NCBI GenBank assembly: GCA_027460525.1
Contig: JAPZAS010000030.1
Span: forward strand, 1-37,962
DNA length: 37,962 nucleotides
Direction: 5' to 3'
Source of the DNA: Candidatus Methanoperedens sp.
GTDB lineage: Archaea; Halobacteriota; Methanosarcinia; Methanosarcinales; Methanoperedenaceae
The notes below the pieces were generated by a model. That model was given only the letters and a program-made list of their open reading frames with translations, did no database searches and had not been told where the DNA came from. Each line of letters starts with the position of its first letter. The stretch's first letter is position 1. A program made the translations under genes and the position numbers. Of the stretch, positions 1 to 37,962 are shown in pieces.

Positions 1-139
1 CCCTTGAGGACGCATCCACGTATGCCCGTGCGCTGGCATACGTGTGTACGGCGTCAACTGACGTGACGGTTGTGCGGGGTAAACTGCCGCAACAGTTTTT
101 GATAAAACTTTCATAAAGTTTTGCATTCATCTGCGGTTC
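1..139. repeat. Hairpin-rich dispersed repeat, copy 1 (cut by window edge)
   Basis: Positions 1-114 are identical to 28167-28280, and similarity continues with small indels to 139/28301. The repeat contains perfect inverted repeats in series: a 10-bp stem (17-26 with 35-44), a 5-bp stem around 52-63, a 6-bp stem (81-86 with 93-98) and an 8-bp stem (104-111 with 115-122). It lies just past the 3' end of the thermosome gene. The left part of the element is outside the window. The end nearest the thermosome, tcatctgcggttc, is the reverse complement of the opening of the repeat at 18794. No protein is evident. It could be a non-coding RNA, a MITE-like element or a multi-hairpin terminator. Confidence 0.85.
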
Positions 140-175
140 ACAAAATAAAAACCCTAAAAAAAGAAACGGAAGGAT

Positions 176-1837
176 TTAATCCATTCCTTCCATTCCGCCC
201 ATGCCTCCAGGTGGCATTCCGCCCATTCCGCCGGGTGGCATACCGCCGCCTGGGGCAGATTTGCTGGAGAGCACATCATCGATGCGCAGAATCATGGTAG
301 CTGCTTCCGTAGCTGAATCGATTGCCTGCGTTTTCACCCTGAGCGGCTCAACCACTCCTTCCTTCCACATGTCCACGACTTTGCCAGTGAACACATTCAG
401 ACCTGCGGTTTTCTTGCCCTTCTCATGCTGGCTTCGCATCTCAACAAGCATATTTATGGGGTCAAGACCTGCGTTCTCAGCTAAGGTTCTTGGGATTATT
501 TCAAGCGCCTCGGCAAACTTGGCCACTGCAAGCTGTTCTCTTCCCGTTAATGTGCCTGAGTATTCACGCAGGCGCAGCGCCAGTTCTACTTCTGGGGAAC
601 CGCCGCCTGCAACGAGTTTCTCATCCTCGATTGCAACGCCGACTACGCGCAATGCATCATGTAACGCCCGCTCTGCCTCATCCACCACATGCTCTGTTCC
701 GCCTCGAAGGATAATCGAGACTGCCTTGGGATTATGGCATTCCGTAACATATGTCATTGCCTCGTCGCCAATCTTCTTCTCTTCAACATTACCTGCTTTT
801 CCAAGGTCGGATTCACCGATTTCCTTTAAACTCGTAAGTATCTTTGCGCCAGTGGCCCGGGCAAGCTTATCCATGTCGCTTTTCTTCACACGGCGTGCCG
901 CATATACGCCCGCTTTTGCAAGATAATGCTGCGCGACGTCATCTATTCCTTTCTGCACAAAGACAACGTTTGCCCCGCAGTCAATTACCTTGTTGACCAT
1001 GTCATGCAGCATCTGCTCTTCCTGGTCGAGGAAGGACTGGAGCTGGTCTGGCGATTTTATTGAGATTTCAGCATCCACCTCCGTTTTTTTGATCTCGAGG
1101 GCTTCGTTGAGTAATAATATTTTCGCGTCCTTGACCTTCTTTGGCATGTTGGTATGGACTCTCTCCTTATCTATTACCATGCCTTCGATCAATTCCGACG
1201 CTTCGATGCTGCCACCCACTTTTTTCTCCACTTTTACATCTTCGACATCTACCGTATATTTACCGTTCTCTTTATCCACCACTGCCAGTACGGCATTTAC
1301 CGCAAGATTTGCAAAAACATCCTTGTGTGCCTCAGCACCTTTTCCTGTTATTGCAGTGGCGGCAATCTTAAATAATAAGTCCTTCTGATTTACGTCTACA
1401 TCCATCGCAAGGGTTTGAAGGATTTCCTTTGCTTTTATTGATGCAAGCCTGTACCCGCTTGCGATGACCGTGGGATGGACGTTCTGTTCCAGAAGGTCTT
1501 CTGCATTCTTTAAGAATTCGCCTGCAAGAACTGCAGCCGTGGTCGTGCCGTCCCCGACCTCGTCATCCTGAGTCTTTGCGACCTCAACTATCATCTTCGC
1601 AGCAGGGTGCTCGATGTCCATTTCCTTGAGAATGGTAGCCCCGTCGTTTGTAATAACGATGTCCCCGAGCGAAGAAACGAGCATTTTATCCATGCCCTTT
1701 GGTCCGAGGGTTGTTCTTACTGCCGCTGCTACAGCTTTCGCTGCCATGATGTTGTTGTTTTGTGCTTCTCTTCCTTTTGTTCTCTGACTGCCTTCTCTTA
1801 AAATCAAGATCGGCTGTCCGCCTAATTGTCCTGCCAT
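176..1837 (-). CDS. ths: Thermosome subunit (group II chaperonin)
   Basis: This is an ATP-dependent cytosolic chaperonin subunit that assembles into double rings and folds proteins. It has 553 residues, the normal family length. Visible marks are [10 protein letters not shown] near residue 44, NDGATIL near 64, the nucleotide-site GDGTTT near 95-100, the VAGGGSPE motif of the equatorial domain in the C-terminal half, and a Gly/Met-rich tail (GGM repeats) typical of archaeal thermosomes. The ATG at 1837 leaves the usual short N-terminal extension. Upstream on the minus strand (about 1900-1970) the DNA is very AT-rich with TATA-like stretches. The gene stands alone, with a hairpin repeat immediately downstream. 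Which paralogue (alpha, beta or gamma) cannot be told. Confidence 0.97.
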
Positions 1838-2019
1838 AAATAAGCCTCCGTTAAAATTTCATTTTAGCAATGCGTACAATACTCGCTTGTACGGGGCATT
1901 CTCATTGTTTGTAATTCTATATAAGTATTGCGCATAAGAAATTATATAATTATATAAAAATGTAATTGAAAATCATAGCGAAAAACCTTATTAACCATAA
2001 TGCCTATGTAGCCGCTTAC

Positions 2020-2091
2020 GCCAAGGTGGCGGAAAGGCTACGCAATCGCCTGCAGAGCGATTCCATTCCGGTTCGATTCCGGACCTTGGCT
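2020..2091 (+). tRNA. tRNA-Cys (GCA)
   Basis: A full cloverleaf is readable. The acceptor stem is GCCAAGG (2020-2026) with CCTTGGC (2084-2090), and the discriminator is T at 2091, as required for Cys. The anticodon stem is ATCGC/GCGAT with loop CTGCAGA, giving anticodon GCA at 2052-2054. The T arm contains GGTTCGATTCC. CCA is not encoded and no intron is seen. Confidence 0.96.
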
Positions 2092-2162
2092 TATATTTTT
2101 TAATAGAGTTCTCCCCTTAGTTTGATTGATTTTATTGTATTCAGTCTATTCTGATTATTCAG

Positions 2163-2178
2163 AAAAATTTAAATATTG
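2163..2178 (+). promoter_or_regulatory. TATA-like promoter of the AbrB-arsM operon
   Basis: The stretch aaatttaaata (2165-2175) resembles an archaeal TATA box. Initiation 25-27 bp downstream would fall just before the GAGG at 2197-2200, leaving a short leader to the ATG at 2209. This makes the upstream TTG at 2176 an unlikely start. Judged by eye only. Confidence 0.5.
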
Positions 2179-2208
2179 AGAATACTAATTACCAATGAGG
2201 CAATGAAA

Positions 2209-2490
2209 ATGGTCAAAAAAGATAAGAACGAATTCTGTTGCCCCCCGTTTGACAAAAAACTGGGCTGCTGCAAAGTGGAATCCATAGTAAGCATAGACGA
2301 CAGGGGGCAGATGGTACTTCCCAAGGAGATAAGAGAAAAGGCAAATATCCGCACAGGCGATAAGTTAGCTGTCATAAGCTGGGAAAAAGAAGGGAAGGTT
2401 TGCTGCCTTTCATTGCTCAAGGTAGACGATTTTGCAGAAATGGTAAAGGGTTTACTCGGTCCGATGATGAAGGAGATAATCACAGAATAA
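2209..2490 (+). CDS. Cys-rich AbrB/SpoVT-type regulator next to arsM (HgcC-like)
   Basis: This 93-residue protein has a swapped-hairpin AbrB DNA-binding domain: VSIDDRGQMVLPKEIREKA followed by TGDKLAVI is the classic signature. Ahead of it lie paired cysteines (CCPPFDKKLGCC), and another pair (VCC) follows in the C-terminal half. That arrangement suggests thiol-based metal or metalloid sensing. The start at 2209 was chosen because GAGG at 2197-2200 is 8 nt upstream; ATG 2203 is too close. The arsenite methyltransferase gene begins 19 nt after the stop, so the two form one operon and this protein is the likely regulator. Proteins of this type are also annotated as HgcAB-associated proteins, but no hgcA or hgcB is present here. 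The sensing role is inference. Confidence 0.8.
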   Translation: MVKKDKNEFCCPPFDKKLGCCKVESIVSIDDRGQMVLPKEIREKANIRTGDKLAVISWEKEGKVCCLSLLKVDDFAEMVKGLLGPMMKEIITE

Positions 2491-2509
2491 TTGAGAAGGA
2501 GGAGTCAAA

Positions 2510-3334
2510 ATGAAAGAACGAGAAATAAAGAACGTAGTTAGAGAGGGTTATGCGAAGATTGCTAAAAAGCAGCTCCCGTGCTGTGCTCCCGTAACTCCCT
2601 GCTGCGGTACGGACAAAGCAGTGGATATCAGCAAGAGGATAGGATACGGGGATGAAGAGCTGGCTTCCGTTCCCGAAGGTGCAAATCTCGGTCTTGGGTG
2701 CGGGAATCCTGTGGCTCTTGCATCGTTAAAAGAGGGAGAAACTGTGCTTGACCTGGGCTCAGGAGCAGGTTTTGACTGCTTTCTTGCTGCAAATAAAGTC
2801 GGCAGGAAAGGGAAAGTCATAGGCGTGGACATGACGCCCGAGATGATTGATAAGGGAAGGGAAAATGCAAGAGCGGGCAATTATATAAATGTGGAATTCA
2901 GGCTCGGAGAGATTGAAAATATCCCCGCCGCTGATAACTCAGTTGACGCGGTCATATCCAACTGCGTCATCAACCTTGCGCCAGATAAGAAAAGAGTTTT
3001 TAAGGAAGCGTTCAGGGTGCTGAAGCCTGGAGGCAGGCTGATGGTTTCTGACCTGGTTTTGCTAAAAGAGCTTCCTGCTTTGGTAAAAAATTCCGTCGAG
3101 GCTTATATCGGCTGCCTTTCGGGCGCTATTATGAAGGATGAATATTTAGAAGCGATAGAGAATGCAGGCTTCAGGGATGTAAAAATAATGGACGAGACGC
3201 ATTATCCGATCGAGCTGATGGCGAACGACCCGACTGCGAAGGCTATAATCGAGAATTTTAATATTCCGGGCGAGGCTATAAAGGAGAGTGCCGAATCTGT
3301 TGCCAGCATAAAGGTTCAGGGAATAAAAATATAA
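2510..3334 (+). CDS. arsM: Arsenite S-adenosylmethionine methyltransferase
   Basis: The 274-residue protein transfers methyl groups from SAM to As(III). The SAM-binding motif LDLGSGAGFDC lies at 80-90 and GVDMTPEMI at 105-113. The three cysteines expected of ArsM are present: Cys64 (GLGCGNP), Cys152 (SNCVINL) and Cys202 (IGCLSGA). The 50-residue gap between the last two matches that in the characterised algal enzyme. An N-terminal CCAPVTPCC segment may add metalloid ligands. A strong ribosome site, GGAGG, precedes the ATG. It is co-transcribed with the Cys-rich AbrB protein, which suggests arsenic-responsive control. The role is detoxification by methylation in the cytosol. Family assignment is firm; substrate is by family. 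Confidence 0.95.
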   Translation: MKEREIKNVVREGYAKIAKKQLPCCAPVTPCCGTDKAVDISKRIGYGDEELASVPEGANLGLGCGNPVALASLKEGETVLDLGSGAGFDCFLAANKVGRKGKVIGVDMTPEMIDKGRENARAGNYINVEFRLGEIENIPAADNSVDAVISNCVINLAPDKKRVFKEAFRVLKPGGRLMVSDLVLLKELPALVKNSVEAYIGCLSGAIMKDEYLEAIENAGFRDVKIMDETHYPIELMANDPTAKAIIENFNIPGEAIKESAESVASIKVQGIKI

Positions 3335-3407
3335 CCAAAGGTTTGGCGTAAGCATTAACAAAAGGCTTAAATCAGATTATGCCTTTAGAGATTCGCTTCA
3401 AGCACAT

Positions 3408-3480
3408 GCCGCCATAACTCAGCTGGTAGAGTGCCTGGCTGTTAACCAGGATGTCACAGGTTCGAGCCCTGTTGGCGGCG
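3408..3480 (+). tRNA. tRNA-Asn (GTT)
   Basis: The acceptor stem GCCGCCA pairs with TGGCGGC (3473-3479), with discriminator G at 3480. The anticodon stem CCTGG/CCAGG encloses loop CTGTTAA, giving GTT at 3441-3443. The T arm is ACAGGTTCGAGCCCTGT. No intron and no encoded CCA. It lies 18 bp ahead of a second tRNA, so the two may be transcribed together. Confidence 0.96.
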
Positions 3481-3498
3481 TTTTGAAGAAAAATATTC

Positions 3499-3573
3499 GG
3501 GCCCGTAGCTTAGTCAGGCCAGAGCGCCCGGCTCATAACCGGGCGGTCACCGGTTCAAATCCGGTCGGGCCCA
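3499..3573 (+). tRNA. tRNA with CAT anticodon (elongator Met or Ile2)
   Basis: The acceptor stem GGGCCCG pairs with CGGGCCC (3566-3572), discriminator A at 3573. The anticodon stem CCCGG/CCGGG encloses CTCATAA, with CAT at 3534-3536. The T arm has CCGGTTCAAATCCGG. It lacks the AGC start and three-GC anticodon stem of the archaeal initiator, so it is an elongator-type molecule. The GGGCC acceptor is also typical of Ile tRNAs, so an Ile2 (agmatidine-modified C34) identity is possible. Confidence 0.9.
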
Positions 3574-3629
3574 CTGATTCATTCAGTGTTAATCATCCTG
3601 CGATCCTGGGGAGAATAACATTGCTGAAA

Positions 3630-4004
3630 TTATTTTCTCATCGCTTCAAAAAGCATGAACACTCCAACAATCAGCACCACCGCAGCCAAGATAGAAAAAT
3701 CGGGAAGCGCATAATATTTCACTGCGCCTAAGAGAACTCCCAGAACGCCAAGCCCGATGGTGAACCTGCTGATATTGAGCTTCCAGATAATCCGCAGAAG
3801 GTTCAACAAAAGCAGTATTCCGCCGCTTCCTGCATATATGAATGCCCATTTTTGTGTGTTGTCTATGCGGTGCAGGCTTTCAAGAATCCAGCTTCCTCCT
3901 ATCAGTATGAAAAACAATGCCCATGAGAATTTTATGAGCTTGAGGTTAAGCATGTGCCTCGAAAGAATTGCTTTTTCATCCATCACAACTTCTACTTTTA
4001 CCAT
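3630..4004 (-). CDS. Small four-helix membrane protein, unknown function
   Basis: This 124-residue protein has four hydrophobic segments: roughly LIKFSWALFFILIGGSW, WAFIYAGSGGILLLLNLL, FTIGLGVLGVLLG and FSILAAVVLIVGVFML. A charged N-terminal tail precedes them. No catalytic or ligand motif is visible. An alternative start is the Met at residue 8. It stands alone, convergent to the tRNA pair and divergent from the zinc-ribbon gene at 4117. I do not recognise the family. Confidence 0.7.
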   Translation of the reverse strand: MVKVEVVMDEKAILSRHMLNLKLIKFSWALFFILIGGSWILESLHRIDNTQKWAFIYAGSGGILLLLNLLRIIWKLNISRFTIGLGVLGVLLGAVKYYALPDFSILAAVVLIVGVFMLFEAMRK

Positions 4005-4116
4005 GCGCGACCTAATAAACGGCTCAAAGTTTAAGCGTTACTAAATTTTCGACAGCATCGCCACTGATGCATAACATTGATAAGATGTCAGGTTCATTAA
4101 CGGCGCTGGTGATGTT

Positions 4117-4359
4117 ATGAGTGAATGTTTCCTGTGCCATACTGCTCTTGAGCCTGTAAATGATGCCGAGATAGAAGGCGTTGACTTATGTGTGGACTGC
4201 TGTGGAAGACTGGATGCAGTTATAAGGGACTATTTATCCTCAAGCCCGGGCGGGTTTGACCTCCTTATTGATATGATTGCCGACGACATCTTAAACCCTG
4301 AAGGCAGATTGCGGGATGCCCTGAAAGAAGTTATAAGAGAAGCGAAATCAGAAGAATAA
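4117..4359 (+). CDS. Small zinc-ribbon-like protein, unknown function
   Basis: This 80-residue protein begins with Cys pairs: CFLC at residues 4-7 and CVDCC near 25-29, the pattern of a small treble-clef or zinc-ribbon metal site. The remainder is acidic and probably helical. The ATG is preceded by ggtgat, a plausible ribosome site. It may bind a nucleic acid or a partner protein through the metal site, but nothing in the sequence decides this. Its neighbours on either side are a membrane protein and a 35-residue membrane peptide on the opposite strand. Confidence 0.7.
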   Translation: MSECFLCHTALEPVNDAEIEGVDLCVDCCGRLDAVIRDYLSSSPGGFDLLIDMIADDILNPEGRLRDALKEVIREAKSEE

Positions 4360-4375
4360 ATTTTTATGCTTCTCT

Positions 4376-4483
4376 TCAATGACTGAGCAGCAGCCAGCCA
4401 ACACCGACTACAACCAGAAACACAACAATTATGACAATAACAATTACAAGGTCGTCTTTATCTAAACTTAGCTTTTCATTCAT
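4376..4483 (-). CDS. 35-residue single-helix membrane peptide
   Basis: A short frame runs from ATG at 4483 to a TGA at 4376-4378. It encodes MNEKLSLDKDD followed by an almost pure Val/Ile/Leu helix ending GWLLLSH. The charged start and single hydrophobic helix resemble small archaeal membrane peptides. A purine-rich AGAGGGCAGG precedes the start. It lies in the convergent gap between the zinc-ribbon gene and the HD-domain gene. Function is unknown; expression is not proven. Confidence 0.55.
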   Translation of the reverse strand: MNEKLSLDKDDLVIVIVIIVVFLVVVGVGWLLLSH

Positions 4484-4578
4484 TTTCCTGCCCTCTGAAT
4501 CATATTCTTTTGTTATGGTATATAAATTCATCCAAAAAATTCGACTCAATTAGCAGTGGCAGTAACTCATTTTAAATC

Positions 4579-6378
4579 TTATGCTTTTACTTCTTGTCTG
4601 TATCTGCCTTTTGCGATACTCACAATGTCCCTGGGAATAGAGTGTTTGTTGATTGTTAAATAGTTTTCAATTAGCTTTAATTCGTTCTGGTATGCGGATG
4701 CGATTAATTGTGCATACTCAAGACCATCGCTTGTCAGAACATACTCGTATCGCTGCTGCCACCTGCCTTTTTTTTCAAAATACCGCAGGTCCTCGTCCAC
4801 CATTCCCATTGCCACAAGAAGCTGAATATCCTCAAAAAGCCTGTCGCTGTACGGGAAGCCATAGCGGTTGTGGAACTTATAATCGAATAGATTGCGCAGC
4901 CTGTCTATTTTTTCAAATTCCCTCACAAGGCGGTATATCAGGTTAATATTGCGAAGCCTTGGCATTGTGATTCTTCCTTCCGCTTCCCTGCTGAACATCC
5001 TGTGCGCGCTGTAGAAAATAAGAAGAAGACCTTCGATGGGCAGGTTGTTCTCATTCCTGATAAAGTGCAAAAGCTTTGGGGACAGGCTCTCAATACCGAG
5101 CAGGAAATCGTGAGACGCCTGGGATAGCGAGGAATCATCCTCTTTCCTTGAAAATATGCACAGCGATATCTGGCGCGAAATCGCCCTTACAAGCCCATTA
5201 GCCAGGGTGGATTCGTCATAGAAAAATCCTTCTTCCTCCCCGAGTTTTACCCGGGTGCTTTTGGGGATTCCACTTGCGATATCAAGGTCTATAAGCACAG
5301 GAGCGCCGTATTTTTTCGCAAAACGTTTTGCAAGCTCATCTTCAAACATCTTCCTGGCAACACCATTCCTGGCAATGGTTGAAAGCGCCATTCTTGTCAA
5401 CGGATTGAGGTTCTTGTAGGTAAAACGCGCAACTGCATTGCAGATGTAACCGTTTCGCAGGTTCAAGACCAGTTTTTTGGAATTCTCATCCCCATTGGAT
5501 TCTATAAAATTCAAAAGGTCGCTGTCTATGTATGAAGTGAAGAATTTCGCCATTGTTGTCCTGACATCGTTCCCCGATTTTTCATATAAGCCAAGCGCTT
5601 TTTCAAGCGCGTGGAGAAGCATCACCCTTGCTCCCTGCGTTCTGGGATTATGGATAATCGCGGAATAATGATGCGCCCTTGCAATCAGCATGGATTCAGC
5701 GGCTGTGAGCGCCATATCCTCGTCGTAACTCTGTGAACCGCCCAGTATTACCCTGCCGTTGTATAGCGACATGCTTCCTATAATCTGATCCAGGTCCACA
5801 AGCCCGAGAGAGACGCCCGTGTGGTATGAATCGCGAAGCAGGAAATCAATCCTGTCAGCGTCTATGTCGTTTGAGATTATCTGCGCAAGATAGGGTTTTG
5901 AAACCGCATCAACATCGCCAGTTGCCATCCGGGCGATCTCTTCAAAGAACGGCGCGCCTGCAAGTGTTGCAATTTCAGGCTTTGTATGGAATGAATTTGC
6001 TATGATGTATTTTGTGAACATCTCGTGGTTCAGGAAATTCTTTCCATTGATCACTGGCTGGTATAACGGGTTTCTTTTAAGGACGCTTTCCACGACATGC
6101 GAGAATGCGCAGTGCCCCACATCATGGAGAAGGGCTGCAATCCTGATTTTTACTATCTCCTCCTGCGATAGACCCAGTGCTTTTGCCATTTTATCTGCGA
6201 TGAAGAGCGTACCCACGCTGTGCTCAAAACGCGTATGGTTGGCGCCAGGAAAGGCGAGGTCGGCAAGCCCGAGCTGCTGGATGCGGCGCAGGCGCGCCAT
6301 CTCCGGGGTGTTGATGATGAGCTGCTCAAGCTCGGTTATTGCAATGTGACCGTAGATGGGGTCTATGATGGAGGGCAT
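4579..6378 (-). CDS. HD-superfamily phosphohydrolase (COG1078, dNTPase/SAMHD1-like)
   Basis: This 599-residue protein carries an N-terminal HD domain with the metal ligands in order. His53 lies in TRFEHSVGT, His85-Asp86 in ALLHDVGHCAFSH, and a later Asp in the NDIDADRIDFLLRDS segment. The opening (DPIYGHI, TPEMARLRRIQQLG) is typical of COG1078 proteins, which are related to dGTPases and SAMHD1. The rest of the protein is helical and includes a winged-helix-like C-terminal part. The likely activity is hydrolysis of a (deoxy)nucleoside triphosphate or another nucleotide; substrate is not known. It is transcribed toward the small membrane peptide gene. Confidence 0.88.
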   Translation of the reverse strand: MPSIIDPIYGHIAITELEQLIINTPEMARLRRIQQLGLADLAFPGANHTRFEHSVGTLFIADKMAKALGLSQEEIVKIRIAALLHDVGHCAFSHVVESVLKRNPLYQPVINGKNFLNHEMFTKYIIANSFHTKPEIATLAGAPFFEEIARMATGDVDAVSKPYLAQIISNDIDADRIDFLLRDSYHTGVSLGLVDLDQIIGSMSLYNGRVILGGSQSYDEDMALTAAESMLIARAHHYSAIIHNPRTQGARVMLLHALEKALGLYEKSGNDVRTTMAKFFTSYIDSDLLNFIESNGDENSKKLVLNLRNGYICNAVARFTYKNLNPLTRMALSTIARNGVARKMFEDELAKRFAKKYGAPVLIDLDIASGIPKSTRVKLGEEEGFFYDESTLANGLVRAISRQISLCIFSRKEDDSSLSQASHDFLLGIESLSPKLLHFIRNENNLPIEGLLLIFYSAHRMFSREAEGRITMPRLRNINLIYRLVREFEKIDRLRNLFDYKFHNRYGFPYSDRLFEDIQLLVAMGMVDEDLRYFEKKGRWQQRYEYVLTSDGLEYAQLIASAYQNELKLIENYLTINKHSIPRDIVSIAKGRYRQEVKA

Positions 6379-6431
6379 GATGATGTTAGATTGGATTGGG
6401 GAAGTATTAAAATGAATCCATTCATACCAAA

Positions 6432-6542
6432 ATAAATTGAGTGAGGAGAGTAAGCCCCTTTATGTTTAGCGCAAAGGTAGTACCTTTGTAGCACCCTACG
6501 GCATTCAGCTATGCGCCGTACTCGGACAGGTCTGGACTGCCT
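6432..6542 (-). ncRNA. Duplicate 3' fragment of RNase P RNA
   Basis: About 107 nt match the 3' third of the full RNase P RNA gene (7211-7317). Two blocks are identical: 6436-6473 and roughly 6500-6540. The hairpin between them differs but stays paired: the stem arms CAAAGG/CCTTTG here replace AAGGGC/GCCCTT in the full gene. This fragment also retains the 3' strand of helix P1. No 5' part is present, so alone it cannot make a functional RNA. It bounds the DUF5678/protease module on its downstream side. It looks like a displaced 3' end left by an insertion into the gene. Confidence 0.85.
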
Positions 6543-6560
6543 TTGTTTGAGAACCTATAA

Positions 6561-6932
6561 TTACTTTTTACTCACCGAGAGCGTTGAATTTATTCCATTA
6601 AAAGTTACGGCATAATTGTCTATCACCGCTCTGCCGAGAAGCACATCTCCCACTTCCTGATAGAATACTATCACGTCCCTGTGCAGTTTCCCGAGGAATT
6701 CCACATCTAATTTTGTGTACCATGTTGTAATAGCGCCGCCTACAACTGAAATAGATGTCACTCGAAAGCTTGTGATATTTAATTCCTCCCAGACGTCTTT
6801 CGGAATTGCTATGGAATCCGAACCTGTATCAACATAGGCTAAGGCTTCTTTTTCACGACCTGTCGAAGGATTTATCAGCTTAATTACAACTAAAGGATCA
6901 TTGTCAATATAGGAAAAAGTGTTATCAAGCAA
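6561..6932 (-). CDS. Retropepsin-like aspartic protease (module 1)
   Basis: This protein of about 123 residues is a single-domain clan AA protease. The catalytic motif VDTGSDSIAIP is followed by the hydrophobic GRAVIDNY flap/core region, as in retropepsins, which act as dimers. The frame is open upstream to a TTG at 6989, but that overlaps the preceding gene by 53 nt. The TTG at 6932 falls just after the upstream stop and gives the same distance to the catalytic Asp as in the second module, so I prefer it. It sits downstream of, and is probably translated with, the DUF5678-like gene. Both lie between duplicated RNase P RNA 3' ends. Substrate unknown. Confidence 0.8.
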   Translation of the reverse strand: MLDNTFSYIDNDPLVVIKLINPSTGREKEALAYVDTGSDSIAIPKDVWEELNITSFRVTSISVVGGAITTWYTKLDVEFLGKLHRDVIVFYQEVGDVLLGRAVIDNYAVTFNGINSTLSVSKK

Positions 6933-6936
6933 ACGT

Positions 6937-7179
6937 TCACGCCCTGAAAACACGCGCAACCGTTGATTTTTTCCCCACTCTTCTAACAAGTATCTTATGA
7001 TCCGGGCATAACCTATCGATTAATTTATCCACTTCCAATAGCGAATCCGCTACAGCAGCAAGTTTTTCTGCATCTAAATCTATAGCTATCACTTTACCCA
7101 AGTACCTGCTCTCCCACTCCTTTTTATTAGATTCGTATATTTTATTTGCTTTTGCCTCGAACTCGGTTTTTTTAAGCAT
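6937..7179 (-). CDS. DUF5678-like small protein (module 1)
   Basis: This 80-residue protein has a charged helical N-terminus, then YLGKVIAIDLDAEKLAAVAD, a helix (LLEVDKLIDRL) and the strand ILVRRVG. This beta-beta-helix-beta layout resembles DUF5678 proteins, which often lie beside aspartic protease genes. The ATG at 7179 has GGGAG about 5 nt upstream. It starts 34 nt beyond the 3' end of the RNase P RNA, so read-through from that strong promoter is plausible; a TATA-like stretch (7195-7210) could also serve. It may be a substrate, inhibitor or targeting partner of the protease. That is inference. Confidence 0.65.
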   Translation of the reverse strand: MLKKTEFEAKANKIYESNKKEWESRYLGKVIAIDLDAEKLAAVADSLLEVDKLIDRLCPDHKILVRRVGKKSTVARVFRA

Positions 7180-7212
7180 ATAAACTCCCTATGCTATTTA
7201 TGAATATAAATT

Positions 7213-7538
7213 TGAGTGAGGAGAGTAAGCCCCTTTATGTTTAGCGCAAGGGCAATGCCCTTATCGCGCTTATGCAGCATTCAGCTATGCGCCGTACTCG
7301 GACAGGTCTGGACTGCCCTTATTGCCCTATTTCGGCTTGCACCCGCGGGGATTCGCCGTTCCACCCGCACACGCATGACCTCATTCTTTCGAACTCATCG
7401 CATATCTGCGCAGCGGTATCGTTTCTGTTCCAGAGCCAGGATTCTCACCCTATGCCCTTAACAGGCATCCGCGGTCCAGAAGGTGAGGGGACTTTCCTCA
7501 GCGAAATCTCGCCGGCAGCCGCCCTTCCTCTCTCGGTC
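7213..7538 (-). ncRNA. rnpB: RNase P RNA
   Basis: The RNA subunit of RNase P matures tRNA 5' ends. On the minus strand the conserved blocks appear in order: GAGGAAAGTCCCC (7487-7499), ACAGAAACGATACCG (near 7414-7428), GGTGGAACGGCGAATCCCC (7347-7365), GTGCAAGCC, and the 3' GGGGCTTACTC (7225-7235). Helix P1 forms between GAGAGAGGA (7526-7534) and TCCTCACTC at the 3' end with one mismatch. Length is about 325 nt, normal for an archaeal type A RNA. A TATA box lies about 26 bp upstream. Its last 105 nt are duplicated at 6432-6542, so this 3' part may have been supplied by an inserted element. Confidence 0.94.
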
Positions 7539-7555
7539 TACAATTAAACCTGTTG

Positions 7556-7570
7556 CCGTTTATATCTACC
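7556..7570 (-). promoter_or_regulatory. TATA box of RNase P RNA gene
   Basis: On the minus strand the sequence is ggtagatataaacgg. Its centre is about 25 bp before the predicted RNA 5' end near 7538, the standard archaeal spacing. It overlaps the last codons of the acylphosphatase gene, so the RNA gene has its own promoter inside the upstream coding region. Confidence 0.65.
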
Positions 7571-7841
7571 GACGCAGTGCAAACCCTTTAAGCTCCCCTT
7601 TATACTGTTCCTGTACAATTCCCACATCCTCCACCCTTGCATATTCCGGTCCTCTCCTGCACCACTCTATCATCTTTCTAACATTTCCCTCTTCACCCTC
7701 AAAAACAGCTTCAACCCTTCCATCGGCAAGGTTCCTAACCCAGCCGCTGACGCTCAGTTCCTCTGCCTGATCCTTCGTACTTGAGCGGAAGAATACCCCC
7801 TGAACTTTCCCTGAAATGAAAACATGAACCCGGATATTCAT
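7566..7841 (-). CDS. acyP: Acylphosphatase
   Basis: The enzyme hydrolyses acyl phosphates such as carbamoyl phosphate and 1,3-bisphosphoglycerate. The 91-residue length is normal for the family. The signature GKVQGVFFRSST supplies the catalytic Arg (residue 19), and GWVRNLADGRVEAVFEG supplies the catalytic Asn (near 37). It is a small cytosolic ferredoxin-like fold. The next gene downstream is the RNase P RNA, whose promoter overlaps the end of this gene. Confidence 0.95.
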   Translation of the reverse strand: MNIRVHVFISGKVQGVFFRSSTKDQAEELSVSGWVRNLADGRVEAVFEGEEGNVRKMIEWCRRGPEYARVEDVGIVQEQYKGELKGFALRR

Positions 7842-7866
7842 GTCATTGGAATAAAAGAGAATCGGG

Positions 7867-8727
7867 TTACAGAAGTCCCGACCTCTGGAGCAGCATCAAA
7901 TCCTCGGTATTCAATTTCTCACCGAGCTTGAACTGGTTATATACTTCCTCGGCTTCCTTCTTAGCCTGCTCCCGTATGGATTCGTCCTTACTTTCCTTTG
8001 TCTTTCTCTTTAATCCGATTATTACCTTATTGAGTTCACGGATTTCTTTCTGTGTTTGTATGAACAACCTGTGCTGCTCATCAGCCGCTTCCTGCGCCTT
8101 CACAAATTCCTTGTGCGCTGCGTCTGATTCTGCCCTTATTGTATCGGCTTCTTTGAAAATCACAATCATCTTATCATGGTATTCCTGCGCAGCGTCGGCA
8201 TACTCTTTAACATTATTGTGGTATACTAACGCCTCATCACGCAGGGATTGGGCGTTTTCAAGCAATGATTTTAATTCGGTATTGCCCTCGAGCTGATGTT
8301 TTTTGCGCTTCAGCTCTTCGGTTAACGAGGCTATATTATCTACGAGTTCCCTTTCCTTGGCAGGGGTCATTACCTCGGTCTGCTGTTTAAACTCCAGCAC
8401 GTCTATCTGTCTTTTTAACTCTTTAAGCGAGGGTCCATCGCCAAGATTCAGGCTCTTTCGGATTTTATCAATTTCAGCATATATTTTATTAGCCTGCTCA
8501 TTCAACTCATCACGCTTGAGCTTGGCTTGCGCGACCTTTTCATTATTCTCATCACGCAGCTTCTTGAGTTCCTGAGCCTCATCGATTTTTTCTTTGGTGC
8601 CCTTATTTAATTCGTTTCTCTTACTCGCCCACTTACTTGCTTCCAGATTGAATTCGTTTCTCTTGTTTTTGTACTCTTCAGACTTATCTTTTAAGTCTGT
8701 TTTTCTATTCATTAATTCATTTAACAA
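7867..8727 (-). CDS. Archaeal coiled-coil protein (COG1340 type)
   Basis: Almost the whole 286-residue protein is a charged coiled coil with heptad-like Leu spacing and many Lys/Glu (for example ELKRKKHQLEG). There are no transmembrane segments and no catalytic motif. Only the C-terminal YNQFKLGEKLNTEDLMLLQ part looks globular. COG1340 proteins are archaeal and of unknown role, possibly structural or chromosome-related. The frame is open to a TTG at 8751. GGAGGA at 8735-8740 instead points to the TTG at 8727, spaced 7-8 nt, so I chose that. A leader rich in hairpins precedes it. The downstream neighbour is acylphosphatase. Confidence 0.85.
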   Translation of the reverse strand: MLNELMNRKTDLKDKSEEYKNKRNEFNLEASKWASKRNELNKGTKEKIDEAQELKKLRDENNEKVAQAKLKRDELNEQANKIYAEIDKIRKSLNLGDGPSLKELKRQIDVLEFKQQTEVMTPAKERELVDNIASLTEELKRKKHQLEGNTELKSLLENAQSLRDEALVYHNNVKEYADAAQEYHDKMIVIFKEADTIRAESDAAHKEFVKAQEAADEQHRLFIQTQKEIRELNKVIIGLKRKTKESKDESIREQAKKEAEEVYNQFKLGEKLNTEDLMLLQRSGLL

Positions 8728-8834
8728 CCTATAGTCCTCCTTTTCCAACAACTGTTGGGGTTATGCATTTCATAATGCACTGTACATGTCCCGATAAGGG
8801 ACAGCCATTCGGCTATCATTCATATTTTATATGC
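8728..8834 (-). promoter_or_regulatory. Promoter and hairpin-rich 5' leader of the coiled-coil gene
   Basis: On the minus strand a TATA-like gcatataaaatatg lies at 8821-8834. Initiation near 8802 would give a leader of about 75 nt. Perfect inverted repeats follow one another. They are agcc/ggct (8803-8814), tgtccc/gggaca (8787-8803), tgcat/atgca (8764-8779) and ccaaca/tgttgg (8745-8758). The last sits next to the GGAGGA ribosome site. This may be a cis-acting RNA switch or a binding site for a regulator. Confidence 0.5.
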
Positions 8835-9044
8835 AATGATTACGGAAATTCCACGATTGCCAAAGCAACGTTTGAATCCTCAAAACAATTTGGAGGGAAT
8901 CACTGCATAACGAGTGAATGATTTTTCCTCATAATATCACATTCCTTTTAACCTTTTCGGAAAGGAAATGCCCCTCCCCAAACTAAGAATCATGTGAATA
9001 TCTTAAAATCGGACTGACTTTCGAAAGTGAGGTATCGATAAAAA
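8835..9044. other. Intergenic gap between htpX and the coiled-coil leader
   Basis: About 210 bases follow the htpX stop (minus strand). I find no credible reading frame, RNA or repeat here. The DNA is AT-rich. Confidence 0.5.
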
Positions 9045-10013
9045 TTAATAAGCGGAAGTCCCCTGAAGCATAGACAGCCGCTGGATACGCTTGAGCATAT
9101 TGGGATGGGTGCTGAGCATTTCCAGTATCTTATCTGTGGTCTTTATTTTAACAGGCTTTGCCCGCAGTGCCATCAGTTCATTGAAATCGATGGTACCGCT
9201 TCCATCAAGGTCGAGCTGGGACAATTCCCTTATCTCAACAGCTGCGCGTGAAGGGTCATTTGCAAAAAAGGCTTTCATTCCTTCTACAGGTCTCAATGTA
9301 TCCTTTGAAACCTTTGCGCTGCCGTACACAAGTTTGTACAGGGCTGAGGCAAGGTAATGCGGCTGATTTCCAAGCTGCACTGACCCTTCGTCAGCGTAAT
9401 ATTCCCTGATTCTTGAAACGTACAGCACAAGAAGATTTGTTATTAGATATACTGCAAAAGCCGCTATACCGATAAGGATATTATTTCCGCGCCCTCGATT
9501 GCCCGAGAACAGTGAATTTCCTGCGAGATACCATGCTATCATTGGGATAACGCTTATCATCGTTATGACCACTACGTCCTTGTGTTTCAGATGGGATATT
9601 TCATGTCCCAGCACAGCTTTGAGCTCCTTTTCATCAAGAAGGTTCATTATCCCTTCAGTGACGCATACGCGCCCGTCGCTTGCCCACCTACCGAATGCGA
9701 AGGCGTTGGGTATGGGTATTTTTGCAATGCCTACCCTCGGCTTTGGAATCCCCGCATCCCTTGCAAGTTCTGCTACCATCCTGTGGAGCAATGGTGCATC
9801 CTGTTCACTCACATATTTGACACCCATAGTCCATTCAACCAGCTTTGGGCCTATCATATACTGGATGAGCAGCATGACAGTAGCCAGAATTCCATAAAAA
9901 TAAAAACCACCCAAACTGCTTAACCCGGCGATATTCATCACTACTATTACAAGTCCATAGATTATGGAAAACAATAATGCCATTACTAAATACAGTCTCA
10001 ATTTAAGCCACAT
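9045..10013 (-). CDS. htpX: HtpX-like M48 metalloprotease with EF-hand
   Basis: This membrane zinc metalloprotease of the M48 family probably removes misfolded membrane proteins. Two N-terminal membrane helices are followed by the zinc site HEISHLKHKD (His137, Glu138, His141). Two more hydrophobic segments follow (150-165, 178-200), then the third ligand region REYYADEG near 204-210. Near residues 268-279 there is a complete 12-residue EF-hand loop (DLDGSGTIDFNE), which standard HtpX lacks. This suggests calcium-responsive activity or stability. The ORF has 322 residues. It lies about 80 nt downstream of a 39-residue membrane peptide and a BlaI-type repressor, suggesting one stress operon. 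Confidence 0.93.
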   Translation of the reverse strand: MWLKLRLYLVMALLFSIIYGLVIVVMNIAGLSSLGGFYFYGILATVMLLIQYMIGPKLVEWTMGVKYVSEQDAPLLHRMVAELARDAGIPKPRVGIAKIPIPNAFAFGRWASDGRVCVTEGIMNLLDEKELKAVLGHEISHLKHKDVVVITMISVIPMIAWYLAGNSLFSGNRGRGNNILIGIAAFAVYLITNLLVLYVSRIREYYADEGSVQLGNQPHYLASALYKLVYGSAKVSKDTLRPVEGMKAFFANDPSRAAVEIRELSQLDLDGSGTIDFNELMALRAKPVKIKTTDKILEMLSTHPNMLKRIQRLSMLQGTSAY

Positions 10014-10092
10014 ATTTTCACCATTCTTACTTTTCCTTAGATAAATACTTTATCAACCTTGCTGCGCGCCGAGGAGAGCGCTTCCCTTCCTG

Positions 10093-10212
10093 CTATCCCG
10101 GCTTCAGGCTTGCTGCAAGTAATGCGATTGAAATAACAATAAACAGCGCAATAAAAGGAGCGGATAATTTAAGGCACGTGCCATAGCAGTTTATTTCACT
10201 TAATAAATTCAT
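10093..10212 (-). CDS. 39-residue membrane peptide coupled to BlaI-type gene
   Basis: The ATG at 10212 overlaps the stop of the repressor gene in an ATGA arrangement, which strongly suggests translational coupling. The frame encodes MNLLSEINCYGTC followed by one hydrophobic helix (about FIALFIVISIALLAASL) and stops at 10093. Two cysteines lie in the short N-terminal part. Between a BlaI-type repressor and a membrane protease, such a peptide could be a membrane stress signal, a substrate or an HtpX regulator. That role is inference. It is too short to be found by ordinary gene calling. Confidence 0.6.
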   Translation of the reverse strand: MNLLSEINCYGTCLKLSAPFIALFIVISIALLAASLKPG

Positions 10213-10568
10213 TTCTTATCACTGTACTTTGAGAAATTCAAAAGTGCAACAGGTCCGAAAGCGTCCACAAGGCTGTCCAGGATTTTAGTGGTGATTTCAG
10301 TTGCAGCTTCTTCTTCGGAAAAAACCGGCTCATATACATACCGCACCCTGCCGTTTACGTTTTCCATGCCCCTTGCTGCATATCCAGCCTTGACGAGGCG
10401 ATCAAGGGTTCCTGCTACGCTTGTCAATGGAATCTTTGTTTTTTCGGTTAATTCTGACGTGGTCATCTCGCCTTCGTTCCATAACGTCTTCAGTATTGAA
10501 GCCTCGATGGGACTGAAAAACTTTGTGAGACCGTTGTTTGAAATGTTGATCTGATCCAGCTTGACCAT
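10209..10568 (-). CDS. BlaI/MecI-type winged-helix repressor
   Basis: This 119-residue protein has the penicillinase-repressor fold: LSPIE-like FSPIEASILKTLW opening helix, then TSELTEK and the recognition segment PLTSVAGTLDRLVKAGY, and a wing (GRVRYVYEPVF). A C-terminal dimerisation helix follows. In bacteria, BlaI/MecI are inactivated by a membrane M56 metalloprotease. Here the same type of repressor is coupled to a membrane peptide and followed by an M48 protease. It probably represses its own operon; this is by analogy. Confidence 0.85.
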   Translation of the reverse strand: MVKLDQINISNNGLTKFFSPIEASILKTLWNEGEMTTSELTEKTKIPLTSVAGTLDRLVKAGYAARGMENVNGRVRYVYEPVFSEEEAATEITTKILDSLVDAFGPVALLNFSKYSDKK

Positions 10569-10606
10569 AAGTTTACAATTGACGTAAAGGCTATTAAAGA
10601 TTGTGT

Positions 10607-11293
10607 TTAGAAGGGTTCATCAAACTTCCATCTGATAAGAACCCCGTCTTCCAGTTTTTCGCAGGAGATTAGCTTAAGCTTGCAGAATTCACCAGTGCAT
10701 CCTTCGCCATCCACAAGCGTGGGCGCGCCTGAGCCACCGATTATTATATTGCCCATAAAGGTATAAATCTCATCCACAAGCCCTGCAGAAATCAGCCCCC
10801 AGTTCAATGTTGCTCCTCCCTCCACCATCAGGCGTTTGATTCCTCGAGCCTTTAATTCCGAAAGCAGTTTTCCAAGGTCAACGTTTTTTTCACCGACAGC
10901 AACTACATCTGCATGTTCAGCAAGCTGCTTTACTCTTTCTTTCGGTGCGCTTTCCGAGACAGCTATTATCCTTTTGCCTTCGCCTTTCTTGAAAATATCA
11001 GCATCAAGAGGTGTCCTTGCAAGGCTGTCCACCACTATTCTCACGGGATTCTCGGGAAGCTCCCGCATACGCCGCTTTTCCCTTCGCTCTTTTGATTTCA
11101 CCGTAAGGCTGGGATTGTCCGAAAGCACGGTGCCTATACCTACCATCACTGCATCGGATGAGGCTCTTAACTCATCCACTCGCTCAAAATCAAGGCTGCC
11201 TGAAATCCTGGTCTGTTTTCTTTCGACAGTTGCGATTTTCCCATCCGCGCTCATGGCAGCATTGATGAACACAAACGGTCTTGCGGCTGGCAT
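10607..11293 (-). CDS. arfC: 2,5-diamino-6-ribosylamino-pyrimidinone 5'-phosphate reductase
   Basis: This archaeal riboflavin and F420-precursor pathway enzyme reduces the ribosyl side chain to ribityl with NADPH. The 228-residue protein starts FVFINAAMSADGKIA, the RibD C-domain opening. It continues with SDAVMVGIGTVLSDNPSLTV, a substrate-binding region, and later MVEGGATLNWGLI, the conserved Gly-rich end. It lacks the deaminase domain of bacterial RibD, as expected for the archaeal stand-alone enzyme. It is divergent from serA and tail-to-head with the BlaI gene. Confidence 0.93.
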   Translation of the reverse strand: MPAARPFVFINAAMSADGKIATVERKQTRISGSLDFERVDELRASSDAVMVGIGTVLSDNPSLTVKSKERREKRRMRELPENPVRIVVDSLARTPLDADIFKKGEGKRIIAVSESAPKERVKQLAEHADVVAVGEKNVDLGKLLSELKARGIKRLMVEGGATLNWGLISAGLVDEIYTFMGNIIIGGSGAPTLVDGEGCTGEFCKLKLISCEKLEDGVLIRWKFDEPF

Positions 11294-11389
11294 AGCTTCC
11301 TCTTCTACTTCAAGCCTGAAATATCTAAGCCTTAAACGAAAAGCTGAAATGCTATTAGTCCTATTAAAAACCCGTTACTGGTGATAATA

Positions 11390-12961
11390 GTGAAAATACT
11401 TGTAAGCGACCCCGTATCAGAGCAGGGCATTGAAATATTAAAAAAAGAATTTGATGTTGATATAGCAACAGGTCTTCCGCCTGCCGAACTCATAAAAAGG
11501 ATAGGAAATTACGAAGCGCTCATCGTCAGGAGTGAAACGCAGGTAACAAAGGACGTCATTAATGCAGGAAAGAAACTCAAAATCATTGGTCGCGCCGGGG
11601 TGGGCGTGGATAACATAGATGTGAATGCTGCCACAGAGCGGGGAATAATCGTCGTAAACGCGCCCGAAGGCAACACCATATCTGCCGCCGAGCATACCAT
11701 AGCCATGATGATGGCGATGTCCAGGAATATTCCCCAGGCAAATGCCTCACTTAAAAGCAAGAAGTGGGACAGGAAGAAATTCATGGGTGTTGAGGTTCGC
11801 GGAAAGGTACTTGGGGTTGTTGGTCTTGGGAGGATAGGGGCAGAGGTGGCAAAACGGGCGCAGGGAATGGAGATGAAAATCCTTGCCTACGACCCATTCA
11901 TATCGCAGGAGAGAGCCCATGAACTCGGTGTTGAGCTGACAACGGTAGAAGATATAGTTAAAAACGCCGACTATATCACAGTCCACACCCCGCTAACCAA
12001 GGAGACAAAAGACCTCATCAGCGGCAGGGAATTTGCGGTTATGAAAAAGGGCTCAAGGCTCATCAACTGCGCAAGAGGCGGAATCATCAACGAAGAAGCG
12101 CTTGCAAAAGCGGTTAAAGACGGCATCGTAAGCAGCGCAGCCATCGATGTTTTCGTCAAGGAGCCACCATTTGACAGCCCGCTTCTTGAGCTTGACCGCG
12201 TTATCGTTACCCCTCACCTCGGGGCGTCAACCGAAGAAGCCCAGATTAATGTAGCCGTATCCGTGGCTGAGCAGATAGTGAACGCGTTGAGCGGTCTTCC
12301 TGTGAAAAACGCCATTAACATGCCCTATGTTAAACCCGATGTGATGCAGATTATCGAGCCTTTTTTGCCTCTTGCTGAAAAAATGGGAAAGCTGTGCACG
12401 CAGCTCATCGGAAGCAATTATGAGAAGATCGAAGTGTCATACAGCGGGGAAATAGCCGACAAGGACGTGGCGCCCGTAACACTTGCGGTACTCAAAGGAG
12501 TACTTGAACCCATACTCGGTGCAGGCGTGAATTATGTAAATGCGCCCGTAATAGCAAAAGAGCGCAGGATAAAGGTAATCGAGAGCAAATCAAAGACTGT
12601 TGAGGGATATCCCAGCCAGATTTCAGTAAAACTGAGCAGGAAGGGCGAGGAGAAATTGGTGAGCGGCTCCATAATAGGGAAGGAACCCCGAATCGTGCTC
12701 ATCGATGAGTACAGGATTGACGTAGTGCCTTCAGGCTATATGATAGTGGCAAAGCATGAGGATAGACCAAATATCATAGGACCGTGCTGCATGATACTCG
12801 GGAAGAACAATACCAATATCGCAGGGATGCAGGTGGGCAGGATTACAAGAGGAGGCGATGCGATCATGGTGCTTAACATAGACAGCGAAGTGAGCGACGA
12901 GATACTCGATGAGATAAGGGCAGTTGATGGAATAATAGATGCAAAACTTGTGGTCTTATGA
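11390..12961 (+). CDS. serA: D-3-phosphoglycerate dehydrogenase
   Basis: The enzyme catalyses the first step of serine synthesis, oxidising 3-phosphoglycerate with NAD+. At about 523 residues it is the long type. A substrate/NAD domain carries GRAGVGVDNID, the dinucleotide motif GVVGLGRIGAEVAKRA and the catalytic His in VTPHLGAST. An intervening ASB domain and a C-terminal ACT domain (DRPNIIGPCCMILGKNNTNIA) follow, the ACT domain suggesting amino acid feedback. The GTG at 11390 gives the typical MKILVSDPV start and follows ggtgat; the GTG at 11381 is in frame but less likely. It overlaps the next gene by 4 nt, so they form an operon. Confidence 0.97.
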   Translation: MKILVSDPVSEQGIEILKKEFDVDIATGLPPAELIKRIGNYEALIVRSETQVTKDVINAGKKLKIIGRAGVGVDNIDVNAATERGIIVVNAPEGNTISAAEHTIAMMMAMSRNIPQANASLKSKKWDRKKFMGVEVRGKVLGVVGLGRIGAEVAKRAQGMEMKILAYDPFISQERAHELGVELTTVEDIVKNADYITVHTPLTKETKDLISGREFAVMKKGSRLINCARGGIINEEALAKAVKDGIVSSAAIDVFVKEPPFDSPLLELDRVIVTPHLGASTEEAQINVAVSVAEQIVNALSGLPVKNAINMPYVKPDVMQIIEPFLPLAEKMGKLCTQLIGSNYEKIEVSYSGEIADKDVAPVTLAVLKGVLEPILGAGVNYVNAPVIAKERRIKVIESKSKTVEGYPSQISVKLSRKGEEKLVSGSIIGKEPRIVLIDEYRIDVVPSGYMIVAKHEDRPNIIGPCCMILGKNNTNIAGMQVGRITRGGDAIMVLNIDSEVSDEILDEIRAVDGIIDAKLVVL

Positions 12962-13143
12962 AAAAAAAGCCTCTTGAAATTATTATATCAATAGGCTGCG
13001 TGGCGGTATTTATTATTTTAATTGCTGCTGCAAAGTTCATATTGCCCGCAGCCTCAGGATTCGGGTATACTGCTGCCCTGCTGATTTTTGTTATCATTAT
13101 GGGTATGGCAGGGTTAAAGCTTGCACAGATTCCGGATGAATAA
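12958..13143 (+). CDS. 61-residue two-helix membrane protein in serA-guaA operon
   Basis: The start overlaps the serA stop (ATGA) and the stop abuts the guaA start, so it is translationally coupled on both sides. After MKKKPLE it has two hydrophobic segments (IIISIGCVAVFIILIAAA and GYTAALLIFVIIMGMAGL). No catalytic residues are visible and I do not recognise the family. Its fixed position between soluble biosynthetic genes may only reflect operon packing. Confidence 0.75.
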   Translation: MKKKPLEIIISIGCVAVFIILIAAAKFILPAASGFGYTAALLIFVIIMGMAGLKLAQIPDE

Positions 13144-13707
13144 ATGGTAAAAATCGTCGTCATCAACAATTACGGGCAGACCTGCCACCTGATACACCGC
13201 GCGGTGCGCGATCTGGACCAGGAAGTAGAGCTCATGAAAAATACCTCCTCCGTAGAAGAAATTTTATCAAAAGAACCCGACGGGCTCATACTAAGCGGAG
13301 GTCCTACCCTTGAGCGCGCAGGCAACTGCAGCTTATATGTCAAGGACATCGACCTTCCCATTCTCGGCATCTGTCTCGGGCATCAGGTAATGGCGCAGGC
13401 TTATGGCGCGCAGGTTGGAAAAGGCACCTACGGCGGCTATGCAGCTGTCGAGATAGAAATCGTAGAGGAAGATGATATTTTAAAGGGCATTGGTCCAAGA
13501 ACAAACGTGTGGGCATCGCATGCCGATGAGGTATGCTCTCTTCCGCCTGATTTCATAAAGCTTGCGCGCTCAAGGATATGCGAGGTGGAAGCCATGAAAC
13601 ATGAGACAAAACCATTATACGGCGTGCAGTTTCATCCCGAAGTCTCACACACTGAGCGGGGAAATGACATATTCAGGAACTTTTTTGAGGTCTGCCGGAA
13701 CTTTTGA
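13144..13707 (+). CDS. guaAA: GMP synthase glutamine amidotransferase subunit
   Basis: This subunit releases ammonia from glutamine for the synthetase subunit, which makes GMP from XMP. The 187-residue protein is the separate class I amidotransferase found in archaea. It shows LSGGPT, the nucleophile Cys77 in GICLGHQ, and the His-Glu pair in [10 protein letters not shown] near the C-terminus. The synthetase subunit (guaAB) is not in the window. It starts directly after the membrane protein gene. Its last 35 nt overlap the convergent transporter gene. Confidence 0.96.
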
Positions 13708-14764
13708 AACCCACGACCGCGTAGCCCAGAACAGCAAAAAAAGCCCCCATTGCCATAACAGCCTTAAAACTGTAGTACTGGAGAATCACACCACCTATGA
13801 GGGAGCCGATTATTGTTGCAAAGGCAATCGAAGAATTGAGCAAACCTGCGGCAGCTCCTTTCTCTTCGTTTGTTTCAATGAGCATACGCGTTGAACCTAC
13901 ATACAGGCATGAATAGGAGAAAGCGATAAGAATCATGCCCACAACCGCCTCATAGTATATTGTCAGCGGTATTAGCGCTACGAACGCCGCTGCTGAAAAT
14001 AAATCCCCGGCATGAATCAGCGTTCTGGTGTTGATCCTGTCAAGCCGTCTCATAATGAAAAATTGCAGGGCAGGGTTCAACGTATAAATTAATCCAACCT
14101 CCAGTTCATTCGCTCCGAGGCTCACAAGATACAAGGGGAAAATTACCCAGACATTGTTAGCCCCGATCTGGCGGAGGAAAAATCCAAAATAAACATTCCA
14201 ATTTTTTTTCAGGATATGCGGGGAAAAATAATCCGTTTTCTTTTTTGTACGGATTTCCCCTGGCGGCAAGGTCAATGTGATCAAGAACGCCAGTGCAAAA
14301 AATAATGAAGCTATAACAAAAATTCCTCTTATAGCCCAGTAAATTGCAATTAATCCCGCCAGCATATCCCCTATAGCCCAGCCCAATGGCATGAAAGAAC
14401 TGAACTTTCCAATACTTCGTTTAAGGTTGTAAACATACAGCAAAAACACAGCAGGATAAATCCCGACACTGAACCCTGCCAGTGCCCTGACCACTCCAAG
14501 GCTGAGAGGGGAATTCGCAAAAACCTGGAGGAAAAATGAAGCTGCGGCGCTCAGGAAACCTGCATATAAGAATGTCTTGGGAGGAAATGCGTCCGATGTC
14601 CTGCTGAATATGTATGTTGAAATAAAAAGCGATGCCCCGTACACGGCGCCTATTATACCTATCTCAGTGTCCGAAGCACCGATATCCTGCGCAATCACGG
14701 GGATGAAAAGATTGGACATCATTATAGCCGAGTTAATACAAAGCTGTATTGCGTTTATTCTCAT
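13673..14764 (-). CDS. Major facilitator superfamily transporter
   Basis: This is an integral membrane carrier of about 363 residues with roughly twelve hydrophobic helices. The family's loop signature appears as [14 protein letters not shown] between helices 2 and 3. No substrate can be read from the sequence. The frame is open to 14824, but ATG 14764 is better. It yields [16 protein letters not shown], places a TATA-like site 27 bp upstream (a leaderless start), and avoids overlap with rfcL. It is convergent with guaAA and divergent from rfcL. Confidence 0.88.
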
Positions 14765-14780
14765 CACAAGCCTAATGAAA

Positions 14781-14800
14781 AGATATGTATTTAAGCGATA
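14781..14800. promoter_or_regulatory. Shared divergent TATA region of rfcL and the MFS gene
   Basis: The stretch tatttaag (14788-14795) reads as a TATA-like box on both strands. Its centre is about 32 bp before the rfcL ATG on the plus strand and about 27 bp before the transporter ATG on the minus strand. Both transcripts would be leaderless or nearly so. Only one promoter element is visible in the 58-bp gap between the two starts. Confidence 0.45.
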
Positions 14801-14822
14801 CAGTTTGTAAAACTGATAAATC

Positions 14823-16232
14823 ATGACGTCTCTCGACTGGACAGAAAAATACCGCCCGCAAACGCTTTCAGAGGTAGTGGGTCACAATAAGGCAGTGGAG
14901 GAACTTAAAAACTGGGCGCAGGCATGGATGCAGGGCACGCCTGAGGCGAGGGCTGTTGTGCTTTACGGGAGGGCAGGGATAGGCAAAACCACGGCAGCCC
15001 ACGCTCTTGCATACGATATGGGATGGGAGGTGCTTGAAATGAACGCCAGCGACCAGCGAACTGCGGAAATAATCGAAAAGGTAGCAGGCTCAGGTTCACA
15101 GATGCGTACGTTCAGCGGTATAAAAAGGCTTGTGATAATGGACGAGGCTGATAATATCCACGGAACAGCGGACAGGGGAGGGGAGAAAGCCATACTCGAA
15201 CTGATAAAAAAGACAAACCAGCCCATAATTCTTATTGCAAACGAACTCTACGACATGTCCACTGGTTTGCGAGGTGCCTGCAAGCCCATCCAGTTCAGTT
15301 CTGTGATGTCGCGTTCCATGATTCCAGCGCTTAAAAGGATCGTGGAGGCACAAGGCATAAAGTGCGGGCTTGGCGTGATTGAGAAGATCGCAGAGAACGC
15401 TAACGGTGACCTGCGAAGCGCCATAAATGACCTTCAGGCTGTGGCTCAGGGAAAGACCATGCTTGAACTTGCGGATTTAATCACGGGTGAGCGGGATAGC
15501 AAAGAGAGCATCTTTAAAGTGCTGGTGAAAATTTTTAAAGGAGGAAATATCATTGAGGCGCATAAAGCTACTTTTAATCTTGATGAGAATCCTGAGGATT
15601 TCATCCAGTGGGTGGACGAGAATCTGCCGCTTCAATATACGGATGCAAAAGACCTTGAAGAAGGGTATCGTTATCTAGGAAGGGCGTCTGTATTCCTTGG
15701 CAGGGTGAGCCGGAGGCAGAATTACAACATGTGGAGATATGCCAGCGTGCTGATGACCGCAGGGATGGTGGTTGCGCGGTCTCATCGTTATACCGGTTTC
15801 GTGAAGTACCAGACGCCGACGCTATGGAGAAAGCTGGGAGCCACAAAGGGCATGAGGCATGTGCGGGATTCCACAGCAAAAAAGATCGGGGCTCACTGTC
15901 ATGTCTCCATGAGTTATACCCGTTCGCAGTTATTGCCCTTTTTCAGGATGATGCTGAAGGACGAGATATATGCGCCTTATGCTGCAGCATTGCTCGCACT
16001 TGAGCCCGAAGAGATAGCATTTCTTCTGGAGTCAAAGTCCGTGACAAAAAATGTCCAGAAGATATACGACGAGGCGCAGGCTCTGAGGGAAGCTGAGGTC
16101 GAGCATGAGGTGGAGCTGTTCGGTGGATTTGGCAGGAGGAAGGAATCAGACGCTGAGGAAGAGCAGGAAGTTGAAGTTAAGAAAGAAGAAAAAAAAGAGG
16201 TTAAATCCCAGAGTTCTCTGTTTGATTTTTGA
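14823..16232 (+). CDS. rfcL: Replication factor C large subunit
   Basis: This is the large subunit of the archaeal clamp loader, which opens and places the PCNA ring at primer ends. The 469-residue protein has Walker A GRAGIGKTT at 49-57, Walker B VIMDEADNI near 104-112 and the RFC opening WTEKYRPQTLSEVVG. The C-terminal tail is highly charged and ends in the PCNA-interacting peptide SQSSLFDF. The small subunit gene is not in the window. The start codon lies about 6 nt after the expected initiation site. The 3' end overlaps a convergent gene by 32 nt. Confidence 0.97.
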   Translation: MTSLDWTEKYRPQTLSEVVGHNKAVEELKNWAQAWMQGTPEARAVVLYGRAGIGKTTAAHALAYDMGWEVLEMNASDQRTAEIIEKVAGSGSQMRTFSGIKRLVIMDEADNIHGTADRGGEKAILELIKKTNQPIILIANELYDMSTGLRGACKPIQFSSVMSRSMIPALKRIVEAQGIKCGLGVIEKIAENANGDLRSAINDLQAVAQGKTMLELADLITGERDSKESIFKVLVKIFKGGNIIEAHKATFNLDENPEDFIQWVDENLPLQYTDAKDLEEGYRYLGRASVFLGRVSRRQNYNMWRYASVLMTAGMVVARSHRYTGFVKYQTPTLWRKLGATKGMRHVRDSTAKKIGAHCHVSMSYTRSQLLPFFRMMLKDEIYAPYAAALLALEPEEIAFLLESKSVTKNVQKIYDEAQALREAEVEHEVELFGGFGRRKESDAEEEQEVEVKKEEKKEVKSQSSLFDF

Positions 16233-16629
16233 AATATAAAGCAAGACTTTTCCCCAGTCCTTTCACGTCCACGTATTGAATTGAGGTCACTCGCCTGTTC
16301 CCCAGCACCATGGCTGATACATTCGTTCCCTCTTTATATAAACAGAGCACGCGTTTACCTTTCGATACCGCATAACATATCTCGTAGCCCACGCCGATGG
16401 ATGGCATGGTGACCTCAGCCACAAGGCAGTCGCACTCGTCTATGAAGCTTATATCGCTTCTGAATATCTCCTCCTCCGTAAGCCTGGCTTCAGATTCCTC
16501 CAGTTGCGTGGAGGCTACATGCTCGCTCACAATGGTGTGCCCCAGCTTTTTCAGCAGTTGAATTATCTGTTTGTAGACAGGCAAGAGATTTCGCCCGCCT
16601 CTTATAGAACCAGCAAAGAAAATTCTCAT
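16201..16629 (-). CDS. Nucleoside 2-deoxyribosyltransferase-like protein (DNPH1/RCL type)
   Basis: This 142-residue protein has the opening IFFAGSIRGGR, which is characteristic of 2'-deoxynucleoside 5'-phosphate N-hydrolases. A SFIDECDCLVAEVTMPSIGV segment with the catalytic acidic residues follows, then GVGYEICYAV. Such enzymes cleave the glycosidic bond of deoxynucleoside monophosphates and clean the nucleotide pool. It is convergent with rfcL and overlaps its last codons. The exact substrate is not shown by the sequence. Confidence 0.85.
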   Translation of the reverse strand: MRIFFAGSIRGGRNLLPVYKQIIQLLKKLGHTIVSEHVASTQLEESEARLTEEEIFRSDISFIDECDCLVAEVTMPSIGVGYEICYAVSKGKRVLCLYKEGTNVSAMVLGNRRVTSIQYVDVKGLGKSLALYFKNQTENSGI

Positions 16630-16680
16630 CGAAGCCCTTAAATAATGCCTGATTATATATGAATTATGGGAGGTGAGTGC

Positions 16681-16944
16681 ATGTTATTCGTATTATGGTT
16701 TAAGTGGGCGCCTGAGAATACATCAAAGCTTCTTGAACTCTGGAAAGAATTCAAATATCCCGAAGAAGTAAACCTGATAGGCAGATATCTACTTATTGGG
16801 AGGCACATCTCAGTGGCAATATTCGATGCCCCGAACGAGGAGGCAATCCTGAAGATAACCCACCCGTTCAGGGAAATAGGAGTGCCACATATTGCTCCGG
16901 CGCTACCGCTTGAAGAAGCACTGGAAATGATGGAAAAGATGTAG
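16681..16944 (+). CDS. DUF3303-like small protein
   Basis: This 87-residue protein begins MLFVLWFKWAPENTSKLLELW and probably has a dimeric ferredoxin-like fold, as in DUF3303 and related alpha/beta-barrel proteins. The start at 16681 follows GGAGGTGA by 4 nt; the in-frame ATG at 16666 would place the ribosome site inside the gene. One base separates it from the phosphoribosyltransferase gene, so they are co-transcribed. Biochemical role is unknown. Confidence 0.75.
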   Translation: MLFVLWFKWAPENTSKLLELWKEFKYPEEVNLIGRYLLIGRHISVAIFDAPNEEAILKITHPFREIGVPHIAPALPLEEALEMMEKM

Positions 16945-16945
16945 G

Positions 16946-17623
16946 ATGGGTAAGTTAATCGAAGAAATTTCCCTGAGAGATAAACTCCATGTCTTTGAAG
17001 ACAGAGGTGAAGCAGGTAGCCTGATTGCCGAAAAACTTAAAGAATACAGGAATTGCCCGGGCATAGTCCTTGGAATCCCATCAGGCGGTGTTCCAGTTGC
17101 CAGGGAGATTGCGGCATCGCTTAATCTGCCCGTGGATTTAATGATAGTGAGAAAGCTCCAGATACCCTATAATCCTGAGGCGGGCTTCGGCGCAATGGGG
17201 CTGGATGGGGAAGTAATCTTAAATCAACCATTGATTGACCAGCTCGGGCTTACAGAAGACGAGATAAAGGCGCAGGCGGAAGATACATTTGGAGTTATCA
17301 AAAGACGAAACCAGGTCTTCAGGAAGGGGAAACCCTTTCCTTCCCTGGCGGACAGGATTGTAATTCTTGTGGATGACGGGCTTGCATCAGGCTATACGAT
17401 GCTTGCCGCTGTCAGGTTTGTTAAAAGAAATAAGCCAGGGAAAATTATCGTCGCCGTTCCTACATCCTCGGGTAGAACTGTTGACTTGATCCTTCCTGAG
17501 GTGGATGAACTCGTATGCCTTAACGTGAGGCATGGGATTTCTTTTGCAGTGGCGGATGCGTACAGGAACTGGTATGACCTTTCTGACGAAGAGGTTATTT
17601 CTATCATCAGGAACAGCTCCTGA
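16946..17623 (+). CDS. Phosphoribosyltransferase-family protein
   Basis: This 225-residue type I phosphoribosyltransferase has the PRPP-binding loop VDDGLASGYT at 142-151 and IPSGGVPVAREIA near 44-56. The helical insert after residue 90 matches the COG1926 group, predicted phosphoribosyltransferases of unclear substrate that are often near stress genes. It starts one base after the DUF3303-like gene. It does not look like a pyrE, hpt or upp enzyme. A nucleobase salvage role is possible but unproven. Confidence 0.85.
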   Translation: MGKLIEEISLRDKLHVFEDRGEAGSLIAEKLKEYRNCPGIVLGIPSGGVPVAREIAASLNLPVDLMIVRKLQIPYNPEAGFGAMGLDGEVILNQPLIDQLGLTEDEIKAQAEDTFGVIKRRNQVFRKGKPFPSLADRIVILVDDGLASGYTMLAAVRFVKRNKPGKIIVAVPTSSGRTVDLILPEVDELVCLNVRHGISFAVADAYRNWYDLSDEEVISIIRNSS

Positions 17624-17637
17624 TTGTTTGCATAGTT

Positions 17638-18378
17638 TTAAAGCCTGGCTATCGTGATAAAGCCGGTGTGACCAACCCTCGAAGTCGATGGGCGTGTCCC
17701 CCTCTCTGTAAAAGAAATCTCACGCTCTATATTCTCAAGCGTCCTGACCTCGGTGAAATTGGTTTTCGCGATAGCTTCCCTGATTTCCTTGGCCTGCTCA
17801 AAAAAAGGCGAATATGCAGCAAGAAAACCTCCAGGATAAAGAACACGCGGAACATGCGGGACAACCTGTGCAGCAGCAATGGTATCAAGGGTTACGACAT
17901 CGAATTTCTCATCAAGCTTCTGGATTTCCTCCACTACATCCCCCAGTCGCAATTCAATATTAGTAAGACCTGCAAGAGCAATATTCTGCCTCGCCATCTC
18001 AAGAAACTCCTCCTTTACCTCGTACGAAACCACCTTTTTTGCAATCATGCCAAGATAGATAGCAAGAATCCCCGAACCTGTACCTGCATCCAGCACGTAA
18101 TCTGAGGAGCATAATCCCGTGTTTGAAATAATCACCCCAATATCCTTTGGCATCATGGGCGCGCCGCTTCGCTTCGCATGAGCGAAAAAATCAGGGGCTC
18201 TTGGTTTCTGGATGATAAATTCGATACTGAGGTGTGAGCTTATCGTATCCCCGAAGGTTTTTGTCCTGAGTTCATCAAGCTTGATTACCCCGAGGTCTGT
18301 ATGCAGCTCTCCTTCCGGCATGGCAAGATACTCTTTCATCTTTCCCATGTGGAATGTCTTTAAAATTACAGGTTCCAT
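17638..18378 (-). CDS. trmI: tRNA (adenine-N1)-methyltransferase TrmI
   Basis: This enzyme methylates A58 (and in some archaea A57) of tRNA using SAM. The 246-residue protein has an N-terminal beta domain. The methyltransferase domain follows, with MPKDIGVIISNTGL, the SAM motif VLDAGTGSGILAIYLG near 102, and LDTIAAAQVVPHVPRVLYPGG. The order matches archaeal TrmI. GGAG lies 6 nt before the ATG. It is convergent with the phosphoribosyltransferase gene and divergent from the 18423 gene. Confidence 0.93.
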   Translation of the reverse strand: MEPVILKTFHMGKMKEYLAMPEGELHTDLGVIKLDELRTKTFGDTISSHLSIEFIIQKPRAPDFFAHAKRSGAPMMPKDIGVIISNTGLCSSDYVLDAGTGSGILAIYLGMIAKKVVSYEVKEEFLEMARQNIALAGLTNIELRLGDVVEEIQKLDEKFDVVTLDTIAAAQVVPHVPRVLYPGGFLAAYSPFFEQAKEIREAIAKTNFTEVRTLENIEREISFTERGTRPSTSRVGHTGFITIARL

Positions 18379-18422
18379 TACTTCTCCGCTGGGATAATAT
18401 AGGACTTAATAGATAAAGAATA

Positions 18423-18788
18423 ATGGTTTGCATGGTTAATAACACGGATAAAAAATTTTCATTGAAAACCCTGGGGCTTCTCATCGGCAAAAAGGACGTG
18501 GATATTGAAAACGTTCACGAGAATATTCTTACTATTGCAGAAGTGGTGGACGAGCCCGATAAATTGCCCTATCTTCTTGAGAGCATCAAATCAATGGAGA
18601 TCGAGGACAAGGAGAAGTTCAGGTTCGTATTGCTGCGGGTTCAGATTGATTCCATGCTCCACATGAATGAGGATATAGAGAAGTACCAGAAGCGATTGTA
18701 TGTTTCGCAGGTGATTGAGAAATTGCTTTACGGGGAGATACTGCTTGCAGAGGGTAAGGAAGAGGATGAGGATGAAGAGGAGGAGTGA
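18423..18788 (+). CDS. Acidic-tailed helical protein, unknown function
   Basis: This 121-residue protein is mostly helical (about 30-100) and ends in a run of Glu/Asp residues (EEDEDEEEE). No metal, nucleotide or membrane motif is visible. Either the Met at 18423 or the one at 18432 could be the start. The acidic tail may contact basic partners such as ribosomes or chromatin proteins, but nothing further is supported. It is the last ordinary gene before the accessory island. Confidence 0.6.
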   Translation: MVCMVNNTDKKFSLKTLGLLIGKKDVDIENVHENILTIAEVVDEPDKLPYLLESIKSMEIEDKEKFRFVLLRVQIDSMLHMNEDIEKYQKRLYVSQVIEKLLYGEILLAEGKEEDEDEEEE

Positions 18789-18793
18789 AAAAC

Positions 18794-19043
18794 GGAACCG
18801 CAGATGAACGCAGATTAATAACTATATTTTATCACAATATAAATATTAAATCCCCGGCGCCGATATGTTTCCGAAGCATCCTCATTCTTCAAAACCAAAG
18901 CCTGCCAGGTCACACACAATTAAAAACCGCAGATAAACGCAGATGAACGCAGATTTAAAGTGTCGCTCTTCATTGCATTTTCTGCTACGCCAAATATTTA
19001 TAATTCTATAAATATTAAACTTCTGGCGCCGATATGTTCCCGG
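18794..19043. repeat. Two tandem-like copies of an intergenic repeat, left of the RM operon
   Basis: Each copy has a first part of the type aaccgcagatgaacgcagat (18794-18817; 18924-18957) and a second part of about 35 bp (18839-18873; 19008-19043). The second part contains aaatattaaa, then ggcgccgatatgtt. The second part also occurs inverted at 26962-26997, beyond the RM operon. The wider gap 18789-19327 (539 bases) has no gene; it holds these repeats, a G-rich stretch and the hsdM promoter. Confidence 0.8.
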
Positions 19044-19136
19044 CGCAGCAATATTCCATTAGACCCGAACTCCCCAAGCTCGCATCGATGGGATGGGCTT
19101 TTTTCTTGCGGATTTGAAGACGTGCCGCTTCCGGTC

Positions 19137-19188
19137 GGGGCGCGGCGGGAGGTGGCGGGGCGGGTCGGCTGCTGAGGTGGGGACGGGG
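19137..19188 (+). other. G-rich stretch upstream of the RM operon
   Basis: Six runs of three or more G lie close together (19137-19140, 19147-19149, 19157-19160, 19162-19164, 19179-19182, 19185-19188). They could fold as a G-quadruplex on the plus strand, the coding strand of hsdM. The base composition is unlike the AT-rich surroundings. No gene is visible in it. Confidence 0.5.
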
Positions 19189-19327
19189 AGGTTGTGATGC
19201 TGAACAAATATGGGATATCTGTTTGAGATGTTTTCAATTCCTTTGTCTATCCATCGGGTAAATGAGAATAGATTTAATATAGCTATATGAATGATTTGAG
19301 AGAGATTGTATTCGAAGGATTGGTAAA

Positions 19328-20875
19328 ATGGCAAATAACGACACTAAAACTGAAGAAGAACCTCTTGAGAAACAACTGTGGAAAGCAGCGGACAAACTCA
19401 GAAAGAATATTGACGCTGCCGAATACAAACACATAGTCTTGGGCCTTATTTTTCTGAAATACATATCAGTTGCATTTGAAGGTTTATATGACAAGTTGCA
19501 GAAGGGCGAAGGAGAATACGCCAGCTCTGATCCTGAAGACAGGGACGAGTACAAAGCCGAGAATGTCTTTTTTGTCCCTCCGGTAGCCCGATGGTCATAT
19601 CTTCAGGCTAGAGCCAAACAGCCAGAGATTGGTAAAGACGTTGATAACGCGATGGACGCAATCGAGAAGGAGAATCCCTCGCTCAAAGGGGTTTTGCCAA
19701 AAGTCTATGCGCGGGGCAACCTTGACCCCACAAGTCTTGGCGGTTTAATAGACCAGGTTGGCAATATCGCTCTTGGTGATGCAAAAGCCAGAAGTGCCGA
19801 TATTCTTGGGCATGTTTTCGAGTATTTCCTTGGCGAGTTCGCCCTGGCGGAGGGTAAAAAGGGGGGACAGTTCTACACGCCAAGAAGCGTTGTTCAATTA
19901 CTGGTGGAAATGCTTGAACCCTATAACGGGAGGGTCTTTGACCCATGCTGTGGCTCAGGCGGTATGTTTGTCCAATCGGAAAAGTTCGTTGCCGGACACC
20001 AGGGAAAGGTAAACGATATATCGATTTATGGACAGGAGAGCAACCAGACCACATGGCGATTGTGTAAAATGAACCTTGCAATCAGGGGCATCGACAGCTC
20101 GCAGGTGAAATGGAACAACGAAGGCTCCTTCCTCAACGATGTTCACAAAGACCTTAAAGCGGATTACGTCATCGCTAACCCCTCATTCAACGATAGCGAC
20201 TGGAGCGGCGATTTGCTCCGCAAGGATGGCAGATGGAAATACGGTGTTCCACCTACAGGCAATGCCAATTACGCCTGGATACAGCATTTCCTCTACCACC
20301 TCAGCCCAAGCGGACAAACTGGTTTTGTTCTGGCCAAGGGGTCGCTCACCTCCAAATCATCTGGCGAGGGCGAAATCCGCAAAGAACTTGTGGAAGCACG
20401 GCTTGTTGACTGCATAGTGAACCTGCCAGCAAAACTGTTCCTGAATACCCAGATACCCGCCAGCCTGTGGTTTTTGAGCAGAAACAAAGCCAATGGAAAA
20501 TACCGCAATCGCACAGATGAAATCCTGTTTATTGACGCCCGGAACATGGGGCATCTCATCAACCGCAGAACCCGCGAATTTTCAAAAGAGGATATAACAA
20601 AAATCGCGGAAACCTACCACAACTGGCGCAACCCCAACGGCAAGTATGAGGACATCAAAGGATTTTGCAATTCCGCAAGCATAGAACGGGTGCGTGAGCT
20701 GGATAATGTTCTGACACCGGGGCGTTACGTGGATTTACCAGACGAAGAAGACGATTTCGACTTCAAAGAACGCTTCACCAAGCTGAAAACCGAGTTTGAT
20801 GAGCAGTTGAAAGAAGAAGCAAAACTGAACGCCTTCATTGCTGAAAACCTCCAGAAGGTGAAGCTCGATGAGTGA
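19328..20875 (+). CDS. hsdM: Type I restriction-modification, N6-adenine methyltransferase subunit
   Basis: This subunit methylates adenine at the site chosen by HsdS and protects host DNA. The 515-residue protein shows an N-terminal helical HsdM domain (LEKQLWKAADKLRKN), then GQFYTPRSVVQLLVEML. SAM motif I is FDPCCGSGGMF near 204. Catalytic motif IV reads NPSF at about 284 instead of the usual NPPF. Translation reads aac ccc tca ttc, so the change is real in this sequence. The ggattggt before the ATG is a weak ribosome site. It overlaps hsdS by 8 nt. Codon use is GC-richer than in the next two genes. Confidence 0.96.
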   Translation: MANNDTKTEEEPLEKQLWKAADKLRKNIDAAEYKHIVLGLIFLKYISVAFEGLYDKLQKGEGEYASSDPEDRDEYKAENVFFVPPVARWSYLQARAKQPEIGKDVDNAMDAIEKENPSLKGVLPKVYARGNLDPTSLGGLIDQVGNIALGDAKARSADILGHVFEYFLGEFALAEGKKGGQFYTPRSVVQLLVEMLEPYNGRVFDPCCGSGGMFVQSEKFVAGHQGKVNDISIYGQESNQTTWRLCKMNLAIRGIDSSQVKWNNEGSFLNDVHKDLKADYVIANPSFNDSDWSGDLLRKDGRWKYGVPPTGNANYAWIQHFLYHLSPSGQTGFVLAKGSLTSKSSGEGEIRKELVEARLVDCIVNLPAKLFLNTQIPASLWFLSRNKANGKYRNRTDEILFIDARNMGHLINRRTREFSKEDITKIAETYHNWRNPNGKYEDIKGFCNSASIERVRELDNVLTPGRYVDLPDEEDDFDFKERFTKLKTEFDEQLKEEAKLNAFIAENLQKVKLDE

Positions 20876-22079
20876 GTGGAAAGAATGTAATCTGGGTCAA
20901 TTTATTAATATCAAACATGGATTTGCTTTCAAAGGCAAATATATTACAGAAGAAACCACAAAGGATATACTTGTAACTCCTGGTAATTTTCATATTGGCG
21001 GGGGATTCAAATCTAGCAAATTCAAATATTTTAAAGGTGAATATCCCAGTGAATATGTCCTAAAAAAAAATGACATTATTGTTACGATGACTGATTTGAG
21101 TAAAGATGGAGATACTCTTGGTTATTCTGCAAAAGTACCACGGAGTAATGGTAAGAATTATTTACATAATCAGCGAATAGGTTTAATTCAGTTTTTATCA
21201 AATGAAATTGATAAGGACTTCATTTATTGGCTGATGAGAACAAAAGATTATCAAGGGTTCATTGTAGGTGCGGCCTCTGGCACTTCAATCCGTCATACAT
21301 CGCCTACTACAATTAGGGAATATCAGTTTTTAAAACCGCCACTTCCAGAACAGCGCGCCATCGCCTCGGTGCTTTCCAGTCTCGATGACAAGATAGATCT
21401 GCTCCACCGCCAGAACAAAACCCTCGAAGCCATGGCGGAAACACTTTTCAGGCAGAGGTTTGTGGAGGAGGCGGATGAGGGGTGGGGGGAAGGGAAGTTG
21501 GAAGATATTATTTCTTTAATTGAGTCAGGTAGTAGACCGAAGGGTGGAATTGACCCCGATCTAAAAATTGGGATACCCAGTATTGGTGCAGAGAATATTA
21601 ATGGTATAGGTAATTATGATTTCTCTAAAACCAAGTATGTAACTGAAGCATTTTATAAGTCAATAAAAAGAGGCTTTATAAAGGATTATGATATTTTAAT
21701 TTATAAAGACGGTGCATATGTAGGAAGAAAAGGAATGTTTGGGATTGGATTCCCTTATAAAAAATGTATTGTCAATGAACATGTATTTATTTTGCGTAGT
21801 AATGAGAAATCAAATCAGCTTTTTATTTATTATTTATTAAAAGAAGAAGAACTGGCTCAATTAAATGCAAATTCAGCACAACCAGGCTTAAACCAAGAAG
21901 CGATGAAATCTTTCAAAGTTATAATGCCACCAAAATATTTGATGGATGAATTTGAATATCTTGCTAAACCATGGATTGATAAAATATTATTTAATAGCAA
22001 GCAAATCCACACCCTCGAAAAACTGCGGGATACACTCTTGCCCAAACTGATGAGTGGTGAAGTGATGGTGGAATTTTGA
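20868..22079 (+). CDS. hsdS: Type I restriction-modification, specificity subunit
   Basis: HsdS recognises the bipartite DNA target and holds HsdM and HsdR. The 403-residue protein has two target recognition domains (about 1-155 and 205-365). Each is followed by a conserved helix: LPEQRAIASVLSSLDDKIDLL in the centre and LEKLRDTLLPKLMSGEV at the end. The central conserved region is GC-rich while the two recognition domains are AT-rich, the pattern left by domain exchange. It overlaps hsdM by 8 nt and the HEPN gene by 4 nt. The target sequence cannot be predicted here. Confidence 0.95.
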   Translation: MSEWKECNLGQFINIKHGFAFKGKYITEETTKDILVTPGNFHIGGGFKSSKFKYFKGEYPSEYVLKKNDIIVTMTDLSKDGDTLGYSAKVPRSNGKNYLHNQRIGLIQFLSNEIDKDFIYWLMRTKDYQGFIVGAASGTSIRHTSPTTIREYQFLKPPLPEQRAIASVLSSLDDKIDLLHRQNKTLEAMAETLFRQRFVEEADEGWGEGKLEDIISLIESGSRPKGGIDPDLKIGIPSIGAENINGIGNYDFSKTKYVTEAFYKSIKRGFIKDYDILIYKDGAYVGRKGMFGIGFPYKKCIVNEHVFILRSNEKSNQLFIYYLLKEEELAQLNANSAQPGLNQEAMKSFKVIMPPKYLMDEFEYLAKPWIDKILFNSKQIHTLEKLRDTLLPKLMSGEVMVEF

Positions 22080-23098
22080 TAAACTATCAAAAATATCGAG
22101 AAGAATTCGAATCATTTCTTGATGAAAATGGTGATATTCGTATTGGAAATAACTTTTCTAGGCCCCCAAGTCAAATTTTATTTGAAATGGATGAAATTGC
22201 ATATAATGAACAATTAACAGATTATGTAAACCGAAAAAAGGAAGATCACCCTCAAGTTGTTTACGATAGTTTTCCTGCACCAATTGCATACTTTTATCAT
22301 AAAACAGAACGAGCTTTTGATAATGATCAACACAGATTAAACCTTTTAAGATCAACTTGGGAAAGCCTAATTTATGTTCTCTATGGTTTGGTTGTTGGTG
22401 AAGTTAATTATAAAAGATTTTTATTGAGTAACGTTAGAATATTTGACGGCGAAAAGATAAGAAATGGATTCCGAGGATTAATGAGTGAAAGATTAGGGTG
22501 GAAAGTTGAGGCTATGCAAAAAATTATCGAATATGACCAACAGAATAAAAATGAATTAAATATTTCATCTTATATAGAGATGGATATCTTTGAAGTAATT
22601 AAAGAATTAAACCAAGAAAGAAACTCCTTATCCCACATTGCGGCTCTATCTGAGCAAGAAGCACGAAGTAGATTTGAGGATCTATCTCCAATAGTCTCCA
22701 ATTTACTCTTTAATTTAAGTTTTTTAGAAGAAGTTTACATATTAAGATATGTAAGAAATATCGGCGATATTCATAAAATTAGGTTTAATATATTTCAAGG
22801 TCATTCATTACAAGAAAAGAATTATGATAAAGTATTCTCAGACCCTGAGCTAACTCTTTTTACACCAATATTGAATGACCAAATAATTTTACTTGAATTT
22901 GATAACATGATTTTGAATATTTCCCCTTTCATTCATTTCCATCTGGAAGGTTCTCACTTGAAATTATGCTATTTTAAAAAGATTGATGATTCGGGCAATT
23001 ATTCATATGAAATAATCGGTGGGGCATCTCGAGAAATAGCAAAAGATCCTTCAACTATACCCAATTGTATAAACCTTTCACTGGGTGAACTATTATGA
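22076..23098 (+). CDS. HEPN-like protein inside the type I RM operon
   Basis: This 340-residue protein has the HEPN RNase motif RNxxxH as RNSLSH (Arg182 to His187) at the end of a long helix (EVIKELNQE), where HEPN proteins carry it. A second helix (RSRFEDLSPIVSNLLFNL) follows. The C-terminal 110 residues look like beta strands and might sense a ligand. It starts with TTG overlapping hsdS by 4 nt and ends overlapping hsdR by 4 nt, so it is fully coupled. It is markedly AT-rich compared with hsdM. HEPN toxins such as PrrC and RloC cut tRNA, and PrrC lies in a type I RM operon. A back-up role here is inference. Confidence 0.7.
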   Translation: MINYQKYREEFESFLDENGDIRIGNNFSRPPSQILFEMDEIAYNEQLTDYVNRKKEDHPQVVYDSFPAPIAYFYHKTERAFDNDQHRLNLLRSTWESLIYVLYGLVVGEVNYKRFLLSNVRIFDGEKIRNGFRGLMSERLGWKVEAMQKIIEYDQQNKNELNISSYIEMDIFEVIKELNQERNSLSHIAALSEQEARSRFEDLSPIVSNLLFNLSFLEEVYILRYVRNIGDIHKIRFNIFQGHSLQEKNYDKVFSDPELTLFTPILNDQIILLEFDNMILNISPFIHFHLEGSHLKLCYFKKIDDSGNYSYEIIGGASREIAKDPSTIPNCINLSLGELL

Positions 23099-26000
23099 CT
23101 AAAATGACCGAATCTGCCATAGAGGAATTCACAATTGAGCTATTGGAAAAGTCCGGCTATCAGTATATTTATGCTCCTGAAATAGCCCCCGACAGCGCAA
23201 CACCCGAGAGAAAAACCTTTGACGAGGTACTGTTGTTGGAGCGTCTGAAAAAAGCTGTTGGCAGAATAAATCCCACTATTCCGGCAGATGCAAGAGAAGA
23301 TGCTATCAAGCAGATATTACGGCTTAACTCTCCTGAACTGATTGCCAACAACGAAGCTTTTCACCGAATGCTGACAGAAGGCATAAAAGTAAGTTATCAC
23401 AAAGACGGAGCAGATAGGGGCGACCTGGTTTGGCTGATTGATTTTACAAATCCAGAGAACAACGAGTTTCTTGTTGCCAACCAATTCACAGTCATAGAAA
23501 ATAACGTGAACAAGCGCCCCGATGTCGTCCTTTTTGTGAACGGGTTGCCCCTGGTTATCATAGAATTAAAAAATCCCGCCGATGAGAACGCAACCATAAA
23601 ATCTGCATTCAAACAATTGCAAACCTACAAACAGATAATTCCCAGTCTTTTTACTTACAATGGTTTTATGGTTATCTCCGATGGTCTGGAGGCAAAGGCA
23701 GGCTCCCTTTCTGCCGGTTTCAGCCGCTTCATGACATGGAAATCTTCTGACGGCAAAACTGAAGCGTCGCATCTAATAGGGCAAATGGAAACGCTGATCA
23801 ATGGGATGCTCAATAAACGAACCGTCTTGGACCTTATCCGGCATTTTATTGTATTTGACAAATCAAAAAAGGAAGACAAGGAAACGGGTGTTACAACAAT
23901 CCAGACAATTAAAAAATTGGCTGCGTATCATCAATACTACGCTGTGAATAAAGCCGTAGAATCTACCTTGCGGGCATCAGGTTACTTAGTTGATAAAAAT
24001 GGAACTTACCATGGTTTTAAGGTGATGGAATCGCCAGAAAAATACGGTTTAACCAGTATAGATGCCCAACCGGCAGGAGATCACAAAGGTGGAGTTGTAT
24101 GGCACACCCAGGGTAGCGGAAAATCACTGTCGATGGTGTTTTTCACAGGTAAAATCGTTCTTGCTCTTGACAATCCGACCATATTGGTAATCACAGATAG
24201 AAACGATCTAGACGACCAGTTATTTGACACCTTCGCAGCTTCAAAGCAGCTTCTCAGGCAGGACCCCGTCCAGGCTGAAAGCAGAGATCATCTAAAAGAG
24301 TTACTGAACGTCGCATCTGGGGGAGTAGTATTTACTACCATTCAGAAGTTTCAGCCCGAAGAAGGAAACGTTTACCCAGAACTTTCAGACCGGCGCAACA
24401 TCATTGTGATAGCTGACGAAGCCCACCGGACGCAGTACGGCTTCAAGGCAAAAACCATCGATGCAAAAGACGAGAAGGGAAATGTAATCGGTAAGAAGAT
24501 TGTTTACGGCTTTGCGAAATATACGCGCGACGCCTTGCCCAATGCGACCTACCTCGGCTTCACTGGTACACCCATCGAAAAAACAGATGTGAACACACCC
24601 GCTGTTTTCGGAAATTATGTCGATGTTTACGATATCTCCCAGGCGGTAGAGGACGGCGCAACGGTAAAAATCTATTACGAGAGCAGATTGGCAAAAATCG
24701 CCCTCAGCAAGGAAGGCAAAAAACTTGTTGCCGAATTGGATGAGGAATTGGAATATGAAGACCTTGCCGATACACAAAAAGCAAAGGCGAAATGGACACA
24801 ACTGGAAGCTTTGATCGGCAGCGAAAACCGAATACGACAGATTGCGCAGGACATCGTAACCCATTTTGAGCAAAGACAGGAAGTGTTTGAGGGTAAGGGA
24901 ATGATCGTGGCAATGTCAAGAAGGATTGCCGCCGACCTGTATGATGAGATTATCAAGATTAGACCACAATGGCACAACGACGACCTTAAAAAGGGTGTTA
25001 TCAAAGTTGTAATGACCTCTGCATCTTCTGACGGTCCAAAGATTTCAAAACATCATACCACCAAAGAACAGAGACGGGTTTTGGCAGAAAGAATGAAAGA
25101 CCCAGAAAACGAATTAAAATTAGTGATTGTGCGAGATATGTGGCTTACTGGTTTCGATGTTCCGTGTCTGCACACTATGTATATCGATAAACCCATGAAA
25201 GGCCATACTCTTATGCAGGCAATTGCACGGGTGAACAGGGTCTATAAAGATAAGCCTGGTGGATTAGTCGTTGATTACCTCGGAATTGCGTCCGACCTGA
25301 AAGAAGCTTTATCATTTTATTCTGATAGCGGAGGAAAAGGCGATGCCGCCATTCTTCAGGAAAAAGCTGTTCAACTGATGCTTGAAAAATTAGAAATCGT
25401 TTCCCAAATGTTTCATGGCTTTTCCTATGAACATTACTTTACAGCAGACACCTCAACAAAGCTATCAATATTACTCGCTGCTGAAGAGCATATACTTGGC
25501 CTTGAAAAAGGAAAGAAACGGTTTATTGATGAAGTGACTGCATTGTCAAGAGCATTTTCTATCGCCATTCCGCACGAGCAAGCAATGCATGTGAAGGATG
25601 AAGTCTCTTTCTATCAAGCGATAAAGTCCAGACTTGTAAAGTTTGACAGCACTGGAACAGGCAAAACCGACGAAGAAATTGAAACCGCAATCAGGCAAGT
25701 TATAGATCAAGCCCTCGTAACCGAACAAGTGATAGACATTTTCGATGCTGCAGGTATTAAGAAACCGGATATTTCTATATTATCAGAAGAATTTCTTTTA
25801 GAAGTTCAGAACATGGAACATAAAAATATCGCTCTTGAAGTCCTAAAAAAGCTTCTTAACGATGAAATAAAGTCGAGATTGAAAAAGAACCTTGTTCAAA
25901 GTAGATCATTGATGGAAATGCTTGAAGATTCTATCAAGAGATATCATAACAAGGTCATTACTGCGGCGGAAGTAATAGAAGAACTGATTGAACTTAGTAA

Positions 26001-26331
26001 AGAGATAAAGAAGATGGACAGTGAGCCACAGGAAATGGGATTGTCCGAATTTGAATACGCTTTTTATACAGCAATTGCAGATAATGACAGCGCTAGAGAA
26101 CTGATGCAAAAAGAAAAGTTACGGGAATTGGCTATTGTTTTATTTGAGAAAGTGAAACAAAACGCATCAATCGACTGGACGATAAAAGAAAGCGTCAGGG
26201 CGAAATTAAAAGTGATTGTCAAACGGACTTTGCGGCAATATGGTTATCCTCCGGATATGCAGGCACTTGCAACAGAAACAGTGCTAAAACAGGCGGAATT
26301 GATTGCAGATGAAATAACCCGGAGGGAATGA
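23095..26331 (+). CDS. hsdR: Type I restriction-modification, endonuclease and translocase subunit
   Basis: HsdR translocates DNA with ATP and cuts unmethylated DNA. The 1078-residue protein has an N-terminal PD-ExK nuclease (RPDVVLFVNGLPLVIIELKNP near 140-162). A superfamily 2 motor follows: HTQGSGKS near 335, DEAH near 442, LGFTGTP, and the motif VI-like MQAIARVNRVYKDKPGG. A long helical C-terminus binds the HsdMS core. All key motifs are intact, so the system is probably active. The start overlaps the HEPN gene (ATGA). Confidence 0.96.
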   Translation: MTKMTESAIEEFTIELLEKSGYQYIYAPEIAPDSATPERKTFDEVLLLERLKKAVGRINPTIPADAREDAIKQILRLNSPELIANNEAFHRMLTEGIKVSYHKDGADRGDLVWLIDFTNPENNEFLVANQFTVIENNVNKRPDVVLFVNGLPLVIIELKNPADENATIKSAFKQLQTYKQIIPSLFTYNGFMVISDGLEAKAGSLSAGFSRFMTWKSSDGKTEASHLIGQMETLINGMLNKRTVLDLIRHFIVFDKSKKEDKETGVTTIQTIKKLAAYHQYYAVNKAVESTLRASGYLVDKNGTYHGFKVMESPEKYGLTSIDAQPAGDHKGGVVWHTQGSGKSLSMVFFTGKIVLALDNPTILVITDRNDLDDQLFDTFAASKQLLRQDPVQAESRDHLKELLNVASGGVVFTTIQKFQPEEGNVYPELSDRRNIIVIADEAHRTQYGFKAKTIDAKDEKGNVIGKKIVYGFAKYTRDALPNATYLGFTGTPIEKTDVNTPAVFGNYVDVYDISQAVEDGATVKIYYESRLAKIALSKEGKKLVAELDEELEYEDLADTQKAKAKWTQLEALIGSENRIRQIAQDIVTHFEQRQEVFEGKGMIVAMSRRIAADLYDEIIKIRPQWHNDDLKKGVIKVVMTSASSDGPKISKHHTTKEQRRVLAERMKDPENELKLVIVRDMWLTGFDVPCLHTMYIDKPMKGHTLMQAIARVNRVYKDKPGGLVVDYLGIASDLKEALSFYSDSGGKGDAAILQEKAVQLMLEKLEIVSQMFHGFSYEHYFTADTSTKLSILLAAEEHILGLEKGKKRFIDEVTALSRAFSIAIPHEQAMHVKDEVSFYQAIKSRLVKFDSTGTGKTDEEIETAIRQVIDQALVTEQVIDIFDAAGIKKPDISILSEEFLLEVQNMEHKNIALEVLKKLLNDEIKSRLKKNLVQSRSLMEMLEDSIKRYHNKVITAAEVIEELIELSKEIKKMDSEPQEMGLSEFEYAFYTAIADNDSARELMQKEKLRELAIVLFEKVKQNASIDWTIKESVRAKLKVIVKRTLRQYGYPPDMQALATETVLKQAELIADEITRRE

Positions 26332-26373
26332 GGATTATAAGATTTCGCATACCCGCCAAACGTTATCCCATGC

Positions 26374-26908
26374 CTATAGGAGGTTGATAAGATGGGCAAA
26401 ATAAAACCAACTCAAAGGATTTACGATGTCGTAAAAGACATAAGCACCCTTATCAAAGAGCACAAAAGAAGTTTTGATTGTAAAATCAATATCAAACTCG
26501 TATTCTCCACCTCCGTTCAATTCGTCAACAAGTTCAATAAATTTTCCTTCCATGTCAGGGATATTCAAAACAACCGTGGAGAAAACCAAGTCAGACTTTG
26601 TTAATACAATCCCACCAGAATTTACCCTTACAAAAACCTCCAACACATCGTTATATAGCAAATCCTCTTTTACATCCTGAAGAGGAATTTTCTCATCAAT
26701 GTTGAATACAAGGATAAATTTGCCTAAGTTTTTCTTCACAATCTTCTTTACTTGTCTGTGTCGCCATTAAATTTTTCATCTACAAATTCTGATATTTCTT
26801 CGATTTTCAGGTCTACTATTTCTTCCGGCATTACCCAGTGGGGATCTTCTTCGGCCTGTTCAGGCATCATAAATTGAAATTGATACCGTAAATCATTTTC
26901 TTCGTGCA
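26374..26908 (-). pseudogene. Broken DUF262 (GmrSD-type) gene remnant
   Basis: On the minus strand the frame ending at 26748 gives DLRYQFQFMM...DPHWVMPEEI, and a second frame from 26739 gives VFVRVNSGGIVLTKSDLVFS and FDIDFTIKTSFVLFDKGA. Both match the DUF262 domain of GmrSD-type modification-dependent restriction proteins. They are joined only if one frameshift is placed near 26745-26755. The N-terminal nucleotide motif and the C-terminal nuclease are missing. Only a middle part remains, so it is a relic. It lies directly after hsdR on the opposite strand. Confidence 0.7.
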
Positions 26909-26961
26909 GGCTCTTCGCTCAGAGCATGGTCGCAGCCGTTCGCAGAATCGGGAGGTTGTTT

Positions 26962-26997
26962 CGGGAACCTATCGGCGCCGAGATTTAATATTTTAAA
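26962..26997 (-). repeat. Inverted copy of the left-hand island repeat
   Basis: Read on the minus strand, this is aaatattaaatctcggcgcc followed by gataggttcccg. It matches 18839-18873 and 19008-19043. It is followed (27021-27050) by a short direct motif, cgcaaagaacgcaaag. It lies on the far side of the RM operon and the DUF262 relic, in inverse orientation. The rest of the gap 26998-27068 holds nothing else. Confidence 0.75.
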
Positions 26998-27068
26998 AGT
27001 GATAAATATGTGGCGCTATACACCGCGAAGGGCGCAAAGAACGCAAAGCGAAGGAATCATTGTAATTA

Positions 27069-27359
27069 TCAGTCCATCTCAAAAAGATAGTCAAAACATT
27101 TCCATGCTTTGCAAAGCGGGCAGTTCTCATCAAAATCAGGACAGCGGGTACCCCAATTTGTAATCATCCATTCCTTTACTCTCTCCTTCATGTATCCGCT
27201 GCAATAGTCGCATTCCCAGTATTCCGTTTCTTTATCTGTTAGAGCTTTCCCGAGTTCCTTTGAGTAGAAATACTGGATAGGGATTACATTGCCTTTTTCA
27301 AGTTTAACATTGAACTTGCGCCCACATACAACACATATTCTGTTTTTGAGGATTTTCAT
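27069..27359 (-). CDS. Cys-rich zinc-ribbon-like protein, unknown function
   Basis: This 96-residue protein has three Cys groups: CVVC near 9-12, CDYC near 50-53 and CPDFDENCPLCKAWKC near the C-terminus. These could hold two metal ions in a rubredoxin- or zinc-ribbon-like fold. It starts with ATG at 27359. It lies 28 nt downstream of the second protease gene and could belong to the same transcript. I do not recognise the family. Confidence 0.65.
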   Translation of the reverse strand: MKILKNRICVVCGRKFNVKLEKGNVIPIQYFYSKELGKALTDKETEYWECDYCSGYMKERVKEWMITNWGTRCPDFDENCPLCKAWKCFDYLFEMD

Positions 27360-27387
27360 TATAATCCACTTTCATTAATATAGGAAA

Positions 27388-27783
27388 TCAATCGCTGAAA
27401 CAAAAATCCTCTTCCTTCCTGAAACTTATCTCAAAATTCTTAAAAATATCAAGCCTGCCTAATAAATTTGGTACTTCCGAGAGAGCAAAAGCAACTCTCG
27501 TTTCAATTTCCTTTCCATTTATGAACAACGGTATTTTATGGACATAAGCTATCATTTCCCCAACTATTCCCCGGAATACTTTTGCCTCACCCTGTTCCAC
27601 ATTTACGCCCATGATGTCACCTATTCTTTTCGAAAGAATCGTTATATCGGCACCGGAATCAACCAGCACGCTGAGTTCGAACACGTCTCCGTTGGCGTCT
27701 TTCAATCCCACTTTCGCTATCGGTCTATAAACAATCCCAAGGCTTGAAGAATTTTCTTCTGCAAACTTGAAACATTTTTTCAA
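27388..27783 (-). CDS. Retropepsin-like aspartic protease (module 2)
   Basis: This 131-residue protein is a single-domain clan AA protease. The catalytic motif is VLVDSGADITILS, a DSG in place of DTG, and the core GRLDIF lies near the end. Such DSG variants are normal in the family. The start is TTG at 27783, overlapping the DUF5678 stop in TTGA. GGAGG lies about 11 nt upstream. It is the second protease of this type in the window, in the same gene order as the first, but the two proteases differ strongly in sequence. It probably works as a cytosolic dimer. Confidence 0.82.
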   Translation of the reverse strand: MKKCFKFAEENSSSLGIVYRPIAKVGLKDANGDVFELSVLVDSGADITILSKRIGDIMGVNVEQGEAKVFRGIVGEMIAYVHKIPLFINGKEIETRVAFALSEVPNLLGRLDIFKNFEISFRKEEDFCFSD

Positions 27784-27983
27784 AGAATCAGAGCCTCCTT
27801 TCTTGGAACCTGACCTAAAAATACAACCTTTTTAGGAAATTTATCTTTTGCCTCCTGATAGACCTTTTTTACATCTTTGCCGTGGGATATAATCTTGTCT
27901 TCTATTATTGCGACATATTCCCCTTCGTATTTGGCAATCATATTCACAAGATTTGCTCTGAAATATTCTAAAGCATCTTTCAT
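27780..27983 (-). CDS. DUF5678-like small protein (module 2)
   Basis: This 67-residue protein has the core YEGEYVAIIEDKIISHGKDV, then a helix (VYQEAKDKFPKK) and VVFLGQVP, which is a good match to the DUF5678 pattern. The frame is open to a TTG at 28034. The ATG at 27983 is preferred because aagcttttaagtc (28004-28016, minus strand) is a TATA-like site 26 bp upstream, giving a leaderless start. It overlaps the protease gene by 4 nt. The pair repeats the layout at 6561-7179. Partner function is inferred. Confidence 0.75.
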   Translation of the reverse strand: MKDALEYFRANLVNMIAKYEGEYVAIIEDKIISHGKDVKKVYQEAKDKFPKKVVFLGQVPRKEALIL

Positions 27984-28104
27984 AGTATTAATTCTGGTTG
28001 ACTGACTTAAAAGCTTTCCGACAAGGTCATACAACCAAGGACTTTGTGTACTTAGACCCTGCTTATCACCCCCTCTTTCACAGGCTTGCGAGTCGGGGCG
28101 TTCA

Positions 28105-28301
28105 TAAACCGAGACTTCGGTTTACGCAGTACCCACGTATGGCGAAGCCATACGTCAAGGGTTGCGCCCTTGAGGACGCATCCACGTATGCCCGTGCGCT
28201 GGCATACGTGTGTACGGCGTCAACTGACGTGACGGTTGTGCGGGGTAAACTGCCGCAACAGTTTTTGATAAAACTTTCATAAGTTTTTTCATCTGCGGTT
28301 C
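28105..28301. repeat. Hairpin-rich dispersed repeat, copy 2
   Basis: Seven inverted repeats follow one another. They are 28105-28112/28117-28124 (8 bp), 28135-28143/28147-28155 (9 bp), 28156-28161/28167-28172 (6 bp), 28183-28192/28201-28210 (10 bp), 28218-28222/28225-28229 (5 bp), 28247-28252/28259-28264 (6 bp) and 28270-28276/28281-28287 (7 bp). From 28167 it matches the start of the window, identical for 114 bases. It fills the gap of about 375 bases between the DUF5678 gene and the aminotransferase gene, together with their promoters. No protein is supported. Confidence 0.85.
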
Positions 28302-28359
28302 TGAATTTCCAAATCAAAAAGTTATATCTTATATACATAAACAACATCTCAAAATCCCC

Positions 28360-29520
28360 ATGGTCACATACGCCGACAGGATAAACTCATTACCCCCTTA
28401 TTTATTCGCTGCCATCGACAAAGCAAAAACCGAGGTCATCAAAAAAGGCATGGATGTCATCAACCTGAGCATAGGCGACCCCGATTTACCTACGCCCCAG
28501 CATGTCGTGGAAGCCATGAAAAAAGCCCTCGACAACCCTGCCCATCACCGCTATCCATCATACGAGGGAATGCTTTCTTTTAGAACTGCGGCAGCAAAGT
28601 GGTATAAAAAAACCATGAACGTGGATCTAAATCCTGAGGACGAAGTTCTCACGCTTATAGGTTCAAAGGAGGGATTAGCCCATATCCCGCTTGCATTTTT
28701 AAACCCGCAAGATGTCTCGCTCGTCCCTGACCCGGCGTATCCGGTCTATAACATCGGCTCCATTCTTGCAGATGGAAAACCTTTCAAGATGCCGCTCCTG
28801 GCAGAGAACGACTTCCTTCCCGACCTTGAGGCAATACCCTCGAATATAGCCAGAAAAGCGAAGCTCATGTTTCTCAATTATCCCAACAATCCCACCTCGG
28901 CTGTTGCGCCGTTGAAATTCTTTGAAAAAGTGGTGGATTTTGCAAACGAAAATGAAATCACAGTAATTCACGACAATGCTTATTCGGAAATGACCTACGA
29001 CGGTTACAAGGCGCCCAGCTTCCTGAATGTGAGCGGGGCAAAAGACGTTGGCATCGAGGTGCATTCTTTATCAAAGACCTATAATATGACAGGCTGGCGG
29101 CTGGGTTTTGCAGTGGGGAACAGCGATATACTCGGCGGTCTCGGGAAGGTGAAAACAAACGTGGATTCGGGCGTATTTGAAGCAGTGCAGGAAGCAGGCA
29201 TTGCCGCTTTGAGCGGTTCCCAGGATTGTGTGCGTGAAATGAACAGGACATACAGGGAAAGGCGTGATGCGCTTCTTATTGGCTTGAAGGAACTCGGACT
29301 TGCGGTAAAAGCTCCCAGGGCTACGTTCTATGTATGGGCGCATATAAATGGCAGCTCTTCTGATTTTGCCAGGATGCTTCTTGAAGAAGCAGGAATAGTA
29401 GCCACGCCCGGCATAGGATTCGGCGAATACGGCGAAGGATATATTCGATTTGCCCTTACGCAGCCGGTGGATAGAATCAATGAAGCTGTTGAAAGAATGC
29501 GCAACCTGAATATTGAATGA
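28360..29520 (+). CDS. dapL: LL-diaminopimelate aminotransferase-type enzyme
   Basis: This PLP-dependent class I/II aminotransferase of 386 residues resembles the archaeal LL-DAP aminotransferases that make LL-diaminopimelate for lysine. It has INLSIGDPDLPTP near 34-46, the NYPNNPTS motif near 173-180, and the PLP lysine at about 239 in HSLSKTYNMTGWRLGF. The ATG follows a TATA-like cttatata by about 25 bp, so the mRNA is leaderless or nearly so. The substrate could be another amino acid; only the family is certain. Confidence 0.88.
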   Translation: MVTYADRINSLPPYLFAAIDKAKTEVIKKGMDVINLSIGDPDLPTPQHVVEAMKKALDNPAHHRYPSYEGMLSFRTAAAKWYKKTMNVDLNPEDEVLTLIGSKEGLAHIPLAFLNPQDVSLVPDPAYPVYNIGSILADGKPFKMPLLAENDFLPDLEAIPSNIARKAKLMFLNYPNNPTSAVAPLKFFEKVVDFANENEITVIHDNAYSEMTYDGYKAPSFLNVSGAKDVGIEVHSLSKTYNMTGWRLGFAVGNSDILGGLGKVKTNVDSGVFEAVQEAGIAALSGSQDCVREMNRTYRERRDALLIGLKELGLAVKAPRATFYVWAHINGSSSDFARMLLEEAGIVATPGIGFGEYGEGYIRFALTQPVDRINEAVERMRNLNIE

Positions 29521-29604
29521 TAAAATCTATCTATGATTAATTTAAGTTGTGAAGATATGCGTTTAATAGAAACTTTTTTGAGCATTTCGGTCATGGTGTG
29601 AGCA

Positions 29605-30519
29605 ATGAAAATTGAGCAACTTTTAGCACAGCGCGCACGATTGGTAGACTCCGAACTGCCAGCTCTGCTTGTGGATATAAAACCGCCTGAACTTGCCGGC
29701 GCTGTTGCTTATGCCATAGCCTCGAAGGGAAAACGCATCAGACCTGCTCTTGTAACGCTTTCATGCGAAGCGGTGGGAGGAAAGGCTGAGGAGGCATGTT
29801 TTGCAGCCGCCTCCATTGAGCTTATACACTCCTCTTCACTGGTGCTGGATGACGTAATCGATAAATCAGAAAAAAGGCGCGGAAGGTACACGATTCATAC
29901 CCTGTGGGGCAATGACATGGCTCTTCTAACGGTTCAGATTCTTGCAGCCCTGTCACTTAAAATCGCGGCCCGCGACCCGAGACTGATCCATGCAATAGCA
30001 GATTCATTGTTCTGCATGGGCGAGGGGGAGGCCATGGAACTTGTGGATTTTGCCAGGGATAAAAAAAGCTATCTTGAGCTGGCTTTCAGGAAAACCGGGT
30101 CGCTATTCAGTTCGGCAGCCGAGGTGGGGGCTGTAGTGGGAGGGGGCAATGAGGAGCAGATAAAAGAGCTTACACAATTCGGGAATCATATAGGTATAGC
30201 CTTCCAGATTCGGGATGACGTACTGGATTGCATTTCCAAGGAAGAAGACCTCGGTAAACCTGTAAAAAAAGACCTTTTCATGGGAAGACCCTCCATTGTG
30301 CTGCTTGATGCTATCAATTCAGGCATTTCGATAGAGAGGATGATGAAATGCAATAACGGGGAACTCATGCATCTTGTTTCGGATTCTATTGACTATGCGC
30401 AAAAGGTTGCAAGGGAAGAGATCGAGATTGCAAACTCAAGTATTGAAAACCTGGATGAAAGCCCTGCAAAAAGAAAGCTGGGAGAGCTAAGTGAGTATAT
30501 CATCAACCGAAGCAAGTAG
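29605..30519 (+). CDS. Isoprenyl (geranylgeranyl-type) diphosphate synthase
   Basis: This enzyme condenses isopentenyl diphosphate with allylic diphosphates for archaeal lipid chains or quinone tails. The 304-residue protein shows GKRIRPALV near 42-50, the first Asp-rich motif DDVID at 82-86 and the second in QIRDDVLD near 205-212, with Lys-containing GKPVKKDL after it. The first motif is short-spaced (DDxxD), as in archaeal enzymes. Product length is not decided by eye. It overlaps the radical SAM gene by 29 nt. Confidence 0.9.
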   Translation: MKIEQLLAQRARLVDSELPALLVDIKPPELAGAVAYAIASKGKRIRPALVTLSCEAVGGKAEEACFAAASIELIHSSSLVLDDVIDKSEKRRGRYTIHTLWGNDMALLTVQILAALSLKIAARDPRLIHAIADSLFCMGEGEAMELVDFARDKKSYLELAFRKTGSLFSSAAEVGAVVGGGNEEQIKELTQFGNHIGIAFQIRDDVLDCISKEEDLGKPVKKDLFMGRPSIVLLDAINSGISIERMMKCNNGELMHLVSDSIDYAQKVAREEIEIANSSIENLDESPAKRKLGELSEYIINRSK

Positions 30520-31579
30520 CAAGACCCCGTATTTTAATACGGGTTTAACAAGAATGCAAAAAGATAGAACAGGTTCTTTTTTCAATTACCTTCCGCAGGG
30601 ATGCCGTTTATGTTACAAAGGTGCAAAGATGGTTCTTTTTGTTACCGGAGTGTGCGGAAAGAATTGTTTTTACTGCCCGGTTTCGAACGAGCGGCGCGGT
30701 AAGGATTTAGCCTTTGCAAACGAAAGACCTGTAAAAAAGGACGAAGACCTGATAGAAGAAGCAATTTCAATGGATGCGCTGGGAACAGGTATAACGGGCG
30801 GTGAGCCGCTGTTGCGATTGGAACGGGTGGTTCATTATATAAAACTCCTGAAAAACCAGTTCGGCGAACCTCACCATATACATTTATACACCGCCCTTGC
30901 GCCGGAAAAGGATGTACTTGAAAATTTGAGGAACGCAGGTCTTGATGAGATAAGATTCCATCCACCACCACAGCTCTGGGCAAATATCAGTAACACGCCT
31001 TATCGGAAATCTATCACCACCGCCCATGAACTCGGTCTTTCCACCGGGATTGAAGTTCCCTCTTTTCATGCCGATTACAGGGCTATTTTATCCTTACTTG
31101 AGGAGGTAGGAGGGTTTTTGAACCTTAACGAGCTTGAGTTTTCTGAAACAAATTCGGTCGAGCTTAATAAACGCGGTTTTTCTACTGTTGATGACGTTTC
31201 ATCTGCCGTGCTTGGAAGTAAAGGGGCGGCTCTGGCATTAACCTTTGACAGGCTCCATTTCTGTTCCTCAAGATTCAAGGACGCTGTCCAGCTTCGGGAA
31301 AGATTCAAACGTATTGCAAAAAAGGTTTCACGGGATTTTGATGAGGTCACCGAGGACGGGACTCTTGTCTATGGGGTTATTGAGGGAAACTGCCTGGATA
31401 TCCTGAAAGGAACACAGGTAGAGGATACTATGTACCATGTCCATGATGGTTCTATTGAAACAGCCTGGTGGATAGCCGAGGAACTTGCAGATGAGTTTAA
31501 AAAGGCAGGATGCAGTGTTTGTGTAATCGAGCGCTATCCCATGAAAAACGGAATGGTGATGGAAAAGACTCCTCTTTAA
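30491..31579 (+). CDS. Radical SAM protein (COG2108 type)
   Basis: This 362-residue protein has the radical SAM cluster motif CGKNCFYC (Cys55, 59, 62) and GITGGEPLLRLE, a SAM-binding region near 118-129. Two further Cys (38, 41) in GCRLCYKG precede it. COG2108 proteins are archaeal relatives of pyruvate formate-lyase activases with no proven reaction. The GTG at 30491 follows GGGAG by about 6 nt; the Met at residue 22 (30554) is an alternative. It overlaps the isoprenyl synthase, so a role linked to lipid or cofactor synthesis is possible. Confidence 0.85.
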   Translation: MSISSTEASSKTPYFNTGLTRMQKDRTGSFFNYLPQGCRLCYKGAKMVLFVTGVCGKNCFYCPVSNERRGKDLAFANERPVKKDEDLIEEAISMDALGTGITGGEPLLRLERVVHYIKLLKNQFGEPHHIHLYTALAPEKDVLENLRNAGLDEIRFHPPPQLWANISNTPYRKSITTAHELGLSTGIEVPSFHADYRAILSLLEEVGGFLNLNELEFSETNSVELNKRGFSTVDDVSSAVLGSKGAALALTFDRLHFCSSRFKDAVQLRERFKRIAKKVSRDFDEVTEDGTLVYGVIEGNCLDILKGTQVEDTMYHVHDGSIETAWWIAEELADEFKKAGCSVCVIERYPMKNGMVMEKTPL

Positions 31580-31653
31580 TGCAAAGGTATAAACTCTAAA
31601 AATTTAATAGTAAGAAAAAGGTGGTTTGACTGAGCGCCAAGGAAAATGAGGCA

Positions 31654-31935
31654 GTGAAGGCACGACTTACAAAGTATCTGATGCGTGACGATACAGGCAT
31701 CAGGAAGTGTGTTCTAAAATTATTTCTAAGCAACGAACCCTATACCACGCAGGATGTGTATGACCATCTCAAGAAAGATGGCTTTGATGTTAATTACAGG
31801 GGAGTTTCGGCTATGGTGGGTCTCATGAATACCAGGCTTGGCATCCTCCGAATAGATGTGAAGGGCGACCACAATGTCTATTCGCTTAAGGGTGAATATA
31901 AGAATAGCGTGAAAGCGACCATGGATAATTATTAG
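31654..31935 (+). CDS. DUF2551-like winged-helix protein
   Basis: This 93-residue protein has a probable winged-helix fold: LRKCVLKLFLSNEPYTTQDV-like helices, then a recognition helix (YRGVSAMVGLMNTRLG) and a wing strand ending HNVYSLKG. It resembles DUF2551, small proteins of methanogen-type archaea. GTG at 31654 follows atgaggca. It probably binds DNA; targets are unknown. Confidence 0.75.
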   Translation: MKARLTKYLMRDDTGIRKCVLKLFLSNEPYTTQDVYDHLKKDGFDVNYRGVSAMVGLMNTRLGILRIDVKGDHNVYSLKGEYKNSVKATMDNY

Positions 31936-31959
31936 AAATTCAAATATGAACGATTTATT

Positions 31960-32991
31960 TTGATAACGAAATTGAAAGATAGCATAAAAAACCTTTACCC
32001 GGGTTATTTTGCCCTTGTAATGGCGACTGGCATAGTCTCCATTGCCTCTTATTTGCTGGGAATGGTCTCTCTGGCTTTGTCTCTTTTTTTCATCAACAAA
32101 GCGGCTTATGTAGTTTTATGGCTTCTCACCCTGTCTCGCCTGTTCTGGCACTATCCTGAATTCATTGCTGATTTAACAGACCATGCCAAGGGACCTGGAT
32201 TCTTTACACTGGTCGCAGGCACGTGCATTCTGGGGAACCAGTTCGTGCTTATTGCCGGGGATTTCACCACCGCGCTCTTTCTCCTGTTCATCGGGACGAT
32301 TCTCTGGCTCATCCTGATATATGCGTTCTTCACTGCCGTTATTGTACGCGAGAAAAAGCCAGGTCTGGAAACCGGGCTTCACGGAGGATGGTTCATCGCT
32401 GTTGTAGCAACGCAGTCTGTCTCCATTCTCGGTACACTGGTTGCCCCGGGATTTCTGGCATGGAAGGAGCCTGTCCTTTTTTCTGCGCTTGTTCTATACC
32501 TTTTCGGCGCCATGCTGTACATGCTGATTATCTCTCTTGTCTTTTACAGGCTGACATTCTTTAGCCTGACTCCCGAAGCGTTTATTCCTCTTTACTGGGT
32601 GGACATGGGAGCAGCGGCAATCACGACACTGGCAGGAGCGAGGCTTATCCTGGACTCTCCTCAATGGCTATTCCTGCAAGAAATTCTTCCTTTCCTTAAA
32701 GGGTCTGCCCTTTTCTTCTGGGCTGCTGCAACGTGGTGGATTCCCCTCCTGTTAATTCTAAGCGCATGGCGCAACTTTTACAAACACTTCCCTCTCAGCT
32801 ATGATCCGCAATACTGGAGCCTGGTGTTCCCTCTGGGTATGTACACCACCAGCACCTTCGTATTTGCAGAAGCCACAGGGTTATCTTTTCTTTACCCGAT
32901 TTCCCGCTATTTCATATATGCAGCTTTAATTGCCTGGCTTGTTACCTTTCTCGGGATGGTTCACAGGCTTGTGCGCAGATTGGTTGAATAG
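31960..32991 (+). CDS. TDT-family membrane transporter (TehA/Mae1-like)
   Basis: This 343-residue protein has about ten hydrophobic helices and opens with [19 protein letters not shown], typical of the tellurite-resistance/dicarboxylate transporter family related to SLAC1 anion channels. The substrate could be a dicarboxylate, sulfite or another anion. The start is a TTG at 31960; a second TTG lies 12 nt later. It follows the DUF2551 gene by 24 nt. Confidence 0.88.
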
Positions 32992-33064
32992 CCGACGCTA
33001 GCCATTGATGAAGACAAAATCAAACCTGAGTATTGGCAAGGGCGAGGATAAAAGAAAAAGGTTG

Positions 33065-33463
33065 TTATCCACTGATGAACCTTAGGGGAACGTACCGCTT
33101 AATCCTGGCTGGCGTGCCTCTATCAACCTGAATAAAATCTGCACTCTTAAGAAGTCTGTATATCATAAAAAACGGAGCAATGACCAGCAGTATAACTATA
33201 AGAGTAGGTGTTGGTTTATCGGAAATCAAAAGCCCAAAGTCTATGATAACCAAGAACGCAAAAATAAAAGCGACAGCCAATACCGATGTAGCGGACGTCA
33301 CATTGATGGGAATATAATAGCCGTACAATGTTACCAAAAGAGCACCGATTATAGTCATTGTAAAGAGATATGCTATATTAAATATAACTGCTTTGACAAC
33401 CTCGCCCATTGTGACAGTATCGAGAAAATCTCTGCATTTCTTAATAGTCGCATCAGAAGCCAT
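33065..33463 (-). CDS. Membrane protein, unknown function
   Basis: This 132-residue protein has four hydrophobic segments: near 25-45, 58-80 and 85-102, with a short one at the end of the third. Its soluble N-terminus is MASDATIKKCRDFLDTVT. It follows the 33477 gene by 13 nt and is probably co-transcribed. No family is recognised. It may be a component of a defence or stress module, since it borders the HicA-like pair, but nothing proves that. Confidence 0.6.
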   Translation of the reverse strand: MASDATIKKCRDFLDTVTMGEVVKAVIFNIAYLFTMTIIGALLVTLYGYYIPINVTSATSVLAVAFIFAFLVIIDFGLLISDKPTPTLIVILLVIAPFFMIYRLLKSADFIQVDRGTPARIKRYVPLRFISG

Positions 33464-33476
33464 ATAGTTAACTCTA

Positions 33477-33770
33477 TTACTCTCCTTCTTTAAATAGCTT
33501 ATAGATTGCTTTAAGGCTCAAAACTACAGTGCTTATATAAAGAATTACCATAAATAATTCCGAAAAAGTAGAGATTATTTTTATCAGATAAAATCCTTCA
33601 AACCCAAATAATGTTGAAAAATATTTTACAATCCAAAGCCCCGCCATAACAGCGATTATCGGGATAACATCTACTATTATAGCCACACATATTATAAATA
33701 TATGTTCAAATTTCTTTTTTAGATGGTCTTTGATTTGCATAATCACCTTGTCTAGGATATAACCATTCAA
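33477..33770 (-). CDS. Small membrane protein, unknown function
   Basis: This 97-residue protein has a basic start (MQIKDHLKKKFEH near 11-23) and three hydrophobic segments. It is probably the first gene of a two-gene transcript with 33065-33463. No catalytic motif and no recognised family. Confidence 0.6.
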   Translation of the reverse strand: MNGYILDKVIMQIKDHLKKKFEHIFIICVAIIVDVIPIIAVMAGLWIVKYFSTLFGFEGFYLIKIISTFSELFMVILYISTVVLSLKAIYKLFKEGE

Positions 33771-33782
33771 GGGTTATTAATA

Positions 33783-33932
33783 TTGCCTTATCTACCGAGA
33801 GGCGCAATCGTATGCTGGATATGCGGGTTTATCACAGCATCGAAGGTAAAGGCGCATAAGCGCAGACCCAAGAAGCGCCAGTGTACGAGAAATAAGAAAG
33901 GGCGGTTCAAGAAGAAAAGCCGATGTAGATAG
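33783..33932 (+). CDS. 49-residue very basic peptide, repeat-borne copy 1
   Basis: The frame starts with TTG at 33783 and stops at 33930-33932. It encodes a hydrophobic start (GAIVCWICGFITASKVKA) and an Arg/Lys-rich tail (HKRRPKKRQ, GRFKKKSRCR). A paralogue lies at 35403-35570 and the reading frame is open in both. Several differences between the copies are silent. It may be a real small membrane or nucleic-acid-binding peptide. It could also be a chance frame inside a direct repeat. Confidence 0.4.
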   Translation: MPYLPRGAIVCWICGFITASKVKAHKRRPKKRQCTRNKKGRFKKKSRCR

Positions 33933-33953
33933 TAGAAGCATTAGATGTAACTA

Positions 33954-34232
33954 TCAGATTAAATTTTGTTCTGTATATATTTCAACAAGTCGCTCATATG
34001 ATAAGGGGCAGGATACCAAGTCATCAAATTGATTACCTGACAGATGAAGTTGCCTCTTCATCTTGCTGAGAAGTGGATTCCCATATTCCTTAATTCCATG
34101 ACTCACGAAAGTAAATATATTGGTTTTCTTTCCATCAACGTATAAGATATATATTTTATGTTTTGAATGATGAACCTGAAAGCCCTTTCTGCTCAGAGCA
34201 GATTCGATGTCCTTTGTTTTATATACAGCCAT
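33954..34232 (-). CDS. HicA-like toxin
   Basis: This 92-residue protein resembles HicA mRNA interferases, which have a double-stranded-RNA-binding-like fold. It shows LSRKGFQVHHSKHKIYILYVDGKK, with the active-site-like His (about 25) and the strand pair that follows. The C-terminus is longer than usual. It begins 9 nt after the upstream 344-residue gene, so it is co-transcribed. The family match is partial. Function as a toxin is inferred. Confidence 0.65.
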   Translation of the reverse strand: MAVYKTKDIESALSRKGFQVHHSKHKIYILYVDGKKTNIFTFVSHGIKEYGNPLLSKMKRQLHLSGNQFDDLVSCPLSYERLVEIYTEQNLI

Positions 34233-34241
34233 AGATTTTAC

Positions 34242-35276
34242 CTAAGCTAAAATTTCCATCAGTTTGCCCCTTAACCTTCTTGCCCCGGGGGATAACTCAT
34301 TCTCAGATGCAGCCACATATTCTGAATACAAAATAGCTAATTCATCCTCTATTTCTTCCACCGCCGATTTCATGGAATTAGCCACAGCAAGAAGTCCCAA
34401 TTCATCATTTGAAACGATATATTGGTCATTATCAAAAATAACATCAACTGAAAGCGGTTCACTCAGTAGTTTAATCTTTGAACCTAACGCAAACGATTTT
34501 ATCTGATATTTCGTTATTGTTTCTAGAGAAGTTTCATCTTCAATCTGGAGAACGTATTTTCCAGTTTGGGTAGGAGTCATTAACCCTCGGACTCTGACAA
34601 GTTCACCTATATACTTAATTATAAAATCTTGTATTTCAGGAGCATATTGACATACTATAAGACCCTCAGGCGAATCGATTTGTAGATGTCTTTTTTGGTC
34701 TACACGTAGTTCTATAAACCTTCCAAAAATCTCCTTTTCATATTCTTCTGGCTGTCTTTGCAGAAGGGATTGAATCATTATTTTTTGTGCAGGATTGAGG
34801 ACTCTAAAAGATGATTGCCCGAAATTAAAACTAATATTAATGTTGGAACTGCTATCTGGCCAGATAGCGTCAAATTCTCTTAAGATTCTATTTAGACGAC
34901 GAGGGTCATCAATTAAAGTGGGCAGGTTCTGACTTGCTCTATTTAAATCACCTTCAGAAAGTAGATTTATCAAATCATTAGCGATTGAAATTGACCTTTC
35001 ACCCAACGTCTGCATTTCTGGTAAGCTTTCTTGGGCACCCCCGATCTGCATTTCTGCAAGAATGCTACCTGTACTCAAATTGTTTATAAATAACGAACAA
35101 TAATCCTTAATTGATTGCGGATAGTCCCCTTTTGGTCTTGGTGCATTTCCTTCAATATGATCACCTATGCTGTAAAGAATATTCTGAAGATGCTGTAAAA
35201 TCTCTGCCACATACATGGCAGGTATTTTATTTGCTCCATTAATTAAAAATGAAATTTTCTTTTGTTCTGAAGGCAT
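34242..35276 (-). CDS. Large protein with HicB-like C-terminal domain, partner of HicA-like toxin
   Basis: This 344-residue protein is unlike ordinary HicB antitoxins of about 70-130 residues. Residues 1-260 are an unrecognised domain containing the helical segments KIPAMYVAEILQHLQNILY and IANDLINLLSEG. Residues about 268-344 have the HicB-like pattern: PLSVDVIFDNDQYIVSNDELG, a helix (MKSAVEEIEDELAILYSEY), and ENELSPGARRLRGKLMEIL. It is upstream of the HicA-like gene. It is probably an antitoxin with an added sensor or effector domain. Its 5' region overlaps no gene. Flanking direct repeats bracket the pair. Confidence 0.6.
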   Translation of the reverse strand: MPSEQKKISFLINGANKIPAMYVAEILQHLQNILYSIGDHIEGNAPRPKGDYPQSIKDYCSLFINNLSTGSILAEMQIGGAQESLPEMQTLGERSISIANDLINLLSEGDLNRASQNLPTLIDDPRRLNRILREFDAIWPDSSSNINISFNFGQSSFRVLNPAQKIMIQSLLQRQPEEYEKEIFGRFIELRVDQKRHLQIDSPEGLIVCQYAPEIQDFIIKYIGELVRVRGLMTPTQTGKYVLQIEDETSLETITKYQIKSFALGSKIKLLSEPLSVDVIFDNDQYIVSNDELGLLAVANSMKSAVEEIEDELAILYSEYVAASENELSPGARRLRGKLMEILA

Positions 35277-35655
35277 GAAGTTTAACCAAACTAAATAGAA
35301 GTTAAGTCATTCTACATTTATATATTTTTTTGCTATTACACCGTTACGGAATTATCAAAAACCGATTTAAACACAATGTGAAGCATTAATTTTAATTCTA
35401 ACTTGCCCAAGCAGGAATATCTGCGCATTGGCAAGGGCGCAATCATAGGCTGGATATGCGGGATTGTCACAGCATCGAAGGTAAAGGCGCATAAACGCAG
35501 ACCCAAGAAGCGCCAGAGTCCGAGAGATAGAAAAGGGCGGTTCAAGAAGAAAAGTAGATGCAGGCAATAATAACTATGCATTCTGGAAATATTATTTTTT
35601 AGGGGAATATTGCCGATAGCAATTTATAAATAAGTCCAAGAAAATTAAGAAACAA
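35277..35655. other. Gap upstream of the HicB-like gene
   Basis: The 379 bases hold the second copy of the basic-peptide repeat (35403-35570) and AT-rich promoters for the divergent genes. Apart from these I see nothing. Confidence 0.5.
35403..35570 (+). CDS. 55-residue very basic peptide, repeat-borne copy 2
   Basis: The frame starts with TTG at 35403 and stops at 35568-35570. It encodes MPKQEYLRIGKGAIIGWICG followed by an Arg/Lys-rich tail (HKRRPKKRQSPRDRKGRFKK). The segment from the GAI to the end matches the 33783-33932 peptide with few changes. About 135 bp of DNA are shared with the first copy. The function is unknown; the coding status is uncertain. Confidence 0.4.
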   Translation: MPKQEYLRIGKGAIIGWICGIVTASKVKAHKRRPKKRQSPRDRKGRFKKKSRCRQ

Positions 35656-36240
35656 ATGGAATATAAGCTTCAAATCGAATTTATCTTTAAAATCCCTAAT
35701 AAATCCCGATTTGGAAAAATTGATTTTCCAATACAAAATCGTCTTTTCATGTATGGCTTAAATATAAAGAATATCGGCGAAAACGTGTTCCCAGGGGCTA
35801 CCTTAAAAAACATCTCCGTCAAGGATGCAGCTCAAACCATAGAATATAATGTAAGCAAAGAATTTTCAATTCGGAGTCTTAACCCAGGAGAATCCATACA
35901 GATTTGGTTAGAACAAATAACAACTTATGCAACAGGTGTTTTTTGGTTTCTGTGTGATGTTATTCCGGTTGGCGATGATGTAATAACTACATATCAAAAA
36001 GATAAGTACTCTGGACAACTCGAACCTTATTCAAAAAAGAATAAATGGTTCGAACACTTTTTCATCCAGGGGCAATTTGAATTACAGCAAGCAAGAACCA
36101 ATACTTATCTACTTATCTTAACCTTTTTAACAGCTTTACAAGGAATCTTTGGGCTTGACAACATTGGTAGGTATTTTCTTAAAATCGTTCAAAGCATACT
36201 TCTTTTTTTTGCAGACGTAATAGGAAAATTATTGCATTAA
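35656..36240 (+). CDS. Protein with C-terminal membrane helices, unknown function
   Basis: This 194-residue protein has a soluble beta-rich N-terminal part (MEYKLQIEFIFKIPNKSRFG to about 145), then one or two hydrophobic segments (TNTYLLILTFLTALQGIFG and ILLFFADVIGKLL). The overall layout fits a membrane-anchored sensor or effector. No known family is seen. It is AT-rich, like the neighbouring HicA-like pair, so it probably belongs to the accessory patch. Confidence 0.65.
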   Translation: MEYKLQIEFIFKIPNKSRFGKIDFPIQNRLFMYGLNIKNIGENVFPGATLKNISVKDAAQTIEYNVSKEFSIRSLNPGESIQIWLEQITTYATGVFWFLCDVIPVGDDVITTYQKDKYSGQLEPYSKKNKWFEHFFIQGQFELQQARTNTYLLILTFLTALQGIFGLDNIGRYFLKIVQSILLFFADVIGKLLH

Positions 36241-36306
36241 TTAATGCGAAAAACTCTCCGTTCTTATCCTTTTCAGAAAAGCCCACGCCAAATGATAGAC
36301 GCTGCC

Positions 36307-36768
36307 CTATCCGTGATAATACGTCGGCTCTTCCTTTTTCTTCTGTACCTGCTGCTGGAAATTGATTACAGGAACAGGCATGGAAGGAGGAAGTCCGAGC
36401 GCCTTCGAGAGCATCAATGCCAGAGGCGCAAGATTTGCAACCATGGTATTGGCAAACTCGTTCTGGATATCCCCGGGCGCATTCCCCGCATCCCATTTTT
36501 CTTTCAGCGCCTTCAGATCTTCCTCGCTGTAATAATCCGACAGCCCCTCAAACCTTATGTGACCGATATTCGGGCTGAGATAGTTGATTGCAAAGGTGTA
36601 CTCCACCCTTAGCACGGATTTTTCCCCGAAAGGAGTGCTCTGAACCACGATGGAGGGATTTTTAAGATTGACGTCGTAGTTTATGTTGATATTCTTGTAT
36701 TTTCGAACATCCTCTGCACTGGAATATGCCTTGGATTCTACGTTTGTAACCTGGAAGTTTACAATCAT
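36307..36768 (-). CDS. SecB-like chaperone-fold protein
   Basis: This 153-residue protein has the strands and helix order of SecB-like proteins: VLRVEYTFAINYLSPNIGHI, a short linker, a long helix (NEFANTMVANLAPLALMLSKALGLPP) and MPVPVINF. Archaeal members of this fold exist and may hold unfolded proteins or act with toxin-antitoxin modules. The Pro-rich, Lys/Glu-rich tail is unstructured. It lies beyond the HicA-like patch and 32 nt before the DUF362 gene stop on the same strand. Function is by fold only. Confidence 0.6.
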   Translation of the reverse strand: MIVNFQVTNVESKAYSSAEDVRKYKNININYDVNLKNPSIVVQSTPFGEKSVLRVEYTFAINYLSPNIGHIRFEGLSDYYSEEDLKALKEKWDAGNAPGDIQNEFANTMVANLAPLALMLSKALGLPPSMPVPVINFQQQVQKKKEEPTYYHG

Positions 36769-36800
36769 GTTTTCTCACGCTGTTATACATCTTCGAGATA

Positions 36801-37961
36801 TTAAATTATTCCTTTCCTTTCAGGTTCGGACATAAGCCAGCGTTTCAATTGCCGCTTCCCGAGATAGGATGTTTTCAGCTTTACTGCGCCGTTCCTGCAC
36901 AGCTCATGGCAGCAGTAGCATTTTATGCACTTTTTCTGGTCAACAAGAGGAGGTTCAAGGGTGATTGCCGAGACAGGACAGCTTTCAAAACATATCCCGC
37001 ATCTTTTGCAGTCATCCCCGGATATCACAACTCGTGACATATTCTCTGCGTTCTTGAATACGAATTTCCCCAAAAAAGTCGGCAGTTTGTAGTATATGCG
37101 GCTTGGTTTTTTAAATCCTATCCTCACGTCATTGATTTTCTCACCATGTACCTCGATTTGCTCAAGCTCTCCCATGCCAAGTCCCAGTTCATGTGCAATG
37201 CATGTGGTCAGGATATCCCTGTGCGAAAATCCCATCACCTCCGAGGCTACAGCATCCAGAGCCACGCAATCCGTGCCTGACAGGATAACTTTAGAAGCTA
37301 TCGGAGTTCCATTGGTGGCGCCATCCCCTTCCATACCCACGATGCCGTCCATAACCGCAAGCCCTGGCTTCAGGGCAGAGTAGATGTCCACAACAGCCTG
37401 GCTTAAACTCTCCTCTGTGGGCGCCATTCTGTGTATTGCAGCTTTTCCTCCTCCGGGTATTACGCCATAAAAATTTTTTATAGCGCCTGTATATTTGGTG
37501 AGCATGTGAGTTTTCATTTTTGGAAGGGAAACCAGCACATCGCAATCCATTGCAGGTTTTGCAACATTTATGGTGGTCAGAACCCTGCCGTTTACCGCCA
37601 CAGCATACGTGCCTGTGGACTCAAAGTTGATAAGTTTTCCCCCAGAGTCTTCGCAGGCCTTCTTTATTCCCGATAACTCCAGCGACTGCGCTGTAAAGCC
37701 GTATGCTCCGGAGCTATCGCCCACCCAGGGAATTCCGCCCGCCTCTTTTACTATTTCTACCATCGCACCCACTACGGAAGGGTGCGTGGTTGCAGCCCGC
37801 TCGGGAGGAAAGCCCGCTATGGCGTTTACCTTTAGCAGCACATTATCGCCCGGTTTTATTATTTTCTCAAGCCCGCCGATGAGTTCAAGACTTTTAAGAA
37901 TGGCATTCCTGACTTTTTGGTGGTCGTAGTTTTCACATTTTACGATTGAAACTTTAACCAT
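36801..37961 (-). CDS. DUF362 protein with two [4Fe-4S] ferredoxin motifs
   Basis: This 386-residue protein has an N-terminal DUF362 domain (PGDNVLLKVNAIAG, KMKTHMLTKYTGAIKNFYG, GIVGMEGDG) and a C-terminal ferredoxin domain with the cluster motifs CKRCGICFESCP and CIKCYCCHELC. DUF362 proteins are often annotated as iron-sulfur proteins of unknown function, perhaps in cofactor or metal metabolism. The gene starts with ATG at 37961, one base from the window edge, so the reading frame appears complete. Any upstream gene is out of view. Confidence 0.9.
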   Translation of the reverse strand: MVKVSIVKCENYDHQKVRNAILKSLELIGGLEKIIKPGDNVLLKVNAIAGFPPERAATTHPSVVGAMVEIVKEAGGIPWVGDSSGAYGFTAQSLELSGIKKACEDSGGKLINFESTGTYAVAVNGRVLTTINVAKPAMDCDVLVSLPKMKTHMLTKYTGAIKNFYGVIPGGGKAAIHRMAPTEESLSQAVVDIYSALKPGLAVMDGIVGMEGDGATNGTPIASKVILSGTDCVALDAVASEVMGFSHRDILTTCIAHELGLGMGELEQIEVHGEKINDVRIGFKKPSRIYYKLPTFLGKFVFKNAENMSRVVISGDDCKRCGICFESCPVSAITLEPPLVDQKKCIKCYCCHELCRNGAVKLKTSYLGKRQLKRWLMSEPERKGII

Positions 37962-37962
37962 T

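Follow-up and report, generated by a model that had tools for sequence, protein, structure and literature searches.

A second 3' end of the RNase P RNA gene beside a two-gene module marks a recurrent insertion site in Methanoperedenaceae

In a stretch of 37,962 nucleotides from a Candidatus Methanoperedens genome, referred to as the window in the following, the RNase P RNA gene (rnpB) is followed by two small protein genes and an orphan copy of its own 3' end. The DNA at 6439–7213 probably entered at the rnpB 3' end via a single crossover with an rnpB end borne by the module itself. Comparison within the family unveiled that the rnpB 3' junction is a recurrent insertion hotspot and broader than one element, which had been missed by the initial annotation of this DNA.

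Results

The second rnpB 3' end in the window

The genome of the window (G000, contig C30) comprises 2.4 Mb, and its genus-mates belong to Candidatus Methanoperedens. The locus consists of the following features:

7566–7841, minus strand: acylphosphatase gene (PF00708) on the other side of rnpB, the control junction, with constant distance and no insertion in 15 genomes
7214–7534, minus strand: rnpB, complete archaeal RNase P RNA gene (RF00373, RNaseP_arch, 200.8 bits, model positions 1–288)
7214–7320, minus strand: copy 1, the rnpB 3' end within the intact gene, direct repeat with 6439–6545
6439–7213, minus strand: inserted unit of 775 bp, module plus one rnpB 3' end (repeat spacing 775–776)
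6937–7179, minus strand: first module gene (ORF), DUF5678-like 80-aa protein with homologues at rnpB in G033 (81%) and G013 (76%)
6561–6989, minus strand: retropepsin-like aspartic protease with VDTGSD motif, true start uncertain (PF13650, E 5.4e-7; homologue in G033 82%, at rnpB)
6439–6545, minus strand: copy 2, orphan rnpB 3' end (86% over 110 nt), with the native HD-gene promoter region behind it
4579–6378, minus strand: HD-domain protein (PF01966), native rnpB neighbour in empty sites (35–67 nt off rnpB in six genomes)

The match of the window rnpB to the full-length RNaseP_arch model of Rfam identifies an intact RNA gene at one end of the arrangement. Copies 1 and 2, corresponding to the last ~107 nt of rnpB, were aligned by BLAST as a direct repeat with 86% identity over 110 nt (E about 1e-31), and the earlier statement that the 3' part of rnpB occurs twice was thus correct in its coordinates and main description. 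The proposed covariance-model check gave a divided result, with 200.8 bits for the full gene and a sub-threshold 19.6 bits against Rfam for copy 2 alone. The junction behind copy 2 is identical in kind to the rnpB junction of the empty sites described below, from which the 775-bp unit is absent (G002, G003, G009, G014, G019 and G028).

The spacer between the copies is made up of two overlapping, operon-like ORFs. The initial annotation had named them DUF5678 and retropepsin, and only the second name held, PF13650 being matched with 30.7 bits against a cut-off of 24.3. For the 80-aa protein of the window itself no match to PF18929 (DUF5678) was obtained, and two of its homologues reached this family below threshold (E 0.01–0.05). 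Neither gene of the window's own pair belongs to a known toxin or antitoxin family; it comprises a retropepsin and a weakly DUF5678-like protein only. A predicted structure of the latter was set aside owing to its mean pLDDT of 52. A more distant second family of DUF5678-like and retropepsin pairs was observed elsewhere in Methanoperedens genomes (L077–L081, L084), with the gene order always the same and tightly coupled. In G033, the retropepsin gene is apparently split at about 9480–9780 of L075 by about 290 bp containing a run of N; the ends of the interruption, GTGGGTAA...TTACCCAC, point to a small insertion with terminal inverted repeats, past which the original C-terminal codons resume.

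Empty and occupied junctions among relatives

For comparison, the rnpB regions of 33 genomes of the family were collected and their neighbours mapped. Six species (G002, G003, G009, G014, G019 and G028) display an empty site with the HD gene 35–67 nt past rnpB, whereas inserts of roughly 0.2–5 kb occupy this position in G000, G005, G006, G010, G013, G016, G017, G018, G021, G022, G025 and G033. With G023, where the rnpB contig closes with a HEPN gene and the HD contig opens with the partner MNT gene, the occupied junctions number at least thirteen; in the remaining genomes rnpB and the HD gene lie far apart or on separate contigs. Insertion is one-sided, because the acylphosphatase gene keeps a constant ~33 nt from rnpB, with no insert, in fifteen genomes (0/15 on this side versus 13/19 on the HD side, Fisher p 4e-5).

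The comparison of related genomes that had been suggested with the sequence therefore yielded both single uninterrupted sites, in six species, and the same module at rnpB in other genomes. An entry at the rnpB 3' end that leaves the gene intact, as previously proposed, is corroborated by these empty sites, by the HD promoter past copy 2 and by recurrence in two other genomes. The two-copy arrangement, whose presence in all relatives would have spoken against insertion, was seen in three of the compared loci only.

Several further features of these loci were recorded. rnpB and the HD gene are no longer adjacent in G001, G004/G020, G007, G008/G012, G015/G024, G030 and G031, and the core genes close behind rnpB vary there (thermosome subunit, aminotransferase, shikimate dehydrogenase region), indicating that rearrangements, too, break at the rnpB 3' end. 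Upstream of rnpB, the genomes fall into two groups by a ~700-bp difference in the DUF7121–acylphosphatase interval (G003, G004, G018–G022). The sister species G019 and G002 (L066, L052) carry a palindromic insertion of 24–47 nt, TTGAAAATCC...GGATTTTCAA, within the rnpB body, which is still a good family match.

Twelve of the at least thirteen inserts contain toxin–antitoxin (TA)-like or defence genes. The DUF5678-like/retropepsin module is found at rnpB in G000, in G033 of another genus, in decayed form in G013 and as a remnant in G026, where a HEPN-MNT copy lies 2 kb away. HEPN-MNT occupies the junction in G018 (BLZ2), G006, G016 and G023, with remnants in G005 and G021. TumE and a partner were identified in G010, a second, different HEPN/MNT pair in G025, a MazF/PemK toxin with a TIR-STAND-TPR protein in both G022 and G018, and a single large, secreted-looking protein in G017. 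The inserts of the relatives thereby represent known toxin/antitoxin families (HEPN PF05168, MNT PF01909, TumE PF20126, PemK/MazF PF02452).

Limits of the duplicated ends

The rnpB 3'-end pattern occurs twice in G000 and G033 and at most once in each of the 236 remaining genomes of the class; outside Methanoperedenaceae no second rnpB 3' end was found in the class by this exact pattern, from which the second copy of G018 deviates by a 1-base deletion. In G033 the DUF5678-like/retropepsin module lies between two rnpB ends that are 100% identical over 86 nt, and in G018 HEPN-MNT lies between ends with 95% identity over 82 nt. The DNA past copy 2 in G018 corresponds to the DNA directly 3' of rnpB in its near relative G022, which possesses the matching site without HEPN-MNT at that point. 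In G032, a shortened 'mini RNase P' proved to be an assembly gap (N letters) and was discarded.

In all three genomes (G000, G033, G018) copy 2 terminates exactly at the rnpB end, while its left end varies (rnpB position about 212, 236 and 242, respectively) and the preceding spacers are unrelated. Variable limits of this kind would not be expected of a fixed attachment core. Furthermore, most inserts at rnpB have no second rnpB end: it is absent beside the modules of G005, G006, G016, G021 and G013, and modules of this kind stop within a few bases of the last stop codon.

These limits bear on the rival that survives best, namely an ordinary gene-exchange hotspot in which the host recombines conserved flanks (rnpB, HD gene) by homology and thereby swaps the content between them; the second rnpB end would arise secondarily, for instance through integration of a circularised fragment that starts inside rnpB. 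The missing integrase, the variable left ends and spacers, the lack of copy 2 in most inserts and a neighbourhood that looks mosaic between species would all suit this explanation. Nevertheless, we consider it rather unlikely, since insertion is one-sided and never hits the acylphosphatase–rnpB interval although conserved flanks exist there as well, the window module has close homologues at rnpB only, and copy 2 ends exactly with rnpB in every case.

Mobility of the modules

Homologues of the window's DUF5678-like gene with at least 76% identity are located only at rnpB (G000, G033, G013), the next best reaching 43%. Likewise, HEPN homologues with at least 84% comprise five rnpB-linked copies and one elsewhere (G024), with the next best at 31%. 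Close homologues of TumE, by contrast, are dispersed over many places. The modules of G000 and G033 share 84–86% DNA identity, compared with 74.7% for the adjacent HD gene, and the G000 module is thus nearer to that of G033 than to that of its congener G013 (78%). The HEPN genes of G006 and G016 are 87.9% alike and their hosts' DUF7121 gene 95.9%; host grouping was rejected for HEPN (p-AU 0.035). In this small data set, module identity across genera and the discordance between HEPN and host suggest horizontal movement.

Alternatively, the modules could be old vertical residents, originating from one ancient tandem duplication of the rnpB 3' end together with the module, and the empty sites would then be precise deletions between rnpB and the second end. 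HEPN-MNT is indeed common to the junctions of G005, G006, G016, G018, G021 and G023, a second rnpB end would permit precise loss, and copy 2 has diverged in BLZ2 and in the window, so that the insertions there are not brand new. We regard long vertical residence as improbable, however, with respect to the higher similarity of the G000 and G033 modules than of the neighbouring gene across genera, to the HEPN/host discordance described above, and to the presence of four different modules at the same site in four close relatives in the tree (DUF5678-like/retropepsin in G000, HEPN-MNT in G006, TumE in G010 and the second HEPN/MNT pair in G025).

Hairpin and origin of the two copies

The two copies differ in a hairpin whose stem reads AAGGGC/GCCCTT in copy 1 and AAAGGT/ACCTTT in copy 2. 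Two complete pair exchanges with six of six pairs intact confirm that the hairpin is held paired by compensatory changes, as had been noticed before. The stem differences affect 4 of 12 positions, and from position counting alone two full exchanges would arise by chance in about 3% of cases; judged by this expectation, copy 2 probably descends from an RNase P RNA of a different type that was once functional. Its stem is common only to G032, a member of another genus, and that of the intact copy to G026. The earlier proposal that one copy stems from a diverged lineage is thus plausible from the G032-like stem and the covarying pairs, but only plausible and not proven, because the overall similarity of copy 2 to G032 (88.0%) and G005 (87.7%) is about equal. 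With regard to a possible import of the intact 3' end along with the module, the rnpB 3' end of G000 groups with that of G026 (98.7%) and the rnpB body of G000 is nearer to G001/G006; in trees of the rnpB body a grouping of G000 with G026 was not rejected. Since both hairpin arms occur together in both copies, the crossover must lie outside the hairpin. With a crossover before the hairpin the element would have supplied the present rnpB end, with a crossover after it copy 2, and either is compatible with the data.

A role of copy 2 as a small RNA with a function of its own or as a regulatory element (terminator, RNase P decoy), selected together with its hairpin, is highly improbable despite the covarying pairs of the window copy, as copy 2 is present in three compared loci only and with differing limits, the BLZ2 copy has substitutions and two deletions against its own rnpB, none of them compensatory, the position is upstream of the HD promoter and, as far as can be read from the DNA, outside the HD transcript, and the minimum-energy form of copy 2 folded alone is one other than the hairpin.

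Discussion

Entry by a single crossover between two rnpB ends, the reading we prefer, would begin with carrier DNA, possibly a small circle or replicon, in which the module lies beside its own rnpB end. A single crossover between the carried and the chromosomal rnpB ends would leave one of them to complete the gene and the other stranded on the far side, ahead of the HD gene. The recombining enzyme would be encoded elsewhere, and the DUF5678-like/retropepsin genes may be kept as a pair with an addiction or defence function, which is probably also true of their HEPN-MNT counterpart.

In agreement with the initial annotation, no integrase is encoded between the copies or in the downstream stretch, and none was found in the relatives up to about 12 kb from rnpB. 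A search of the locus and of viral, phage and plasmid collections yielded no recombinase, circle or autonomous relative. Viral contigs contained neither an rnpB 3' end nor a DUF5678-like protein, and plasmid and phage records returned no rnpB end or module, only short, low-scoring Paenibacillus phage matches. For the crossover itself, a tyrosine recombinase acting in trans, which would fit the tRNA-like anatomy, is possible at somewhat less than an even chance. Host homologous recombination over the ~80–110 nt of shared rnpB is a slightly more tentative candidate and fits because the start of copy 2 varies and an integrase is missing. The unit could also be the relic of a larger element whose integrase was lost; this is unlikely, although it would account for a cargo that consists almost exclusively of TA-like or defence genes, because such genes resist loss. 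A more far-reaching reading, which we hold to be doubtful, treats the rnpB 3' end as an attachment site used by a cassette-like exchange system in Methanoperedenaceae, in which a recombinase encoded at another place would move addiction or defence cassettes below 1 kb, each bearing its own rnpB end, into and out of the position behind the essential ribozyme gene.

The RNase P RNA gene hereby joins the RNA genes that serve mobile DNA as landing sites, in archaea without tested genetics. The locus provides a compact natural series, comprising the empty site, four module types, decayed forms and inserts with and without a second rnpB end, from which gain, decay and loss of TA and defence modules can be read. 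If an enzyme acting in trans exists, the sub-kilobase substrate would represent a small model of archaeal integration.

tRNA and tmRNA genes are standard targets of mobile DNA, which integrates at their 3' ends. In a large island survey, tRNA/tmRNA genes accounted for 33.8%, coding sequences for 43.4% and intergenic regions for 22.8% of the sites (PMC12424338), which suggests that surveys sorted in this manner would class rnpB sites as intergenic. In the window, as with tRNA/tmRNA islands, an essential RNA gene is hit at its 3' end and left complete, a second end lies on the far side and relatives have empty sites; unlike such islands, the window has rnpB as target, a unit below 1 kb, no integrase and variable crossover limits, and in many rnpB inserts the second end was lost or never present. 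With the hotspots of TA and defence islands (HEPN-MNT, TumE, MazF) the locus shares the type of cargo found at rnpB in relatives, but the rnpB site is fixed, the RNA gene end is duplicated in three cases and the window's own pair is no described TA system. Integron cassettes resemble the modules as short one- or two-gene units that are exchanged at one fixed site beside a conserved gene, and differ in that no integrase gene was found near the rnpB locus and no cassette array is formed.

The previous remark that no described element uses rnpB in this way agrees with our literature search, in which subscription journals were partly covered and no direct report of rnpB as an integration target was encountered; duplicated rnpB 3' ends as such are nevertheless known from E. 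coli. In E. coli K-12 (L127) rnpB is followed by three spaced 113-bp repeats, in each of which about the final 24 nt of rnpB recur, and these repeats were described in the 1980s. The E. coli rnpB end in Acinetobacter 'phage' records was rejected as a precedent, as these contigs carry chromosomal rnpB beside prophage. The E. coli repeats resemble the window in their extra rnpB 3' ends directly downstream of the gene, but they are tandem and enclose no cargo genes. What appears to be new is consequently the link with exchangeable modules, and not the duplication of the rnpB 3' end by itself.
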